Source of the DNA: Marinoscillum sp. 108
GTDB lineage: Bacteria > Bacteroidota > Bacteroidia > Cytophagales > Cyclobacteriaceae
Assembly (NCBI RefSeq): GCF_902506655.1
Contig: NZ_LR734817.1
Span: forward strand, 523,667-587,666
DNA length: 64,000 nucleotides
Direction: 5' to 3'
Part shown: piece after piece, positions 1 to 64,000 of the stretch
Position numbering within the stretch: the first letter of the stretch is position 1
How the letters are laid out: every line of letters begins with the position of its first letter
Notes under the pieces: model-generated
What the model was told of the DNA's origin: nothing
Databases searched by the model: none
Seen by the model: the letters and a program-made list of their open reading frames with translations, nothing else
Made by a program: the position numbers and the translations under genes

Positions 1-167
1 TATAAAATTCTCTTAGACAGCATGTTAGGGTTATGTTTTGGTGATTGTCTGAAATACCATCAGACTGTTTTGAATTCATAAAGTGTAACGGGCACCTTCT
101 CAAAAACCCCCAATAGGTTCTTAATAAAACCAGTACCGCGGTAATAAGCTTTAAATTTACACAAACC

Positions 168-509
168 TCAATTACCAGAATTTCCTGGTCCAATAAGGTA
201 TTTCCCACCACCCATCTGGGGTCTAAAATCTAAAACCAAAGTGTCAACACCTGGCTGAGTTTCTCCTTCGGCCGAAATGGTATCGCCGGCATTTAGATTT
301 TCTTTAAAGCCAAAGCCCCGCCCCAAAATCTCCTCAATCACTAAAACAGATGAGTTACCCTCCGACGAAAGTGCATGAGCAAAGACCAGGCACTGATCCG
401 GATGGAGACGATAATCAGGGGAGCTTTGAGTTCTTTCGATGGGGACGGATTTCTGAGGTCTGGATTGGCATTGGAATAATATGATAAGAATAAGGCTCCA
501 ATATTTCAT
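168..509 (-). CDS. Small predicted lipoprotein, function unknown
   Basis: The protein has 113 residues and starts with a hydrophobic signal segment ending in a lipobox-like LFQC, so Cys14 is the likely lipidated residue. The rest is a short soluble domain without a motif I recognise. It ends in a Gly/Asn-rich tail. It lies 3 nt downstream of the membrane protein gene at 513-1025 on the same strand, so the two are probably one transcript. I cannot assign a function. The reading frame has normal codon use and a believable lipoprotein N-terminus, which is the main support for it being real. Confidence 0.6.
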   Translation of the reverse strand: MKYWSLILIILFQCQSRPQKSVPIERTQSSPDYRLHPDQCLVFAHALSSEGNSSVLVIEEILGRGFGFKENLNAGDTISAEGETQPGVDTLVLDFRPQMGGGKYLIGPGNSGN

Positions 510-512
510 CGC

Positions 513-1025
513 TCAGCTTTTATCGTCACTTTCAACAGAGCCACGTCCCCACTCCTGGAGGTCCTTCGATCCTACCCCAATTTCCGCAGACACTCGATCA
601 AAAGTGGGTCTGACCAAAGAAAAAACGAACAGAACCACTACAAAAACAAAGGAAAACAATTGATCCTTGGTCAGGTATAACCCTAGTAGTCCAGCCACGG
701 CCGCACCCGCCAGTATACCATACTGAATCAACTTCTTCGAGAGATACAGATCGAGCTTCTCCTTGATATCACTGAGCGCCTGCACCTCACTGATTACCGT
801 CTTCCTATAGCTCTGAGCCAAAAAAATCAACACACCGGCCAGTACGACCAAAAGCATCTTTATGACCATGCTCTCCATGCCTTCTATCAATGGAGCATCC
901 GGAAACTCCTTTTGGGTTTCGAGAAAGACAAAGGCAAACGGGAGTAGAGACCCCGCAATGATTCCATGAAAGATCAAATTGAAACGATGATAAAATCGCT
1001 CCCAGTTATTGTAGGGTTCAGACAT
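513..1025 (-). CDS. Four-helix integral membrane protein, function unknown
   Basis: This 170-residue protein has about four hydrophobic segments: near residues 17-34, 50-68, 95-117 and 123-140. The middle loop is charged and could form a coiled coil, and the C-terminal tail is cytoplasmic-looking and hydrophilic. No family motif is recognised. A TAnnTTTG promoter element lies about 22 nt upstream of the start codon, which supports the start at 1025. It is probably co-transcribed with the lipoprotein gene that follows 3 nt later. Function unknown. Confidence 0.65.
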   Translation of the reverse strand: MSEPYNNWERFYHRFNLIFHGIIAGSLLPFAFVFLETQKEFPDAPLIEGMESMVIKMLLVVLAGVLIFLAQSYRKTVISEVQALSDIKEKLDLYLSKKLIQYGILAGAAVAGLLGLYLTKDQLFSFVFVVVLFVFSLVRPTFDRVSAEIGVGSKDLQEWGRGSVESDDKS

Positions 1026-1047
1026 CCTTATCCAATAAGTTATTTTC

Positions 1048-1055
1048 CAAAGTTA
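1048..1055 (-). promoter_or_regulatory. Bacteroidota-type -7 promoter element
   Basis: On the minus strand this reads TAACTTTG, an exact match to the TAnnTTTG consensus of Bacteroidota housekeeping promoters. Transcription would start about 16 nt before the ATG at 1025. No clear TTTG (-33) box is seen at the expected distance, so the call rests on the -7 element and its position. Confidence 0.45.
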
Positions 1056-1101
1056 AAAACAAAGATTCATAGAACCTTTCTTCATTCTTCTCGTATTTAT
1101 A

Positions 1102-1125
1102 ATGATATCAATATGATATCATATT
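1102..1125. promoter_or_regulatory. Phased palindromic repeat, candidate operator of the SPFH operon
   Basis: The 9-mer ATGATATCA occurs twice, at 1102-1110 and 1113-1121, exactly 11 bp apart. Positions 1110-1125 also form a perfect 16-bp palindrome (AATATGATATCATATT). The site ends 21 bp before the start of the SPFH gene. Ribbon-helix-helix repressors bind short repeats spaced about one helical turn apart, and a gene for such a protein is the last gene of this operon (2552-2716). Autoregulation is my inference. An AT-rich chance palindrome remains possible. Confidence 0.45.
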
Positions 1126-1146
1126 AAATTCACCAAACTAAAAACC

Positions 1147-2004
1147 ATGGACTCACAAGAAAAACTTTACTCCCCCATCTCTGGATACACCATTCTGGCC
1201 CTTTGCCTGATCGTGCTGTTCTCGTCCATCCTATTATTGATTGGACTCCGCATTCCTCACTTTGTTTTTGGGGTAGTACTTGGCATTGCTTTTATTCCCG
1301 GATTTTTCTTTGTCAACCCCAATGGATCCAGAGTCTTAGTGCTCTTTGGGAAATATGTCGGTACGGTCAAGGAAAACGGCTTTTTCTGGGTCAATCCCTT
1401 TTATACCAGAAAAAAAATTTCACTGCGAGCCAGGAATTTTGATAGCGAACGAGTGAAAGTAAACGACAACATCGGTAACCCGATTATGATCTCGGTCATT
1501 CTGGTATGGAGGGTGCGAGATACGTTTGCTGCGGCTTTTGAGGTGGATGATTACGAGAATTTTGTACGAGTACAGACCGATGCTGCAGTGAGAAAGCTGG
1601 CTGGAAGTTACCCTTACGACAATTTTGATGATGAGCAAGCAGAAATCACGCTGCGTTCTGGTCTGGACAGTGTGAATGAACACCTGGAGAAAGAGATTGA
1701 GGAGCGGCTTTCGATAGCAGGGATAGAAATACTGGAAGCCCGTATTGGTTACCTGGCCTATGCTGAAGAAATCGCCGGGGCCATGCTCAGAAGGCAGCAA
1801 GCCACCGCCATCGTAGCAGCCAGGCATAAAATAGTGGAAGGCGCCGTGAGCATGGTAGAAATGGCCATTGCGGAAATCGGTAAAAAAGAGATCGTAGACC
1901 TGGACGATGAACGAAAGGCCGCTATGGTCAGCAACCTAATGGTGGTACTCTGCGCAGACAAGGACATTACTCCCGTGGTAAACTCCGGCACCTTACACCA
2001 CTAG
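1147..2004 (+). CDS. SPFH / band 7 (prohibitin-like) membrane protein
   Basis: The 285-residue protein has two N-terminal membrane segments (about residues 14-35 and 38-58), followed by a band-7/SPFH domain with the typical start around NGSRVLVLFGKYVGTV. The domain runs to about residue 230 and includes the alternating charged/Ala-rich helix near AGAMLRRQQATAIVAA that is typical of stomatin/flotillin oligomerisation regions. SPFH proteins form membrane rings or scaffolds, often controlling proteases or microdomains. It begins a tight three-gene operon: the next gene starts 4 nt after its stop. A palindromic site sits just upstream. The specific client is unknown. Confidence 0.88.
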   Translation: MDSQEKLYSPISGYTILALCLIVLFSSILLLIGLRIPHFVFGVVLGIAFIPGFFFVNPNGSRVLVLFGKYVGTVKENGFFWVNPFYTRKKISLRARNFDSERVKVNDNIGNPIMISVILVWRVRDTFAAAFEVDDYENFVRVQTDAAVRKLAGSYPYDNFDDEQAEITLRSGLDSVNEHLEKEIEERLSIAGIEILEARIGYLAYAEEIAGAMLRRQQATAIVAARHKIVEGAVSMVEMAIAEIGKKEIVDLDDERKAAMVSNLMVVLCADKDITPVVNSGTLHH

Positions 2005-2008
2005 TGGC

Positions 2009-2548
2009 ATGAGAGGCAAGGTTACCTTTCGGGAGGAGCAATATTTTAAATACACCTGGTCATGGTGGGTACTGCTTATTTGCACCCTAATCATGGTCGG
2101 TGGCATATTGTATGCTTTTTATATTCAGCTTTACCTGGGAGAGCCATTTGGCGCTCACCCGGCCAGTGATACGGGGTTGCTCATCATTGGCGTATCGACC
2201 AGCGTACTGATGATAGGATTGATGTGGTTGTTCCAATTCATGAAATTGACGGTGGAAATAGACGAAGGAAGCATCCGGTACTCCTTTTTTCCATTCATCA
2301 GATCATTCCGATCACTACAAAAGTGGGATGTCCGCAAGGTGGTGGTAAGAAAGTATCATCCTATCGCCGAATATGGTGGTTGGGGCTACCGATTTAGATT
2401 TCGCAGCGGGCGAGCCCTTACTGTAAGTGGAAAATGGGGGCTACAGCTTGAATTGGCAAACGGAAAGCAGTTACTTTTGGGCACACAAAAGCCTGATCAA
2501 ATGCAGGAAGTAGTGGATAGACTAAAGCAAAATTGGGGAAGTGAGTAG
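2009..2548 (+). CDS. Two-helix membrane protein with PH-like cytoplasmic domain
   Basis: This 179-residue protein has two strong transmembrane segments (about residues 16-40 and 53-75). A beta-rich soluble part of about 100 residues follows and ends in a helix (DQMQEVVDRLKQNW). That layout resembles bacterial PH-domain membrane proteins, but I make this comparison from pattern only. The start lies 4 nt after the SPFH stop, and the next small gene begins 3 nt after its own stop, so the three proteins are almost certainly co-expressed. It may be a partner of the SPFH ring. Function unproven. Confidence 0.7.
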   Translation: MRGKVTFREEQYFKYTWSWWVLLICTLIMVGGILYAFYIQLYLGEPFGAHPASDTGLLIIGVSTSVLMIGLMWLFQFMKLTVEIDEGSIRYSFFPFIRSFRSLQKWDVRKVVVRKYHPIAEYGGWGYRFRFRSGRALTVSGKWGLQLELANGKQLLLGTQKPDQMQEVVDRLKQNWGSE

Positions 2549-2551
2549 GAT

Positions 2552-2716
2552 ATGGCCAAGAAGAAACCCTTTGTATTAAGAATAGATGAAGAGACTTTCA
2601 AGGCCATTGAAAAATGGGCTGCTGATGAGTTTCGCAGCACTAATGGGCAGCTGGAATGGATGATTCACAAAGCCCTCAAAGACGCTGGCCGACTCAAAAA
2701 AGAAGACCCTTCTTAA
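2552..2716 (+). CDS. Arc-like ribbon-helix-helix protein (54 aa)
   Basis: The small frame encodes 54 residues starting MAKKKPFVLRIDEETFKAIE and containing WAADEFRSTNGQLEWMIHKA. The layout is a beta strand (FVLRID) then two helices, with the helix-capping RSTNGQ turn typical of Arc/MetJ-type ribbon-helix-helix proteins that bind DNA as dimers. It starts 3 nt after the preceding stop, as the third gene of the SPFH operon, and its last 4 nt overlap the convergent PhoD gene. The likely role is a transcriptional regulator, perhaps of its own operon through the repeats at 1102-1125. Confidence 0.82.
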   Translation: MAKKKPFVLRIDEETFKAIEKWAADEFRSTNGQLEWMIHKALKDAGRLKKEDPS

Positions 2717-4221
2717 AAACCGTATACATTATACTGCTTGATCACCGGAGCCCCATCATTCACCCAAAACTCCTTCGGCCTACCTTCCGCGGCATTCGGC
2801 ACTCGAATGTTTTCTACGAAGTAATACCTGGCTGTGGCGCGCTCCTTTTGCAAGGTCAAAAGGAAATATCCGTGCTCTGTCAGGTTGGCATATTTAATAT
2901 GAGGATTAAAATTCTGAAAGAGATTCTCGTACATCCTGGCGGTATCCAATCCTGAATACTCATCATAATTGGCCGAACTAATACTGGGTGTACCGAATTC
3001 GACGCCTAGTGGAGCCAGCGATACATCTGCTACTATGGTTTCCATCACCCAGCTGGCATGGGTATCCCCAGTCACCCACAGGATGTTGTCAAAGTCTTTG
3101 ATAAACCTGGCCACCTCTTTCTTTTCCGCCGGATAGCCATCCCAGCTATCCAGGTTTTTGGGGTTATCCGGAAACACCATTGTCTGGTTGATGTCAGAAA
3201 AGATCACCTGATTGCCTATTACCTTCCACCTGGCCTCACTACCCTCAATGGTGCTTTTCAGCCACGATAGCTGATCCGCCCCCAGCATGCTGCGGTCCGG
3301 AGAGTTAAAATTCTCGTCAGAGATACTTGCAACAGGTGCCGTACGGCCCTCCAGGCGTTCATCCAGCATGATGAGCTCGGCCAGCTCACCAAACTCAAAA
3401 GACCGGTAAAGTTTATCAGCCTCTCTGATCGGCATCCACTCATAGTACGTTTGTACTGCGGCTCTTTTTCTTTCTTCAAAACTCCCTTCATGCTCCTGGT
3501 GGTTTTGAGCTCCAGAGGTGTACACATCATTCGCGATTTCATGGTCATCCCATATGGCAATGAAGGGATGGCTCGCATGCATGGCCTGCAAGTCCGGGTC
3601 TGACCGATACTGCGCATACCGGGTACGGTAGTCACTGAGGGTAAGCAGTTCATGCGGCGGCTCGTGCTTTCTGCCAATAGTAGTATCTCCATACCCTCCA
3701 GGGGCATATTCATAAATATAATCCCCAAGGTGCACCACTGCATCCAGCAGTTCCTTCTCAGCGATCTTCTGGTAGGCCGTAAAATAACCCCACTCATAGT
3801 TGGAGCAACTGACCACAGCAAACCTCAGTGAATCGGCATTTTGTGCGGCTGTTTTGGTGCGGCCAATGGGCGAAAAGCTTCCCGCTGATTTAAATCTGTA
3901 ATAGTATGGAGTCCCTGATTGAAGGTTGGCCACATCTACCTTGACGGTGAAGTCTCTACCTGCATCAGTCACTACCTGACCTGAAATCAGCGATGACTTA
4001 AACCATTGATCTTCAGATACTTCCCAAGAGACCACCACACTGTCCGCAGGAGATTCAGGGGTCACCCGAGTCCAGATAATCACACGATCATACAAGGGGT
4101 CACCGGAAGCCACCCCATGAAGAAACGGTCCTGAATCCGTTTGTTCTTTTACATCAGTAGATTTTGGACTGCACCCTATCAGCACAGCCAGGACAATTAG
4201 AAAGGATGAGAGACTTTTCAT
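2713..4221 (-). CDS. phoD: PhoD-like alkaline phosphatase/phosphodiesterase lipoprotein
   Basis: The 502-residue protein has a signal peptide with a lipobox (VLIGCSPKS), then an N-terminal Fn3-like PhoD domain and a metallophosphatase domain. Visible metal-binding motifs are VVHLGDYIYEY, IWDDHEIANDVY and WVTGDTHASWV. PhoD enzymes hydrolyse phosphomono- and diesters outside the cell using Ca/Fe. The lipobox predicts membrane anchoring rather than free secretion. The gene stands alone, and its 3' end overlaps the convergent ribbon-helix-helix gene by 4 nt. Length matches the family. Substrate preference cannot be read from sequence. Confidence 0.9.
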   Translation of the reverse strand: MKSLSSFLIVLAVLIGCSPKSTDVKEQTDSGPFLHGVASGDPLYDRVIIWTRVTPESPADSVVVSWEVSEDQWFKSSLISGQVVTDAGRDFTVKVDVANLQSGTPYYYRFKSAGSFSPIGRTKTAAQNADSLRFAVVSCSNYEWGYFTAYQKIAEKELLDAVVHLGDYIYEYAPGGYGDTTIGRKHEPPHELLTLSDYRTRYAQYRSDPDLQAMHASHPFIAIWDDHEIANDVYTSGAQNHQEHEGSFEERKRAAVQTYYEWMPIREADKLYRSFEFGELAELIMLDERLEGRTAPVASISDENFNSPDRSMLGADQLSWLKSTIEGSEARWKVIGNQVIFSDINQTMVFPDNPKNLDSWDGYPAEKKEVARFIKDFDNILWVTGDTHASWVMETIVADVSLAPLGVEFGTPSISSANYDEYSGLDTARMYENLFQNFNPHIKYANLTEHGYFLLTLQKERATARYYFVENIRVPNAAEGRPKEFWVNDGAPVIKQYNVYGF

Positions 4222-4298
4222 GAAAATTACTATTTCGTACTGAAGTTACTCAGTCAGCTATGGTTTGACAAAAAAGTCAGGTGATGAAATTATGAAGA

Positions 4299-5393
4299 TC
4301 AACCTACTTCCACTTTCACGGTATCGCTCATTGGCTTACCGATACAAAGCAGCACATATCCCTCTGCTGTTTCGCTCTCAGATAGACCTTCTGCATTTTC
4401 CTGATCTATTTTACCTTCCAGACACATCGCCCTGCATGCGGTACAGAGGCCACTCTGGCAAGAATATGGCATATCGATATTCTGATCGAGGGCAGCATCC
4501 AATATGGCCTCTCCTTTATTTACGTTCACCACATGCTCCTCGCCATCCAGCAGGATCGTCACTTCGCTGGAACCCGCAGGTGCCTCTGGTGCAATAATGT
4601 CTGCAGGAGAAGTCTTGCCCGCCTCAAAGCTTTCTTTTCGAATCTTCTCTTCCCTGATCCCGATTTCGAGCAATCCTTCATTGGCAATCTCCATCATGGG
4701 GGCAGGACCACAGATAAAAAACTCAGTATTATCGTTTGTCCCCAATCCCTTGGTGATTTCACCAATCATAGATGCGGTGGGTCTTCCCGTATATTGAGCG
4801 AATCCATTGGCATCTTCTTCCAGGATATGCACCAACTCAAAACGATGGCCATACTGCGCTTTCAATGCATTGAGCTGATCCTTGAAAACCACATATTCTT
4901 CACTCCTGTTGCCATAGATGAGAGCCACACTACTGGAGGGTTCTTTGATAAGTACAGATCTCATCAAAGAATAGAGCGGAGTGATCCCACTTCCTCCTCC
5001 AAGAAAAACAACCTTTCGGGAAGTAGAGGCGCTGTATTCGGTCGTGAACATCCCCATGGGCTCCATGATCTCCACAGGATCGCCGGCTTTGAAGTGATCA
5101 TTGATGTGATTAGACATCAACCCACCCGGGACTCTTTTTACGGTGACGGCAGGGTATTCATCTTCGAATGGGGTGGTGCAAAGCGAATAAGCTCTTCTGA
5201 TTTTTTTACCCCCTACTTCTTTAATGATGGTAATAAACTGACCTGGCTTGTACTGAAAACCGGCTTCTGGTTTTTCAAAAACCACGTTTACAGCCTCTTT
5301 AGCCACTTCTATTACTTCTTTTATTTTGAGCGTCTGAAAACGCGTATCTGCTGCTACTTCTTTTTTCTTCTTCTTGAATAATCCAAACGCCAT
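4299..5393 (-). CDS. Ferredoxin reductase with C-terminal plant-type 2Fe-2S domain
   Basis: The protein has 364 residues. The FAD-binding domain (about 20-115) shows RRAYSLCTTP, the RxYS flavin motif. The NAD(P)-binding domain (about 120-250) shows GGGSGITPLYSLMRS. A C-terminal 2Fe-2S ferredoxin domain has PYSCQSGLCTACRAMC, the Cx4Cx2C pattern. This is the layout of PaaE- and HMP-type reductases that pass electrons from NAD(P)H to an oxygenase or desaturase. No oxygenase lies next to it, so the partner is unknown; the hydroxylase-type protein at 16540-17325 is one candidate. The N-terminus is unusually lysine-rich. A well-formed promoter lies just upstream. Confidence 0.88.
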   Translation of the reverse strand: MAFGLFKKKKKEVAADTRFQTLKIKEVIEVAKEAVNVVFEKPEAGFQYKPGQFITIIKEVGGKKIRRAYSLCTTPFEDEYPAVTVKRVPGGLMSNHINDHFKAGDPVEIMEPMGMFTTEYSASTSRKVVFLGGGSGITPLYSLMRSVLIKEPSSSVALIYGNRSEEYVVFKDQLNALKAQYGHRFELVHILEEDANGFAQYTGRPTASMIGEITKGLGTNDNTEFFICGPAPMMEIANEGLLEIGIREEKIRKESFEAGKTSPADIIAPEAPAGSSEVTILLDGEEHVVNVNKGEAILDAALDQNIDMPYSCQSGLCTACRAMCLEGKIDQENAEGLSESETAEGYVLLCIGKPMSDTVKVEVG

Positions 5394-5419
5394 ATTTGAG
5401 TCCCTTTTTTAAAGTCCCG

Positions 5420-5450
5420 CAAAGGTAAATCCTACAGGTTTCCTCCACAA
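5420..5450 (-). promoter_or_regulatory. Promoter of the ferredoxin reductase gene
   Basis: On the minus strand a TTG (-33 type) at 5450-5448 is followed after 20 nt by TACCTTTG at 5427-5420, an exact TAnnTTTG match. Transcription would begin about 20 nt before the start codon at 5393. It faces the purB promoter on the other strand, with only about 40 bp between the two -7 elements. Confidence 0.6.
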
Positions 5451-5466
5451 GTTTATATGAATGACC

Positions 5467-5474
5467 TATTTTTG
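5467..5474 (+). promoter_or_regulatory. -7 promoter element of purB
   Basis: The sequence TATTTTTG matches TAnnTTTG. It lies downstream of an in-frame ATG at 5461, so that ATG would not be in the transcript. The true purB start is therefore 5491 or 5497, and the leader is only about 10-15 nt. Confidence 0.55.
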
Positions 5475-5490
5475 CACCTTCAAAAAAATC

Positions 5491-6840
5491 ATGACCATGG
5501 AGCTGAACGATCTGACTGCTATATCCCCCATTGATGGAAGGTACCGAAACAAGGTAGCTTCCCTGGCTCCCTATTTTTCGGAATATGCCCTGATCTATTA
5601 TCGGGTGAAAGTGGAGATTCTGTATTTTATCTCTCTTTGTGAGATTCCTCTCCCGCAGTTAACCAAAGTAGATCACGGAAAGTTTGCAGATCTGAAGGCG
5701 ATCTATGAAAATTTTTCAGAAGCCGATGCCCTCAAGATAAAAGACATAGAAAAGGTGACCAACCACGATGTGAAAGCAGTGGAGTACTTCATCAAAGAGA
5801 AATTTGACCTGCTTGGGCTGGGGTCATTCAAAGAGTTTATTCACTTTGGCCTTACCTCTCAGGACATCAACAACACCTCCATTCCACTTTCTACCAAGGA
5901 GGCACTCAAAGACGTTTTTATCCCTTACCTGAAGGAAACCATCGCGCTAATAGACAAAGTGGCGCAAGAATGGAAAGACATTCCCATGCTGGCCAAGACG
6001 CATGGTCAGCCAGCCTCTCCTACCCGGTTGGGCAAAGAGATAGCGGTATTTGTGAGCAGACTAAACGAGCAGCTGTCTGGGCTTGAGCAGGTGCCATATG
6101 CCGCCAAGTTTGGGGGAGCCACTGGTAACTTCAATGCGCACTATGTGGCCTACCCGGATAACGACTGGCATACCTTCGGAAATGATTTCGTAGGTCAGAA
6201 ACTGGGGCTAAAGCGCAGCTACCCAACCACCCAGATAGAGCACTATGACTATTTTGCAGCTCTTTTTGATGCCATCAAACGGGTGAATACCATCCTGCTC
6301 GACTTTAGCAAAGATGTATGGCAGTATGTGGCCATGAACTACTTCAAACAGCGCATCAATCCCAACGAAGTAGGTTCTTCCGCGATGCCTCACAAGGTCA
6401 ACCCTATCGACTTTGAGAATGCGGAGGGTAACCTGGGCATTGCCAATGCAATGTTTGAGCACCTCAGCTCCAAACTGCCTGTCTCCAGACTGCAGCGAGA
6501 CCTCACTGACTCCACTGTACTTAGAAACATTGGTGTGCCGGTAGCCCACACCCTGCTAGCGCTGTCTTCTTTAAAGAAAGGCTTAGGTAAACTGGAGGTT
6601 AATAAGGAGGCCATCCATAAAGATCTGGATGACAACTGGGCTGTGGCTGCTGAAGCCATTCAAACCATTTTGAGACGAGAAGCTTTTCCTAACCCCTATG
6701 AAGCACTCAAAGCACTGACCAGAACCGGCGACAAGATCACCAAAGACACCTTACATGCTTTTATTACGCAACTGGAAGTGTCTGATGAGATCAAAGCGGA
6801 ACTGATGCAAATCACTCCTTTCAACTACACTGGGAGGTAA
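5491..6840 (+). CDS. purB: Adenylosuccinate lyase
   Basis: The enzyme splits succinylaminoimidazole carboxamide ribotide and adenylosuccinate, releasing fumarate, in purine synthesis. The fumarase/aspartase superfamily signature SSAMPHKVNPIDFENAEGN is present, as are THGQPASPTRLGKE and HFGLTSQDINNTS with the active-site residues. From 5491 the protein is 449 residues, normal for the family. An upstream in-frame ATG at 5461 is rejected because a promoter element lies between it and the conserved start; 5497 (MELNDL) is an equally good alternative. It is a single gene, divergent from the ferredoxin reductase. Confidence 0.96.
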   Translation: MTMELNDLTAISPIDGRYRNKVASLAPYFSEYALIYYRVKVEILYFISLCEIPLPQLTKVDHGKFADLKAIYENFSEADALKIKDIEKVTNHDVKAVEYFIKEKFDLLGLGSFKEFIHFGLTSQDINNTSIPLSTKEALKDVFIPYLKETIALIDKVAQEWKDIPMLAKTHGQPASPTRLGKEIAVFVSRLNEQLSGLEQVPYAAKFGGATGNFNAHYVAYPDNDWHTFGNDFVGQKLGLKRSYPTTQIEHYDYFAALFDAIKRVNTILLDFSKDVWQYVAMNYFKQRINPNEVGSSAMPHKVNPIDFENAEGNLGIANAMFEHLSSKLPVSRLQRDLTDSTVLRNIGVPVAHTLLALSSLKKGLGKLEVNKEAIHKDLDDNWAVAAEAIQTILRREAFPNPYEALKALTRTGDKITKDTLHAFITQLEVSDEIKAELMQITPFNYTGR

Positions 6841-7015
6841 TCAGGGATTCATACAGGAAATTTTTCGAGCAAAATTTGAGGTAGACTAAATGTTATTGAG
6901 CAGGGCATTTTGCCTATTCATCGAGCCAGAACTACTCTCAGTAGGAAAAAAGCTTTTTAAAATTGTGAATGCCTTATATTAGAGCAAAATGAGTCACTGG
7001 ATGACCCCATGACCT

Positions 7016-8749
7016 ATGCCAGCGAAGGACAACACCAATGATGAGTATGTAAGAAAAAGAGTTGATGACATCAGCAAGCTCATCTATGAGGTAGCTGCGG
7101 GCAATTTCGACTACAAACTCAAACAACGTGACGTAGAGGGTGAACTGGAAGGCCTCATCGGGGGGATCAATATGCTGGGTGAAGAACTGAAAGCCAGCAC
7201 AGTCTCCAGAGACTTTATGGAGAGCATCTATAAGGGTGTGGTGGATATCCTGATCATTATCACCCCGGATCAAACCATTGATAGGGTCAATGATGCGGTC
7301 GTTGACCACCTGGGCTACTCACCCCAGGACCTGATAGGCCGTGATTTCAAAACACTCCTTTCTACAGAAGATTTCTCCTTTCTTCAGGACATACAGCAGC
7401 ACCTCGCCTCCAACGGGGCATATCATAACGCTGAACTCAGGCTGCTCCGAAAGGATAAATCGCTCCTGGAAACTTCGGCTTCCTTTTCTTCCCTGTTTGA
7501 CAACCAAAAGAATCACCTTGGCACCATCGTCATAGCCAAAGACATCACACATATAAAGGAAACTGAGCGGGAACTCAAAAAGGCCAAGGAAAAAGCTGAG
7601 GCGGCAAACAAGGCCAAATCGCACTTCCTGGCCAATATGAGTCACGAAATTCGAACTCCGTTGAACGGAATGCTCGGTTTTCTGGAGTTACTCGGCGGCA
7701 CTTCGCTTGATACTAACCAGACAGAGTACCTGGATATGATCAAAACCTCCGGGCAATCCCTCGCCAAACTACTGAACGACATTTTGGATCTGAGCAAGGT
7801 GGAAAATGGCAAACTGAACATTGAGCATGTGCCTTTCAACCTTAAAAGCTCCATCCAACCCAGTTTTCAAACCTATAGCTATCTGGCCAGAGAAAAAGGC
7901 CTGGACTTTATTCTGGACTTTGAGCCAGACCTACCTGAAATAGTCATTGGAGATCCCTCACGGCTGACCCAGATCCTGACTAACCTGATAGGCAACGCAC
8001 TCAAATTTACCCAGGAAGGCAGTGTATTCATCAGAGTATCAGGAAGTAGGAAGGATAATCACCACCTGGATCTATTACTTGAGGTCACAGATACTGGAGT
8101 TGGGATTCCCGAGCAGATGCGAGCATCTATTTTTGATAGTTTCACGCAGGCAGATACCTCCACCACTCGAAAATTTGGAGGTGCCGGACTTGGACTGGCC
8201 ATTACCAAACACCTGGTGGCCCTCATGGGTGGCACCATCAAATTCGAATGTCCTCCGATATCCAAAAATCAGGACAATGGTACCTCCTTCTTTGTGGAGC
8301 TACCCCTGAAAGTACCTACCTCCACCGGGCGTTCCGAGCATGATCCTGCTGCCACCAAAGAAACACCGGCCTTTCCCAGGGGTTTCAGGGTGCTCCTTGT
8401 GGATGACAATGAAATCAATATCCTATTGGCGCAGAAAGTACTGGAAAAGCTAAATGCCAATGTGTCTTTGGCCCGTGATGGAAAACAAGCCCACGATCTG
8501 GCCCTGGAGCAAAAGTTTGATGTCATTCTGATGGATATACAGATGCCCGTGATGGATGGATTTGAAGCCTCCACTGCGCTTCGGAAAGCTGGATATCAGG
8601 CACCCATCATTGCTCTATCGGCCAATGTTTACCCCGAAGAAATCAAAACCTGCTTCGAAAATGGAATGAACGGACATATTGGGAAACCATTTACCGTGGA
8701 TGGCATTTTCAACAAAATCACCTCTGTAATCAACGAAAGTCCGGATTAG
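7016..8749 (+). CDS. Soluble PAS-domain hybrid histidine kinase/response regulator
   Basis: The 577-residue protein begins with a HAMP-like stretch (about 10-60), then a PAS domain (about 68-185), a HisKA box [15 protein letters not shown] with phospho-acceptor His210, and an ATPase domain with N box (LIGNALKFT) and G boxes ([17 protein letters not shown]). A C-terminal receiver domain follows, with DDNEIN and phospho-acceptor Asp507 in [11 protein letters not shown]. There is no membrane segment or signal peptide, so it should sense a cytoplasmic cue through PAS. No cognate regulator or output gene lies next to it. Its stop overlaps the convergent gene by 4 nt. Confidence 0.93.
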
Positions 8750-11181
8750 GAACTAATCGTTTCATTCTGGACCACCTCCATCATTTCCATAGCAAAGTTA
8801 TCCTTCGCCTGTATGTAGGCGATCTTCTGTATAGATTCGGCCCCTACCTTCCGTTTCTCAAAAGACGCAGAAAAACCAAAATCAATTCGTTTAAAATCAA
8901 GTGCTCTCGCCCTCAATACAGTCTGAAACAACATCTGGCGGTACACCGAAAACTCATCCGAATAATCGTAATCCAACCCGATGAGTGAAGGCACATAGGT
9001 CAAATTCAGGTTCTTGTAAGAAAACATCACACCTATGAGTCGCTCAGGGCTTTTCTCTCCCCCAGCAGGGTACATTTTGATGAATTCCCAATTTGAATCC
9101 GCATTCATCACCTCAAAGACAGATTGAGGATAAGCAAATGTGTTCATATCGAAATTCTTGTCCCAGACATTACGGTAAAGCGAATAGGCTTTGCTAAGTT
9201 CTCCCTCATCTAAGTCATTGGTCACTTCCACCTGAACCCGATCTGTGAACTTCTCTATATCCTGACGGAAATGCTTTCTGGATTTGGACGATAAACGCTG
9301 TAGATAATCATCTTGCGTGGACCATGACAAGTCCTCCATCACACAAGAATCAGGCAAAGCAGCCTTTACATAGCCCTGACCATCGCAATGTGCTTTAAGA
9401 AAATCATCGGAAAGAGTGAAATCCCGTAAGGCAATCACATCCGGCTGAAGCTCCTCATCAATTTTGGTGAGCGTCTGGAAAAATAAATTCAGAATGGCGT
9501 CTTTGTCCGGGTGCTCCTGATCCAGATACAAATGATCCCCCTCTGTAAACAATGACCCCATGGCCAGCACCTGACTAGAGTGGTACAGCGGGTCACTGAG
9601 CCTCTTTTTCTCCAAAGCCATAGAAACGGAAGCCGGTGCCAACATGTCATCCTTCCAAAGTGTTTTGGTCAAAAAGGTGGCCAGCACAATCTTATCAGCC
9701 TTGTCTCTGATCAGCACAAACCTGAAATCCCACTGATGTTCTGGTGCCTGCGAAGCACCAAAGGCCTGCTCCAGAAATTGCAGCCCTGCAAAATCAAAGA
9801 CGTTTCTCCCTTTGAAAATATCATCCCATTCCTTGGCTGGCAACTCATCGGTGTTCATATATACGGATACCCGAAAGGATGCTGGCATTTTGATTGGTGC
9901 TGATTGCCCTTTGTCCAACAGAGGCAACCCAAATGTTTTCCTGACTTGATTTTTGGTGGTGGTTTCCTCTGCCAGAGCCACAGGATACAACCTATCCATG
10001 GCCTCTACCAGGGCCTTGATATCTTCCTTTTGGTTATGCCTGGACACCGTGAACCTCACTCCAGTGCGCTTCACCGCGACTGCAGGGAAAACCCCCATAT
10101 TCACATAAAAGCCCGCATCCATGAGCTTTTTCACAAAATTGTAACCTACCGCTGGTGCGCCTGTTCCAATATAAAATACAGGGCAGTTATTTTCTTCAAT
10201 CAAAGGCAGGTCGGTTTTCGCAAGACACGCATTACAATAAGCTACCTTATCGGCCAGCTCCTTCTGCATGTCATAGATCTCATCTGACAGGTGGATATCT
10301 GCCGATGCAATGGCTGCAGCCACCGAGCTGGGTTCCAGCTGAGCAGAAAATGTAAGCGGCCCTCCAAAGCGCTTCACCCTTGTATAAAAATCTTTATTGG
10401 CCGTGACCATGGTAGCACCACTGGCTCCAAAGGTTTTGCTCAATGTGGTAAAAACAATGACATTTTGAGGTAATTCCCCGTATTGACTAATCACATAGCC
10501 AGTGCCATTCTTACCCACCCAGCTCATACCGTGCACATCGTCATAGTAGAGGCATAGCTGAGGGTACTTGGCAGATAGTTCCTTTAATCTCCCTATGGGC
10601 GCTTCATCGCCATACATAGAATACACTCCGTCAGCAAAATACCATATCTTATCCGCCACGGAGCTGAGGTCTTTGATCTTCGCCTCCAGCATTTCCATGT
10701 TATTGTGCTTGATCATTTCTACCGGAATACCGCGAGTCCTGGCTATCTGACAGCTATTCTGTACACTCCAGTGCACTTGCTGATCCAGAATAATCGCATC
10801 TTCATCCCGCACCACTGTGGGGATAGTACCCAGGTGTCCCAGGGTGCTATTTTTGGTGACCACCACAGGATAGCCGTACATTTTTTCCAGCTTATCCTCG
10901 AGTTCACTATAGGCCGAATGTGAGATAAAGGTTTTGGAAAGAGGAAACTGCGTACCATATCGCATGATCGCGTCTACTGCGGCTTTCTTTATCCTGATGT
11001 CCTGCTCAAGCCCCAGGTATCCTGTAGTGCCAAAGTGACAAAGGTCCTTCCCGTTGACTTTAATGTGACGACCGGTAAAGTGATCATCCTCAGTGTACAA
11101 ATCCACCACACCCTTCTCCGATGCATTTCGCGAAATTTCAACAACTGTATCGATATAATTATTGTGTCGGATTTTTGCCAT
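8746..11181 (-). CDS. Fusion of AOS-family PLP enzyme and GNAT-like N-acyltransferase
   Basis: Read from ATG 11181 the protein has 811 residues. Residues 1 to about 405 form an alpha-oxoamine synthase (2-amino-3-ketobutyrate CoA ligase / serine palmitoyltransferase type) with His137 in DQQVHWS, DDVHG around 214-218, the Schiff-base Lys249 in TLSKTFGASGA, and the carboxylate-binding Arg in GVRFTVSRHN. Residues from about 430 form a GNAT/FemAB-like acyltransferase with SSKSRKHFRQDIEKF and IDFGFSASFEKRK. AOS enzymes condense an amino acid with an acyl-thioester, and the GNAT part could N-acylate the product. This suggests sphingoid or sulfonolipid synthesis, but the substrate is an inference. 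The upstream in-frame extension to 11256 is rejected, because a promoter lies inside it. Confidence 0.85.
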   Translation of the reverse strand: MAKIRHNNYIDTVVEISRNASEKGVVDLYTEDDHFTGRHIKVNGKDLCHFGTTGYLGLEQDIRIKKAAVDAIMRYGTQFPLSKTFISHSAYSELEDKLEKMYGYPVVVTKNSTLGHLGTIPTVVRDEDAIILDQQVHWSVQNSCQIARTRGIPVEMIKHNNMEMLEAKIKDLSSVADKIWYFADGVYSMYGDEAPIGRLKELSAKYPQLCLYYDDVHGMSWVGKNGTGYVISQYGELPQNVIVFTTLSKTFGASGATMVTANKDFYTRVKRFGGPLTFSAQLEPSSVAAAIASADIHLSDEIYDMQKELADKVAYCNACLAKTDLPLIEENNCPVFYIGTGAPAVGYNFVKKLMDAGFYVNMGVFPAVAVKRTGVRFTVSRHNQKEDIKALVEAMDRLYPVALAEETTTKNQVRKTFGLPLLDKGQSAPIKMPASFRVSVYMNTDELPAKEWDDIFKGRNVFDFAGLQFLEQAFGASQAPEHQWDFRFVLIRDKADKIVLATFLTKTLWKDDMLAPASVSMALEKKRLSDPLYHSSQVLAMGSLFTEGDHLYLDQEHPDKDAILNLFFQTLTKIDEELQPDVIALRDFTLSDDFLKAHCDGQGYVKAALPDSCVMEDLSWSTQDDYLQRLSSKSRKHFRQDIEKFTDRVQVEVTNDLDEGELSKAYSLYRNVWDKNFDMNTFAYPQSVFEVMNADSNWEFIKMYPAGGEKSPERLIGVMFSYKNLNLTYVPSLIGLDYDYSDEFSVYRQMLFQTVLRARALDFKRIDFGFSASFEKRKVGAESIQKIAYIQAKDNFAMEMMEVVQNETISS

Positions 11182-11187
11182 ACTTAT

Positions 11188-11195
11188 CAAAAATA
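11188..11195 (-). promoter_or_regulatory. -7 promoter element of the AOS-GNAT fusion gene
   Basis: The minus strand reads TATTTTTG, an exact TAnnTTTG match. It ends only 6 nt before the ATG at 11181, so the mRNA would be leaderless or nearly so. It also rules out the upstream in-frame starts. No -33 box is evident. Confidence 0.45.
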
Positions 11196-11284
11196 CTCTT
11201 CTTAGCGCGCCGAAAATTCGATTGGAAGAACTTATCGACGAATCACTCCGTTGCACCTATCTATGATTGTTTTATACAGATGAC

Positions 11285-11292
11285 TATCTTTG
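11285..11292 (+). promoter_or_regulatory. -7 promoter element of the small STAS-like gene
   Basis: TATCTTTG matches TAnnTTTG, with a TTG at 11267-11269 as a possible -33 box 15 nt upstream, slightly short of the usual spacing. It gives a leader of about 27 nt to the ATG at 11326 and makes the in-frame TTG at 11290 unlikely as a start. Confidence 0.45.
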
Positions 11293-11325
11293 ATTAACTA
11301 TCCATTTAATCAGAGGTTTTCAGAA

Positions 11326-11700
11326 ATGAACTTTTCATCCATAGAAAATGATTTTGCTCAGTTTCACATCAGGGATGGAGTGATGTTCTTTACCTACAAG
11401 CCTGATATAGAGATTGACCTGGATGGTGCCAAACGCATAGTCGCTGATCGACTCAAACTCCAGGGAGAAGAAACCTACCCCGTAGTATGCGACATTCGGG
11501 GGCTCAAGGGTGCCAATAAGGCGGCAAGGGATTATCTGGCTAATGAAGGGTCTGAAAAAGTGAAAGTAGTGGCGCTGATTGTGGCTTCACCGGGTCTGAA
11601 AATCATGACAGACTTCTATCTCATGGTAAATAAACCCACGGTTCCTACCAAAATTTTCACCTCGGAAGATCAGGCTGTTAAGTTTATAGAATCCCTTTAG
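11326..11700 (+). CDS. Small STAS/SpoIIAA-like protein, function unknown
   Basis: The 124-residue soluble protein alternates strands and helices. Examples are VMFFTYKPDIEIDLDGAKRI, YPVVCDIRGLKG, VKVVALIVASPGLKIMTDFY and a final TEE-like FTSEDQAVKFIESL. The last element is typical of STAS/SpoIIAA-like domains in which a swapped helix closes the fold. Such proteins are common and mostly uncharacterised in Bacteroidota. It lies alone between divergent and convergent minus-strand genes. I chose ATG 11326 because of the promoter at 11285-11292 and because the text before it looks non-coding. Confidence 0.72.
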   Translation: MNFSSIENDFAQFHIRDGVMFFTYKPDIEIDLDGAKRIVADRLKLQGEETYPVVCDIRGLKGANKAARDYLANEGSEKVKVVALIVASPGLKIMTDFYLMVNKPTVPTKIFTSEDQAVKFIESL

Positions 11701-11715
11701 ACCGGAGGAGCCTTT

Positions 11716-12642
11716 TTAATCCACTTTCCCAGCCAGCAGATAAAGCACGGCCATTCTGATGGCTACCCCGTTTTCCACCTGATCCAGTATGATGGAATGC
11801 TCCGAATCTGCCACATCACTGGTAATCTCCACGCCACGATTGATAGGGCCCGGATGCATGATGACAATTTCTTTATTCAGAGAATCGAGCAGCTCTTTGT
11901 TGATGCCATAGTAAAGTGAATACTCCCGTAGTGAGGGAAAGTAGCGCATTTTCTGGCGCTCCAGCTGGATGCGGAGTACATTGGCAATGTCGCACCACTC
12001 CAGCGCCTTTCGGATATCCAGCTCCACTTTCACCCCCAGGGAGGCGATATGCTTTGGCAACAGCGTGGCAGGTCCGCAGACCATCACTTCAGCTCCCAGT
12101 TTCTGCAAGGCAAAGATATTGGACAGGGCCACACGTGAGTGAAGAATATCTCCAACGATCACCACTTTCTTACCCTCCACTCCACCGGTCTTTTCTCGGA
12201 TGGAAAAAGTATCGAGTAATGCCTGAGTAGGATGCTCATGGGTACCATCTCCCGCATTGATGATGTTGGCCTTAATGTGGCGGGCCAAGAAATGAGGTGC
12301 CCCAGGGCTGCTATGGCGCATGACCACCATGTCCACTTTCATGGCCAGAATGTTATTGACCGTATCCAGTAGTGTCTCGCCCTTTTTCACAGAAGAAGAG
12401 GAAGAGGAAAAGTTAATTACATCAGCTGAGAGGCGTTTTTCTGCCAATTCAAAGGAAAGACGGGTACGGGTAGAATTCTCAAAAAAAACATTGGCCACAG
12501 TGACGTCCCTCAGAGAGGGCACTTTTTTGATCGGCCGGTTCAAAACATCTTTAAAATTATCAGCAGTTTCAAAAATCAATTCGATTTCATCACGATCGAG
12601 GTTCTTGATACCCAGGAGATGCTTTGTCTTTAATTGGCTCAT
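11716..12642 (-). CDS. pyrB: Aspartate carbamoyltransferase catalytic subunit
   Basis: The enzyme joins carbamoyl phosphate and L-aspartate in the first committed step of pyrimidine synthesis. The 308-residue length is typical. Carbamoyl-phosphate motif STRTR is at 57-61, followed by HPTQALLDTF and HPGPINRGVE. The start codon overlaps the pyrR stop by 4 nt (ATGA), so translation is probably coupled. No pyrI regulatory subunit gene is next to it, so the enzyme is likely the unregulated trimer type or is controlled through gene expression. Confidence 0.97.
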   Translation of the reverse strand: MSQLKTKHLLGIKNLDRDEIELIFETADNFKDVLNRPIKKVPSLRDVTVANVFFENSTRTRLSFELAEKRLSADVINFSSSSSSVKKGETLLDTVNNILAMKVDMVVMRHSSPGAPHFLARHIKANIINAGDGTHEHPTQALLDTFSIREKTGGVEGKKVVIVGDILHSRVALSNIFALQKLGAEVMVCGPATLLPKHIASLGVKVELDIRKALEWCDIANVLRIQLERQKMRYFPSLREYSLYYGINKELLDSLNKEIVIMHPGPINRGVEITSDVADSEHSIILDQVENGVAIRMAVLYLLAGKVD

Positions 12643-13181
12643 TCAGTTTCGTTGATTAACCAGATGTTGTCTTTTTTGCCCTGCTCCTCCAGCTCTACAA
12701 GCACCCGCTGAGAAGTCATGGTATTCACCCTGCGCCCCACGTAGTTAGCTTCTACGGGTATGTGCCGGGTATACATTCTATCTATGAGCACCAGTAGCTC
12801 CACCTTTGCCGGCCTGCCAAACATGGTCATAGCGTCCAGGGCTGCCCGTACCGATCTGCCAGTGAAAAGCACGTCATCTATCAGTATTACCTTCTTATCT
12901 TCAATAATGAAAGGCACCTTGGTTTGATTGGGGGTCTTGGGGTTCTCCCGCCTCCTGAAATCATCTCTATGAAACGTGGTATCGAGGTAGCCAAGCTGGA
13001 TTTTGGTGTTGAGCATTTCTTCCAGGCGCTTGCGAATGCGCTCGGCAAGATAGATTCCTCGAGGCTGCATGCCCAAAATCACAGAATCAGAAAAATCACC
13101 ATGGTTCTCGATGAGATGCTGACACAACCGGCTGATTGTGATCTGAAGGAGCTTACTGTTGAACAGGAGTCTTTTTTGCAT
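12639..13181 (-). CDS. pyrR: PyrR: uracil phosphoribosyltransferase / pyrimidine regulator
   Basis: This 180-residue type I phosphoribosyltransferase carries the PRPP loop VILIDDVLFTGRS (98-110) and the PyrR-like MQPRGIYLAERI near 38-49. In Bacillus, PyrR binds pyr mRNA leaders to cause attenuation and also has UPRTase activity. Here the best promoter (13196-13225) leaves a leader of only a few nucleotides, so classical attenuation at this gene is impossible from that start. It is translationally coupled to pyrB by a 4-nt overlap. It may act as an enzyme or regulate other genes. Confidence 0.93.
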   Translation of the reverse strand: MQKRLLFNSKLLQITISRLCQHLIENHGDFSDSVILGMQPRGIYLAERIRKRLEEMLNTKIQLGYLDTTFHRDDFRRRENPKTPNQTKVPFIIEDKKVILIDDVLFTGRSVRAALDAMTMFGRPAKVELLVLIDRMYTRHIPVEANYVGRRVNTMTSQRVLVELEEQGKKDNIWLINETE

Positions 13182-13195
13182 GATCAGGCTTCCTG

Positions 13196-13225
13196 CAAAT
13201 ATAAGATCATCTCCCTTAACCCAAA
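13196..13225 (-). promoter_or_regulatory. Promoter of pyrR-pyrB
   Basis: On the minus strand TTTG at 13225-13222 and TATATTTG at 13203-13196 are separated by 18 nt. This is one of the best matches to the TTTG / TAnnTTTG promoter model in the window. Initiation would fall about 7-10 nt upstream of the pyrR ATG, leaving no room for an attenuator. Confidence 0.65.
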
Positions 13226-13265
13226 TAATCCGTCAGATAATAAAATAGAAATAACAGGTTAGACC

Positions 13266-14825
13266 TTAATTAGACTTATCATCCAGGTGGTACTGGATTT
13301 TATTAATATAAAAAACCCGTCTGCTAATTTTGCCCCCAGTGCCATTCTCGTTGCGGATGCGCTGCTCACCAAAGGCATACATGGCACGATCATACCATAC
13401 TTTTAGGCCTTCCACTTCCGGGTTTTTGGTTTTCACTTCGTCATCCACATAGGCCAGACGAACAGGGTTAAAGGTCTTCCCCTCATAAATCTCATTGCCT
13501 TGAATGATTTTTGAGCGAATGGTATTTTCTTCCAGATACATCAATACTGTCTTATCCTCATAGTTACTTACCGCCACGAATTCCTCCAGGGAAAAAGTCT
13601 CTATATCATTGATTTCAAAGCTATTGTCCCAAATAATATTTCCATTTCGATCAAATGACACCACCACCGCGTGGGTATACTGGTAGCCCATGAAACTTGG
13701 ATTAAACCTGGCAGGACTATTCCATCCATATCTACCCACATTGGAAGAATAGTTGGAATACCGGGGATAATAGGCTTCAGCAATCATCAGGTATTCATCT
13801 CCCCGCTGGATTATATCATGCACCAACAAACGGTAACTAAACTGGGTATTCTTCCCTTTAGAACGCTTCCGCTCTATTCTTTCTCTGATGCGCTGCTGTC
13901 GGCGCTCATTCATGTATCCAAAAAAATTATCCAAATCGGCATACTCATGATACTTAACAAACTGCTGACGACCGTTGACAAACTTGGAGAGATACAGTCC
14001 ACGACTGTATTGCGAAGCTTTCTTGGAATACGTACCAGCCATGTATTGAAACCCACCATAAAAGATGGTGCTGGCCCCATCGATCAGATTCTTCTTATCT
14101 CCTGGAGTAATCACATTGGTCTGGATGAGATCTCCTGCCGCTGTGAAGGTTTTGGCCCTTATGGTGTATTTTCTATTGGGCATCCGATCTTGCTGAATCA
14201 CCGTAAACATCAACGCCTCGTCATCAATGATGATGTCCAAAATATCACTGTTGTTGTCATAAAAACCAGGAACTACACGGGGTTTTTGCTCCTCCAAATC
14301 AAAGGTGAGCAAAACAGGCCGAAGGTTCGTGTAGCCGGCAAAAACTATGTTATGATCGATCACTTCGAAAAAAGTCAGCTGGATCGGGAAAACGGTGTTG
14401 ATCTCAATTCGCCGATGCGTGGCAGTGAGGGCATCAATCTCCACAAGCAAAAACTCCTGACTCCTGTATCTGGATACATTGAACAGAAGGTAGTATTTAC
14501 CATTGTGATACTCCGTACCGGCCAGGTAGCTATCAAAAGGAATGGAATAGATACGCGTCCAGACGATATCCAGTAGCGTATCCAGGCTATGAAAGGTCCA
14601 ATTAAACCCCTCTGGTGTCCTTTTTTCGGTCTCCACGGCCACCAGCAGGCCTGCTTCTTCCCCATTGATCAGGTTGAAGTCCATGCCATAATCATCCATT
14701 TCAAATTCTATCCGATTTGGCTGATCGATCCGCGAACTTGTATCGGGAGCCTTTTTCTGGGCCATCGCCAGAAAGGACATCAACAGGAAGCAGACAAAAA
14801 AGGAGCCTTTCATTGACATGAGCAT
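13266..14825 (-). CDS. Secreted protein of unknown function (about 519 aa)
   Basis: A signal peptide (MKGSFFVCFLLMSFLAMAQ) is followed by about 490 residues rich in beta strand and aromatic residues, including a basic stretch near RRQQRIRERIERKRSKGKN. No catalytic motif or membrane anchor is seen, so the mature protein is probably periplasmic or surface-exposed. I set the start at ATG 14825; a GTG at 14840 and ATGs at 14819 and 14813 are alternatives that all keep the signal peptide. It precedes pyrR by 84 bp but has no obvious link to pyrimidines. No recognised family. Confidence 0.7.
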   Translation of the reverse strand: MLMSMKGSFFVCFLLMSFLAMAQKKAPDTSSRIDQPNRIEFEMDDYGMDFNLINGEEAGLLVAVETEKRTPEGFNWTFHSLDTLLDIVWTRIYSIPFDSYLAGTEYHNGKYYLLFNVSRYRSQEFLLVEIDALTATHRRIEINTVFPIQLTFFEVIDHNIVFAGYTNLRPVLLTFDLEEQKPRVVPGFYDNNSDILDIIIDDEALMFTVIQQDRMPNRKYTIRAKTFTAAGDLIQTNVITPGDKKNLIDGASTIFYGGFQYMAGTYSKKASQYSRGLYLSKFVNGRQQFVKYHEYADLDNFFGYMNERRQQRIRERIERKRSKGKNTQFSYRLLVHDIIQRGDEYLMIAEAYYPRYSNYSSNVGRYGWNSPARFNPSFMGYQYTHAVVVSFDRNGNIIWDNSFEINDIETFSLEEFVAVSNYEDKTVLMYLEENTIRSKIIQGNEIYEGKTFNPVRLAYVDDEVKTKNPEVEGLKVWYDRAMYAFGEQRIRNENGTGGKISRRVFYINKIQYHLDDKSN

Positions 14826-14973
14826 ATTTGTTTTGAACACTCCATAGTTATACGGCTGGTCTTTCCGTTAAGATGGTAAATAAAAAATTAGTTCATGAGT
14901 TTAAAACAATTCAAGGCCTCATGTCCTTTAAATTTACTAAAACTATTACAGCCAGTACTATCGGCTTACTCCT

Positions 14974-15984
14974 ATGAAAATTTTGATTTTGCGCTTTTCT
15001 TCGATTGGAGATATCGTGCTTACTACCCCCGTCATACGTACGCTCAAAACCCAACTAAACGAGGTGGAGTTACATTTCGCCACCAAAAAGGAGTATTTGC
15101 CCGTACTTGAGGAAAACCCATACCTGGATCAGATCCATCTTTTGGAAGGCGGGCTTTCACCTTTCATTTCTCAATTGAAAAAAGAAAAATTCGACTTCAT
15201 TGTAGACCTGCACCACAACCTGCGCACGCTGGCCATCAAAAATCAATTGGGTGTGAAATCTTTTTCATTCAATAAGCTCAATCTGCAGAAGTGGCTCTAT
15301 ACCAACCTGAAAATCAACAAACTGCCCAATACGCATCTGGTAGATCGGTACATGGATACCGTGGCCACCCTGGGAGTGAAAATGGATAACCTGGGGCTGG
15401 ACTACTTCATTGCGGATAAAGACGAGGTGGAACTGAACTGGCTCCCGGAGGCCTATCAGGGGGGCTTTGTAGCTTTCGCCATAGGCGGGAAATTTGCCAC
15501 CAAAAAGCTACCGAAAGATCGGATCATAGAACTCTGTGACCGCATCAATAAGCCAATAGTGCTGCTTGGCGGGAAAGAGGACGCCGAAACCGGTGAAAGC
15601 GTAGAGCGTTTTTTCCAAAGAAGCGAAAAAGAGAATGAATTCACAGAAGGTCTTGAAGCACTGGGCAAAAAGGCCATTGTATTCAATGCCTGCGGTAAAT
15701 TTAACCTGAATCAATCGGCATCTTTAATCCGCCAGTCCCGTTGGGTATTTACGCACGATACCGGGCTCATGCACATAGCGGCGGCATATAAGAAGGAAAT
15801 CTTTTGTATCTGGGGCAGTACAGTGCCGGAATTTGGCATGTATCCCTATCGCACAAAATTCACTATTTTCGAAAATAAAAAATTGGACTGTCGACCTTGC
15901 TCGAAACTCGGCTTTGACAAATGCCCAAAGGGACATTTCAAATGCATGAATGAAGTTTCGTTTGATTTTTACTTACCCGATTAA
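14974..15984 (+). CDS. Glycosyltransferase family 9 (heptosyltransferase-like)
   Basis: The 336-residue protein starts MKILILRFSSIGDIVLTTPV, the classic GT9 N-terminus, and has the C-terminal donor-site pattern WVFTHDTGLMHIAAA. GT9 enzymes transfer heptose from ADP-heptose to lipopolysaccharide core at the inner membrane. A Cys-rich tail (CRPCSKLGFDKCPKG) is typical of the Bacteroidota form. The phosphohistidine phosphatase gene starts 10 nt later, so the two form an operon. A heptose-bisphosphate phosphatase (56327-56839) elsewhere in the window fits heptose use. Confidence 0.88.
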   Translation: MKILILRFSSIGDIVLTTPVIRTLKTQLNEVELHFATKKEYLPVLEENPYLDQIHLLEGGLSPFISQLKKEKFDFIVDLHHNLRTLAIKNQLGVKSFSFNKLNLQKWLYTNLKINKLPNTHLVDRYMDTVATLGVKMDNLGLDYFIADKDEVELNWLPEAYQGGFVAFAIGGKFATKKLPKDRIIELCDRINKPIVLLGGKEDAETGESVERFFQRSEKENEFTEGLEALGKKAIVFNACGKFNLNQSASLIRQSRWVFTHDTGLMHIAAAYKKEIFCIWGSTVPEFGMYPYRTKFTIFENKKLDCRPCSKLGFDKCPKGHFKCMNEVSFDFYLPD

Positions 15985-15994
15985 CTCATAAAAA

Positions 15995-16486
15995 ATGAAG
16001 ACCCTATACATCATCCGACATGCCAAATCGTCATGGAGCTTTGATCTCCCTGATCATGACCGCCCCCTGGGCAGAAGAGGCCGGCGGGATGTGCTTATTA
16101 TCGCCAAGCATTTGAGCGAAAATGAATTGACCCCAGATCTGATGATTAGCAGCACGGCCAGCCGGGCACTCAACACGGCCCTGTATATCGCTGATGACTG
16201 GGGCTATCCCGAAGAGCAAATCCGACTGGATGAATCACTTTTTCATGCCACCAGTGAGCACCTCCTGGAGGTACTTTCCAATATCAAGGAGGCGGACTCA
16301 GTGGCCATTGTTGGACATAATCCAGGGTTCACTGATCTGGTCAATCACTTTGCAGAGGACTATGTAGACAATCTCCCCACCTGTGGCATCTATGCATTGG
16401 AGCTCAATATTGACAACTGGAAAGACCTAAAATCCGCTGATGCCACTAAGAAATTTCTACTGATCCCTAAAAGGTTGCATCGATAA
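15995..16486 (+). CDS. SixA-type histidine phosphatase
   Basis: The 163-residue protein has the histidine phosphatase RHG-type motif in LYIIRHAKSSW and a second catalytic His in VAIVGHNPGFTDL. Short members of this branch resemble SixA, which dephosphorylates phosphohistidine in signalling proteins. It begins 10 nt after the glycosyltransferase gene. Its substrate in this organism is unknown; a role against phosphorelays such as the hybrid kinase in this window is possible but unsupported. Confidence 0.87.
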   Translation: MKTLYIIRHAKSSWSFDLPDHDRPLGRRGRRDVLIIAKHLSENELTPDLMISSTASRALNTALYIADDWGYPEEQIRLDESLFHATSEHLLEVLSNIKEADSVAIVGHNPGFTDLVNHFAEDYVDNLPTCGIYALELNIDNWKDLKSADATKKFLLIPKRLHR

Positions 16487-16539
16487 CTTTCCCAGTCCAA
16501 GGGGATTGTTTTTCTTTCTATTAACTTTATGAGAGGACT

Positions 16540-17325
16540 ATGGAGGCTGTTTTAGAAAGATTTCCTTTTGCTTATTATCACATTGCGCTGCGCTATTTCG
16601 TAGCTGCGGGGCTGGCTTTTTTGGTGTTCTATGTGATTTTTAGGAAAAGAATGCCCCTCAGGAAAATACAGGAGCGATTTCCAAAAGCCAAGGACTACCT
16701 GAGAGATGCGGGCTATTCGCTCATTACGGTGGCCATTTTTGCGGTTATTTCCATTTGGTCTTTTAAGGTGCTCAAGCCTTACCATCTGCTTTTCGATTCG
16801 TTTGAGTCCATGCCAGCATGGTACTGGCCCCTTACGGTGATCCCTATGTTTTTCATTCACGATTTTTATTTCTACTGGGCGCATAGACTCATGCACCACC
16901 CCAAACTCTTCAAGCAGGTGCATAAAGTACATCATCTGTCTACCAACCCCTCACCTTGGACTGCCTACGCATTCCATCCGTTTGAGGCGGTGATCGAAGC
17001 TTTGATCATCACGATCCTATGCTTTACGGTACCCACGCATGCAGCTATAATCGTACTATTTATGATTTTCCAGATTTTTTACAACGTATATGGTCATCTG
17101 GGCTATGAGCTTTACCCCAGAGGATTCAATAAGACCTGGATCGGCAAGTATGTGAATACCTCAGTGGCTCACAATCAGCACCATCACAAGTTTCAGGGCA
17201 ATTATGGCCTTTACACCCTCATATGGGATCGGGTCTTTGGCACCCTGCGCACCGACTATAATGACGCATATGACCAGGCTGCCACTCGTCGGGTGCCAGC
17301 TAAAGAAACTGTCCTGAATTTATAA
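16540..17325 (+). CDS. Fatty acid hydroxylase / sterol desaturase superfamily membrane protein
   Basis: The 261-residue protein has about four membrane segments and the histidine clusters that bind a di-iron centre: [19 protein letters not shown] and HNQHHH. Members hydroxylate or desaturate lipid chains, using O2 and electrons from a reductase. Possible substrates in Bacteroidota include sphingolipids, sulfonolipids, hopanoids and carotenoids; none can be chosen from sequence. The 2Fe-2S reductase at 4299-5393 could supply electrons, and the AOS-GNAT fusion could make a lipid substrate; both are inferences. Its 3' end overlaps hslU convergently by 6 nt. Confidence 0.88.
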
Positions 17326-18699
17326 AATATAGTGACTGAGGTCTTTGTTTTTGACCAGTCCGGCAAGCTTCTCCTCTACCAGCGCCTTATCTATCACGAT
17401 CCTGGCATTCTGCCCTATGGTATCGGGAATCTCAAAAAGAATCTCGTTTAGCAGCTTGCTCATGACCGTGTGTAACCTCCTGGCACCGATGTTTTCAACC
17501 TCCTCATTGATCTGAAAAGCTATCTCAGCCAATCGTTCCAGAGCATCATCCTGGAAACTCAATGACACATCTTCGGCACCCACCAGGGCGATGTACTGCT
17601 TGGTCAATGCATTCTTAGGCTCTTTGAGTATACTCAGGAAATCCTCCTTGGTGAGGTTATCAAGCTCTACACGGATGGGAAATCTACCCTGAAGCTCCGG
17701 AATCAAATCCGAAGGCTTGCTAAAATGAAAGGCCCCCGCGGCAATGAACAGAATATGATCTGTGTGCACAATTCCATATTTGGTATTGACGGCACTCCCC
17801 TCCACAATGGGTAGCAGATCACGCTGCACCCCTTCACGACTCACATCCGGACCGCCCTGACCACCTCTGCTACCACCGGCTATCTTATCCACTTCGTCTA
17901 TGAATACGATGCCCGTATTCTGGGCTTTCTGAAGGGCCTCTTCCTTCACCTCATCCATATCAATGAGCTTCGAGGACTCCTCTTCCAGGAGAATTTTTCT
18001 AGCTTCCGCGATCGTTACTTTGCGCTTTTTGGTCTTCTTAGGCATCATGCTTCCCAGCATCTCCTGAATATTGATCATAGAAGCCTCATCCATGCCCCCG
18101 CCAATCATTCCCATGCCTGGAGTACTGTTCTGCTTCACATCGATCTCAATCTTTCGCTCATCCATTTCCCCATCTCTGATCTTCTCCCGAAAACGGTCTC
18201 TGGTTTTCTCGTTCAACTCACGCTCATCCTCTGGCTGATCCTTGCCCATGCCTGTAGCATGAGGAGTTGGCGAACCTTTGAGCGGAGGGATCAACGCATC
18301 GAGGATTATCCCTTCTACTATTTCCTTTGCACGCTCCTTCACTTCCTCCTTCTTGGTGGTCTTCACCATGTCCACCGCCTGCTCTACCAGATCCCTGATC
18401 ATACTCTCCACATCGCGGCCCACGTAGCCCACTTCCGTAAACTTAGAAGCCTCCACCTTGGTAAAGGGAGCTTCTGCCAAATGAGCCAGCCTTCGGGCTA
18501 TTTCAGTTTTACCTACCCCGGTTGCCCCTATCATCAGAATGTTATTTGGGACGATTTCTCCCTGAATTTCTTCCTTTACATTCATTCGGCGCCACCTGTT
18601 TCTCAAGGCAATTGCCACATTGCGTTTAGCATCGTTTTGGCCAATGATGTATTTATCTAACTCGGCAACAATCTGCCTTGGTGTCAAATTCTTATTCAT
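17320..18699 (-). CDS. hslU: ATP-dependent protease ATPase subunit HslU
   Basis: HslU is the AAA+ unfoldase that feeds the HslV peptidase. Walker A GATGVGKT is at 58-65, Walker B is [11 protein letters not shown], and the inserted I-domain lies between, with a charged Met/Gly-rich stretch around [14 protein letters not shown]. Length 459 is typical. It is the last gene of a lon-porQ-hslU operon and starts 4 nt after the porQ stop. No hslV peptidase gene lies on either side, so HslV must be encoded elsewhere. Confidence 0.96.
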
Positions 18700-18703
18700 A
18701 GTG

Positions 18704-19699
18704 CTATAAAATCTTCTTAAACGAATTTAGATTGGATTGGATGGTAAAGAAATCCGTCCCGCCGGCGGCATGATAGGTGGCATGGGAATACCTGATCTGA
18801 AATTGCCTGATTCCAAGTGCCAGTCCGTAGCTCAAACCTGCGCCGTAGGCTTCTTCGCCTACTTTTAACTCCTGATGCATCAGGTGGCTATAACCAAACA
18901 AAAACTGAACGTTTTGGTGAATGATAAACTCAGCACCCACATTCACATGACGAAATATTCGATCGGCGATCTCAATGGTTTTTGATTTACTGATCCCTTC
19001 ATCCAATGAAAAATACATACTATTCTGCACAAGGTTATAAGCAGAGATGCTAAACCTGAAAGGCATATAAGTTGGCTTCACCGATGTGCTGATCTGCACG
19101 TCGAATGGAACCTGATTGGCGCCCGATCCTGTATAATCCGCAAGAACAAAACCGAAATTTCTAAAGACCAACCCCACAGTGAAATCGGTATCAGGGGCGC
19201 GGTACACTCCACCCAAGTCTCCCAGTAAAAGCGAGGAACCATAACCAGCAATGCCATTGGAGGCATACTTTATATTACCTCCCAGGGCAAAAGATCCGAT
19301 GCGATGGCTCTTCCCTACTGTCAAAACAAGATCCTGCGCCTGAAAACTCCCGGTTACCGTACCATCAGGATCGGTCTCTACAAAGTCTCCATAATCGAGG
19401 TAGTTCACCCCAAAAGCAAGCCTACCCACTTTAGAAAATTCCGCAGCATAGGCTCCTGAAAAGGAATACACCCCCGCAAACATTGGACTGAAATTGATGG
19501 CGACATCAGTGAGTGCCACAGAGTCCAAAACTGCCGGATTGTGTACAAACTGCATCAGGTCACCATCAGCCAAGGACACTACTTTCCCACCCAGTGCAGC
19601 ATTGCGAGCGCCAAACGGAGTCTGCAAACTCTGATACTGATCAAACTGAGCAGAAGCAGAAAAGGTCAGAAGGGTCAATATGGCTATCAACCACTTCAA
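18704..19699 (-). CDS. porQ: PorQ, type IX secretion system outer membrane protein
   Basis: The 331-residue protein has a signal peptide ([18 protein letters not shown]) and a PorV/PorQ-like beta-barrel: the N-terminus [18 protein letters not shown] is typical, as are many alternating aromatic strands. PorQ belongs to the attachment complex that processes and anchors T9SS cargo. The start codon is TTG, directly abutting the lon stop (TAATTG), so initiation probably depends on ribosomes ending lon translation. It is placed between two AAA+ protease genes, an unusual neighbourhood. Confidence 0.87.
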
Positions 19700-22171
19700 T
19701 TAATCCCTGGCTGTTTCGGGTAGGATGAAATTCATAGGCTCCTTGGGTTTTTGCGACAATAACGCAATTTCTGTCACCTCTTGTACAGTCTTTACAAAAT
19801 GAATTTTCAGGTCTTTGATATAAAGTTCGTTGATCTCCTCCAGATCCTTCTGATTTCGCTCGCACATGATGATCTCTCTAATCCCGGCCCGCTTGGCAGC
19901 CAGAATTTTTTCTTTGATCCCGCCTACAGGAAGCACCTTACCTCTCAGGGTGATTTCACCCGTCATGGCCAGTTTACTTCGGATCAGGCGCTGCGTATAC
20001 ACAGACGCCAGTGCAGTGAGCATGGTGATCCCTGCCGAAGGCCCATCTTTCGGGATGGCACCGGCCGGTACGTGCACATGCAGATCATAATGCTCAAACA
20101 CACGATAATCTATATCCAGTGATGCGGCATTGGTCTTGAGATAAGAAAGGGCAGTCATGGCGGACTCTTTCATCACATCTCCCAGCTGACCGGAAAGCGT
20201 CAACTTGCCCTTTCCACGACTCAGGCTGGCCTCAATAAAGAGAATATCCCCACCAGAAGGCGTCCAGGCAAGACCCGTGGCCACACCCGGCAGCTTGTTG
20301 TCTTCATAAGCATCCTTGTCAAAGTCCTCCGGCCCCAGAATTTTTCTTACCTCACCCTCTGTTATTTTGGGCTGGTACTCCTCCTCCATGGCAATGGATT
20401 TGGCCACATTTCGAATCACCGCTGCCAACTTGCGCTCCAGGCTCCTGACTCCCGACTCGCGGGTATAGTCATTGATTAGCTTGGCAATGGCCGACTTGTC
20501 AAAAGTGATCTGCTTGGCTTTCAAACCGTGCTCCGTTCGCTGCTTGGGAATAAGGTGCTTTTTAGCGATCTCTACCTTCTCTTCCAGGGTATACCCCGTC
20601 ACATCGATGATTTCCATTCGGTCACGAAGTGGTGCCTGAATGGTATCCAGAGAATTGGCCGTAGCGATAAAAAGCACTTTTGACAGGTCATAGTCCACTT
20701 CAAGATAGTTATCCTTAAACGTGCTATTCTGCTCAGGATCCAATACCTCCAGCAGGGCAGAAGAAGGATCTCCACGAAAGTCGGAGCTTACCTTATCTAT
20801 TTCATCCAATATAAATACCGGATTAGAACTTTTAGCTTTATTGATGTTCTGAATGATCTTACCTGGCATAGCGCCAATGTAAGTTTTTCTATGTCCTCTG
20901 ATTTCAGCCTCGTCATGCACTCCTCCCAAAGACATGCGCACATACTTTCGACCCAGAGCATCGGCTATAGACCGGCCCAGAGAAGTCTTACCTACACCGG
21001 GAGGGCCATAGAGACACAAAATAGGCCCTTTGAGGTCATTCTTTAGTTTCCTCACCGCCAGGTATTCGAGGATTCTCTCCTTCACTTTGTCCAATCCAAA
21101 ATGATCCTTATCCAGGATTTTCTTGGCATTTTTCAGGTCAAAATTATCCTCAGTGCCCTCCTCCCATGGCAGATCCACCAGAAGTTCGGCATAGTTCATA
21201 GCCACGGGATACTCCGCTGCGGCCGGATTCATTCGGCCTATCTTATCCAATTCCTTCAAAAAGTGCTTCTTGACTTCATCAGGCCATTTCTTATCTTTTG
21301 CTTTGTCCCTAAGAGCATTCACCTCCTGATCAGGACCATCCTGCCCCAACTCATCCTGGAGTACTTTCATCTGCTGTCGCAAATAATAATCCCGCTGCTG
21401 CTGGTCAATGTCAGAATGTACCTTGCTGGCGATTTCATGCTTCAGCTCAAGCATCTGAATGTCCTTCAGCATGTATTTCAGCAAAAGCTCCGCACGCTCC
21501 TTCGGATTGTTGGTTTCCAGCAGCTTCTGTTTATCACTCACCTCAGCATTAATATTGGACGAAAGAAAATGAGTCAGAAATGTATAACTCTGGATATTCT
21601 CCAGTGCCACCTGAGCTTCTTTCGGAATCTCGGGATTCAGCTTCAGTACCTTATAGGCAGCTTCTTTCAGTGATGAAGTGATCGCGTTAATTTCATCCTC
21701 GCTCATCTCGTCACTTTCCTTGAGTATTCGGAAGGTCGCTTTCAAAAATGGTTCTTCCTTCACAGGCTCTCCCAGTTCGAAACGCTGCTGTCCCTGTATA
21801 ATGATCGTCGTATTCCCATCAGGAAGCACCAGCATTTTCAGGATTTTGGCTACTGTACCAATCTTATAAAGGTCATTGAAAACCGGCTCCTCTTTCTTAG
21901 TATTGTTTTGTGCCACCACCCCTATGATTCGGTCACCTTTATAGGCCTTTTTCACCAGACGAATAGATTTGGTCCTGCCAACAGTAATCGGCAAAACCAC
22001 TCCTGGGAACAGTACGGTGTTTTTAATGGGCAAAATAGGAAGCTCATCCGGCAAATTATCGTCGGTCATCTCCTCTCCGTCCTCATCAGCCACCAGCTGA
22101 ATAAGCTCTCCAGATTCATCCTCTAAAAACTCTGAAAAATATAAACGGTTGGTAATATTATCTTCAAACAT
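19700..22171 (-). CDS. lon: Lon endopeptidase
   Basis: The 823-residue ATP-dependent protease has an N-terminal substrate-binding LON domain (about 40-240), an AAA+ domain with Walker A GPPGVGKTS near residue 388, and a C-terminal peptidase domain with the catalytic Ser in PKDGPSAGITM near 710. Lon removes damaged and short-lived regulatory proteins in the cytoplasm. It heads an operon with porQ (zero gap) and hslU (4-nt gap). No exact TAnnTTTG element is found upstream in 22172-22296, so its promoter may be of a different class, for example stress-controlled. Confidence 0.97.
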   Translation of the reverse strand: MFEDNITNRLYFSEFLEDESGELIQLVADEDGEEMTDDNLPDELPILPIKNTVLFPGVVLPITVGRTKSIRLVKKAYKGDRIIGVVAQNNTKKEEPVFNDLYKIGTVAKILKMLVLPDGNTTIIIQGQQRFELGEPVKEEPFLKATFRILKESDEMSEDEINAITSSLKEAAYKVLKLNPEIPKEAQVALENIQSYTFLTHFLSSNINAEVSDKQKLLETNNPKERAELLLKYMLKDIQMLELKHEIASKVHSDIDQQQRDYYLRQQMKVLQDELGQDGPDQEVNALRDKAKDKKWPDEVKKHFLKELDKIGRMNPAAAEYPVAMNYAELLVDLPWEEGTEDNFDLKNAKKILDKDHFGLDKVKERILEYLAVRKLKNDLKGPILCLYGPPGVGKTSLGRSIADALGRKYVRMSLGGVHDEAEIRGHRKTYIGAMPGKIIQNINKAKSSNPVFILDEIDKVSSDFRGDPSSALLEVLDPEQNSTFKDNYLEVDYDLSKVLFIATANSLDTIQAPLRDRMEIIDVTGYTLEEKVEIAKKHLIPKQRTEHGLKAKQITFDKSAIAKLINDYTRESGVRSLERKLAAVIRNVAKSIAMEEEYQPKITEGEVRKILGPEDFDKDAYEDNKLPGVATGLAWTPSGGDILFIEASLSRGKGKLTLSGQLGDVMKESAMTALSYLKTNAASLDIDYRVFEHYDLHVHVPAGAIPKDGPSAGITMLTALASVYTQRLIRSKLAMTGEITLRGKVLPVGGIKEKILAAKRAGIREIIMCERNQKDLEEINELYIKDLKIHFVKTVQEVTEIALLSQKPKEPMNFILPETARD

Positions 22172-22329
22172 AAATATCGTGTCAATATGGCAGTAACTAC
22201 CTCAAAAATCTACTTTCAAAAGAATCAGGTAGACAAATGTCAATAGCTGTGCCAAATTAGCTACTGTGCCAGAAATGGTATTATCTTTAACCTGATTTGT
22301 TTGAGAGTCTGTCGAAAAGACATGCTTAT

Positions 22330-24312
22330 ATGAATGGGGAAAAAATCCGCCTTTTTTGTTTATTCTTTATCCTCGTTTACGGCACATCGCCGTTAAACGC
22401 CCAGCGTATAACCACTAAGCGTATCAGTACCGACTCGGTACCAGAAGATGTGCACTTAAATATCTATGATTTTAAGAACATCAATAAGCTACCGGACTAT
22501 TATAACGCTGAGCAGCTCAAAAGGATCAACAAACTGGACCAGGAGGAAGATTGGGAAGGGCTCTACAAAGCCCTCAAGGCTTATGTAAGCAAATTCGGCA
22601 TTCAAAATTTCTACAAAGACACCAAACTCATTTGGCGCCTGGCCAAACTCACAGAACTTTTTGGGGATGATGAAGAGGCCAAAAACCTTTATCGGTTGGT
22701 ATTGAGGCATCATCACTCCGGCATCAATATGAAGGAGATTGAGCTCTACTATGACTCTCTCAATGACCAGGAAGCTGCCCAGTATGTACCTCTGGACTAC
22801 TACTATGAACTGGTAGAATACCGAACGCTGATCGATACACTGCGACCCCCGAGGGGTATTCTGCTCAATATGGGACAGGAAATTAACAGTGCCAAGGCGG
22901 ACTATGCTCCTTCGCTGAATGTACAAAATGATGTACTAATCTTCACATCGCAACGTAATGACCTGGACCTGAGCATTCGACGTACATTCAACGAAGATCT
23001 CTTTTTTAGCCGAAAAGATGAATATGGCTCATGGAGCAAGGCAGAGGAATTCAAGGAAATTAATTCCCGATATAAGGAAGGGTCGGCCATTCTCACCCGT
23101 GATGGAAAAACCCTCTACTTTTCGAGGTGTGATTGTCTGGACTGCTTTGGAGATTGTGACCTCTTTTCAGCCAAGCTACAGTCAGACAGCACCTGGGGCG
23201 AAGTGAAAAACCTCGGTACCCGTGTCAATAGCCTGAGCTGGGATTCGCACCCCTCGCTTTCACACAGTGAAGATACCCTCTACTTTGCATCGGATCGGCT
23301 GGGTGGATTCGGCTTATCAGACATTTACTATACCTACAAACTGAAAAACGGAGAGTGGTCTTCTGCCAAAAACCTGGGACCCGTAATCAACACCCGAAAC
23401 AATGACGTAAGTCCTTTTTATCATCCAGTGTACAATGTGCTTTACTTTGGATCCAATGGACAGCTGTATAATTTCGGGGAATACGACATCTACAAGTCTT
23501 ATCAGGTAGGCGGCAACTGGTCTGAACCTTACAATATAGGTCCGCTGGTGAATGGAAAAGGGAGCGAATACTACTTTACCATTGACTCCAAATCAGAGCT
23601 GCTTTTCTATGCCAGGTCTATTAGCCGGGACCTGAATAAGCAGGACATCTACTCATTCCCGCTACCAATGAATGCACAACCTCTGGCCACCACCAAAGTC
23701 ACGGGCTCCCTGACCGACTCACTGACGGGCAAAGCCTTCCGGGGCATCGTATCCATCATAGATCTGGATGAGGGTGTGGAAGTGGCCCCACGGTATTTGC
23801 GACCAGATGGAAGTTTCGAGTTTGATCTGATTGACCAGAGAAATTACTTGCTGGTGATACAGGGGGATGACTTTTTCAGAATCGAGGATTCTTTCTTTCT
23901 GGATGGCACCAGGGAGCTCAAAAAAGTGACTGAGCCACTGGCCAGCCGTGTGAAATTTGAATCCATAGAATTTGATAACGGAAAGTCTGCCCTGAAAAAG
24001 GAAATGTACAGTGACCTCAATAAGATCGTGAACTTCCTCTACGACAACCCGGACTTCAAGCTTAAAATATCGGGCCACACGGACTCCTACGGATCTGATG
24101 AGCACAATTTGCGGCTGTCTCAGGAACGCGCACGCAACATCAGGGATTACATGGTGGATTTTGCCGGGCTAGCGTCGGAACGAGTAGATTGGGAGGGGTA
24201 TGGGAGCTCCCGCCCCATCGTGGAAGAGATCAACGAAGAAGCCAAGGCCATCAACCGGCGGGTAGAGTTTGAAATCTACCGCCCGGCGCCTCAGCCTCCA
24301 TCAGAAGATTAA
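22330..24312 (+). CDS. PorE-like protein: helical N-domain, PD40 propeller, CRD, OmpA domain
   Basis: The protein has about 660 residues. A signal peptide ends near SPLNAQ, followed by a helical TPR-like region (about 40-180). PD40/WD40-like beta-propeller blades follow (about 195-460; for example LYFSRCDCLDCFGDCDLFSA and LYFASDRLGGFGLSDIYY), then a carboxypeptidase-regulatory-like fold (about 475-560) and a C-terminal OmpA peptidoglycan-binding domain with ISGHTDSYGSDEHNLRLSQ. This order matches PorE of the type IX system, though PorE is a lipoprotein and this one has a standard signal. Many non-T9SS OmpA proteins look similar. The in-frame start at 22297 is less likely, as the signal peptide begins at 22330. 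Confidence 0.85.
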   Translation: MNGEKIRLFCLFFILVYGTSPLNAQRITTKRISTDSVPEDVHLNIYDFKNINKLPDYYNAEQLKRINKLDQEEDWEGLYKALKAYVSKFGIQNFYKDTKLIWRLAKLTELFGDDEEAKNLYRLVLRHHHSGINMKEIELYYDSLNDQEAAQYVPLDYYYELVEYRTLIDTLRPPRGILLNMGQEINSAKADYAPSLNVQNDVLIFTSQRNDLDLSIRRTFNEDLFFSRKDEYGSWSKAEEFKEINSRYKEGSAILTRDGKTLYFSRCDCLDCFGDCDLFSAKLQSDSTWGEVKNLGTRVNSLSWDSHPSLSHSEDTLYFASDRLGGFGLSDIYYTYKLKNGEWSSAKNLGPVINTRNNDVSPFYHPVYNVLYFGSNGQLYNFGEYDIYKSYQVGGNWSEPYNIGPLVNGKGSEYYFTIDSKSELLFYARSISRDLNKQDIYSFPLPMNAQPLATTKVTGSLTDSLTGKAFRGIVSIIDLDEGVEVAPRYLRPDGSFEFDLIDQRNYLLVIQGDDFFRIEDSFFLDGTRELKKVTEPLASRVKFESIEFDNGKSALKKEMYSDLNKIVNFLYDNPDFKLKISGHTDSYGSDEHNLRLSQERARNIRDYMVDFAGLASERVDWEGYGSSRPIVEEINEEAKAINRRVEFEIYRPAPQPPSED

Positions 24313-24320
24313 GTTGATTC

Positions 24321-25628
24321 TTAAAACAGTTTGTATACGTCGTTGAAGATGGCGTAGCTCATCAGCCCCAAAAGCAAGACCATTCCTACTTTCTGAGCGT
24401 TCTCCAAAAACTTATCGCTAGGCTTCCTGCCAGTCACAATTTCCCAGGTCAGGAAAACCACGTGTCCACCGTCCAAAGCCGGAATAGGAAGCAGGTTCAT
24501 AAAGGCCAACACCATGGAGATCAACCCTGTGATCCTCCAGAAATTATTCCAATCCCAGGTGCCCCCAAAAAACTGAGCAATGCCTATCGGTCCGGAAAGT
24601 GATTTTGATGGAGATACATCTCCCGAGAACATCTTTCCGAAAGCTTTTACATTATAAAACACCACATTGAATGCCTGACTGGTGCCATTCACCACAGCCT
24701 CACCAAAAGTGAAATCACGATGTGAATAGTTCAATTCCATGCTTGGGTAGAAACCAATGGTAGCATCCTCGGCAATATCAAACGTCAGGGCCAATTCTTG
24801 TCCATCCCGTAGCACAGTAGCATTGAGCTGACCACCTGGTACGGAATCCAGGGCGGTTTTGAACTCATCAAAGTACTTTACCGGCACACCAGCCACTGCC
24901 ACGATCCGGTCACCTTCTTTCAGGCCTCCTTTATCAGCATTGCTACCTTCTCGCACCTGCCCTACACTAAAGGATTCTCTAGGTCTGAAAAATGCCGCTT
25001 TTTTATCAGAAAACTTATCAATAAAGTCATTGGGAATAGGAATGGTAATGGTTTTACCTCCACGATCCACTGTGTAAAATCCGTCAGTTCCCAACAGTAC
25101 ATTGGGGCTCCTCAGGTCACTGAATGTTTCGTAATCCTTACCATTGATATTAAGAATGCGGTCTCCGGTTTGTAGTCCGAGCTGCTGACCAAGGTCATAA
25201 GCCACGATTCCATGCTTGTTCAGCTCCTCTTTGGAAAGAAAATCTTCACCATTGGAGTACACAAGTGCGATGAAAATAACAATCCCGGTGATTACATTCA
25301 CTATAATACCGCCGAGCATCACTATCAGGCGCTGCCATGCCGGCTTGGCTCTGAACTCCCATGGCTCAGGCTCCTCACTCAGGGTTTTGGTATCGAGTGA
25401 CTCATCGATCATACCAGATATTTTCACAAAACCGCCCAATGGGATCGCCCCAATGGAATACTCCGTCTCACCAAATTTCTTTCCCCATATTTTGGGTGGA
25501 AAACCGATAGAGTACTTTTCTACCCGCATTCCAAATGCCTTGGCCGCCAACAAATGTCCCAACTCGTGCAACCCAACTAAAATTGATAAGCCCAGCAGAA
25601 GCTGAGCCGTCATGATTAAACCTTCCAT
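24321..25628 (-). CDS. rseP: RseP-type site-2 metalloprotease
   Basis: The 435-residue membrane protease shows the zinc motif HELGH at residues 21-25 in the first helix, two PDZ-like periplasmic regions (about 150-320), and the third zinc-ligand motif NLLPIPALDGGH in a late helix. RseP cuts transmembrane anti-sigma factors and leftover signal peptides. Its ATG follows the dxr stop with no gap (TAG-ATG). It ends the GH3-dxr-rseP operon. Pairing with dxr is common in bacteria. Confidence 0.95.
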   Translation of the reverse strand: MEGLIMTAQLLLGLSILVGLHELGHLLAAKAFGMRVEKYSIGFPPKIWGKKFGETEYSIGAIPLGGFVKISGMIDESLDTKTLSEEPEPWEFRAKPAWQRLIVMLGGIIVNVITGIVIFIALVYSNGEDFLSKEELNKHGIVAYDLGQQLGLQTGDRILNINGKDYETFSDLRSPNVLLGTDGFYTVDRGGKTITIPIPNDFIDKFSDKKAAFFRPRESFSVGQVREGSNADKGGLKEGDRIVAVAGVPVKYFDEFKTALDSVPGGQLNATVLRDGQELALTFDIAEDATIGFYPSMELNYSHRDFTFGEAVVNGTSQAFNVVFYNVKAFGKMFSGDVSPSKSLSGPIGIAQFFGGTWDWNNFWRITGLISMVLAFMNLLPIPALDGGHVVFLTWEIVTGRKPSDKFLENAQKVGMVLLLGLMSYAIFNDVYKLF

Positions 25629-26795
25629 CTATTTGATTAATTCTTTTGCTATGATCCTTGTTTCTATGTCTGTATTAATATAATCGTCCAACTCGGGCTC
25701 GCTAATGTAGCTCACCTTTTGCATGCAAGCCGCTATGACGTCTGATATTTCTAAAAAACCGATGTTATCCTGTAAAAATTCCGCCACCGCTATTTCATTG
25801 GCCGCATTCAGTATGCAGGGAGTGTTGCCTCCTTTATCAATGGCATCAAAGGCGAGCTGTAAGTTACGAAAAGTCTTGGTGTCAGGTTTTTCAAATGTGA
25901 GTTCCGGGTAATTAATAAAGTCGAACCGGGGAAAATCGGATTTGAACCGCTCGGGGAAACTCAGCGCATATTGTATGGGCAACCTCATATCGGGAAGTCC
26001 AAGTTGAGCTTTAATAGAACCATCCTCAAACTGCACCATGCTATGAATAATGCTCTGAGGGTGCACCACCACCTCTATCTGATCCAGCTTCACACCAAAC
26101 AACCATTTGGCCTCAATGACCTCCAACCCTTTGTTCATGAGGGTGGCTGAGTCGATGGTGATTTTAGCCCCCATATCCCAATTAGGATGTTTGAGCGCCT
26201 GTTCTTTTTTGATCTGCAGAAGCTGATCTCGCACCTGACCTCTGAACGGCCCTCCCGAGGCGGTTAGGATGATTTTTTCAATGGGGTTATTCAACTCTCC
26301 CACAATGCATTGGAAAATGGCAGAGTGCTCAGAGTCTACCGGTAGGATATTGCATCGGTGCTCCATCGCCAGTCTGGTCACCAGCTGACCAGCCACCACC
26401 AGGGTTTCTTTATTGGCAAGGGCAATGTCCTTCCCTGCCTTGATGGCGTTGATGGTAGGCACCAACCCGGAGTAGCCTACCAAAGCGGTGAGGACAATAT
26501 CGATACTCTCCATTTTCACCACATCTGCCAGTGCATTCTGACCGGCATACACTTTGATATCGGCAGAATCCAGGGCCTCAAAAACCTGATCGTAAAGAGA
26601 TTCGTTACCAATAACAACCGTATTGGGCTTGTATTTTAGTGCCTGCCGGATGAGCAGGTCCGCATTGTTTTGTGCGGTAAGCACCTCCACTTCGAATTTG
26701 TCCGTGTGACGATCGATCACCTCCAGTGTCTGAGTTCCGATGGAGCCAGTAGACCCCAGTACGGCAATTCCTCTTTTCTTTTGCTCCTCTCCCAT
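25629..26795 (-). CDS. dxr: 1-deoxy-D-xylulose 5-phosphate reductoisomerase
   Basis: The enzyme makes 2-C-methyl-D-erythritol 4-phosphate in the MEP isoprenoid pathway using NADPH. The NADPH-binding GSTGSIGTQTLEVI, metal/substrate motifs VDSEHSAIFQ and TASGGPFRG, and the flexible loop region HPNWDMG are all present. The 388-residue length is normal. The start overlaps the GH3 stop by one base (TAATG), and rseP follows immediately, so the three are one transcript. Confidence 0.97.
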   Translation of the reverse strand: MGEEQKKRGIAVLGSTGSIGTQTLEVIDRHTDKFEVEVLTAQNNADLLIRQALKYKPNTVVIGNESLYDQVFEALDSADIKVYAGQNALADVVKMESIDIVLTALVGYSGLVPTINAIKAGKDIALANKETLVVAGQLVTRLAMEHRCNILPVDSEHSAIFQCIVGELNNPIEKIILTASGGPFRGQVRDQLLQIKKEQALKHPNWDMGAKITIDSATLMNKGLEVIEAKWLFGVKLDQIEVVVHPQSIIHSMVQFEDGSIKAQLGLPDMRLPIQYALSFPERFKSDFPRFDFINYPELTFEKPDTKTFRNLQLAFDAIDKGGNTPCILNAANEIAVAEFLQDNIGFLEISDVIAACMQKVSYISEPELDDYINTDIETRIIAKELIK

Positions 26796-28291
26796 TATCC
26801 TCTGAACTGCTGCATCGCATCGGCTATCTGCCTGTCGTTTGACAACCTCGGCACTTTATTCTGGCCTCCCAGCTTCCCTATAGACCTCATATATTCTATA
26901 AATGCGTTTTGCTTTAAGTCAATCACCTCCAGCGGTCGTAAAATTGATCCTGAAATCAGATCATCGTAGTAGGTGTTTCTTTTGCGAAGTTGCAAATCTA
27001 ACTCTTTTTGAAAACCCAGCTTGTCCTTTGGAGGAGTAGCAAACTCCACATACCATTCGTGCAGGGGCAGGCCTTCCGCCGGTGTTACATTGGGGGCCAC
27101 ACTAAACTCCACCAACTCTACCTCTGGGAATAGCGCGCAGGTAGCCTTCATCGCCTGCTCCACTTCCTCACCAATCACATGCTCACCAAACGCAGAGATG
27201 AAATGCTTGATGCGCCCGGTTACTAAAAGTCGGTAGGGGTTCTTATTGATAAACTTCACAGTATCGCCAATGGAGTATCCCCAAAGTCCAGCATTGCTAT
27301 TGAGTATGAGTGCATAATTTACCCCCAACTCAATCTGATCAATTTTCAAGCGGGTAGGGTTTTCGTTGAAGTATTCATCGGCAGGAATAAATTCAAAAAA
27401 GATCCCGCTATTGGCAAGAAGTAGCAAGCCCGGCTCTTTCTGACTATCCTGATAGGCGATAAACCCTTCGGATGCCGGATATGTTTCTATGGAAGGGATC
27501 TCTTTTCCGATGGTTTCAAAAAGTTTGGCTCTGTAGGGCTCAAAATTCACGCCCCCGTATACGAACATTTCAAAATTTGGAAAAATATCCTTGATGGGCT
27601 TGCCTGTTTTGGCCTTGAGCCGATCAAAGTACATCTGTACCCACGGGGGAATACCCGAAATCAGGGTCATATCCTGATCGAAGGTCTCTTCTACGATCTG
27701 ATCCACCTTTTTCTCCCAATCCTCCATGCAATTGGTTTCATAAGAAGGCATCTGATTGGTACGCAAATAGCCGGGCACGTGGTGATTCACAATTCCCGAA
27801 AGGCGTCCTGTATTGATCCCGGCCTTTTGATCCAGCGTGGGCGCACCCGAAAGAAAGATGAGTTTACCATCCAGGAACCGACCATTCCCGGTCTCATGCA
27901 CATAGGATAGTAGTGCATTTCTGGCTGAATTGATGTGATTGGGAATGGAATCTTTGGTAATGGGGATGTACTTGGTACCGCTGGTAGTACCGGAAGTTTT
28001 GGCGAAGTAAGCAGGTTTGCCCGGCCACAGGACATCCGACTCACCGGCCAGGATCTTTTTCACATAAGGTGAAAGTCCTTCGTAATCTCGGATGGGAACC
28101 TGTTTTTTGAAATCCTCATAATTTTCTATTTCTCCGAACCCATGATCCTTGCCAAATTGAGTGTCCCGCGCTTTGGTCACTATTTCCTTCAGGATTTTGT
28201 CCTGAAACGCCCCTGCAGAACCCGTCCATTTCTTAGTCTCTCTGGCAATGTAAGCGGCAAATGGCTTACTCAGTATTGATCGTATACCCAT
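26795..28291 (-). CDS. GH3-family acyl-acid amido synthetase-like protein
   Basis: The 498-residue protein has the GH3 features: the ATP/AMP-binding motif YFAKTSGTTSGTKYIPIT near 90-110, the YPASEGFIAYQ motif near 273, and the C-terminal ILNSNAGLWGYSIGDTVKF. Plant GH3 enzymes adenylate jasmonate or auxin and join them to amino acids. Bacterial homologues are common in Bacteroidota and mostly of unknown substrate. It leads an operon with dxr and rseP, hinting at an envelope or isoprenoid-related carboxylic acid, but this is a guess. Confidence 0.88.
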   Translation of the reverse strand: MGIRSILSKPFAAYIARETKKWTGSAGAFQDKILKEIVTKARDTQFGKDHGFGEIENYEDFKKQVPIRDYEGLSPYVKKILAGESDVLWPGKPAYFAKTSGTTSGTKYIPITKDSIPNHINSARNALLSYVHETGNGRFLDGKLIFLSGAPTLDQKAGINTGRLSGIVNHHVPGYLRTNQMPSYETNCMEDWEKKVDQIVEETFDQDMTLISGIPPWVQMYFDRLKAKTGKPIKDIFPNFEMFVYGGVNFEPYRAKLFETIGKEIPSIETYPASEGFIAYQDSQKEPGLLLLANSGIFFEFIPADEYFNENPTRLKIDQIELGVNYALILNSNAGLWGYSIGDTVKFINKNPYRLLVTGRIKHFISAFGEHVIGEEVEQAMKATCALFPEVELVEFSVAPNVTPAEGLPLHEWYVEFATPPKDKLGFQKELDLQLRKRNTYYDDLISGSILRPLEVIDLKQNAFIEYMRSIGKLGGQNKVPRLSNDRQIADAMQQFRG

Positions 28292-28491
28292 AATCTGTTT
28301 ATATCCAGACCAAAGTAAATTAAAGCAGTTCCGAAATCCTAAATTCCAAAAACTACTTTCAGCGCCTCCTTGCCCTTCTGAGCAAACCGCACTGAATCAG
28401 GTGAATTTTTTAGGTTTTTTAACAAAACTTTTTTCCACCAAATACATATTATAGTGTAGTTATTGCATTGCAAAAATCAGACTCAAAAGCC

Positions 28492-29949
28492 ATGAAAAAG
28501 ACCATCGTTATTGTGGGTTGTGTAAGTATCTTGTCGGGGATCATCGGAAGCCTGCTCACCTTTACGCTCCTGAAAAAGGAGGGTTTTCTGAGCACTGAGC
28601 ATGCATCTCTGATCTCGCTCAATCACGAAACACCCGATCTGGGCTTCACGCCTCAGTATTCTGAGATTCGACCAGAGGTGATCAATGCAGAGGATAACTT
28701 TGTATTTGCATCTGAGCAGAGCAAATCAAGCGTCGTGTTTATCCAGACCCTTAGCGAGTATGAATACCGCACCGGGAGCTGGTTGGATTGGTTTTTTGAG
28801 CCACGTGCTTCTCAGCAGATCAGTAGCGGGTCGGGTGTGATCCTCTCCGAAGATGGATATATCATCACCAACAATCACGTGGTGGATGATGCGGACATAA
28901 TCAAAGTAGTACATGGCAAAAAAACCTATGACGGGAAGCTCATGGGTACCGACCCCAGCACGGACCTGGCAGTAATCAAGGTCAATCAGCAAAATCTGCC
29001 TGCCATCAAATTTGGAAATTCGGATGACGTAAACGTGGGTGAATGGGTGCTGGCAGTGGGCAATCCCTTCAACCTGACCTCCACTGTGACTGCCGGTATA
29101 GTGAGTGCCAAGGGCCGGAATATTAATATTCTGAGGGATAAATTTCCGATTGAATCCTTCATCCAAACGGATGCCGCCATCAACCCTGGAAACAGTGGTG
29201 GCGCTCTTGTCAATACTCAAGGGAACCTCATTGGGATCAATACCGCTATTTTATCACGGACAGGCTCTTACACGGGCTATGGATTTGCGGTTCCTTCCAA
29301 TATTGTCAAGAAGGTATTTGAAGACATTAAGAATTATGGTGAGGTACAAAAGGCATTTATTGGAGCCGAATTCATTGACATCAACAGTGAGCTTGCCACT
29401 AAAATGAACCTGGAAGACCTGTCAGGGGTCATTGTGGCCAATGTACAGCGGGAAGGTGCTGCCGCCAAAGGCAACCTCGAAAAAGGTGATGTCATCAGGG
29501 AAATTAATGGTAGGAAGATAGACAGTAAGGCGTTTCTGGAAGAGTATATGGGCAACATGTATCCGGGAGAGGAGATCAAAGTCCTCATAGAACGTGAGGG
29601 TACCAAAAAAGAAAAGAAGCTGACCCTTACGAACAGAGAAGGTACAACCGGTATTATCCGCAGGGATGTGTACGCCTCAGAATGGCTGGACGCCACCTTT
29701 GAATCCGTACCCAAAGTAGAGCGTGATCTATTGGGAATCAAAAGCGGAGTGAAAGTAGTCGATTACAAAAAGACAGGTATTTTCGCCAAGCTGGGAATCG
29801 CAGAGGGATTCATCATTACCCACATCAACAACACAACCGTGGAAAGTCCAGCGGAATTCTCAGAAATTCTGGAGCGTATCAAGGGCAGGGTAATCATTTC
29901 CGGCATTGACAAGCATGGCAGAAACGTCTACTACCCCTACTTCTTTTAA
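28492..29949 (+). CDS. DegP/HtrA-type serine protease with PDZ domains
   Basis: From ATG 28492 the protein has 485 residues: an N-terminal membrane anchor or signal (about 5-25), a trypsin-like domain with catalytic His129 (NNHVVDD), Asp158 (STDLAVIKV) and Ser235 (NPGNSGGAL), then two PDZ domains (about 295-385 and 400-480). It is a periplasmic quality-control protease of the Do family. The upstream in-frame TTG at 28468 is less likely as the start. It is convergent with dnaA, overlapping it by 4 nt. Confidence 0.94.
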   Translation: MKKTIVIVGCVSILSGIIGSLLTFTLLKKEGFLSTEHASLISLNHETPDLGFTPQYSEIRPEVINAEDNFVFASEQSKSSVVFIQTLSEYEYRTGSWLDWFFEPRASQQISSGSGVILSEDGYIITNNHVVDDADIIKVVHGKKTYDGKLMGTDPSTDLAVIKVNQQNLPAIKFGNSDDVNVGEWVLAVGNPFNLTSTVTAGIVSAKGRNINILRDKFPIESFIQTDAAINPGNSGGALVNTQGNLIGINTAILSRTGSYTGYGFAVPSNIVKKVFEDIKNYGEVQKAFIGAEFIDINSELATKMNLEDLSGVIVANVQREGAAAKGNLEKGDVIREINGRKIDSKAFLEEYMGNMYPGEEIKVLIEREGTKKEKKLTLTNREGTTGIIRRDVYASEWLDATFESVPKVERDLLGIKSGVKVVDYKKTGIFAKLGIAEGFIITHINNTTVESPAEFSEILERIKGRVIISGIDKHGRNVYYPYFF

Positions 29950-31352
29950 GCTACAGCTGTTCTGATTTTGAGCTTCTTTTTGAGCTCGTCAATAGAGAAC
30001 CTAAACTTGGAATTGGTGTCGATCATATCATTCACTGATTGCACTGCGTGGATGACTGTGGAGTGATCCCGGCCTCCAAAATGGTAACCAATTGACTTCA
30101 GTGAGTGATTAGTGTAGTCTTTTGAGAAATACATAGCCACCTGACGTGCGATCACAATCTCTTTCTTCCTTGTTTTGGCTTTCAGGTCATCCTGAGCCAC
30201 ATTGAAATAATCAGAAACCGTCTTTTGTATGTAGTCTATCCCTACCTCAGAATCTATATCGGTGACAATGTTCTTAAGGATCTGCTTAGCCAGCTCCAGA
30301 TCCATCTCTTTTTTGGTGAGAGATGCATGAGCGATCAGCGAAATCACCACACCTTCCAACTCTCTGATGTTAGTATCTACAGTATACGCAATATATTCTA
30401 TCACCTGCTCAGGGATATCAATCCCATCTGCCTGCATTTTGGTCTGTATAATGGCCATTCTGGTCTCAAAATCCGGTGCCTGAAGATCAGCGGTAAGGCC
30501 CCACTTGAACCTGGATACCAGACGTTCCTGTAGTCCTTTGAGATCCTTAGGAGCACAGTCAGAGGTCATGATAATCTGCTTGCCACTCTGATGTAGATGA
30601 TTGAAAATATGGAAGAAGATTTCCTGAGTCTTTTCCTTTTCTTTCAGAAACTGCACGTCATCCAGAATGAGCACATCTACTTCTTTATAGTAGTTGATGA
30701 AGTCCTGAAGATTGTTGTTCTTAAGTGCCTCGATGAATTGATTGGTAAATTTCTCAGACGCCACATAGATGATTTTCTTAGAATTATCCGCGCTGATCAC
30801 CTCATTGCCTATGGCCTGCACCAAATGCGTTTTGCCCAGTCCTACCCCACCATAAAACATCAGTGGGTTAAATGAAGTGATCCCCGGCTTTTGAGCCACG
30901 GCATAACCTGCAGATCTTGCCAATCGATTACAATCACCTTCAATGAAATTTTCAAATCGATAAGAAGGATTAAGGTTGGAGTTGCGCTTCAACTCCTGAT
31001 GAAAATCAGGGTTTTTATAAGCATCATATCCATTCACCCTATTCTTATTCTGGCTGTGACTAGCCCCTGAGACATTCACCGTTACCGGCTTGGTCTGCTC
31101 ATCTCCACGATCCACCACAACAGAATATTCCAATCTGCCGCCTTCTCCAATTTCTGACTTAATCGCCTGTTTGAGCAAGTGCACGTAGTTTTCCTCCAAC
31201 CACTCATAAAAAAACTGACTGGGCACTTGGATGGTCAAAACCTGATTATTCATACTCAATGGAGTAATAGGTTCAAACCATGTGGAAAAACTCTGAGCAG
31301 GAATGCGCTCCTTAATAAACAGGAGGCATTTTTCCCATGTTTCTACATGCAT
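29946..31352 (-). CDS. dnaA: Chromosomal replication initiator DnaA
   Basis: The 468-residue protein has domain I (1-75), a linker rich in Asn/Ser (about 90-125), the AAA+ domain with Walker A GGVGLGKT at 168-175 and Walker B VLILDDVQFL, and the C-terminal DNA-binding helix-turn-helix with GGRDHSTVIHAVQSV. It unwinds oriC at DnaA boxes. The region upstream (31353-31599) is AT-rich but shows no clear cluster of TTATCCACA boxes, and no dnaN or recF is adjacent, so the origin is not evident here. Confidence 0.97.
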   Translation of the reverse strand: MHVETWEKCLLFIKERIPAQSFSTWFEPITPLSMNNQVLTIQVPSQFFYEWLEENYVHLLKQAIKSEIGEGGRLEYSVVVDRGDEQTKPVTVNVSGASHSQNKNRVNGYDAYKNPDFHQELKRNSNLNPSYRFENFIEGDCNRLARSAGYAVAQKPGITSFNPLMFYGGVGLGKTHLVQAIGNEVISADNSKKIIYVASEKFTNQFIEALKNNNLQDFINYYKEVDVLILDDVQFLKEKEKTQEIFFHIFNHLHQSGKQIIMTSDCAPKDLKGLQERLVSRFKWGLTADLQAPDFETRMAIIQTKMQADGIDIPEQVIEYIAYTVDTNIRELEGVVISLIAHASLTKKEMDLELAKQILKNIVTDIDSEVGIDYIQKTVSDYFNVAQDDLKAKTRKKEIVIARQVAMYFSKDYTNHSLKSIGYHFGGRDHSTVIHAVQSVNDMIDTNSKFRFSIDELKKKLKIRTAVA

Positions 31353-31584
31353 CGGCGATTTATATTTTATTTGGAAATTAGACCCAAAAAGAGACTCCCC
31401 GAAAAAAGAGGGACATCAAAATTGAGGATAAAATTTTTAAGAAAAAAATGACATTTGCTCTTGACTTTTTGAAATCCTTGAATACTCACAGAATTAACCC
31501 CTTCGATGGAAATATTCTTTAAAAAATACAAACCAATTATTCTGAAGTATCTCCATCGTGCTACTATTTCAAAGTTATAAAAAG
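31353..31584. other. AT-rich spacer between dnaA and the mutase gene
   Basis: This stretch separates two divergent genes. It should hold the dnaA promoter and leader, but I find no exact TAnnTTTG element on the minus strand. No perfect DnaA box is seen; the nearest, ATACTCACA at about 31492-31500, differs at several positions. No RNA gene or coding frame is evident. Confidence 0.4.
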
Positions 31585-31592
31585 TACCTTTG
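31585..31592 (+). promoter_or_regulatory. -7 promoter element of the mutase fusion gene
   Basis: TACCTTTG matches TAnnTTTG exactly and ends 7 nt before the ATG at 31600. Transcription would start at or within a few nucleotides of the start codon, giving a nearly leaderless mRNA. There is no room for a riboswitch on this B12-dependent enzyme gene if this is the promoter. Confidence 0.5.
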
Positions 31593-31599
31593 AACACCC

Positions 31600-34500
31600 A
31601 TGAATAAACATAAGCCCAACTTCACAGAATTTAACAAAACCAGCTACGCGGATTGGCATGCCGAAGCGACCAAACTGCTTAAAGGGAAAGACCCGGATGA
31701 CGCTCTCAAGTGGCATTCCGAAAGTGATCTCCCCCTGAATGCTTATTATGACCCATCCACGTCTGACCACCTGAAGTATCTAAGGACCTTCAATCTACAC
31801 AATATTAACGGAAGAAAGACCTGGACTCAATTTGAGCAGATTGAAGTAGTCACTGAAAAAGAAGCCAATTCACAGGCCAAAACTGCACTACTATCCGGAT
31901 GTGAAGGGGTGCTGTTTGAGATCACCTCACTCCCTGACCTGAATTTACTTTTGGAGGGCATTCATACCGATCATTGCTACATTGGTTTCATTAATCACTC
32001 TCAGGAGATTCTTCCTGTGAACGTTTCAGGAATCAAAGGTTTTGGACAACGGGTAAAGTGTGAAGCTCCCGCATTCAAAAACCATCTACTCATCGGCACG
32101 AATGAGGACCATACCATCATTGGTAGTTCTGTTTCGCTTCTCCGCTCCGTACTAAAGGAATTATCCGGTGCCAACACCAGGGAATACCTGCAAAACCTTC
32201 AGGTGGCCGTGAATATAGGTCCAGACTTTTTTCATGAAATAGCCCGCATCAGAGCTCTGAAGCTGCTCATTCAGGCATGTGCTGAAACACTGGGCGTCAA
32301 AAACTATGCTTTACCGATACATGCCTTCCCTTTGCCAGGACAGAATGAAGGCGATCACCTACTGAAACAGACTACACAGGGACTCGCTGCGATTATTGCA
32401 GGAGCTGATAGCATTTCATTTCATCAAGGAAAACCGGAATGGGCCGCTGGAGCATCACACAGGATCAGTAGAAACATCGGCAACCTCATTCGGCACGAGT
32501 CCAAGTTGGAAGAGATCCAGAGTGCCGCCAACGGATCCTACTTTATAGACCACCTCACAGACCGTCTTGCCAGAATTATTTGGGAAGGGGTGAAAGAAGA
32601 CTTCAGGAATATTTCTTTCGATGAACTGATCCAAACTCAAAAAAAGGTAGTTACTGAGCAACCACCTGAGCATATCGGATTTGGTGCCGGTGTACCCCCC
32701 TTTCTGCGCGGACCCTATGCCACCATGTACGCAGTACGCCCGTGGACCATTCGCCAGTATGCGGGATTTTCTACTGCGGAAGAATCCAATGCTTTCTACA
32801 GAAGAAACCTGGCCGCCGGTCAAAAAGGCCTTTCTATTGCCTTCGATCTCGCTACTCACAGAGGCTATGACAGTGACCACCCAAGGGTATCTGGAGATGT
32901 GGGCAAGGCCGGGGTAGCCATTGACACTGTGGAGGACATGAAGATCCTGTTCGATCAGATCCCATTGGATGAGATGTCGGTCTCTATGACCATGAATGGA
33001 GCTGTGATCCCAATTATGGCCTTCTACATAGTGGCCGCGGAGGAACAAGGTGTTGAGCCGGCACAGCTCACCGGAACCATCCAAAATGACATTCTCAAGG
33101 AGTTTATGGTACGCAATACCTATATCTATCCTCCGGCGCCTTCTATGCGCATCATTGCGGACATCTTTCGATATACATCGCAAAACATGCCCCGGTTCAA
33201 TTCCATTAGCATTAGTGGCTACCACATGCATGAGGCCGGTGCCACGGCCGGGCTGGAGTTGGCCTTTACCCTGGCAGACGGACTGGAATACATCCGCAAA
33301 GGTCTGGAAGCGGGTATTCCTATCGACTCTCTGGCGCCGAGGCTTTCGTTTTTCTGGGGTATCGGTATGAACTTCTTCAATGAAATCGCCAAAATGCGAG
33401 CAGGAAGAATTCTGTGGGCTAAGCTGGTCAAACAATTTGACCCGAAAGACCCCAAATCAATGGCGCTAAGAACGCATAGCCAAACCTCCGGATACAGCCT
33501 CACTGCGCAGGATCCATACAACAACGTTGGTCGAACGGCCATAGAAGCGCTTGCAGCAGCGTTTGGACACACTCAATCCCTACACACCAACGCACTGGAT
33601 GAGGCCATTGCGCTGCCTACAGACTACTCTGCGGCCATTGCCAGGGAAACACAGAAGTATCTGCAAAATGATATCAACATCACGCAGGTGGTAGACCCCT
33701 GGGGAGGTTCGGAGGTGGTAGAAAAACTCACGGATGAACTGATTCAGGAAGCTTGGGCCATCATACAGGAAGTGGAAGAAATGGGTGGAATGGCCAAGGC
33801 GATAGAAGAAGGGTTCCCTAAAATGAAAATAGAGGAAGCAGCCGCTCGCAAACAGGCCAGAATAGATGCCGGACAAGAGGTGATCGTGGGCGTAAACAGG
33901 TACACCACTGAAGAAAAAACAGTCATAGACCTTCTTGAGGTTGATAATGAAGCGGTCAGAAACTCACAGATAGAACGTTTGAAATCTGTGAAAGGAAAGC
34001 GTGATTATCAAAAAGTAGAAAACGCGCTGGAAGCTTTGGCCATGTGCGCCAAAACGAATCAGGGTAATTTATTAGCTTTAGCTGTGGACGCTGCCAGAGA
34101 ACGAGCTACTTTGGGTGAAATTTCCATCGCCATGGAAGAAGTTTTCGGCAGGTACCAGGCAACAAACCAAACTATTTCAGGAGTGTATTCTTCAGAGATC
34201 AAACAAAATCCAGACTTCCTACAGGCCAGAAAACTTGCCGATCAGTTTGATGAAGCAGAGGGCCGAAGGCCCAGGATTCTTGTGGCCAAAATGGGACAAG
34301 ATGGCCATGACCGGGGCGCCAAAGTAATCGCCACGGCCTTCGCTGATCTGGGCTTTGACGTGGACATAGGCCCGCTGTTCCAAACTCCCCAGGAAGTAGC
34401 CAAACAAGCTGCTGAAAATGATGTACACATGGTGGGAGCTTCGTCACTAGCTGGTGGCCACAAGACCCTCGTTCCACAACTAGTCGAAGAACTTCGCAAA

Positions 34501-34653
34501 ATCGGCAGAAGTGATATCCTGGTAATCGCGGGGGGGATCATTCCTGAGAACGATCACACATACCTGAGAGCTCATGGTGTTTCGTTTATCTTTGGCCCGG
34601 GCACAGTCATCGCCAAAGCCGCCTCTGAGATACTTACCGAGCTTTTAAAGTAA
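31600..34653 (+). CDS. Single-chain methylmalonyl-CoA mutase, MutA-like domain fused to MutB
   Basis: The 1017-residue protein joins two normally separate subunits. Residues 1 to about 345 form a MutA-type TIM barrel without its B12 domain. From about 345 the sequence is a full MutB: RGPYATMY and [18 protein letters not shown] near 375, GYHMHEAG near 543, and a C-terminal cobalamin domain with GQDGHDRG, where His903 is the expected axial cobalt ligand. The enzyme interconverts succinyl-CoA and (R)-methylmalonyl-CoA using adenosylcobalamin. Heterodimeric mutases have catalytic MutB and non-catalytic MutA, and here they would be tethered 1:1. MeaB (37077-38060) is the likely chaperone. A strong terminator follows. 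Confidence 0.93.
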
Positions 34654-34666
34654 GGAGAGGGTAACA

Positions 34667-34703
34667 AAAAAAGGGGCTGAATCTTAGATTCAGCCCCTTT
34701 TTT
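34667..34703. terminator. Bidirectional intrinsic terminator
   Basis: A perfect stem of 17 bp pairs 34667-34683 with 34687-34703 around a 3-nt loop, with a GGGGCTGAATC core and flanking A and T runs on both sides. It can terminate the mutase gene (plus) and the FecR-like gene (minus), whose stop lies 21 nt further on. Confidence 0.9.
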
Positions 34704-34723
34704 ATGTTGATTAAAAGCTCTTA

Positions 34724-35656
34724 TTATTCTGCCAAACCATTTTTGATCAGGAAGTTTTGGTAAAGCTCCTGAAAATCATCAATGTCTGGAGACATTTTGA
34801 TGGCCTCCTCGTATTTGGTCAAAGCATCCAGAATCAATCCGTTCTCCTCATAAAAAGAGGCATAGATGATCTTGTTCAATGGAGAATCGTCAGAAACCTC
34901 GCTCTTCAGATTGGCAAGATTTTCCTGCACTTCCACTTTATCACCTGATTTTACTTTCTTAATTCCTACTTCACCTGAAGCGATCTCATCATCACCTTTC
35001 TTGTAGATTTTCACAAGATAAAGGCCCATGTCATATGCCAAATCTTCGTCAGAGAAATCAAGAGCTACTGATGTTTTCTTGGTCTCCTCTGAGTAAATCT
35101 CCTCGTTGAATATGTTCTCAATTTTTACAACGTAAGAATCGTCCTCAGTAAATCCTTCTGGAGCATCCCATCTAAGGATCGCCAAATCACCCAAAAGATC
35201 TGCCTGACTTGGGGCCATCACATTGATAGCTGCAGAACCCGTAGCCCGCGACACAGCTCCTGTAGCATTCAGTCGTGATCTGTTATTGGTGTTCTCCTCC
35301 TCATTCATCTTGTTCATCACAAAACTGGCATACCTGCTGGCAATACTGCTACTACCTGTATTGATGTTTTTTTCCAGTTCAGACACCTTCTTGGTCCCTG
35401 CACCTCGTATTTCCGTAGTTTTCCCGGATTTGTGCATTAAACCAATATATGCATCATCAGATGCGATAATTTCATCGCCTGAACTCAGTTTTGCTCCGGT
35501 TTTCAGGACCTCAGCCTGGCCAGCTCCTGCTTTTTTTACTTGGTTTGTGCCTTTGTTTGCAAGCACTCTAAATGCGTAATCCTGTGCACCCACAGAACCA
35601 CACGAGAGTATCATTGCAACCACAAAAGCATAAGAAATAAACTTTCTCATAATCAT
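34724..35656 (-). CDS. Secreted FecR-like protein, partner of CHASE2 protein
   Basis: Read from 35656 the protein has about 310 residues: a signal peptide (MRKFISYAFVVAMILSCGSVGAQ), then a FecR-like domain around VLKTGAKLSSGDEI and SGKTTEIRGAGTKKVSELE. A beta-rich region follows (about 150-230) and a C-terminal helical repeat (ILDALTKYEEAIKMSPD) that resembles a TPR. It lies directly downstream of a CHASE2 gene, a common pairing in which both proteins are periplasmic or membrane sensors. The start is placed downstream of its promoter at 35681-35688; ATG 35650 is equally possible. Confidence 0.75.
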   Translation of the reverse strand: MIMRKFISYAFVVAMILSCGSVGAQDYAFRVLANKGTNQVKKAGAGQAEVLKTGAKLSSGDEIIASDDAYIGLMHKSGKTTEIRGAGTKKVSELEKNINTGSSSIASRYASFVMNKMNEEENTNNRSRLNATGAVSRATGSAAINVMAPSQADLLGDLAILRWDAPEGFTEDDSYVVKIENIFNEEIYSEETKKTSVALDFSDEDLAYDMGLYLVKIYKKGDDEIASGEVGIKKVKSGDKVEVQENLANLKSEVSDDSPLNKIIYASFYEENGLILDALTKYEEAIKMSPDIDDFQELYQNFLIKNGLAE

Positions 35657-35680
35657 ATAGCGTTTATTGAAGTTATACTG

Positions 35681-35688
35681 CAAAGTTA
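35681..35688 (-). promoter_or_regulatory. -7 promoter element of the FecR-like gene
   Basis: The minus strand reads TAACTTTG, matching TAnnTTTG, and overlaps the stop codon of the upstream CHASE2 gene. It implies that the FecR-like gene can also be expressed alone, and it excludes the in-frame start at 35683. Confidence 0.42.
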
Positions 35689-36933
35689 TAATTTATCGAC
35701 TTTAAATAATGATTTTCGTCCTTCTTTGGTGAATGAATTTTTCACTACACCATAATAAACCTCCAGCGCATCTCCCGCCAGAGCCACCGCAACCATCCCT
35801 ACGGCTATGTCAGCTTTGAAACTATACAGTTCCAAAATGTAAATGACCCCAAATACCAAAACTCCAATTTCCAACAACTGGAAAAGCTTGGTAATCCCAT
35901 CATACCACTTAGGTATCTTTTTATAAACGAGCGAAAACAGTGCCACATTAAAAAAGCAGATCAAAATGGCAAAAACATACCCCATGTTCTCGCTCATAGA
36001 GTTGATGTAATCCCTGTTCAAAATCATGGAGATGATATTGGCATGAACTACTCCTCCATACATGTCAGGGAACGCCCTGCCTATATATTTTTGATTTAAT
36101 GGCGTATAGAATTTATCCTCAAAAGACTCCCTGTCACCCAAGTGCTTGCCCAGATAGCAAAACATGACAATCTTTCCTTCTATCATGTCAGGGACAAAGT
36201 TTTCCCCAAAAACATCCGGCACGTCCAATGCAAAATATTTATTACCAAACTTCGTGGCTCCATAATCCAGCACATTTCCGCGGTAGTTGATGACCTCAGT
36301 CTCATTGTTACGAGCCAAAAAGTCAGCGGCTGCCGCAGAATCCAGATAACTGGCCAACTGCACCGCAAAAGCAATCTGCTGCTCACCACCAATATCAAAC
36401 TTCGGGTAAAACTCCCGGCACATTTTCAAATCTTCCTGAACTTCCGCATCTGTCACCAGATTTACAAAAGCTGTTCGTTCTGCAAACGAGTTGAACAACT
36501 CCCAGGAGTACTCAATAGTGTCCTTTGTAGGGTCTGTTGGATCTGGCAATAGTTTGGAGGCGAGTACCAGGTGCTCCACACTGGCCATGCCTTCCATCAG
36601 CATCATATCACCCAAAGTATCTTCCTTAGGTGTATAAAAAAAGGAGTCAATACCAATAACTGCCGGGTTATGCTGGCTAATGATTTGCAGCATCATGCCA
36701 ATTTCGCCTCGTTGAAGGTTACTGAGATTGACCAGAACTACCCGATCATCTCCCACAGGATCATCTCTGAGCTGAGAGAATACAATATCTGTAAACTCCA
36801 TATCTCCAAATGCCTGCCCGATAGGGTCAAATACGTCAAAGACCTTAAATGCGGTGAAACTTTGAAATACTCCCATCATACCAAATATGAAAGCAGTACC
36901 TAAAATTACGTCCAGCCAGAATTTTCTAAACAT
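35686..36933 (-). CDS. CHASE2-domain membrane sensor without output domain
   Basis: The 415-residue protein has one N-terminal membrane helix (about 8-28), a periplasmic CHASE2-type sensor region (about 40-300) with VVLVNLSNLQRGEIGMMLQI and VIGIDSFFY, and three C-terminal membrane helices (about 310-390). CHASE2 proteins usually carry a kinase, cyclase or phosphodiesterase after the last helix. Here only about 25 residues follow, so no catalytic output is present. It probably signals through a partner, perhaps the FecR-like protein just downstream. Confidence 0.8.
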   Translation of the reverse strand: MFRKFWLDVILGTAFIFGMMGVFQSFTAFKVFDVFDPIGQAFGDMEFTDIVFSQLRDDPVGDDRVVLVNLSNLQRGEIGMMLQIISQHNPAVIGIDSFFYTPKEDTLGDMMLMEGMASVEHLVLASKLLPDPTDPTKDTIEYSWELFNSFAERTAFVNLVTDAEVQEDLKMCREFYPKFDIGGEQQIAFAVQLASYLDSAAAADFLARNNETEVINYRGNVLDYGATKFGNKYFALDVPDVFGENFVPDMIEGKIVMFCYLGKHLGDRESFEDKFYTPLNQKYIGRAFPDMYGGVVHANIISMILNRDYINSMSENMGYVFAILICFFNVALFSLVYKKIPKWYDGITKLFQLLEIGVLVFGVIYILELYSFKADIAVGMVAVALAGDALEVYYGVVKNSFTKEGRKSLFKVDKL

Positions 36934-37004
36934 GACTTTGTTTTTAGCGGGTGAATAAAAAAGATTTTACTTTACCCGCAAGTAATAAGCATTCAGCCAC
37001 ACAT

Positions 37005-37012
37005 CAAATGTA
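37005..37012 (-). promoter_or_regulatory. -7 promoter element of the CHASE2 gene
   Basis: The minus strand reads TACATTTG, an exact TAnnTTTG match, 71 nt upstream of the CHASE2 ATG at 36933. No -33 box is visible, and the surrounding region is AT-rich, so a chance match is possible. Confidence 0.35.
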
Positions 37013-37076
37013 ATATAAGTAAAATGTAATTTTTTATTGAAATTAATCAATTTTTCAACTAATCCTAAACTAATCA

Positions 37077-38060
37077 ATGAAAGATCGATCAATTAAGCGA
37101 CCTTCATTAGACGAACTTACCCGTGGAATCGACCAATCGGATCGGATGATGCTAAGCCGGGCCATTACGATCGTAGAAAGTAAATTGGCCTCTGATCAGC
37201 AGTTGGCTGCTAAACTACTGGATTCGGTGATTCATAAAACGGGAAAAAGCGTGCGGATTGGGATCACCGGAGTGCCCGGAGTTGGAAAAAGTACTTTCAT
37301 AGAATCTTTTGGAACTCACCTGACTGCTCTCGGGAAAAAACTTGCCGTTTTATCCATAGACCCGAGCAGTACTTTGACCAAGGGAAGTATCCTGGGAGAT
37401 AAAACCAGGATGACTCACCTCTCTCAAAACAGCAATGCTTTTATACGCCCCTCTCCTGCCGGCACTTCATTGGGCGGTGTGGCTCAGAAAACCCGCGAAT
37501 CCATTCTGCTTTGTGAGGCGGCGGGGTTTGATGTAATCCTGGTAGAAACCGTGGGTGTGGGACAATCAGAGACTGCCGTGAGGGATATGGTGGATTTTTT
37601 TCTGCTTCTGATGATCGCTGGAGGTGGAGATGAACTGCAGGGCATCAAGCGGGGAATAATGGAGATGGCCGATGCATTGGTGATCAACAAGGCAGATGGA
37701 AACAACCTCAAACCCGCCAACCAGGCCAAAAAAGCCTATGAAAATGCCCTTCATCTGTTTCCTCCTCACGAATCTGGCTGGACCGTACCTGTAAAAACCT
37801 GCTCTGCCATAAAAAATGAAGGCATCCTTGAAATTTGGTCTACCATAGAAACCTACGTATCTACTTCGACCGAGAGTGGATATCTAACCAGACAAAGAGA
37901 GTCCCAAAATGTAAAATGGATGCATGAGCTCATTCGTGCGAGATTAGAAACTAATTTCTTCGGAGACCCTGCCATGAAAGATAAAATCACCCAAATAACG
38001 AAAAAGGTAGCTGCGGGCGAACTGGGCGTCCGCCACGCAGTGAACTCATTGTTTAGTTAA
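37077..38060 (+). CDS. meaB: MeaB, G-protein chaperone of methylmalonyl-CoA mutase
   Basis: The 327-residue GTPase carries Walker A GVPGVGKS at 65-72 and the family motifs SIDPSSTLTKGSILGDKTRM and ETVGVGQSE, with the GTP-specificity motif VINKAD. MeaB/MMAA protects the mutase from inactivation and gates the loading of adenosylcobalamin. Its presence 2.4 kb from the fused mutase confirms the pathway. The ATG follows two ACTAATC repeats 11 bp apart. It is convergent with the btuG-like gene, with an 8-nt overlap. Confidence 0.95.
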   Translation: MKDRSIKRPSLDELTRGIDQSDRMMLSRAITIVESKLASDQQLAAKLLDSVIHKTGKSVRIGITGVPGVGKSTFIESFGTHLTALGKKLAVLSIDPSSTLTKGSILGDKTRMTHLSQNSNAFIRPSPAGTSLGGVAQKTRESILLCEAAGFDVILVETVGVGQSETAVRDMVDFFLLLMIAGGGDELQGIKRGIMEMADALVINKADGNNLKPANQAKKAYENALHLFPPHESGWTVPVKTCSAIKNEGILEIWSTIETYVSTSTESGYLTRQRESQNVKWMHELIRARLETNFFGDPAMKDKITQITKKVAAGELGVRHAVNSLFS

Positions 38061-39090
38061 AAGCAAAACCATTGGGCCCGCGCCCCACGGTGTATTTGTT
38101 TTGTAATTCACCTGCCGGATTATAGACAAACACTTCCCCGTTTTCGGCAAACCCTTTGGCATCAGCCGCATATACATTGCCGGACTGATCCACACCTATC
38201 CCATAAAAAGATACTGCTGCCGCCTCCTCTTTCCACACTTGCCCTGCTTCCGGAGCATCTGTAGACAACGAATAGACCTGATTGCCCATGAGGTAATAGA
38301 TGGTTTGCCCGGATGGAGCAACAGCTATTTTGCCTGATAAATTGGCATTCAAATCCGTTTCTGATTTCACCTCATATGATGCAGGGTTCAGCTCTACCAA
38401 TTTCCCATCATTGAGCGGCGCATAGTTGGCATCATATCCACCAGAGCAGACTACCCACACATCACCATCGGCATCCAGCACCATACCAGCCGGGCTATTG
38501 CCCACCTGTATAGAAGCCACCACCTCCTCAGAGGACAGGTCGATCACACTGACTGTAGTGGTGAAATTATTGGTAACAAAAAGCCTCCCTTGGGTGATGA
38601 TCAGGCCCTCTGCCCCATAGTCGGTGGTGATGGACTTATCGACCGTTCCGGTTTCCAAATCAAAAAGAGTGACCCTACCCAGATCACTAAAACTGACCCA
38701 CTCAGAGACATAGCCCACTCCATCGTGTGAAACCATGTACCTGGGCAGGGAAACATCCGTGATGGTGTAGGCAGACTTCAGGCTATCCAAAGTCATCGCT
38801 TCTACCTTATTGCTATTGTTTACCACAGCAAAAAGCTGGTCAGCACCTACATGAAGCGACTGCACCACATCACCCAAAGCACCGCCATTCACAGTGGAAA
38901 AGAGATTATTGGACACCACCCCCGCTGAGCTGATAAACGAAAGTGAGCCATCCCCTTCTCCAAAATTTCCTTCGTTGGAGATAAAAACTCCGGAATCAAA
39001 CTGACCGACCACCTGAGGTTCGGCATCCTCTTCACATGACGCCAAAATAAAAGGCAACATCAATAGCAGGCACTTTAAATAATTTTTCAT
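38053..39090 (-). CDS. btuG: BtuG-like beta-propeller surface lipoprotein
   Basis: From ATG 39090 the protein has 345 residues: a lipoprotein signal (MKNYLKCLLLMLPFILASC) followed by a YncE-like repeat domain with about seven blades, for example VFISNEGNFGEGDGSLSFI and AGMVLDADGDVWVVCSGGY. It starts 8 nt after the stop of the BtuB-like receptor gene, which is headed by a cobalamin riboswitch. In Bacteroides, BtuG is a seven-bladed surface lipoprotein that binds B12 very tightly and sits on BtuB. That context makes BtuG the best assignment, though family members with other ligands exist. A TTG at 39102 is an alternative start. Confidence 0.82.
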   Translation of the reverse strand: MKNYLKCLLLMLPFILASCEEDAEPQVVGQFDSGVFISNEGNFGEGDGSLSFISSAGVVSNNLFSTVNGGALGDVVQSLHVGADQLFAVVNNSNKVEAMTLDSLKSAYTITDVSLPRYMVSHDGVGYVSEWVSFSDLGRVTLFDLETGTVDKSITTDYGAEGLIITQGRLFVTNNFTTTVSVIDLSSEEVVASIQVGNSPAGMVLDADGDVWVVCSGGYDANYAPLNDGKLVELNPASYEVKSETDLNANLSGKIAVAPSGQTIYYLMGNQVYSLSTDAPEAGQVWKEEAAAVSFYGIGVDQSGNVYAADAKGFAENGEVFVYNPAGELQNKYTVGRGPNGFAFN

Positions 39091-39098
39091 GGTTGTTT

Positions 39099-40958
39099 TC
39101 AATTGTATTTGATTAAAAGGTTGAATTGATAATTTTTTCCGGGCATGGCCCGATTGATAAGGTTTTCGTAAGGCTGATCGAAGACGTTCTTGACAGCAAC
39201 GCTTACCTCCAGATCAAATCCGTCCGATACCGCAAGCGTCTTTCCCATATGGACATCAATCAACAGGTATCCATCGACAGACTGGATTTCCGTATTATCC
39301 AGGGTGGTAAACCTCTTCCCCGTAAAATCTCCCATTGCTTTCCCAAACCACCCCTTGTCCGAGCTGGTCTTCAAGGACAAGTTGGCGTTGTGAAGCGGGG
39401 TATATGGCAGTTGCTTCCCTTGATTGGTTCCCTCCTTGTTTTGTGACTGAGTGTAGGAATAGGCTGAACCAACCTCATGAAGGAGTCCGATCCACTTTCC
39501 GCTCATCTTCGCGCTGAACTCCATTCCCGTGATTTCCACTGCACGGAAGTTTCGTGGGGACCAGATGCCAGATCCATCTGGCAGCCAGATGATCCAGTTG
39601 TCGGACCATGTATTAAATGCTGTCAAATCCAAACTAGAAGAGAAAGCTGGCCCAGTATGTGCCCAGCCTACGCCACCTTCCAGGTTGAAACTTTCCTCGG
39701 GTTTCAAGTCGGGGTTACCGCCAGGGGACCAGTGGAGATCATTGAGTGTAGGGTAGCGAAATCCCCAGGCCAACTGACTATTGATGGCTACCCGGTTCTT
39801 TTCCGTATTTAAGACTGAAAATTTCTGATTAAAAGAGGGTGTAAACGGGCGATTCTCCTGATAAAATGACCGCCTCAAGTTGATGGTTCCCGTCCACCAG
39901 GTGGTTGGCTTGATCTCAAGCGAACCAAAAAGTGCTGTCTGGCGATCAACAAAATGGCTTACATAGTTGTCTGAGCGGGCAGTGAAAAAATTGGTATTGC
40001 CGCCCAAACGAACAGCCAGAACCTCCGAAAGTTCTCCCCAATACGCCACCAAAGCCGAATACTGATTGGAAACAGTGCGATCATCCTGATTATACTGCTG
40101 GTCATTTTGAAGAAAGGCCAGAGTACTGGTAAGACTGCCTTTGGGAAGCTCCAATTGATAACCCGCCGCCAGCCTAACATTCCCTGTTTGAAGCTCATCC
40201 TGCAGATTTGGGCTCACTTTGGAGGGCTGTACCTCCCGATCATTGCGAGTATACTGCGCATCGAGGGTCACCTTCTGATTCGGACTAACCTCATAACTCA
40301 GTTGCTGCTGCACTCCATAGTTGAGCACAGAAGCATTCTTTTGACGCGCTTGTTTTCCCGCGTATTCATAAGGGAAATCATTCTGAAGAAAACTTCGAAA
40401 TATTTTAGTAGCACCCCTCCATTGGCCCTGACTATAGGCACTTCTAATTCCTGTAAAGAGGTACCCAAAGCTCCCAACACTCATTTTTCCCTCTAGCAAA
40501 GGGCTTTCGGTCAGGTTCATCTCAGAATCGATGAGTACTGTCCCACCAATGGCTCCACCTCCATAAAGCGCTCCGCCACTGCCCGGCTGAATAGCCACCC
40601 TCTCCATCAACCACGCTGGCCATTGAGAAAAATCCAACTGGCCTAGTGTGGGATAATTAGCCGGAATACCATGCCAAAGCACACTGGTCTGACTCGCCGA
40701 AGTACCTCTGAATGAAATACTGGACAATTGCTGATTGCCGTAAGATTTGAAGTAAATGGAGTTTTCATCTGACAAGGCCTCCTCCAGAGAGGAAGAACTA
40801 TTGGTGAGGGCAATGCTTCGGTATCCAGTGCCGGTAGTGAAGCGCTGAAACGAATCGCCAACTACTGGCAGCTCCTCCAGGTACACGGTATCCTCCTGTG
40901 CCATTGCCCAGAGGGAAATGGTGCCCGTCAGCACATACATTAATATTCTCGAGACCAT
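39099..40958 (-). CDS. btuB: BtuB-like TonB-dependent cobalamin receptor
   Basis: The 619-residue outer membrane protein has a signal peptide ending near LWAMAQ, a plug domain (about 30-160) with SSISFRGTSASQTSVLWHG and GGALYGGGAIGGTVLI, and a 22-strand barrel ending in an aromatic C-terminus (YQFNLLIKYN). It lacks the carboxypeptidase-like N-domain typical of SusC. A cobalamin riboswitch precedes it, so its cargo is almost surely B12 or a related corrinoid. It is co-transcribed with the btuG-like gene. Confidence 0.92.
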   Translation of the reverse strand: MVSRILMYVLTGTISLWAMAQEDTVYLEELPVVGDSFQRFTTGTGYRSIALTNSSSSLEEALSDENSIYFKSYGNQQLSSISFRGTSASQTSVLWHGIPANYPTLGQLDFSQWPAWLMERVAIQPGSGGALYGGGAIGGTVLIDSEMNLTESPLLEGKMSVGSFGYLFTGIRSAYSQGQWRGATKIFRSFLQNDFPYEYAGKQARQKNASVLNYGVQQQLSYEVSPNQKVTLDAQYTRNDREVQPSKVSPNLQDELQTGNVRLAAGYQLELPKGSLTSTLAFLQNDQQYNQDDRTVSNQYSALVAYWGELSEVLAVRLGGNTNFFTARSDNYVSHFVDRQTALFGSLEIKPTTWWTGTINLRRSFYQENRPFTPSFNQKFSVLNTEKNRVAINSQLAWGFRYPTLNDLHWSPGGNPDLKPEESFNLEGGVGWAHTGPAFSSSLDLTAFNTWSDNWIIWLPDGSGIWSPRNFRAVEITGMEFSAKMSGKWIGLLHEVGSAYSYTQSQNKEGTNQGKQLPYTPLHNANLSLKTSSDKGWFGKAMGDFTGKRFTTLDNTEIQSVDGYLLIDVHMGKTLAVSDGFDLEVSVAVKNVFDQPYENLINRAMPGKNYQFNLLIKYN

Positions 40959-41067
40959 GAATTAAATTTCAAATTCAATTCAAAGCCATCGGAAAAAGTA
41001 AGAAGCATGGTAAACCAAAAGGTTATCAAATTTCTCTGCTTTCCACCGAAGCTTGGAACTATTCAAC

Positions 41068-41242
41068 ATGATTTGGCAGGTCTCCTGGCTCTTCCTGACT
41101 TGTCGCCTTCCCATCCCGATGTTCGGAACAGTGGCAAGATGTGACAAGCCTTTGAATGGAATTACAGTTGCGGGGACAGCTCTCGTTTCTCACGAGATTC
41201 CCTTTTAATCCTGATGCACGCGGTGCATTCAGAAACCACAAT
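41068..41242 (-). ncRNA. Cobalamin riboswitch
   Basis: On the minus strand the conserved cobalamin elements appear in order. First comes GGGAATCTCGTGAGA with its hairpin, then GCTGTCCCCGCAACTGTAA. The B12 box GCCACTG follows at 41135-41129, then GGGAAGGCGACAAGTCAGGA and finally GAGACCTGCC near 41086-41077. The aptamer begins right at the predicted transcription start (promoter 41249-41256) and ends about 110 nt before the btuB ATG. It should shut off btuB-btuG when adenosylcobalamin or a related form is plentiful. I see no strong terminator in the expression platform, so translational control is the likelier mode. Confidence 0.95.
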
Positions 41243-41248
41243 CGTGAG

Positions 41249-41256
41249 CAAATATA
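41249..41256 (-). promoter_or_regulatory. -7 promoter element of the riboswitch transcript
   Basis: The minus strand reads TATATTTG, an exact TAnnTTTG match, with initiation expected near 41242, just where the conserved riboswitch sequence begins. The agreement of the two independent signals strengthens both. Confidence 0.6.
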
Positions 41257-41310
41257 GTATCTCTCCGGTAATTCCCGTCCGTCTGATTTTTTTTAATCAA
41301 TTTTGAACAC

Positions 41311-42381
41311 ATGAAAGGATCACGCTTCTATTTTCTGGCAATACTCATCATCGCTGGCTGCACACCTCCTCAAGAAAAAGAGCAGTCAACGGGACGGACA
41401 CTCAATACTCAGGTGAAATTTGCGGAAAAATTCACAGTGGAAGAGAATGCCATCATTGTAAAGGAGCCCTGGCCGGGAGCAGTTGCTCCCATCTCTTACG
41501 CACCGGATACCCCACCACAGCGTGTAGTGGTCACCTCCACCACACACCTCGCTTATCTGGAAATGCTAGATGTTGAAGATCGGATTGTTGGATTTCCCAG
41601 CACCCAATACATCAGCTCTCCGGTCATCCGGAAACTGGTGAATGATGGTAAAATCACAGACCTGGGGCCGGATGGCAGCATGAACCTGGAGCTCCTGATT
41701 TCACTTGCACCAGATGCTGTTTTTGCGTTTGACATGGGTAGTGAGTCCACTACTCTGGACAAAATAGAAGAGTCGGGAATTCCGGTCTTTTACAATGCTG
41801 ATTTCCTTGAAACTTCTTCTCTTGGAAGAGCTGAGTGGATCAAGTTTTTCGGAGCCTTCTTTGATAAAGAAAAAGAAGCGGATTCCATTTTCACCAGCAT
41901 CGTACAGCGGTATGATTCTTTGAAGACTCTGGCTGCTGATGCTCAAAATCAGCCCTCCATTGTCAGTGGCGTAATGTATGGAGATACCTGGTTTTTGCCT
42001 GGAGGGCAAAACTGGGCTGCGGAATTCTACCGGGACGCTGGTGGGCGGTACCTTTGGGAAAATGACTCCACGAGTGGGTGGCTGGAAATAAGCTTTGAGT
42101 CTGTCTTCGAAAAAGCGGGCGAAGCAGACTTCTGGATAGGAACTAGTACCTTCAACACCAAAAAAGAACTTGCGGGACAGGATACCCGCTATACCCATTT
42201 CAAAGCATTCAAAGTGGATGAAGTGTATAATTACAATAAGCGTCTGGGCCCTACTGGTGGATATGATTTCTTTGAATCTGCCTACACCAGACCAGACAGG
42301 GTCCTGGCCGATTTGATTTTTATTTTGCATCCGGAGCTGCTACCGGATTACGATACCTACTATTTCCAAAAACTACCATGA
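41311..42381 (+). CDS. btuF: BtuF-like substrate-binding lipoprotein
   Basis: The 356-residue protein has a lipobox (LIIAGCTPP) and a class III periplasmic binding fold with VVVTSTTHLAYLEMLDVEDR at the first lobe and a C-terminal lobe around SGWLEISFESVFEKA. It delivers its ligand to the BtuC-BtuD importer, whose genes overlap it in series by 4 nt each. The binding family serves B12, heme and siderophores. Its position back to back with a riboswitch-controlled btuB points to cobalamin, but the plus-strand leader of at most about 50 nt cannot hold a riboswitch of its own. Confidence 0.85.
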   Translation: MKGSRFYFLAILIIAGCTPPQEKEQSTGRTLNTQVKFAEKFTVEENAIIVKEPWPGAVAPISYAPDTPPQRVVVTSTTHLAYLEMLDVEDRIVGFPSTQYISSPVIRKLVNDGKITDLGPDGSMNLELLISLAPDAVFAFDMGSESTTLDKIEESGIPVFYNADFLETSSLGRAEWIKFFGAFFDKEKEADSIFTSIVQRYDSLKTLAADAQNQPSIVSGVMYGDTWFLPGGQNWAAEFYRDAGGRYLWENDSTSGWLEISFESVFEKAGEADFWIGTSTFNTKKELAGQDTRYTHFKAFKVDEVYNYNKRLGPTGGYDFFESAYTRPDRVLADLIFILHPELLPDYDTYYFQKLP

Positions 42382-43442
42382 TCACTCAATTCCTGGAGGC
42401 TTCGCAAAATAAATGGACCAAAGTGCTAATAGGCCTTGCTGTAGTCCTGGTACTTTGCTTCCTGATCAACGTGGCCCTGGGATCCGTCACCATTCCCTTC
42501 GAAAGCCTGATTAGTTTTATCACCAGCGGCAGTTCGGGTCAGGCTTCCTGGGATATGATTTTGAGTAACTTCAGGTTACCAAAAGCCATTACAGCCATGC
42601 TCGTAGGAAGTGCACTTGGTGTGAGCGGTCTCCAGATGCAAACACTCTTCCGCAACCCACTTGCCGGGCCTTACATTCTCGGAATCAGCTCGGGTGCTGG
42701 CCTGGGAGTAGCCATTGCCATCTTTCTGGGGTTTTATCTGGGTGGGTTTCTGGAGCTCTCCGGAATAGGTCGAAGCTGGCTGCTGGTGGCCTCTGCAGGG
42801 GCAGGCTCGTTTCTGGTTTTGCTCATCATCTCACTGGCAGCCACCCGGCTCAAAGACAGCATCACGCTGCTTATTATCGGTTTGATGTTTGGCGCAGCAG
42901 CGGGCGCTTTGGTCAGCATTTTACAGTTTTTCAGCCAGGCAGAAAACATCCAGGCTTATGTCATCTGGTCATTTGGTAGTCTGGGCAGTCTGAGTTGGAG
43001 CGAGCTCTACGTTTTTATCCCGGTAATCCTCATAGGACTCATCGGTTCGGTGCTGCTTTCCAAACCCTTAAACACCCTCCTTCTGGGGGAAAATTACGCC
43101 ATAAGCCTTGGTCTCAACATCAAAAAAATTCGCTTGCTAATTATCATCAATACGGCCATCCTTGCAGGAACAGTCACTGCCTTCTGCGGACCAATCGCAT
43201 TCTTCGGTGTGGCCCTACCACACCTCACCCGGATGCTTTTCAATACCTCCAACCACCTGCTGCTCACCCCACTGATCATTCTCTTCGGGTCTGCCCTTAT
43301 GCTCATCTTTGACTTTATCGCCCAACTGCCTGGCATGGAGGCGACGCTCCCGATCAATGCCGTAACCGCACTTTTCGGAGCTCCTTTTGTGATTTACATT
43401 TTACTCAGGAAGAAGAACCTCAACTACGCCTATCAATCATGA
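42378..43442 (+). CDS. btuC: FecCD/BtuC-type ABC transporter permease
   Basis: The 354-residue protein has about ten membrane segments and the FecCD signatures NFRLPKAITAMLVGSALGVSG, NPLAGPYILGISSGAGLG and FCGPIAFFGVALPHLTRMLF. It forms the inner membrane channel of a vitamin B12 or iron-chelate importer. The start overlaps the btuF stop (ATGA) and its own stop overlaps btuD in the same way, so the three are translationally coupled. B12 is inferred from context. Confidence 0.88.
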   Translation: MITQFLEASQNKWTKVLIGLAVVLVLCFLINVALGSVTIPFESLISFITSGSSGQASWDMILSNFRLPKAITAMLVGSALGVSGLQMQTLFRNPLAGPYILGISSGAGLGVAIAIFLGFYLGGFLELSGIGRSWLLVASAGAGSFLVLLIISLAATRLKDSITLLIIGLMFGAAAGALVSILQFFSQAENIQAYVIWSFGSLGSLSWSELYVFIPVILIGLIGSVLLSKPLNTLLLGENYAISLGLNIKKIRLLIIINTAILAGTVTAFCGPIAFFGVALPHLTRMLFNTSNHLLLTPLIILFGSALMLIFDFIAQLPGMEATLPINAVTALFGAPFVIYILLRKKNLNYAYQS

Positions 43443-44419
43443 GCTTGCTGGAAACCAGGTCATTATCCATAGGTTACTCACAAAAGACAGCTCCTCAGAA
43501 GGTGTTGCAAAAAGACGTGAATCTGAGCATCAATCCGGGAGAGATCATCTCACTGATGGGGCAAAATGGCGTGGGTAAAACCACCTTTGTCAAAACCATT
43601 TCGGGGCTTATCCCCAAGCTAGGGGGAGAGGTCTATTATCAAAATGATCAACTGGAGGATCTGAGTGCAAATGATCTGGCCAGAAGGTTAAGTATTGTCC
43701 TAACCGAAAAGCCATACTCCCACAACATCTCTGTGCTGGAGCTGATTGCCATTGGCCGTCACCCATACTCCAACTGGATGGGGGTGCTCCGCGCCCAGGA
43801 TAAAGATGCGATCGACTGGGCCATTAATGAAACCCACATCAACTACCTGGCGGACAAAAAGCTCTATGAGCTCAGCGACGGTCAGTTGCAAAAAGTGATG
43901 ATCGCCAGGGCGCTGGCTCAGGAAACAGACCTGATCATTCTGGATGAACCTGCCGCCCACCTGGACTTGTATAATAAGATAGAAGTGATGACCCTGCTCC
44001 GCAACATTGCACAAAAGGGAAAGGGCATTTTGATCTCCACTCATGACATGCAGATCAGTACACAGCTCTCAGACAAGTTGTGGTTGTTCAATTTTAATGA
44101 GCCCGTACAGCAGGGTGCACCCGAGGATCTGATTCTGGATGGCACTTTGGAAAAAACCCTCTATCTACAGGATTATGGGTACGACATGATCCATGGCTCC
44201 ATCCATATCGGTATGCCTGAAAATGGAACTTCAGTAGCACTGGAAGGGCCGGAAGATGTGCTATTTTGGACGACCCAGGCCCTGAGACGAAATGGAATCA
44301 AAATATCCCAATCGGCAGATACGACCATTTCCTGTTCTCAAAGAGAGTGGATTGTTCGCAGCTCAGAAAGCAGCCAACATTACACAAGCATCGGAGAGTT
44401 ACTCACCTACTTCCGATAG
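43439..44419 (+). CDS. btuD: BtuD/FecE-type ABC ATPase with C-terminal extension
   Basis: The 326-residue ATPase has Walker A GQNGVGKTTF, signature LSDGQLQKVMIARALA, Walker B LIILDEPAAHLD and the switch His in STHDM. The ATPase core ends near residue 245. About 75 further residues follow, with SVALEGPEDVLFWTTQALRR and a final YTSIGELLTYFR, which is longer than the usual 250-270-residue BtuD. The extension may be a small regulatory domain. It is the last gene of the btuFCD operon. Confidence 0.88.
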   Translation: MSLLETRSLSIGYSQKTAPQKVLQKDVNLSINPGEIISLMGQNGVGKTTFVKTISGLIPKLGGEVYYQNDQLEDLSANDLARRLSIVLTEKPYSHNISVLELIAIGRHPYSNWMGVLRAQDKDAIDWAINETHINYLADKKLYELSDGQLQKVMIARALAQETDLIILDEPAAHLDLYNKIEVMTLLRNIAQKGKGILISTHDMQISTQLSDKLWLFNFNEPVQQGAPEDLILDGTLEKTLYLQDYGYDMIHGSIHIGMPENGTSVALEGPEDVLFWTTQALRRNGIKISQSADTTISCSQREWIVRSSESSQHYTSIGELLTYFR

Positions 44420-44563
44420 GCTTTCCATCCAAATCCCTATCCAAGATCGTAAGTACTTCCGGAAAGTAACTCACAGGACAATTGCCTTAATATTCAGGCT
44501 GAAAACTGTCTTTAGGATTGTTTCTTCCTTAGTTTTTACGGGAATAATTTCTTAATATAAAAC

Positions 44564-45286
44564 ATGAAAATCTTAATCGCCTCCGCTCTCCTTTTATGTT
44601 CCTCCGGCTTACTGGGTCAGCCAAAAGATTTTTTCAGCGATGCTCAGGCTTTCTTTGAGGGCTATGTATCCAGTGGGCTGATCAATTATGACAGCCTCAA
44701 AAACAATCCGGTGCCACTTGATGGTCTGGTGCGTCAGATTGGAAATTACCGAATAGCTGGTAAAACACTGGATGAACAAAAGGCCTTTTACACCAATGCC
44801 TATAACCTGCTGGTGATCAAACAAATTGTGGAAAACTACCCAACTGACGGACCGATGACCATTCCGGGTTTTTTCAATCAGAAAACTTATCGGGTAGCCG
44901 GGAGAAATGTAACATTGGACGAACTGGAAAAAGAAATTCTTTTCGCAGCATTCCCAGACCCGAGGCTTCATTTTGTGCTCGTTTGTGCGGCCATCGGTTG
45001 CCCACCCATAGCGGATTATGCTTACATGCCTGACTCGCTCGAGACCCAAATAGAAACCAAAACCCGTGAGGTGCTCAACATCAGCTGGTATGTACGTATT
45101 TACAAAGACCGGACGCTCGTCTCTAAAGTATTCGACTGGTACCTGCCTGACTTTGTGAATGATGCCGGCAGTGTCAAGACTTTTATCAATAAGTACAGAA
45201 TCATCCAGATCCCCGACAATCACGACATAGCCACCTATGATTACGACTGGTCACTCAATGACTCAAAGAACGCTTTCAGGTACTAG
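44564..45286 (+). CDS. Secreted DUF547 protein (first copy)
   Basis: The 240-residue protein has a signal peptide (MKILIASALLLCSSGLLGQ) and a DUF547 domain, recognised from FYTNAYNLLVIKQIV, LDELEKEILF and PDPRLHFVLVCAAIGCPPI. The domain has a Cys-His arrangement suggestive of a thiol hydrolase fold, but no activity is established to my knowledge. A closely related copy lies at 46777-47481 in opposite orientation. The gene precedes the CarboxypepD-regulatory-like gene by 80 nt. Confidence 0.85.
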   Translation: MKILIASALLLCSSGLLGQPKDFFSDAQAFFEGYVSSGLINYDSLKNNPVPLDGLVRQIGNYRIAGKTLDEQKAFYTNAYNLLVIKQIVENYPTDGPMTIPGFFNQKTYRVAGRNVTLDELEKEILFAAFPDPRLHFVLVCAAIGCPPIADYAYMPDSLETQIETKTREVLNISWYVRIYKDRTLVSKVFDWYLPDFVNDAGSVKTFINKYRIIQIPDNHDIATYDYDWSLNDSKNAFRY

Positions 45287-45366
45287 CCTGAAAAATTATT
45301 TTACAACACCTGAAACTTAAGGCCTGTTTTGTGCATCATAGAGCAGAAGTAAATATTCTGCTGACT

Positions 45367-46647
45367 ATGAAAAGATTGACCGTGCTTTGGACCCTTGTAC
45401 TCTTCACCCTGCTGGAAGCCAATGGACAGATGGTAAAGGGCCTGGTAAAAGATGCTGAAACCAAAGATCCATTGCCATTTGCCACCATTAATTTTGCCGG
45501 CACGTCCATCGGCACGGTATCTAACAATGACGGGTACTTTGAACTCAATATTCCGGCTAGCTGTGTGGGTAAGGATGTCCAAATCAGCTATATGGGCTAT
45601 GCCTCTGCTGTCATGCCTGTCCGGAGCGACAGTGACTCACCCAAAACTATCCTCCTCAAGCCCGCTACGCTCACTCTGGCAGAATTAGTATTTCGCCCCC
45701 TTTCACCAGAGGATTATATCCGGCGAGTGGTCAAAAACATGGGCAAATCCTTACCTAAAGAACCATTTTCCTCCATGTCTTACTACCGTGAAAAATTTCT
45801 TGAAAACGGCGGATACCTGGCATTTACCGAAGGGGTCTTCAAATCCTATTATACATCTTACCAGGACACCATTCCCAACCAATATCAACTGGTGCTCTAT
45901 GAAACCGCTGAAAATCCGCAAGAGGTGCAATTCATGAAATCTCCTTTTGACAAAAAGGACGACCGCAGAAAGCGCAAGGCTCAGAAAAAAGGTGAGGAAA
46001 TAGAGGCAGGTGATGAAAGTGGTATAGGCATTATAGAAGGAACCTTTAGCGGGCCTGACGAAATCCTCTCCATGGACCTGAGTAAAAAACTGGAGCCTTT
46101 TTTGGACAGCACCCAGTTCAAAAAATTTAAATACCGGTTTGACGACCCAGTGATTTATCAGGGCCGGGAACTCCTGGTCATCAGCTTCCAATCCAAAGGA
46201 ACAGTGGATCACCTCAAAACCAAAGGGCGAATTTATATTGACCTGCAATCAGATGCATTTGCCTCTATTGATTACACCGGCAAGTTTGTCATTCCGTTTG
46301 CTATTGAACCGGTGCTGCTGGCATTTGGGCTCACCGTGAGCAATCCCAACATCACCAAAACGCTCCGCTATCAATACCTCAATGGTGCGTGGTATCCGGA
46401 GTATTTTCACATCGATGTGGACCTGGAACTCACTAAAATTCATTTTTTCGAGAAGAATGAAAAGTCTCTTTTTGAAATAGAGCAGGTACTCAAAGTAAGC
46501 GACATACGTGAAAATTCTGAAAAGCAGATCCCGGCAGCCAAACGACTCGACCCTAAGAAGAACCCGAAAGATCAGGTCTTTAATGATGATAACGCTCGCT
46601 GGGCTGATTTCAATCGATTGGTCGATGAAGCTTATACCTGGATGTAA
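45367..46647 (+). CDS. Secreted protein with CarboxypepD-regulatory-like domain
   Basis: From ATG 45367 the protein has about 426 residues: a signal peptide ending near LLEANG, then a carboxypeptidase-regulatory-like Ig fold (about 20-105) with VKGLVKDAETKDPLPFATIN and NNDGYFELNIPAS. A long beta-rich domain follows that I do not recognise, with a basic insert near KKDDRRKRKAQKKG. Related proteins are widespread in Bacteroidota as envelope or barrel-associated proteins. The upstream in-frame ATG at 45331 would place the signal peptide internally and is rejected. A terminator follows at 46690-46715. Confidence 0.78.
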   Translation: MKRLTVLWTLVLFTLLEANGQMVKGLVKDAETKDPLPFATINFAGTSIGTVSNNDGYFELNIPASCVGKDVQISYMGYASAVMPVRSDSDSPKTILLKPATLTLAELVFRPLSPEDYIRRVVKNMGKSLPKEPFSSMSYYREKFLENGGYLAFTEGVFKSYYTSYQDTIPNQYQLVLYETAENPQEVQFMKSPFDKKDDRRKRKAQKKGEEIEAGDESGIGIIEGTFSGPDEILSMDLSKKLEPFLDSTQFKKFKYRFDDPVIYQGRELLVISFQSKGTVDHLKTKGRIYIDLQSDAFASIDYTGKFVIPFAIEPVLLAFGLTVSNPNITKTLRYQYLNGAWYPEYFHIDVDLELTKIHFFEKNEKSLFEIEQVLKVSDIRENSEKQIPAAKRLDPKKNPKDQVFNDDNARWADFNRLVDEAYTWM

Positions 46648-46689
46648 GTTTTGAGCCGCCCATATGAAATGAGTCCGTACAAAAAATTA

Positions 46690-46715
46690 AAGCCCCGCTG
46701 ATCCGTGCGGGGCTT
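46690..46715. terminator. Bidirectional intrinsic terminator
   Basis: A 9-bp GC-rich stem, AAGCCCCGC (46690-46698) with GCGGGGCTT (46707-46715), has an 8-nt loop. It is followed by CTTTATT on the plus strand and by a T-rich stretch (TTAATTTTTT) on the minus strand. It sits between convergent genes and can serve both. Confidence 0.88.
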
Positions 46716-46776
46716 CTTTATTGATGGGATTTTAAAACCTAACCTAACCTTATTTATCAGTAACCCACCAATGTCT

Positions 46777-47481
46777 TTATTGCTCATTCAACGCCCAGTC
46801 ATACTCATATGACCCGAGCTTCATATTCTCTTCTATTGCTGGCTTCCTGTATTGGTTAATAAAGGTCTTTACACTTTCTCCATCCTTCTCAAAATCCCCC
46901 TTATACCATTCAAAAATCTGAGAGACCTGTACCTTTCCATTATTAACCCGAATAAACCAATCTAAGTTCAAAACCTCTCTGGTTCTGGTAGTTAACTGCC
47001 TGTCGAGCCCTGCTGGTTTATAACTATAACTCGCCAGCGGGGGACAACCCTTAGCCGCACACACCAAAACAAAATGCAGCCGTGGGTCTGGAAACTGTTT
47101 ATATAACGTGCCCTTCTCCAATTCGTCCAGGGTCATCTCCTGCCCCATCACCGTATGCTTAATCCCATTGAAAAATCCCTCCACCTTCAGTGGACCGGCA
47201 ATGGGATACCGGTCCACCACCTGCTTGATCACCAGGATATTGTAAGCATTGATATAAAATGATTTCAGGTAATCCGCTGTGACACGCTTATTAGACAAAT
47301 CCAACTCAGCGATTTCTTTCACCAGCGCATTCAGTGTGCGAGGCTCCTTCCTGATCAACGCATAGTTCACATTCCCTTCGTCCACATATTGTGAGAAAAA
47401 AGCATCTGCGCGATCAAAAAAAGTTTGTGCCGAAGCTTCAAAAAAACTCATACAAATAGTCAATATCAGGAAGTATCTCAT
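46777..47481 (-). CDS. Secreted DUF547 protein (second copy)
   Basis: The 234-residue protein has a signal peptide (MRYFLILTICMSFFEASAQ) and the same DUF547 core as the gene at 44564: FYINAYNILVIKQVV, LDELEKGTLY and PDPRLHFVLVCAAKGCPPL. By eye more than half of the core residues are identical between the two. It is convergent with the CarboxypepD-regulatory-like gene across a shared terminator. Function unknown. Confidence 0.85.
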   Translation of the reverse strand: MRYFLILTICMSFFEASAQTFFDRADAFFSQYVDEGNVNYALIRKEPRTLNALVKEIAELDLSNKRVTADYLKSFYINAYNILVIKQVVDRYPIAGPLKVEGFFNGIKHTVMGQEMTLDELEKGTLYKQFPDPRLHFVLVCAAKGCPPLASYSYKPAGLDRQLTTRTREVLNLDWFIRVNNGKVQVSQIFEWYKGDFEKDGESVKTFINQYRKPAIEENMKLGSYEYDWALNEQ

Positions 47482-47627
47482 TGCGAATGTTTTATCTTCA
47501 ATACGTGATATAGTGGCACTTGTTCAAAGTCAAGTGTCAACAAATTGACATAGGCCGGCTAATTATAGAGAAGATATATCCGGGCATCAACCGAACAGCG
47601 TACTTTTAGACCGCAACACACTCAACT

Positions 47628-48959
47628 ATGCAGCATATCGTAATCCTTGGTAACGGCATAGCCGGCATTACAGCAGCCCGGCACATCAGAAAACGGAGCG
47701 ATGATCGAATCACCGTGATCAGCGGTGAAACGGACCACTTCTTTAGCCGCACAGCCCTTATGTACATCTACATGGGGCATATGAAGTATGAGCACACCAA
47801 GCCCTATGAAGATTGGTTTTGGATGAAAAACCGGATTGATCTTAAAAAAGGCTGGGTATCAAGTATTGATTTTGTGCAGAAAAGCCTTCACTTCGACTCA
47901 GCGGAATCCATGACCTACGATAAGCTCATCATCGCTACCGGAAGTGTCTCGAATAAATTCGGCTGGCCGGGTCAGGACCTAAAGGGGGTCCAGGGGCTTT
48001 ACAGTAAGCAGGACCTGGACCTTATGGAGGAAAACACCAAAGGAATCAAACATGCGGTGATTCTGGGTGGTGGGCTCATCGGGGTAGAAATGGCGGAGAT
48101 GCTACACTCCAGGCACATTCCAGTCACTTACCTCATCCGGGAAAAGCACTTTTGGGACAACATGCTCCCACAGGAGGAAGCAATGCTCATAGACCATCAC
48201 CTGGCAGAGCAGGGGATCGACCTGAGACCTGAAACAGAACTGGATGAAATACTGGACGATGGTCAGGGCCAGGTAAAAGGTGTAAAAACTAAATCTGGTG
48301 AAATAATAGATTGTCAGTTTGTAGGCCTCACTGTGGGTGTAAGCCCCAACATCAGCCTTTTTAAAGACGCTGCCATCGATACAGACAGAGGCATTTTGGT
48401 GGATGAATTCCTGCAAACCAACATCCCCGACGTGTATGCTATTGGGGATTGTGCACAACTAAAGCATCCGCTCCCCCATCGACGAGCCATAGAGGCCGTA
48501 TGGTACGCCGGAAGAATGATGGGTGAAACCATAGCCCAAACCATTACTGGCACCAAGACCAGCTATCAGCCCGGAGTGTGGTTCAATTCGGCCAAATTTT
48601 TTGACATAGAATTTCAAAACTACGGGGTGGTACCACCGCAATGTCCGGCTGATTGTACCGCTTTCTACTGGGAAGCCAGTGACAAAAAGAAATGCATCAA
48701 GGTCATTTTCGAAACCGATACCAAAGCCGTGAAAGGTGTGAATATTTTTGGCATCAGAAACCGACATGAAGTTTGGGACGATTGGATCAGCAAAGAGAAA
48801 TCCATCCAATTTGTAATGGAAAACCTACCCAAAGCCAATTTTGATCCGGAGTTTTTCACCCATTGGGAAGGTGATATCCAGCAAAAGTTTAATGCAGAGT
48901 TTCCCAACCTCAGAGTCAGCGTGAGGAAGAAGTCATTTCTAGAAAAAATCTTAAGTTAA
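47628..48959 (+). CDS. NAD(P)/FAD-dependent oxidoreductase
   Basis: The 443-residue flavoprotein has an N-terminal FAD-binding motif (IVILGNGIAGITAARHI), a central NAD(P)-binding motif (HAVILGGGLIGVEMAEML), and the second FAD motif DVYAIGDCAQL near 270. The fold is that of nitrite reductase NirB-type and ferredoxin-reductase-type pyridine nucleotide-disulphide oxidoreductases without a visible redox disulphide. A C-terminal segment contains PPQCPADC. The polyferredoxin membrane gene starts 1 nt after its stop, so it likely passes electrons to or from that protein. Confidence 0.85.
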   Translation: MQHIVILGNGIAGITAARHIRKRSDDRITVISGETDHFFSRTALMYIYMGHMKYEHTKPYEDWFWMKNRIDLKKGWVSSIDFVQKSLHFDSAESMTYDKLIIATGSVSNKFGWPGQDLKGVQGLYSKQDLDLMEENTKGIKHAVILGGGLIGVEMAEMLHSRHIPVTYLIREKHFWDNMLPQEEAMLIDHHLAEQGIDLRPETELDEILDDGQGQVKGVKTKSGEIIDCQFVGLTVGVSPNISLFKDAAIDTDRGILVDEFLQTNIPDVYAIGDCAQLKHPLPHRRAIEAVWYAGRMMGETIAQTITGTKTSYQPGVWFNSAKFFDIEFQNYGVVPPQCPADCTAFYWEASDKKKCIKVIFETDTKAVKGVNIFGIRNRHEVWDDWISKEKSIQFVMENLPKANFDPEFFTHWEGDIQQKFNAEFPNLRVSVRKKSFLEKILS

Positions 48960-48960
48960 A

Positions 48961-50514
48961 ATGAAAGCAATCAGATATACAGGCCTCATTCTATTCCTTT
49001 TTTCATTTGGGCTTTTTCTCTCGCTCTTTTTTATGTCTTCTTACCAACTCTCAGAGGGCACGTTTGCAGAAAAAGTGAAACCGGAGCACCAGGCCTTATT
49101 GAAAGCCAGTTTTGAGCCGCTCTTCGGCCAAGCATACCATTTTAGCATTCCCTTTGTCAATGCCATCAATGGGGCCATTGAAACCGTGAATGATGAAAAC
49201 CGAGCGCTGCAAAAATGGGATGAAATCATTTACGATGACTATGCCGGGGCGCTCACCAGAGCCTCCACCAGCGGACTCATAACCACTCACACCTCATTGC
49301 TGCTCGCCTTAATCTTTGGGATAGGTACCCTGGGCGCATTGATGTTTATCCTCCCCCAGGTCACCCTGGCTGGACCTGCCGGCATCAAAAACAATGGGAT
49401 TTTCCACCACGCACTGAATAACCGGGGCTGGATGGGCGTACTCATAGGATCCTTGCTCATTCTGTTTTACATCGCGCTGTACTTTTATCCTGCCTATGTT
49501 ACCAACTGGATCATTCTGGTGGATCCCATACAGAAGCTTATCAATCCAGGTGGAGAGTCGAGCCAGTGGTTTCTTTATGGATTTCTCTACTCTTTCGCAG
49601 TGCTGGTCATGGGCATACGCATGATCATCAAATACCGCCACAGCAAGTACCAGATCGTCAGGACCTGTTCGGTTATGTTTTTCCAGCTGGCCATTGCTTT
49701 TCTCCTTCCCGAAATTCTGGTGCGTCTCAATCAGCCCTATTTTGATTTCAAAAACATGTGGCCACTGGATTATGACTTCTTCGATGCCTGGCACATCAAT
49801 ACGCTTACGTCAGCCGGCGGATTGGGCATCTTCATGTTTGCCTGGGGGATCACCCTTTTTGTGATCGGCGTCCCGGTTTTTGTATTCTTTTTCGGAAAGC
49901 GGTGGTACTGCTCCTGGGTATGCGGCTGTGGGGGTCTGGCCGAAACCGCAGGCGACTCCTTTCGGCAGCTTTCGGACAAATCACTCAAAGCGTGGAAAAT
50001 AGAACGCTGGCTGGTACATGGTGTACTTGTCTTTGCAGTCATTATGACCATCGGGGTGTTGTATACTTTCATGACCGGATCCAACACACTCCTGGGACTT
50101 GATACCTATACTTTTCTGAGAAAGCCCTATGGATTCGCCATTGGGTCTATCTTTTCCGGAGTGATAGGCACGGGATTTTACCCGTTGATGGGCAACAGGG
50201 TCTGGTGTCGTTTTGGCTGCCCTCTGGCGGCCTATCTGGGTCTGGTGCAGCGATTCAAATCTAAATTCCGAATCACCACCAATGGAGGTCAGTGCATCTC
50301 ATGCGGCAATTGCTCCACTTACTGTGAAATGGGCATAGACGTACGCTGGTATGCCCAGCGGGGACAAAACATCGTTCGCTCCAGCTGTGTAGGCTGTGGA
50401 GTCTGCTCGTCCGTATGTCCAAGAGGAGTGCTCAACCTGGAAAACAGGGATGAAGACGGCCGCTTCAATGAGCCAATTTTGATTGGAAACAACAGCCTTA
50501 AAATCAAAAGTTAA
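48961..50514 (+). CDS. NapH/NosR-like membrane polyferredoxin
   Basis: The 517-residue protein has about seven or eight membrane helices, the polyferredoxin-type motifs RWYCSWVCGCGG and RVWCRFGCPLAAY, and two C-terminal 4Fe-4S clusters (CISCGNCSTYC and CVGCGVCSSVCPRG). Such proteins (NapH, NosR C-part, RdxA/CcoG) move electrons from quinol or a flavin to a periplasmic or cytoplasmic acceptor. No NapA, NosZ or cytochrome oxidase gene lies near, so the terminal acceptor is unknown. It is in an operon with the flavoprotein. Confidence 0.86.
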   Translation: MKAIRYTGLILFLFSFGLFLSLFFMSSYQLSEGTFAEKVKPEHQALLKASFEPLFGQAYHFSIPFVNAINGAIETVNDENRALQKWDEIIYDDYAGALTRASTSGLITTHTSLLLALIFGIGTLGALMFILPQVTLAGPAGIKNNGIFHHALNNRGWMGVLIGSLLILFYIALYFYPAYVTNWIILVDPIQKLINPGGESSQWFLYGFLYSFAVLVMGIRMIIKYRHSKYQIVRTCSVMFFQLAIAFLLPEILVRLNQPYFDFKNMWPLDYDFFDAWHINTLTSAGGLGIFMFAWGITLFVIGVPVFVFFFGKRWYCSWVCGCGGLAETAGDSFRQLSDKSLKAWKIERWLVHGVLVFAVIMTIGVLYTFMTGSNTLLGLDTYTFLRKPYGFAIGSIFSGVIGTGFYPLMGNRVWCRFGCPLAAYLGLVQRFKSKFRITTNGGQCISCGNCSTYCEMGIDVRWYAQRGQNIVRSSCVGCGVCSSVCPRGVLNLENRDEDGRFNEPILIGNNSLKIKS

Positions 50515-50533
50515 AAGCTTTGTACCTTTAAGT

Positions 50534-50971
50534 ATGAAGCTCAGAATGGTCATAGCCGAAGAGAAGAATGATCTCGATCGGGCATTAAAAATCCGGTCAG
50601 AGGTTTTCGTGAAAGAGCAGGGCATCCCTCCGCACCTGGACCATGATGCCGATGACGCATCCAGCATCCATTTGCTCGCATATGCCGACAAAGAACTGAT
50701 AGGTACTGGTCGGTTAACTGAGGTACCCGCCTCGGGCTGGCAGTTGGCGCGAATTGCCGTCATAAAATCCTACCGGGGATTGGGGATTGGCCGTATGATC
50801 ATCGAAAACCTAGAAAACATTGCCCGATCCAAAAATGCCAGACGCGTTTTCCTGAGACCCCATAAACATTTGCAATCCTTCTATGAACAATTAGGCTACC
50901 AACTAATAAATGATGAAGTCATCCGGATTCAAAGTTTTGAATTGGTCATCATGGAAAAGCATCTTAACTAA
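50534..50971 (+). CDS. GNAT family acetyltransferase
   Basis: From ATG 50534 the protein has 145 residues with the GNAT core: IRSEVFVKEQGIPPHLD, LIGTGRL, and the acetyl-CoA loop LARIAVIKSYRGLGIGRMII. The start IRSEVFVKEQGIP pattern resembles the ElaA/YjcF-type subgroup. An in-frame ATG at 50483 lies inside the preceding gene and is rejected. A near-consensus TACCTTTA lies 3 nt upstream of the chosen start. Substrate unknown. Confidence 0.83.
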   Translation: MKLRMVIAEEKNDLDRALKIRSEVFVKEQGIPPHLDHDADDASSIHLLAYADKELIGTGRLTEVPASGWQLARIAVIKSYRGLGIGRMIIENLENIARSKNARRVFLRPHKHLQSFYEQLGYQLINDEVIRIQSFELVIMEKHLN

Positions 50972-50979
50972 CCTTACTC

Positions 50980-51306
50980 ATGGCATACAGCGAATCTGAC
51001 CTCAACTTTATTCTTGATCAACTCTCCGGAATCCCAGAAATCAGTCATAAACGCATGTTTGGAGGTATAGGCTTCTTTCATCAGGACAGAATGTTTGGAA
51101 TGATCGGAGGGGGCACTTTTAGACTCAAGGTGGATGAAAGCAACCTGGCTGACTATAAAACGAGAGGTATGACACCTTTCACGATGGGCAGCCAAGGCAA
51201 AGAACTCCCCTATTGGGAGGTACCATTGGATGTGCTGGAAGACAGATCATTACTTACAGAGTGGGCCATGAAATCTGTCGCAGTAGCCCACAAGTCCAAA
51301 AAATAG
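50980..51306 (+). CDS. TfoX N-terminal-domain protein
   Basis: The 108-residue protein matches the TfoX/Sxy N-terminal domain: SHKRMFGGIGFFHQDRMFGMI and FRLKVDE. In Gammaproteobacteria TfoX switches on competence, but stand-alone N-terminal-domain proteins in other phyla have no established role. It starts 8 nt after the GNAT stop and is probably co-transcribed with it. Confidence 0.85.
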   Translation: MAYSESDLNFILDQLSGIPEISHKRMFGGIGFFHQDRMFGMIGGGTFRLKVDESNLADYKTRGMTPFTMGSQGKELPYWEVPLDVLEDRSLLTEWAMKSVAVAHKSKK

Positions 51307-51343
51307 GGATTTCCTCGAACTTTAGGCAGCTTCTGCCGTTCGG

Positions 51344-51351
51344 TAATTTTG
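51344..51351 (+). promoter_or_regulatory. -7 promoter element of the TPR gene
   Basis: TAATTTTG matches TAnnTTTG exactly and ends 4 nt before the ATG at 51356. The mRNA would start at the start codon. A short hairpin (GGCAG-CTT-CTGCC, 51325-51337) lies just upstream and may end the TfoX transcript. Confidence 0.48.
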
Positions 51352-51355
51352 ACAT

Positions 51356-51844
51356 ATGAAAGCACTGACGATCATTTTTCTTTTTTTGACGCATCTATCC
51401 CTGGCCCAGGACCCCGAGGAATACCTCAATGCGGGATACGACAAGTACCTGGAGGAAGACTATAAGGGTGCTATTTTGGACTTCAACAAGGCCGCAGCTT
51501 ACAATCCTGATAATGCCGAAATCTATTATCTGCGTGGAGTGTGTAGATCCTTGCTGGGAGAGAAAAAATCCGCAATCAATGATCTCGATATGGCCACTAG
51601 TCTCAATCCTGACTATGCAGACGCCTATTATGAAAAAGGATACATTTTTCTTTCTGATCAAAATGCCCAAAAAGCCATCGAGGAGTTTGATAAAACCCTG
51701 GCGCTAAAGCCCAACTTTGCAGAAGCCTATGTAAGCCGGGGAACAGCTAAATGTATGCTGGAGAATCGGGAAGGTGCAGCCCGGGACTGGGAAAAAGCCA
51801 AGGAACTCGGCATAGGATACACCGAATACATGATCTGTGAATAA
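51356..51844 (+). CDS. Secreted tetratricopeptide-repeat protein
   Basis: The 162-residue protein has a signal peptide (MKALTIIFLFLTHLSLAQ) and about three TPR units (GAILDFNKAAAYNPDNAEIY, AINDLDMATSLNPDYADAYY, AIEEFDKTLALKPNFAEAYV). It probably acts as a protein-protein scaffold in the periplasm. It stands next to the SusCD locus but on the opposite strand, with a shared terminator. Partner unknown. Confidence 0.85.
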   Translation: MKALTIIFLFLTHLSLAQDPEEYLNAGYDKYLEEDYKGAILDFNKAAAYNPDNAEIYYLRGVCRSLLGEKKSAINDLDMATSLNPDYADAYYEKGYIFLSDQNAQKAIEEFDKTLALKPNFAEAYVSRGTAKCMLENREGAARDWEKAKELGIGYTEYMICE

Positions 51845-51874
51845 AAAAGGGGTGTTCTGATGAACACCCCTTTT
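51845..51874. terminator. Bidirectional intrinsic terminator
   Basis: A 13-bp perfect stem pairs AAAAGGGGTGTTC (51845-51857) with GAACACCCCTTTT (51862-51874) around a TGAT loop. It directly follows the TPR gene stop and lies 16 nt past the susD stop on the other strand. Confidence 0.92.
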
Positions 51875-51890
51875 CTCTACTTCATTTATA

Positions 51891-53195
51891 CTATTCTTTC
51901 TCACTCACTGGTCTTGGCAGCTGAGTCCACACATCGTCTCCGGCCCTATCCTTGGGCAGTGTCTGAAGCATGTCATACCTGCGCAGATCAATCCAACGGT
52001 GCGCTTCGCCAAACAACGAATAGCGGCGATTGTAAAGTAGTTCGTTACGAACATCGGCATCAGTAAATCCACCGGTGTACACACCAAGGCCGTGCGCATC
52101 ACGTATCACTTCAAGGGCATCTATTGCCTCAATGTTATCCGTTCCGATGTTAGCTTCTGCATAGATCAGGATGAGTTCTTCATTGCGTATGATCGGAATG
52201 GGTGACGCATTGGAAGGATAAACAGTCACATCATAATCACCACTCAGCCCATCCAGTACGGCGGTCTCGGTGCGCTCAGTCACTTTGGACATTCTTGTGT
52301 CTCCGGCTCTGATATCGGTAACGAAAGATGGATGAGCTATCAAAGCTTCACTTTGATCCGGAGCACGGAAGATCGGGTTGATCTCTTCTGTTCCCACCAC
52401 TGAATAATAGTGTTTAGGTCCAGCATCAAGGTCACCATTCAAATCCATAAAGGAGTCTCCCAAAGCCTCCAAAGCTCCGGCCTCATCACCGGCATAAAGG
52501 GCCACTCTGGCTCTGATAGCCCGGTTAAACTCGCCGAAAGTGGCAGGATCATCAAATCCGGCAAATCCACTGGACAATGAAAACATAAATTCACTACCCG
52601 CACCATTCAGATCGGTGTAAGCCTGATCCAATAATAGGGCAATGGCTCCCAGGGCCGCATCATAACCCACGAAAGCTCCCAGATTCTCTGTATCGGCCAC
52701 ATCGATCCTAATACCTCCCTGATACTGCAGGTTGAGGGCGAGCAAATAAGAGTAAGCCTGACAAGTCTTGGCAAAACCTTTCACTCCATTTCGTTCCGCT
52801 TCTGTCAGTGTCTCACTGGTATTCGCCATAGCTGTCATCAGAATGTTCGCATTCCTGATCACCTTATACCGGCCTGCATAGGGCCTGGTACCGTAAAACC
52901 CGGCATCATCCAACACGGCATCTCCTTTACCCAGGAGCTCACCTGTATATCTGGGATCAGAATTGGTAAAGAAGTAATACTCCCTTCCCAAAATGCCCAG
53001 TACGTCATAGTAAAAGCCAATCTCCGAACGCATCAGCTCCTCGGTGCCGGTGATCAGCAAAAGGATGTCCGACTTGGTAGCATCTGCTTCTATATCCACC
53101 AGACTAGGATTGTTCGGATCTGATATCTCTTCTATTTCACAAGAAAACACACCTGTGAAAAGAAGGCTTAAAAGTATGTATTTGAAATTTTTCAT
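51891..53195 (-). CDS. SusD/RagB-like surface nutrient-binding lipoprotein
   Basis: The 434-residue protein has a lipobox (LLFTGVFSCEIEEI) and a SusD-type helical TPR scaffold, with DPRYTGELLGKGDAV near the N-terminus and the C-terminal RRYSLFGEAHRWIDLRRYD motif that marks SusD proteins. It caps the SusC transporter and captures the substrate. It starts 5 nt after the susC stop, the usual SusC-SusD order. No glycosidase, peptidase or sensor is nearby, so the substrate is unknown. Confidence 0.93.
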   Translation of the reverse strand: MKNFKYILLSLLFTGVFSCEIEEISDPNNPSLVDIEADATKSDILLLITGTEELMRSEIGFYYDVLGILGREYYFFTNSDPRYTGELLGKGDAVLDDAGFYGTRPYAGRYKVIRNANILMTAMANTSETLTEAERNGVKGFAKTCQAYSYLLALNLQYQGGIRIDVADTENLGAFVGYDAALGAIALLLDQAYTDLNGAGSEFMFSLSSGFAGFDDPATFGEFNRAIRARVALYAGDEAGALEALGDSFMDLNGDLDAGPKHYYSVVGTEEINPIFRAPDQSEALIAHPSFVTDIRAGDTRMSKVTERTETAVLDGLSGDYDVTVYPSNASPIPIIRNEELILIYAEANIGTDNIEAIDALEVIRDAHGLGVYTGGFTDADVRNELLYNRRYSLFGEAHRWIDLRRYDMLQTLPKDRAGDDVWTQLPRPVSEKE

Positions 53196-53200
53196 GATTC

Positions 53201-56152
53201 TCAGAATTTAACAATTAGGTGAAAATTGTATCTTTTGGAAGAGGGGAAAGGAGTGACCTCCACGCCGGAAGACAAACCCTGACCGCCGAAATTAGAAACT
53301 TCCGGATCGTAGCTTCGGTACTCAAAGAAGTTGAGCAAATTATTGGCCGAGACTCCAATCTTCACTGACTTGGCATAGTCCTGCAATACCGGCAACTTGT
53401 AATACAGCGCCACCTCACGCAGCCTTACGTAGCTGGCATTTTCTATGTATGGTGCAGTATTGGCACCGAGCTGGCTCAATCGATAATCTCCATTTCCGAG
53501 CTCACCTTCAGGATCCAGATCCACCTTGTCAAAGTCCGGGCTGGTACCACTAAGGTCAGAGAGCAAAGCCGTCAGGTTGATGTTTTCACCCCCCTGCTTC
53601 CAATGCCAAAGCATGGAGAACTCCAAAGGACCGTAATTCACCTGATTTAAAAAAGACATTTGAAAATCTGGTTGCTGATCGCCAAAAACCACCAAACCAT
53701 CTTCATCCGGATTGGCACCTACACCAATAATCTCCGTAGGGCTGTGTCCTTCCTTGATCCTAAACTGACCGAGAAAATCGGCAAAACCACCCACCGTATA
53801 GGAAGGAATATCTAATCTGGTCACTTCAGAGGTGTTTCTCCAAAAAGACGTGGTGCTTGACCATGAGAAATTTTCTCTTCTTATCAGGTTCATATTCAAT
53901 CCTATTTCCACACCTCGGTTTTCCATAGTGGCCGCATTAACCACCGCAGTGGTCTGACCAGTAGAGGATGGGATTTGTGCCCTCAACAGCAGGTCGTCCA
54001 CTTTCTTCACATAATAGGTAGCGTCAATGGAGATTTTTCCATCCATCAGACCGAAATCTATTCCCGTTTCAAATTCAGATTGTCGCTCAGGGGCAATTTC
54101 TCTGTTGCCTTTCAGATTGCTGATAATCAAACCACCGGAACCGTCAATATTCACGGCATTCAGAGCGGAAAATTTATCACCGAAAACGGCAAAATTACCC
54201 GCTTCTCCATACGCTGCTCTCAGTTTGGTCTGTTGAAGAAAATTCACATTCCAGAAATCGAAATTGTGCAGATTGATGGCAATCGCCCCTTTTGGATAGT
54301 AGTAGAGTTTGTTCACATCTCCATTGTTAGAGGATTTATCACCGCGCACTCCGGCCGTGGCAATCACCATGTCGTTGAAGTTTACTTCCTCCTGAATGAA
54401 AAAGCCCCTATCCTGCTGAATGATTCGGTTTTGAGCCACACTTACAGAACCAGACTGATCAAGATTGGTCTGGGTTCCATTCATATCGGAGGCAGTTGCA
54501 ATGATGTTATTCTGATCAAAATCGATAAACGTCAAACCTACCTGAGAAGTAAATGAAAGACCTGATGAGCCTGGAAAAAAATCGTGGATCAAGAATATCG
54601 ATGCGTTGGAGTTTTGAGTGACTGTATTTCCCTGTACACTCACTCCATTCAAGCCATTGCCATCCTTCTGAAACTGCAGTGTGTTAGGGAAAATAGCTGT
54701 TGTGGAAAGTGTGTATTGATCAATCCCTCCATTCACATTCAGTCGCAGAGACTGATTGTCTTGTGTGATCAATCGGGCCACCACAGTTCCACCCACCAGA
54801 AACCTGTTCACCGTTTCATTGTTGGTAATGAGGTCTCTCGTCTGCAAAAAGTTGGAAGCGGCATAAGGATTATTCGGATACAGTCCATTGCTTCCCTTTC
54901 CCAACTGCGCCCATGAAGGAGTGGCCACAAAGGCTATCCCCATGGTGTTTCCCGAGTTGTCATTGTTGAAAAACCCTCTGTCAGCTGATGAATGAATGTA
55001 ATTCGTGGATGCCTTCAGGTCGAGCCAGGATGCGATCTTCTGGTCAAGGTTGAGTCTGAAAGAAGTCTTTTCGTAGCCGGTATTCTTCACGATACCTTCG
55101 TCATCTTTTCTGGTTATCCCCATAAAGAACTTTGTCTTATCACTACCGCCTGTAGCAGTCACTCTGGAGGTAGATAGAAAACCCTTATTGCCATAAAGCT
55201 CATCTTCATAATCATGCAGATTACCTGCGGCCTGGGCGCTTTGAAAGTTGGCCACCTCGTCTGCACCAAAAGCCGCTTCTACCTTGGCTGCATCCCACTC
55301 TCGCGTACCCAGCGGGTTAAGAATTTGAGTCACTCCTACGGTTTGTGAAAGTGTGACCTCCGTTTCTCCACGCTCCCCGCGTTTGGTGGTGATGATCACC
55401 ACACCGCCAGATGCCCGTGATCCGTAGATGGCTGCCGCACTGGCACCTTTCAAAATTTCAATAGAGGCTATGTCTTCCGGGTCTATATCGGCAATACGGT
55501 TCGAAGGATTGTCCTGATTGGACTGACTACCTCCACCAGCAGCTGCTGATACCACATTCAAACCGGCCGAAATGGATGAATTGTCCAAATAAACCCCATC
55601 AATGATGTAAAGTGGTTCATTGGATCCGTTGATAGAAGTAAGGCCTCTGAGCTTGATGGATATACCTCCACCAGGAGCTCCTGAATTTGAGACGATGTTG
55701 GCTCCTTTAAACTTACCATAGAGTGCTCCGTCCATTGTGGACTGATTACTCATTGTTGTCAGCTCTTTAGCAGAAATGGAAGCCACCGAGTTCGCCAAGT
55801 TTCCCCGCTTCACGGTAGATGCCAGACCAGATATCACCACCTCATTGAGACGAGTAACATCCTCCTCCAATGTGAGGGTCACATTAGATGAAGCGTCTAC
55901 TTCGGCGGACTTAAATCCGATAGAAGTCACCAGCAGTCTGGCACCTGCAGGCGCTTTAAGTTTGAATTTCCCATCAAAATCTGTGATGGTTCCGTTGGTA
56001 GTTCCCTTTACCATCACGGTGGCACCAGGAAGTGGCTCACCGTTTTCGCCTCCCATTATGGTTCCGCTCACGTCTATTTCCTGAGCCATTGCCACATTCA
56101 GGCAGAGTAATGCTAGAAATGTCAAAAGACATCTTGAGTAATGTTGTTTCAT
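53201..56152 (-). CDS. SusC/RagA-like TonB-linked outer membrane transporter
   Basis: The 983-residue protein begins with a signal peptide ending near NVAMAQ, then a carboxypeptidase-regulatory-like domain (about 25-100) with ISGTIMGGENGEPLPGATVM in the family pattern. A plug with the SusC motif LYIIDGVYLDN and GASAAAIYGSRASGGVVIITT follows, and then a large barrel ending RYNFHLIVKF. It imports large nutrients together with SusD. The 174-bp region upstream is AT-rich and shows no exact TAnnTTTG box, so an alternative sigma or activator may be used. Confidence 0.94.
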   Translation of the reverse strand: MKQHYSRCLLTFLALLCLNVAMAQEIDVSGTIMGGENGEPLPGATVMVKGTTNGTITDFDGKFKLKAPAGARLLVTSIGFKSAEVDASSNVTLTLEEDVTRLNEVVISGLASTVKRGNLANSVASISAKELTTMSNQSTMDGALYGKFKGANIVSNSGAPGGGISIKLRGLTSINGSNEPLYIIDGVYLDNSSISAGLNVVSAAAGGGSQSNQDNPSNRIADIDPEDIASIEILKGASAAAIYGSRASGGVVIITTKRGERGETEVTLSQTVGVTQILNPLGTREWDAAKVEAAFGADEVANFQSAQAAGNLHDYEDELYGNKGFLSTSRVTATGGSDKTKFFMGITRKDDEGIVKNTGYEKTSFRLNLDQKIASWLDLKASTNYIHSSADRGFFNNDNSGNTMGIAFVATPSWAQLGKGSNGLYPNNPYAASNFLQTRDLITNNETVNRFLVGGTVVARLITQDNQSLRLNVNGGIDQYTLSTTAIFPNTLQFQKDGNGLNGVSVQGNTVTQNSNASIFLIHDFFPGSSGLSFTSQVGLTFIDFDQNNIIATASDMNGTQTNLDQSGSVSVAQNRIIQQDRGFFIQEEVNFNDMVIATAGVRGDKSSNNGDVNKLYYYPKGAIAINLHNFDFWNVNFLQQTKLRAAYGEAGNFAVFGDKFSALNAVNIDGSGGLIISNLKGNREIAPERQSEFETGIDFGLMDGKISIDATYYVKKVDDLLLRAQIPSSTGQTTAVVNAATMENRGVEIGLNMNLIRRENFSWSSTTSFWRNTSEVTRLDIPSYTVGGFADFLGQFRIKEGHSPTEIIGVGANPDEDGLVVFGDQQPDFQMSFLNQVNYGPLEFSMLWHWKQGGENINLTALLSDLSGTSPDFDKVDLDPEGELGNGDYRLSQLGANTAPYIENASYVRLREVALYYKLPVLQDYAKSVKIGVSANNLLNFFEYRSYDPEVSNFGGQGLSSGVEVTPFPSSKRYNFHLIVKF

Positions 56153-56326
56153 AAATGTTCATTTTTGGTTCGGAATAATATACCAATTTTCTGCCTCAGA
56201 AAATTGCAAATCACCACCAAAAAAGATCAATTAATTACAATATTTGTATTTATGAAGTAAATACAGATTATTATTTTGTGAATATAATAATCATAGCAGC
56301 TACCCAAAGCCGGAAGCCAACAACCA

Positions 56327-56839
56327 CTAACCGTTCTCCATCAAAATCCTCTTGGCTGCAGTCAAAAGATCTGGCTCTACAAAATCGGCCATTTGGTCAT
56401 CATGACCATCCACCTGAATCGTCTTCAACCCCATCTTGATAGCAGGGATGAGATCTCTTTTTTTGTCTCCCACCATCCACGACTGTGACAGGTCGATATT
56501 GAACTTGGCCACAGCTCGCTCAAACATTAGCGTATTGGGCTTTCGCATCAAGGACTCGGAGTAGGTTTCATGGCCGGGAGCATAATAGATTTTATCGATC
56601 TGGTGGTTCAGTTCGGCTTGCATAAAGTCGTGACACTCCTGCATCTGCGCACGTGTATAGACTCCTTTGGCAATCCCTGATTGGTTGGTGACTACCACCA
56701 GCACATATCCCGCTTCCTTCAGTAAGGTAACAGCCTCGGGCACACCCTTGAGGATGGTAAACCGATCCAAGGAATAAGCATAATCCACATAATCTTTATT
56801 GATCACTCCATCGCGATCCAAAAAAACACATTTGTTCAT
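56327..56839 (-). CDS. GmhB-like heptose-bisphosphate phosphatase (HAD family)
   Basis: From ATG 56839 the protein has 170 residues with the HAD-IIIA motif VFLDRDGVINKD, a motif II Thr/Ser in VVVTNQSG, and motif IV in MVGDKKRDL. GmhB removes the 7-phosphate of D-glycero-manno-heptose 1,7-bisphosphate for LPS core synthesis; related histidinol phosphatases look alike. A promoter element at 56872-56879 places the start downstream of an in-frame ATG at 56863. It fits with the GT9 gene at 14974. Confidence 0.86.
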   Translation of the reverse strand: MNKCVFLDRDGVINKDYVDYAYSLDRFTILKGVPEAVTLLKEAGYVLVVVTNQSGIAKGVYTRAQMQECHDFMQAELNHQIDKIYYAPGHETYSESLMRKPNTLMFERAVAKFNIDLSQSWMVGDKKRDLIPAIKMGLKTIQVDGHDDQMADFVEPDLLTAAKRILMENG

Positions 56840-56871
56840 TTTCCGTGATTGTTTCTGGCACAAACTCCCGG

Positions 56872-56879
56872 CAAATCTA
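56872..56879 (-). promoter_or_regulatory. -7 promoter element of the GmhB-like gene
   Basis: The minus strand reads TAGATTTG, an exact TAnnTTTG match, 32 nt upstream of the ATG at 56839. It leaves the in-frame ATG at 56863 at or near the transcription start, which favours 56839. Confidence 0.42.
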
Positions 56880-56925
56880 TGCGACGAGACGTGCAGGAAT
56901 CATCTTTTTTTCGTAAAATACAGAT

Positions 56926-57315
56926 ATGTTAGATTTTCAAAAGAAAAAGCAGCTCAGCATCCTGGTAAAAATAGCCATGGTAGACGAAGATTTTGCGGAC
57001 GCTGAGAAAGAGGTGATCAGGAAAATCAGTCAGAAATATGGAGCGACTTCTCAAGAGCTGACAGAAATATTTGACTCTCCGGCCACCGCAGAAAGCCTGG
57101 CGCCGATGACCCTCATAGACAAGATGGATTTTATGATGGACTGCATCCTGGTGGTGATCGCCGATGACATGGTCACATCATCCGAAGAATACTTTGCCCG
57201 GCAGATGGCTACACGTCTGGGCTTTAATCAGGACGTAGTGGCCTTCCTCATCAAAAACAAGGACGTAAGCCGCGAAGAGATGCGCGAGCTTATGCTGCCC
57301 TATCTCGTATCGTAA
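56926..57315 (+). CDS. TerB-like helical protein
   Basis: The 129-residue all-helical protein resembles the TerB domain: LSILVKIAMVDEDFADAEKE and MDCILVVIADDMVTSSEEY, where acidic residues (DEDF, DD) near helix ends recall metal-binding in TerB. TerB-like proteins are cytoplasmic and are often linked to stress or membrane complexes. It stands alone, divergent from the GmhB-like gene. No tellurite-resistance genes are nearby. Confidence 0.78.
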   Translation: MLDFQKKKQLSILVKIAMVDEDFADAEKEVIRKISQKYGATSQELTEIFDSPATAESLAPMTLIDKMDFMMDCILVVIADDMVTSSEEYFARQMATRLGFNQDVVAFLIKNKDVSREEMRELMLPYLVS

Positions 57316-57343
57316 GAAGGTTGAATTCCATTATTAAATCTCC

Positions 57344-58333
57344 CTATTGCTTCACTGCTTCATAATCAGCATTGATCGCCTCAGCGAGCTGAAACACAGC
57401 CATGGCGTATAATTCACTATGGTTGTACCGGGTGATTACATAGAAATTGTTGAACCCAAACCAATACTCCATTCCATCCTCCTGCTCCAGCTCAATCAAA
57501 GCAGCCATGGTAGCAGGCGATAAATTGCCAGACGGCATATAGCCATTGTCACTGTAAAAGCGCAAGGAATTATTGGGTTTTACTCCCGGGGTAAGCTTGG
57601 TAGGATTGACCATATTTTTGATGGGTAAGGCCACCAATTCACCTTCTTTCCATCTATGCTCTTTCAGGTAGTTTGCCACACTGGCAATAGCGTCATCGGC
57701 CTGCATCAGATTTCTTGAACCTCCTTCGTCGTAGCTCTTGGCATATGCCTGATAACTACTTGGCATAAACTGCGCAAAACCCATGGCCCCGGCATAGGAT
57801 CCCTTGATCTCGTACATATTCAGGTTCTCCTCCTTCACCAGCAGCAGGAATTTCTCAAGTTCAGCAGTGAAAAATGACGATCGCTTAGGAAACCCAAAAG
57901 CCAGGGTATAAAGGGCATCCAGCACCCTGTAGTTCCCTTGTCGCTGACCGTAAAACGTCTCTACACCAATGATCCCAACAATGATTTCCGGCGCCACACC
58001 GGTTTTGGAGCTTACATCATTAATTACTACTTTATTTTCTTTCCAAAATTCAACACCGGCAGAGATGCGATCTTCCGTCATGAAAATCTTTCGGTAACGC
58101 CCCCAGGTCATAGTGCCTTCAGCAGGTTTTTCCATTTTCCGAATAATACTCTCCTGATACCTGGCATTATTCAGAATCACTGTGACCTCTTCCAGACTCA
58201 TCTCATTGCGATCGGAAAAACTCCTGGCAAACTCCGCTACCTTCACCTGATCGACCTGTCCGAAACCAGATAAACCCATCGACAATCCCAATAGCACCAA
58301 ACCCATCGTTTTCTTAAATACACCCATTTTCAT
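57344..58333 (-). CDS. MltB-like lytic murein transglycosylase
   Basis: Read from ATG 58333 the protein has 329 residues with a signal peptide (MGVFKKTMGLVLLGLSMGLSGFGQ). The MltB/SLT fold shows the catalytic Glu in IIVGIIGVETFYGQRQGNYR, then ALYTLAFGFPKRSSFFTAEL and GSYAGAMGFAQFMPSSYQAY. These enzymes cleave peptidoglycan with formation of anhydromuramic ends. A purine-rich stretch (GGTGGAAAAAAGTG) precedes the start and could act as a ribosome binding site, unusual here. An upstream in-frame ATG at 58387 is rejected, as it would place the signal internally. Confidence 0.9.
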   Translation of the reverse strand: MKMGVFKKTMGLVLLGLSMGLSGFGQVDQVKVAEFARSFSDRNEMSLEEVTVILNNARYQESIIRKMEKPAEGTMTWGRYRKIFMTEDRISAGVEFWKENKVVINDVSSKTGVAPEIIVGIIGVETFYGQRQGNYRVLDALYTLAFGFPKRSSFFTAELEKFLLLVKEENLNMYEIKGSYAGAMGFAQFMPSSYQAYAKSYDEGGSRNLMQADDAIASVANYLKEHRWKEGELVALPIKNMVNPTKLTPGVKPNNSLRFYSDNGYMPSGNLSPATMAALIELEQEDGMEYWFGFNNFYVITRYNHSELYAMAVFQLAEAINADYEAVKQ

Positions 58334-58444
58334 CACTTTTTTCCACCTCAAAGGTGGTTTGTTTACAAGACAATAAAAAACCCTCAAAAGTTATTGAATA
58401 ACGTGTGATGGTGTCCATATTTCAGGATTTTAGTAAATTATGTC

Positions 58445-58954
58445 ATGGCTGATCAAACGTGGAGCACTTTCAGGCGTAAAATTTACATCAACGCCCCTTC
58501 CGGGAAAATCTATTGGCATTGGGCCACGAGTAAAGGAATGGAAACGTGGTTTCTCAGAAGTTGTGAATACACAGACAACCGCGAGGTGAAGCGTGCCCGA
58601 GAAGAGCACGCACAGGCCGGAGACACCTACCTGTGGTATTGGCACAACTGGGCCGACGGTGAAACAGGCATCATCAACGAGGCAGATGGCAGAACCCATC
58701 TGGCATTCTCCTTCTCTGGAGCTCAGGTGACTATTGATCTTGAAGAAAGCAAAGGTGTGACCCTGGTGACGCTCACACAGCACCATATCCCCACAGATGA
58801 TCGGAGTAAGATGAATGTCTACTATGGCTGTGGTACAGGCTGGACTTTTTGGCTGGCCAACCTGAAGGCTTATCTCGAACATGACGTACTCCTTCATCAT
58901 ACAGCACCTGACATGATGGGCCGCAGTGATTTCTCTGATTTTGTAAATCTATGA
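58445..58954 (+). CDS. START-like / SRPBCC-domain protein
   Basis: The 169-residue soluble protein has the helix-grip pattern of AHSA1/SRPBCC proteins: RRKIYINAPSGKIYWHWAT at the start, THLAFSFSGAQVTIDLEE in the middle, and a C-terminal long helix GWTFWLANLKAYLEHDVLLH. Such proteins bind hydrophobic ligands or act as chaperone activators. Its stop overlaps the start of the VOC gene by 4 nt, so the two are translated together, which suggests a shared small-molecule substrate. Confidence 0.85.
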   Translation: MADQTWSTFRRKIYINAPSGKIYWHWATSKGMETWFLRSCEYTDNREVKRAREEHAQAGDTYLWYWHNWADGETGIINEADGRTHLAFSFSGAQVTIDLEESKGVTLVTLTQHHIPTDDRSKMNVYYGCGTGWTFWLANLKAYLEHDVLLHHTAPDMMGRSDFSDFVNL

Positions 58955-59658
58955 TGCGCACCCTGATCAGTACCATATTGCTCATTTCTCTTTTCTCCTG
59001 CAGCGAGAGTCAGGAGATACAGTTCCGGTCCATGGTGATTCATACGCTCCGGCCTCAGGTTTTGCATGAATGGTATGCAGAGCACCTTGGGTTTGAGCCC
59101 GTCCACAAGCAATCCCTGCTTAGGGATGACTTCACGATCCACTTCAAGAGTCCGGAGGAACTTATGGCAGACGCGCCAGATTACAGGCATGGTTTTTTTA
59201 AGATTGGATTTCTCACCGATGAATTTGACGACCTTTTCGAGTCGCTTCAGCAGGGCCAGGTGGAGTTCCTGGGTGGTATTTTCAAAGACAACAATCTTTC
59301 CAGGCGCTCCTTTCTGATCAAGGATCCCGATGGTAACCGCATCCAGTTTTTCGAAACCAAGGAACAAGGCGGGCTACAGCCTTATTTTCTGGCTTTGCTC
59401 ACTCCTTCCATTGGTGAAGCGGAAAAATGGTACCAAATGAGGTTTCCGGTAACCAAAACTCACAATCTCGACCTGAGGGAAAAGAAGATCTACATCCGAC
59501 TATTGGAAGGTGAGGACTTTGCGATAGAAATTATCGAAAACAATGACCAGGTTTCCCCGCGCACGCTTGGTCCTGGATTTCATCAGTTTGAAATTGGGGG
59601 CATTGGTACACCTTTCGAAAAAGATAAGGATGGAAACAACATTATCAGTAACCTTTGA
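58951..59658 (+). CDS. Lipoprotein with duplicated VOC (glyoxalase-like) fold
   Basis: The 235-residue protein has a lipobox (LLISLFSCSESQ) and VOC-type domains, the first with VIHTLRPQVLHEWYAEHLGF and SFLIKDPDGNRIQFFE and a weaker second repeat from TPSIGEAEKWYQMRF. VOC proteins bind metals and act as glyoxalases, dioxygenases or resistance proteins. A lipid-anchored form is unusual. It is translationally coupled to the START-like gene. Its stop codon lies in a perfect inverted repeat. Confidence 0.8.
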   Translation: MMRTLISTILLISLFSCSESQEIQFRSMVIHTLRPQVLHEWYAEHLGFEPVHKQSLLRDDFTIHFKSPEELMADAPDYRHGFFKIGFLTDEFDDLFESLQQGQVEFLGGIFKDNNLSRRSFLIKDPDGNRIQFFETKEQGGLQPYFLALLTPSIGEAEKWYQMRFPVTKTHNLDLREKKIYIRLLEGEDFAIEIIENNDQVSPRTLGPGFHQFEIGGIGTPFEKDKDGNNIISNL

Positions 59659-59688
59659 ACCCAGCGCTTCGCTTTGCTCAAAGGTTAC
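59648..59688. repeat. Perfect 11-bp inverted repeat with 19-nt loop
   Basis: GTAACCTTTGA at 59648-59658 and TCAAAGGTTAC at 59678-59688 are exact complements. The left arm includes the VOC stop codon, and the loop holds a small AGCG/CGCT hairpin. No T-run follows on either strand, so it is not a standard terminator, but it lies between convergent genes and could still end or stabilise their transcripts. Confidence 0.7.
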
Positions 59689-59705
59689 AGAATAGCGTTG
59701 GTGCT

Positions 59706-61220
59706 TTATTCATCCACTCGGTTCAAAACCGAATCCGGGAAGTAGCGATTGGTCAGTGCTACCATCTCGTCTCCTTTCACAAACATGTCTATGGTAATCT
59801 CCTCCGTGTGAGAGAGGCCGCAGGCACCCAATAACTCCAGTACTGCATGGATGGTGTTGTGATGGAAATAGTAGACCCGATCAATCTTGTCAGTCACCAC
59901 CAGTCCTTTGGTGAGCATGGCATTTTGAGTAGCCACACCTGTGGGGCAGTCGTTGGTATTGCAGCGCAGTGCCTGTATACAGCCCAGACTAAACATAAAT
60001 GCCCGGGCCGAATTGCAAATATCGGCACCCAGTGCTTTCATTCTTAGTATAGAAAAGGCCGTCAGTACCTTCCCACTTGCAATCACTTTCACTTCGTCTC
60101 GCAATCCGTACTTCAGCAGGGTGCTGTGTACAAATATGAGTGCGGGCTCTAGTGGTAACCCCACCGAATCAGAAAACTCAAGCGGGGCAGCACCTGTGCC
60201 TCCCTCGGCTCCATCTACGGTAATAAAATCCGGCCAGATCTCCAGTGCTTTCATCTTTTGTACCAAAGCGATAAACTCCTCTGTACGACCCACGCACAGC
60301 TTAAAGCCAACAGGCTTTCCTTTGGACAATTCTCTCAGGTTCTGAATAAAGTAAAGTAAGTCTTCTGGCCCACGGATATTCTTATGTCCTGGAGGGGAGA
60401 TGATCATGGTATGAGGCTCCACACCCCTGATCCTGGCAATTTCTTCATTGTTCTTAATGGCCGGAAGTACACCCCCGTGCCCCGGCTTGGCTCCCTGAGA
60501 GATTTTCAGCTCTATCATTTTCACCACCGGATTGGCCGCTTTTTCTGCAAAAAGCTCTGGACTAAAATCGCCCTCAGGTGTTCTGCATCCAAAATAACCG
60601 GTCCCGATTTGCCATACAAGATCTCCGCCCTCTGCCAGGTGATAGTCTGATACCCCTCCTTCGCCCGTATTGTGGTAAAAGCCTCCCTTTTTCGCACCTC
60701 CGTTCAGGGCTCTGACGGCGTTCTTGCTCAAAGCCCCAAAGCTCATGGCAGAAATATTGAGAATAGAGGCACTGTATGGTTGGCCGCACTTGCTACTGCC
60801 TATGGTCACCCGGGGAAATTCCTTAACTGGTGGTGTAGCGTAGATAGAATGTCGCAGAGCTTCATAGTGGTCATTGTTGATATCCATCTGGGTACCAAAC
60901 GGATGCGTGTCATTCACATTCTTAGCCCGGCGATAGACCAACGCCCGGTGGTTCCGGCTATAAGGCTTGCCGTCTGTACTTCGCTCTATGAAATACTGCT
61001 GTATCTCCGGAGAGATCATCTCAAAGAAGTATCTGAAATACCCCAGCAGTGGAAAGTTCCTTAAAATGGTATGACTTCTCTGTACCCGGTTATAAAAGCC
61101 GATAAAAGCCAGTGGGATTAATACCGTATAGCTCCAAAGCCAGTCCGAGCTATAATAATACCCCACCAAACCAACGGCTATCAGTATGAGGGGTGTAAGG
61201 AAATAAAAGGTGTGTCTCAT
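59706..61220 (-). CDS. Membrane-anchored FMN-binding glutamate-synthase-like oxidoreductase
   Basis: The 504-residue protein has two N-terminal membrane helices (about 5-25 and 28-45), then the glutamate-synthase catalytic barrel: ISQGAKPGHGGVLPA, VDGAEGGTGAAP, and the 3Fe-4S cysteines in CIQALRCNTNDCPTGVATQ. It lacks the glutaminase domain of GltB. Members of this branch are annotated as FMN-binding glutamate synthase family; their true reaction is unclear. The membrane anchor points to an electron-donor link in the membrane. It stands alone. Confidence 0.87.
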   Translation of the reverse strand: MRHTFYFLTPLILIAVGLVGYYYSSDWLWSYTVLIPLAFIGFYNRVQRSHTILRNFPLLGYFRYFFEMISPEIQQYFIERSTDGKPYSRNHRALVYRRAKNVNDTHPFGTQMDINNDHYEALRHSIYATPPVKEFPRVTIGSSKCGQPYSASILNISAMSFGALSKNAVRALNGGAKKGGFYHNTGEGGVSDYHLAEGGDLVWQIGTGYFGCRTPEGDFSPELFAEKAANPVVKMIELKISQGAKPGHGGVLPAIKNNEEIARIRGVEPHTMIISPPGHKNIRGPEDLLYFIQNLRELSKGKPVGFKLCVGRTEEFIALVQKMKALEIWPDFITVDGAEGGTGAAPLEFSDSVGLPLEPALIFVHSTLLKYGLRDEVKVIASGKVLTAFSILRMKALGADICNSARAFMFSLGCIQALRCNTNDCPTGVATQNAMLTKGLVVTDKIDRVYYFHHNTIHAVLELLGACGLSHTEEITIDMFVKGDEMVALTNRYFPDSVLNRVDE

Positions 61221-61326
61221 ATGTTGTCTAAAGATTGACTGAATGTACGAATCTTGTTCGATAGTTCATTCACTTTAGCACCTTCTTCTGCAAGAAAAGT
61301 TACACATAAGACAGTCAGGGCATCTT

Positions 61327-61677
61327 TTATTCGATTGCATCCTTCACCAGCTCTACATTTTTCTTGCTGTTGCCAATGAAGATCTGGTCATCAATGATGA
61401 AAACGGGGCGCTTCAAAAAAGTGTATTCTTCTAAGATGTAGCGCTTGTAATCCTCCTCCATGAGGTTCTTCTCTTTTAGGCCCCAGGCTTTGTATTTCAT
61501 AGCCACTCTGGAAAACAGCACTTCATACGAACCCGCCAAAGCCTGCATCTCCCCTATTTGGGCTTCCGTAATGGGCTCTTTCTTAATGTCCTGGGTAACG
61601 AACTCCTCTCCAATTCCCAGCTCCTTCATGATCCGCGTGCAAGTAGAACACGTGGATAGGTAGTACACTTTTTTCAT
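61327..61677 (-). CDS. ArsC/Spx-family thioredoxin-fold protein
   Basis: From ATG 61677 the protein has 116 residues with the redox motif CSTC in VYYLSTCSTCTRIMKEL and the ArsC/Spx pattern GLKEKNLMEEDYK and FLKRPVFIIDDQIFIG. It may be an arsenate reductase-like or thiol-redox regulatory protein. No other arsenic-resistance genes are present, which argues for a different role. It lies 4 nt downstream of the PQQ sugar dehydrogenase-like gene on the same strand, probably co-transcribed. Confidence 0.83.
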   Translation of the reverse strand: MKKVYYLSTCSTCTRIMKELGIGEEFVTQDIKKEPITEAQIGEMQALAGSYEVLFSRVAMKYKAWGLKEKNLMEEDYKRYILEEYTFLKRPVFIIDDQIFIGNSKKNVELVKDAIE

Positions 61678-61686
61678 AGTCAAAAA

Positions 61687-62775
61687 TCAATCTGGTAATA
61701 ATCTTAAAACACCTTTGCCTTCCACACCGAGGTACACAAATCCATCAGGACCCTGCCTTACACTTCTCACCCGGCCAATCCCCTCCAAGTACTTTTCTTC
61801 CTTCATTATCTTGCTTCCCTCTACATCGCACCGGTGCAAATAGCCAAACTTTAAAGACCCAACCAGGAGGTCTCCCTTGAGCTTGCCGTACTTGTCTGAG
61901 GTCACAAAATCCATCCCACTGGGGGCAATAGAAGGCACCCAATAAACTTCCGGCTGCTCCATGCCATCCTTGGCGGTAATCTCAGTGAATTTGGTGCCAT
62001 TGTAATTGATACCATAAGAAATCACCGGCCAGCCATAGTTCTTCTTTGGCCTCATGATATTCACTTCGTCTCCGCCTTTAGGCCCATGCTCGTGCTCCCA
62101 TACCTCACCTGTTTCCGGGTGTACAGCCAGCCCCTGAGGGTTTCTATGTCCATAGGAATAGATGGTCTGCATGGCAATGGGGTTTCCCACAAAAGGATTG
62201 TCTCCGGGCACACTGCCATCATCATTCATTCTGTGAATCTTCCCACAATGGTTGTTCAGTTTTTGAGGGTTCTCATCCCTATTGCCACGATCTCCCACAG
62301 AAACATACATATAGCCTGCCTGGTCAAAGACAATGCGCGATCCGTAATGATGCCGGGTGTCTGAGGCAGGTTCCGCCCTAAACACTTCAGCGGACTCCAC
62401 AAATGCGTTGCCCTGCAGCTTGCCGCGTATCACTGCGGTGGTAGCCAGATTGCCACCCATAGGCTTGGAATAAGACAGATAAACCCATCCGTTTTTCCCA
62501 AAATCCGGATGCACTTTCACATCCAGGAGGCCACCCTGCCCCGCCGCTACCACCTCCGGAGTTCCGCTGATGGCTTGCAGTTTGGTGCCATTCCATCTAT
62601 ATAGTGTCCCCGAGATGTCGGTCACCAGCATATCCCCATTGGGTAGCCAGTCCATCCCCCATGGGATGTTAATATCACTGATCACCACCTCAGTGCCAAA
62701 TGAAAATTCATTGGCAGGCTGTGACCAACCATGGAGTGTTATTAAAAAGAAAAAGGAGAACATCAAATTCTTCAT
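61687..62775 (-). CDS. PQQ-dependent aldose sugar dehydrogenase-like protein
   Basis: The 362-residue protein has a signal peptide (MKNLMFSFFFLITLHGWSQ) and the glucose/sorbosone dehydrogenase six-bladed propeller: PWGMDWLPNGDMLVTDISGTLYR, GGLLDVKVHPDFGKNG, HHYGSRIVFDQAGYMYVSVG, and EHEHGPKGGDEVN with the PQQ/Ca-site pattern. It oxidises aldoses in the periplasm when PQQ is available; no pqq genes are seen here. It leads a two-gene unit with the ArsC/Spx-like gene. Confidence 0.9.
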   Translation of the reverse strand: MKNLMFSFFFLITLHGWSQPANEFSFGTEVVISDINIPWGMDWLPNGDMLVTDISGTLYRWNGTKLQAISGTPEVVAAGQGGLLDVKVHPDFGKNGWVYLSYSKPMGGNLATTAVIRGKLQGNAFVESAEVFRAEPASDTRHHYGSRIVFDQAGYMYVSVGDRGNRDENPQKLNNHCGKIHRMNDDGSVPGDNPFVGNPIAMQTIYSYGHRNPQGLAVHPETGEVWEHEHGPKGGDEVNIMRPKKNYGWPVISYGINYNGTKFTEITAKDGMEQPEVYWVPSIAPSGMDFVTSDKYGKLKGDLLVGSLKFGYLHRCDVEGSKIMKEEKYLEGIGRVRSVRQGPDGFVYLGVEGKGVLRLLPD

Positions 62776-62911
62776 TCAGAAAATGGGGTTTGGTTTAAGG
62801 TTTTAAACCTAATCAGTAATTCATTGTTTCGATAACCAATACGTAATTTTCTATCCATCAGATTGCCCTCAATTGTCAGAGATGGGACACCTCCATGGAG
62901 GATACATGCAT

Positions 62912-62919
62912 TAAATTTG
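62912..62919 (+). promoter_or_regulatory. -7 promoter element of the GT2 gene
   Basis: TAAATTTG is an exact TAnnTTTG match. Initiation would fall near 62926, about 13 nt before the TTG start codon at 62939. The in-frame stop (TGA) at 62918-62920 shows the frame cannot extend further upstream. Confidence 0.45.
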
Positions 62920-62938
62920 AAGCGCAAAACACAAAGGC

Positions 62939-63628
62939 TTGAAAAACGACATCCGGGTCATCATTCCCGCTTTTAATGAGCAAAACGCCGTAGGATTGGT
63001 AGTCGATGAAATTCCAAAAAGTTGGGTATCGGAAATCATCGTGGTGGACAATGGGTCTAGCGATGATACATTTGCCCAAGCCGTGCGAAGCGGTGCCACT
63101 GCACTGAGGGAGAATCGACGCGGGTATGGCCAGGCCTGCCTAAGAGGAATGGAACATATAGCCAACAGCACCACTCAACCAGACATTGTGGTGTTTTTGG
63201 ATGGTGACCACTCCGACTACCCTGCGCAGCTACCAGAGCTGGTACAGCCAATTCTCTCGGGAGAAGTTGATCTGGTCATTGGGTCACGCGCATTGGGTCA
63301 GAAGGAAAGGGGATCAATGACCCCACAACAGGTGTTTGGAAACTGGCTGGCGACTACACTCATCAGGTGGTTTTACGGGGTGAGCTATACCGATCTTGGA
63401 CCTTTCAGGGCGGTGCGATACAGCAGTTTGATGGCTATAGGAATGACGGACACCAACTATGGCTGGACAGTGGAAATGCAACTGAAGGCGGCCAAACTCA
63501 AACTCAGAACCCTGGATGTGCCTGTGAACTATCGCCAGCGCATAGGAGTTTCGAAAGTCTCGGGCACGGTAAAGGGCACCATCATGGCCGGTTATAAGAT
63601 TATATTTACCATTTTTAGGCACCTGTAA
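62939..63628 (+). CDS. Family 2 glycosyltransferase (dolichol-phosphate-mannose synthase-like)
   Basis: The 229-residue protein has the GT-A fold: VIIPAFNEQNAVGLVVDEIP, the nucleotide-binding VVDNGSSD, the DXD-type DGDHSDYPAQ and the acceptor-site GPFRAVRYSSL. It lacks membrane helices and resembles the DPM1/GtrB group that charges polyprenyl phosphate with a sugar. The only in-frame start is TTG, preceded by a stop 18 nt upstream. The next glycosyltransferase gene begins 14 nt after its stop, so both belong to a glycan operon that continues past the window. Confidence 0.88.
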   Translation: MKNDIRVIIPAFNEQNAVGLVVDEIPKSWVSEIIVVDNGSSDDTFAQAVRSGATALRENRRGYGQACLRGMEHIANSTTQPDIVVFLDGDHSDYPAQLPELVQPILSGEVDLVIGSRALGQKERGSMTPQQVFGNWLATTLIRWFYGVSYTDLGPFRAVRYSSLMAIGMTDTNYGWTVEMQLKAAKLKLRTLDVPVNYRQRIGVSKVSGTVKGTIMAGYKIIFTIFRHL

Positions 63629-63642
63629 GCGTATTTGAGTAC

Positions 63643-64000
63643 ATGGAGTGGATCGTTATTTTTGGATATTCTTTTGCCCTGCTGATTATTAGTCTTTTCA
63701 GCTTGGAACAGCTATACCTGGCCTTTCTCTACCGAAAAGGAAAAAAGAATCATGTCCACAAGCCTCTCCACGAATTCCCGCTCGTGACCGTGCAGTTGCC
63801 TATATACAATGAGAAATACGTCATCGAGCGACTCATTGACTGTGTGTGTGCCCTGGACTACCCCAAGGATAAATTGGAGATTCAGGTGCTAGATGACTCC
63901 ACAGATGAAACCAGTGATTTGGTGGTGGCCAAAATAGCCGAGTGGACTGAAAAAGGAATCAACATCCGTCAGGTGATTCGCTCAGAGCGCATTGGATTTA
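63643..64000 (+). CDS. Partial membrane GT2 glycosyltransferase (cellulose-synthase-like)
   Basis: The frame is open from ATG 63643 to the window end (119 complete codons) and is cut by the edge. The visible part has an N-terminal membrane helix (IVIFGYSFALLIISLFSLEQ), then the GT2 start PLVTVQLPIYNEKYVIERLI and the UDP-sugar-binding LDDSTDETSD. This resembles beta-glycan synthases of the cellulose/mannan type. It follows the polyprenyl-type GT2 gene by 14 nt, probably in an operon. The product cannot be named more precisely. Confidence 0.82.
   Translation, partial: MEWIVIFGYSFALLIISLFSLEQLYLAFLYRKGKKNHVHKPLHEFPLVTVQLPIYNEKYVIERLIDCVCALDYPKDKLEIQVLDDSTDETSDLVVAKIAEWTEKGINIRQVIRSERIGF

Follow-up and report, generated by a model that had tools for sequence, protein, structure and literature searches.

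The window analysed here, a 64,000-nucleotide stretch of Marinoscillum sp. 108 DNA, encodes a fusion of an AOS enzyme with a transferase domain that may act as the synthase of a small-molecule signalling module. It would supply the sensor next to it with an N-acylated (or N-aminoacylated) alpha-aminoketone signal, in analogy to CqsA/CqsS but from a separate AOS clade; we put the probability of this reading at about 45%. The preliminary description had proposed a bifunctional ceramide-like lipid synthase and did not use the neighbouring genes, which point to signalling: because the usual neighbours are a DUF7793 protein and a sensor, a chemical signal is a likelier product than a membrane lipid. 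The genes and sites concerned are these:

7016..8749, plus strand: hybrid histidine kinase, 577 aa, with HAMP-like N-terminus, PAS, HisKA, HATPase and receiver; convergent with the fusion gene
8746..11181, minus strand: AOS-GNAT fusion protein, 811 aa, stop included in the coordinates (ORF, Pfam)
8767..9879, minus strand: double-GNAT (FemX-like) domain, residues 435-805 (profile, fold and alignment; Lys776 invariant in 73 full-length copies)
9967..11181, minus strand: AOS (fold-type I PLP) domain, residues 1-405 (Pfam, profile and fold matches; closest solved fold Alb29)
10435..10437, minus strand: Lys249, position of the PLP Schiff-base lysine, kept in 76 of 76 fusions
10933..10944, minus strand: PLSK loop at residues 80-83, replacing the GSR loop (alignments; Ser82 near-invariant, residue 83 Lys or Arg in relatives)
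11290..11700, plus strand: DUF7793 (PF25056) protein of 136 aa, encoded divergently from the fusion gene, with a sequence match to the solved 3bl4

The fusion ORF is intact and yields 811 aa from the ATG at 11181, or 836 aa from an alternative upstream GTG; the gene boundaries first proposed fit, because the MAK start recurs in relatives (of 24, all have M1 and at least 90% have A2 and K3). That one polypeptide carries two enzyme domains, AOS and FemX-like double-GNAT, was confirmed, and this architecture is kept in the 73 distinct full-length copies that were aligned, which come from the order of the window and from one further family in the class. Among 60 genomes of the same family, 11 carry a full-length fusion, the window's own among them. 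Matches to the fusion were also found in 33 of the 199 genomes from another genus (some partial or broken), in 25 of the 291 from the order (again counting the window's own, and with 8 AOS-only entries among the places listed) and at six loci in Pontibacter/Botryobacter, a recurrence that excludes a chance or assembly join. A plasmid search returned no record with 80% coverage, and two annotated plasmid AOS loci, in incompletely annotated plasmids, have no such module beside them. The Bacteroidota -7 motif, a promoter element, was found in just 4 of 73 upstream regions, and we rejected it as a shared promoter signature.

The AOS domain matched Aminotran_1_2 at residues 54-393 (82.7 bits, Pfam cut-off 19.7), and it has the PLP lysine, ring histidine, Asp/His pair, carboxylate arginine and fold (Foldseek and profile) of the AOS superfamily. 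His137, Asp215, His217, Lys249 and Arg376 are conserved in all 76 aligned fusions; Lys249, His137, the arginine of GVRFTVSRHN (Arg376) and PLSK at residues 80-83 all lie where the preliminary description placed them. PLSK does replace the GSR loop, but it is a variant rather than a fixed signature, because the position of the GSR-loop arginine is occupied by Arg in 39 of the 76 fusions, by Lys in 35 and by Ser in one, with one gap. The substrate-contact residue Asn53 of SulA (PMC9304779) is absent, with Thr53 in the window, Cys in 40, Thr in 33 and Tyr in one of the 76 fusions (two gaps), and Cys in 10 of 10 AOS-only relatives. Judged from these alignments, the replacement marks a divergent AOS clade, and AOS enzymes of the Alb29 type may also differ at Asn53. 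SulA Lys281 likewise has no equivalent, being Ala280 in the window and A, G, V or H across all 76 fusions, while the genome's SulA-like enzyme (L005) has Lys there.

Assignment to SPT, KBL or SulA was not borne out by alignment and profile score: SPT and SulA have the fold and PLP-binding residues in common with the fusion, but the fusion lacks the substrate Asn (Thr or Cys instead) and the SulA Lys, and scores far under the cut-offs for bacterial serine palmitoyltransferase (154 bits, NF047600, cut-off 640) and KBL (109.8 bits, TIGR01822, cut-off 493). Threonine catabolism by a KBL variant, to which the AOS fold would lend itself, is very improbable given this score and a separate KBL gene already in the genome (L003, 712 bits, above cut-off), which rejects a KBL identity; BioF was rejected likewise, a BioF-like enzyme being a separate gene in the same genome. 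The best NCBIfam match of the domain is PRK07505, an AOS subfamily described merely as hypothetical protein (253 bits, under the cut-off of 342; two AOS-only relatives scored 269 and 256 bits). The fusion scored 77 bits against CqsA-type NF005526 (cut-off 428), and in a quick unrooted tree of 57 rows, with 27 fusions of which 26 were drawn at random, the fusions form their own AOS clade separate from CqsA.

Alb29 (PDB 8xha, 8xhk, 8xhd, 8i7u) is both the best solved profile match of the AOS domain (201.6 bits) and its best fold match (TM 0.85-0.88 over the target, 24-25% identity); it uses L-glutamate and acyl-CoAs in albogrisin biosynthesis (PMC11906848), as a stand-alone enzyme of a natural-product pathway, whereas the window enzyme is fused. 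This kinship by profile and fold would suit a secondary-metabolite enzyme that provides an aminoketone building block through its fused domains, much as Alb29 provides one for albogrisin, with the sensor module only switching it on, and one AOS-only relative (L167) sits among genes that, judged by eye, resemble a peptide-synthetase cluster. We consider such a role unlikely, as no tailoring or export gene recurs near the fusion at 28 loci.

The C-terminal domain belongs with the Acetyltransf_6/FemABX double-GNATs by family score and fold: Acetyltransf_6 (PF13480) matched at residues 632-776 (30.9 bits, Pfam cut-off 22) and in 21 of 24 fusion members at E 0.01, FemAB_like (PF04339) fell under its cut-off at residues 445-679 (23.5 versus 27 bits), and the fold matched FemX with an E of 1.7e-12, with N-myristoyltransferase also among the fold matches. 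FemX/FemA and Sbb17/Sba18, which are aminoacyl-tRNA-dependent transferases, and tandem GNATs have the same fold at about 13% identity. The Caulobacter ceramide N-acyltransferase (CC_1154) has an E. coli relative, YghO; entered as a single sequence, YghO showed no detectable sequence kinship to the domain (hhalign probability 1%), and it matched no Pfam family itself at E 0.05. It is quite improbable that the domain is regulatory or targeting and does not act catalytically on the AOS product: although it is less conserved than the AOS domain (mean top-residue fraction 0.52-0.55 versus 0.64) and one AOS-only relative, L160, has the neighbours but not this domain, 25 of its positions, among them Lys776, Arg586 and Asp587, are at at least 97% over 73 fusions.

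With its complete AOS catalytic set and conserved transferase domain, the enzyme could plausibly, on sequence grounds, carry out condensation followed by N-acylation, and that much of the lipid proposal stands; in one proposed bacterial ceramide pathway N-acylation precedes reduction (PMC11087976), a precedent for N-acylation of a keto-base. The full lipid reading, in which a bifunctional synthase merely regulated by the sensor makes a membrane lipid that is ceramide-like or another N-acylated long-chain aminoketone, is also in keeping with the tandem acyltransferase fold and its N-myristoyltransferase match, and the 7 of 11 fusion genomes with no strong SPT (>450 bits on NF047600) could need another source. 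However, supply of a ceramide or sulfonolipid class was not supported, as the window's own genome carries, apart from the fusion, both an SPT-like enzyme (595 bits to NF047600, just under the cut-off of 640) and a SulA-like one (592 and 587 bits to PDB 7u7h and 28eh). SulA homologues (E up to 1e-100) occur in 58 of the 60 family genomes, both with and without the fusion, and strong SPT occurs in 4 of 11 fusion genomes versus 7 of 49 others (p=0.10, a value that ignores relatedness), indicating that the fusion does not replace SPT. Together with the missing substrate Asn and SulA Lys, this makes a membrane-lipid product possible but doubtful; if it were true, it would mean a new lipid class with a sensor attached.

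We read the neighbourhoods at 88 loci, which contain 79 fusion ORFs, some of them broken or truncated, together with 10 AOS-only ORFs, and which cover all fusion places but ten of the other genus and one of the order (G836). A DUF7793 gene lies at most 2.5 kb from the fusion in 72 of the 79 ORFs and a HAMP-type sensor was detected within that distance in 62; within 1.5 kb the counts were 72 for DUF7793 and 63 for a HAMP or kinase-core match, versus none of either at 13 canonical AOS loci, a small control set that is mostly SPT-like, plus one KBL, one BioF-like and one SulA-like locus, all from the window's own genome. These counts are not independent, since several loci share a genome or close kin (for example L152, L153 and L159), and detection is partly circular, since 8-25 sequences from these very loci went into each of the profiles for HAMP, kinase, receiver, AraC and DUF7793. 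By Pfam cut-off, DUF7793 is present in all 11 genomes that have a full-length fusion versus 3 of 49 others; it is weak, under the cut-off, in five further genomes with no full-length fusion, and absent from G002, which has a partial fusion at a contig edge. Seven of the 79 fusions have no DUF7793 neighbour, five of them (L036, L043, L146, L154, L155) well inside contigs, and 17 have no detected sensor. Apart from DUF7793 and the sensor, every neighbour cluster is limited to at most 8 of 28 loci, so the fusion has no lipid gene as a regular companion.

The sensors share a HAMP-like input, common to kinases and AraC-type proteins, with exchangeable output: by our own profiles, the 62 comprise 26 kinase-receiver, 2 kinase and 27 AraC proteins and 7 with no output seen, of which L042 is a HisKA_2 kinase by Pfam and L040 runs into a contig end. 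In the window, the ends of kinase and fusion overlap by 4 bases, and a simple hydropathy scan found no membrane segment in the kinase; in a second module type, a crude scan gave 1-2 hydrophobic stretches in most sensor copies. For five genomes picked because both module types were fetched, DUF7793 identity was 27-29% between modules of one genome versus 50-84% within module type across genomes, and identity of the sensor N-terminus was 17-25% versus 30-97% (for L179, which had no HAMP match, the first 190 residues of the kinase were used), so the partners follow the module and not the genome. Aromatic amino-acid genes around the second type (other genus, L174) were set aside as a weak substrate hint because that module looks inserted among housekeeping genes. 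DUF7793 also lies beside a kinase with no enzyme at L074-L079, of which L078 and L079 are in G059, a fusion-less genome; the pair therefore does not serve the enzyme's product exclusively, and may respond to a different input and regulate the enzyme.

Among the AOS-only relatives, L160, nested among the fusions, keeps DUF7793 and a HAMP protein, and L045 and L065 adjoin membrane-type kinases, while L161-L167 (7 of 10) have no signalling neighbour by our own profiles.

In the proposed signalling module, the AOS domain would condense an amino acid with an acyl-thioester and decarboxylate it to an alpha-aminoketone, which the FemX-like GNAT domain would then N-acylate (or N-aminoacylate); the product would be read by the adjacent HAMP(-PAS) sensor, inside the cell or after diffusion between cells, with the DUF7793 protein as a putative accessory binding or coupling subunit. 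In the alpha-hydroxyketone quorum-sensing systems CqsA/CqsS and LqsA/LqsS, a PLP AOS enzyme likewise lies beside its own sensor kinase. CqsA, encoded with its kinase, yields the aminoketone Am-CAI-1 in vitro (PMC3376566), and an aminoketone product is our proposal for the fusion. Of 25 CqsA-type places in the phylum, six were examined, and each lies next to a kinase that has receivers and predicted membrane segments. The fusion differs in its AOS clade and fused transferase, and its HAMP-PAS sensor has a DUF7793 partner and no membrane part of the CqsS type. This lack of a membrane segment, the score far under the CqsA cut-off and the seven AOS-only relatives with no signalling neighbour count against signalling, as do the enzyme-less pairs of DUF7793 and kinase, the DUF7793 genes in genomes with no full-length fusion and the fusions that have no DUF7793 neighbour or detected sensor.

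A more specific version, which we regard as a long shot, would be a Bacteroidota one-polypeptide autoinducer synthase, in which the FemX-like domain transfers an amino acid from aminoacyl-tRNA onto the AOS alpha-aminoketone. The N-aminoacyl product would cyclise to a pyrazinone, which a cytosolic PAS sensor would read, forming its own quorum-sensing class in Cytophagales and perhaps Flavobacterium. DPO/VqmA of Vibrio would be a parallel via a different enzymatic route. In the openly licensed literature searched, we found no description of this gene set, no paper on DUF7793 and none combining all terms for an SPT-GNAT fusion. If the signalling reading is true, an uncharacterised and fairly common gene set of environmental Bacteroidota would be a system for chemical signalling whose synthase, accessory protein and sensor are all identified.

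The fusion of an alpha-oxoamine synthase (AOS) domain with a C-terminal FemX-like double-GNAT domain is best explained as an enzyme that makes a signal for a sensor of its own, a reading to which we give a probability of about 45%. Re-reading of the ORF and its domains bore out the residues and coordinates assigned to it in a preliminary description, and the features concerned are as follows:

Window 8746-11181, minus strand: intact AOS-GNAT fusion gene, 811 aa (ORF reading)
Fusion residues 54-393: Aminotran_1_2 match, above curated cut-off
Fusion residues 445-679: FemAB_like match, under its cut-off
Fusion residues 632-776: Acetyltransf_6 match, above curated cut-off
Beside the fusion, divergent from it: DUF7793 gene, 147.6 bits
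Other side of the fusion, convergent with it: hybrid histidine kinase with PAS

Elsewhere in the window, a cobalamin riboswitch (41058-41256, minus strand, 105.7 bits) probably precedes the minus-strand ORF 39099-40958.

The fusion architecture recurs across genomes and is conserved, and AlphaFold predicts its structure confidently (mean pLDDT 88 and pTM 0.85 at full length; mean pLDDT 91 for the C-terminal domain). Several relatives are disrupted by stops or frameshifts, consistent with an accessory role that can be dispensed with. Broken copies lie at L038 (12224-14655), L064 (7487-9914) and L157, the first a few kb from an intact fusion.

All five catalytic positions tested in the AOS domain (His137, Asp215, His217, Lys249 and Arg376) are retained in 76/76 aligned fusions. 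The substrate Asn common to the SPT-like, KBL, BioF-like and SulA-like enzymes of the same genome is mostly Cys or Thr (73 of 76, with one Tyr and two gaps), and none of the 76 has the Lys characteristic of SulA (roles of SulA Asn53 and Lys281 from PMC9304779). A quick tree, unrooted and with 57 rows, placed the fusions and their AOS-only relatives, which lack the GNAT part, in a single group with an SH-aLRT of 100, set apart by a long branch from the SPT, KBL, BioF, SulA and CqsA rows. Taken together, these features suggest a domain that looks equipped for catalysis, with a different specificity class. Its nearest solved structures, by both profile and fold, are entries for Alb29, which makes aminoketones from L-glutamate and acyl-CoAs according to PMC11906848.

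For the C-terminal domain, Foldseek ranked FemX first (E 1.7e-12), closely followed by FemA and the aminoacyl-tRNA-dependent Sbb17 and Sba18, with tandem GNATs and N-myristoyltransferase weaker, at a sequence identity of ~13%. In an alignment of 73 distinct full-length copies, conservation reaches at least 97% at 25 positions and Lys776 is kept in all, which together with the fold matches fits a working transferase with acyl-CoA, acyl-ACP or aminoacyl-tRNA as candidate donors. A test with a single YghO sequence detected no kinship of this domain to YghO, which PMC9386255 lists alongside the Caulobacter N-acyltransferase gene.

The preliminary description had proposed a possible bifunctional synthase of a ceramide-like lipid, a reading that finds partial support. 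Its fusion is real, recurrent and conserved. SPT-like, KBL, BioF-like and SulA-like enzymes are each encoded on separate genes in this genome, and the fusion is probably not its main ceramide or sulfonolipid enzyme. SulA homologues occur in 58 of 60 family genomes. SPT above 450 bits occurs in 11 of the 60, just two reaching the curated cut-off, and full-length fusions also in 11, with an overlap of four; seven fusion genomes lack such an SPT, which speaks against this view, and a lipid role may apply there. A regulated lipid synthase is the chief rival to signal synthesis, though we consider it rather unlikely.

Within 2.5 kb of 79 fusion ORFs we found DUF7793 (PF25056) at 72 and a HAMP-type sensor at 62, the latter possibly an undercount since a 215-217 aa neighbour was missed by the HAMP profile at five loci (L150, L152, L153, L157 and L159; that of L150 resembles the others by eye). 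At 13 canonical AOS loci, no match to DUF7793, HAMP or the kinase core lay within 1.5 kb. Layouts vary (divergent, convergent, or fusion-DUF7793-kinase on a single strand) while the partners remain, so the gene set survives rearrangement. DUF7793 matches in sequence the solved protein 3bl4 (E 1.8e-13), named just as uncharacterised, which we take to be SpoIIAA/STAS-like.

The N-terminal HAMP-like segment and following PAS region can be aligned between the kinases found in the window's order and the AraC-type proteins found in the f7 genus, perhaps Flavobacterium; judged from sequence, sensor input is constant and output variable. In family f68 the fusion's neighbour is a 211-226 aa protein with no output detected, and two of three tested match PAS weakly, the third not at all. 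Five genomes carrying both module types were compared, and there each DUF7793 and sensor is nearer to its counterpart in other species than to the second copy in its own genome. The second module type, read in detail at L174 (1786-15687; similar loci among L168-L179, f7 genus), is embedded among aromatic amino-acid and housekeeping genes on the same strand: one flank holds prephenate dehydratase, an aminotransferase, prephenate dehydrogenase, DAHP synthase, RsgA and Dtd, the opposite flank AroA and QueA.

Against signal synthesis, DUF7793-kinase pairs also occur at loci without the enzyme, two of them in G059, a genome lacking any fusion, so the pair may sense another cue and merely control the fusion enzyme. 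DUF7793 also turned up in three genomes that lack a full-length fusion; in G012 and G013 the fusion has no adjoining DUF7793, which lies elsewhere beside a kinase-profile match. At those loci without the AOS-GNAT enzyme, L074-L079, DUF7793 adjoins HAMP-type or other histidine kinases (two ORFs are ~2000 aa), which suggests a broader DUF7793-kinase signalling family.

As a yardstick for signal synthesis we used CqsA, whose equivalog scored above cut-off in 22 of 296 phylum genomes, all within one other family. At 6/6 loci opened (L218-L223, from a small-genome family that does not belong to the window's class) it adjoined a kinase bearing receivers and predicted membrane segments, so that an AOS enzyme beside a sensor matches how a known signalling class is laid out. 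Immediately after the AOS-only relatives L065 and L045 come kinases that have 4-5 predicted membrane segments and a layout resembling that of CqsS; as counter-evidence, no signalling neighbours were seen at L161-L167 with the profiles used, and L167 adjoins a 1743-aa protein and small genes, by eye a peptide-synthetase-like cluster. Because the fusion clade stands apart from CqsA in the quick unrooted tree, its signalling role, if real, may be of independent origin.
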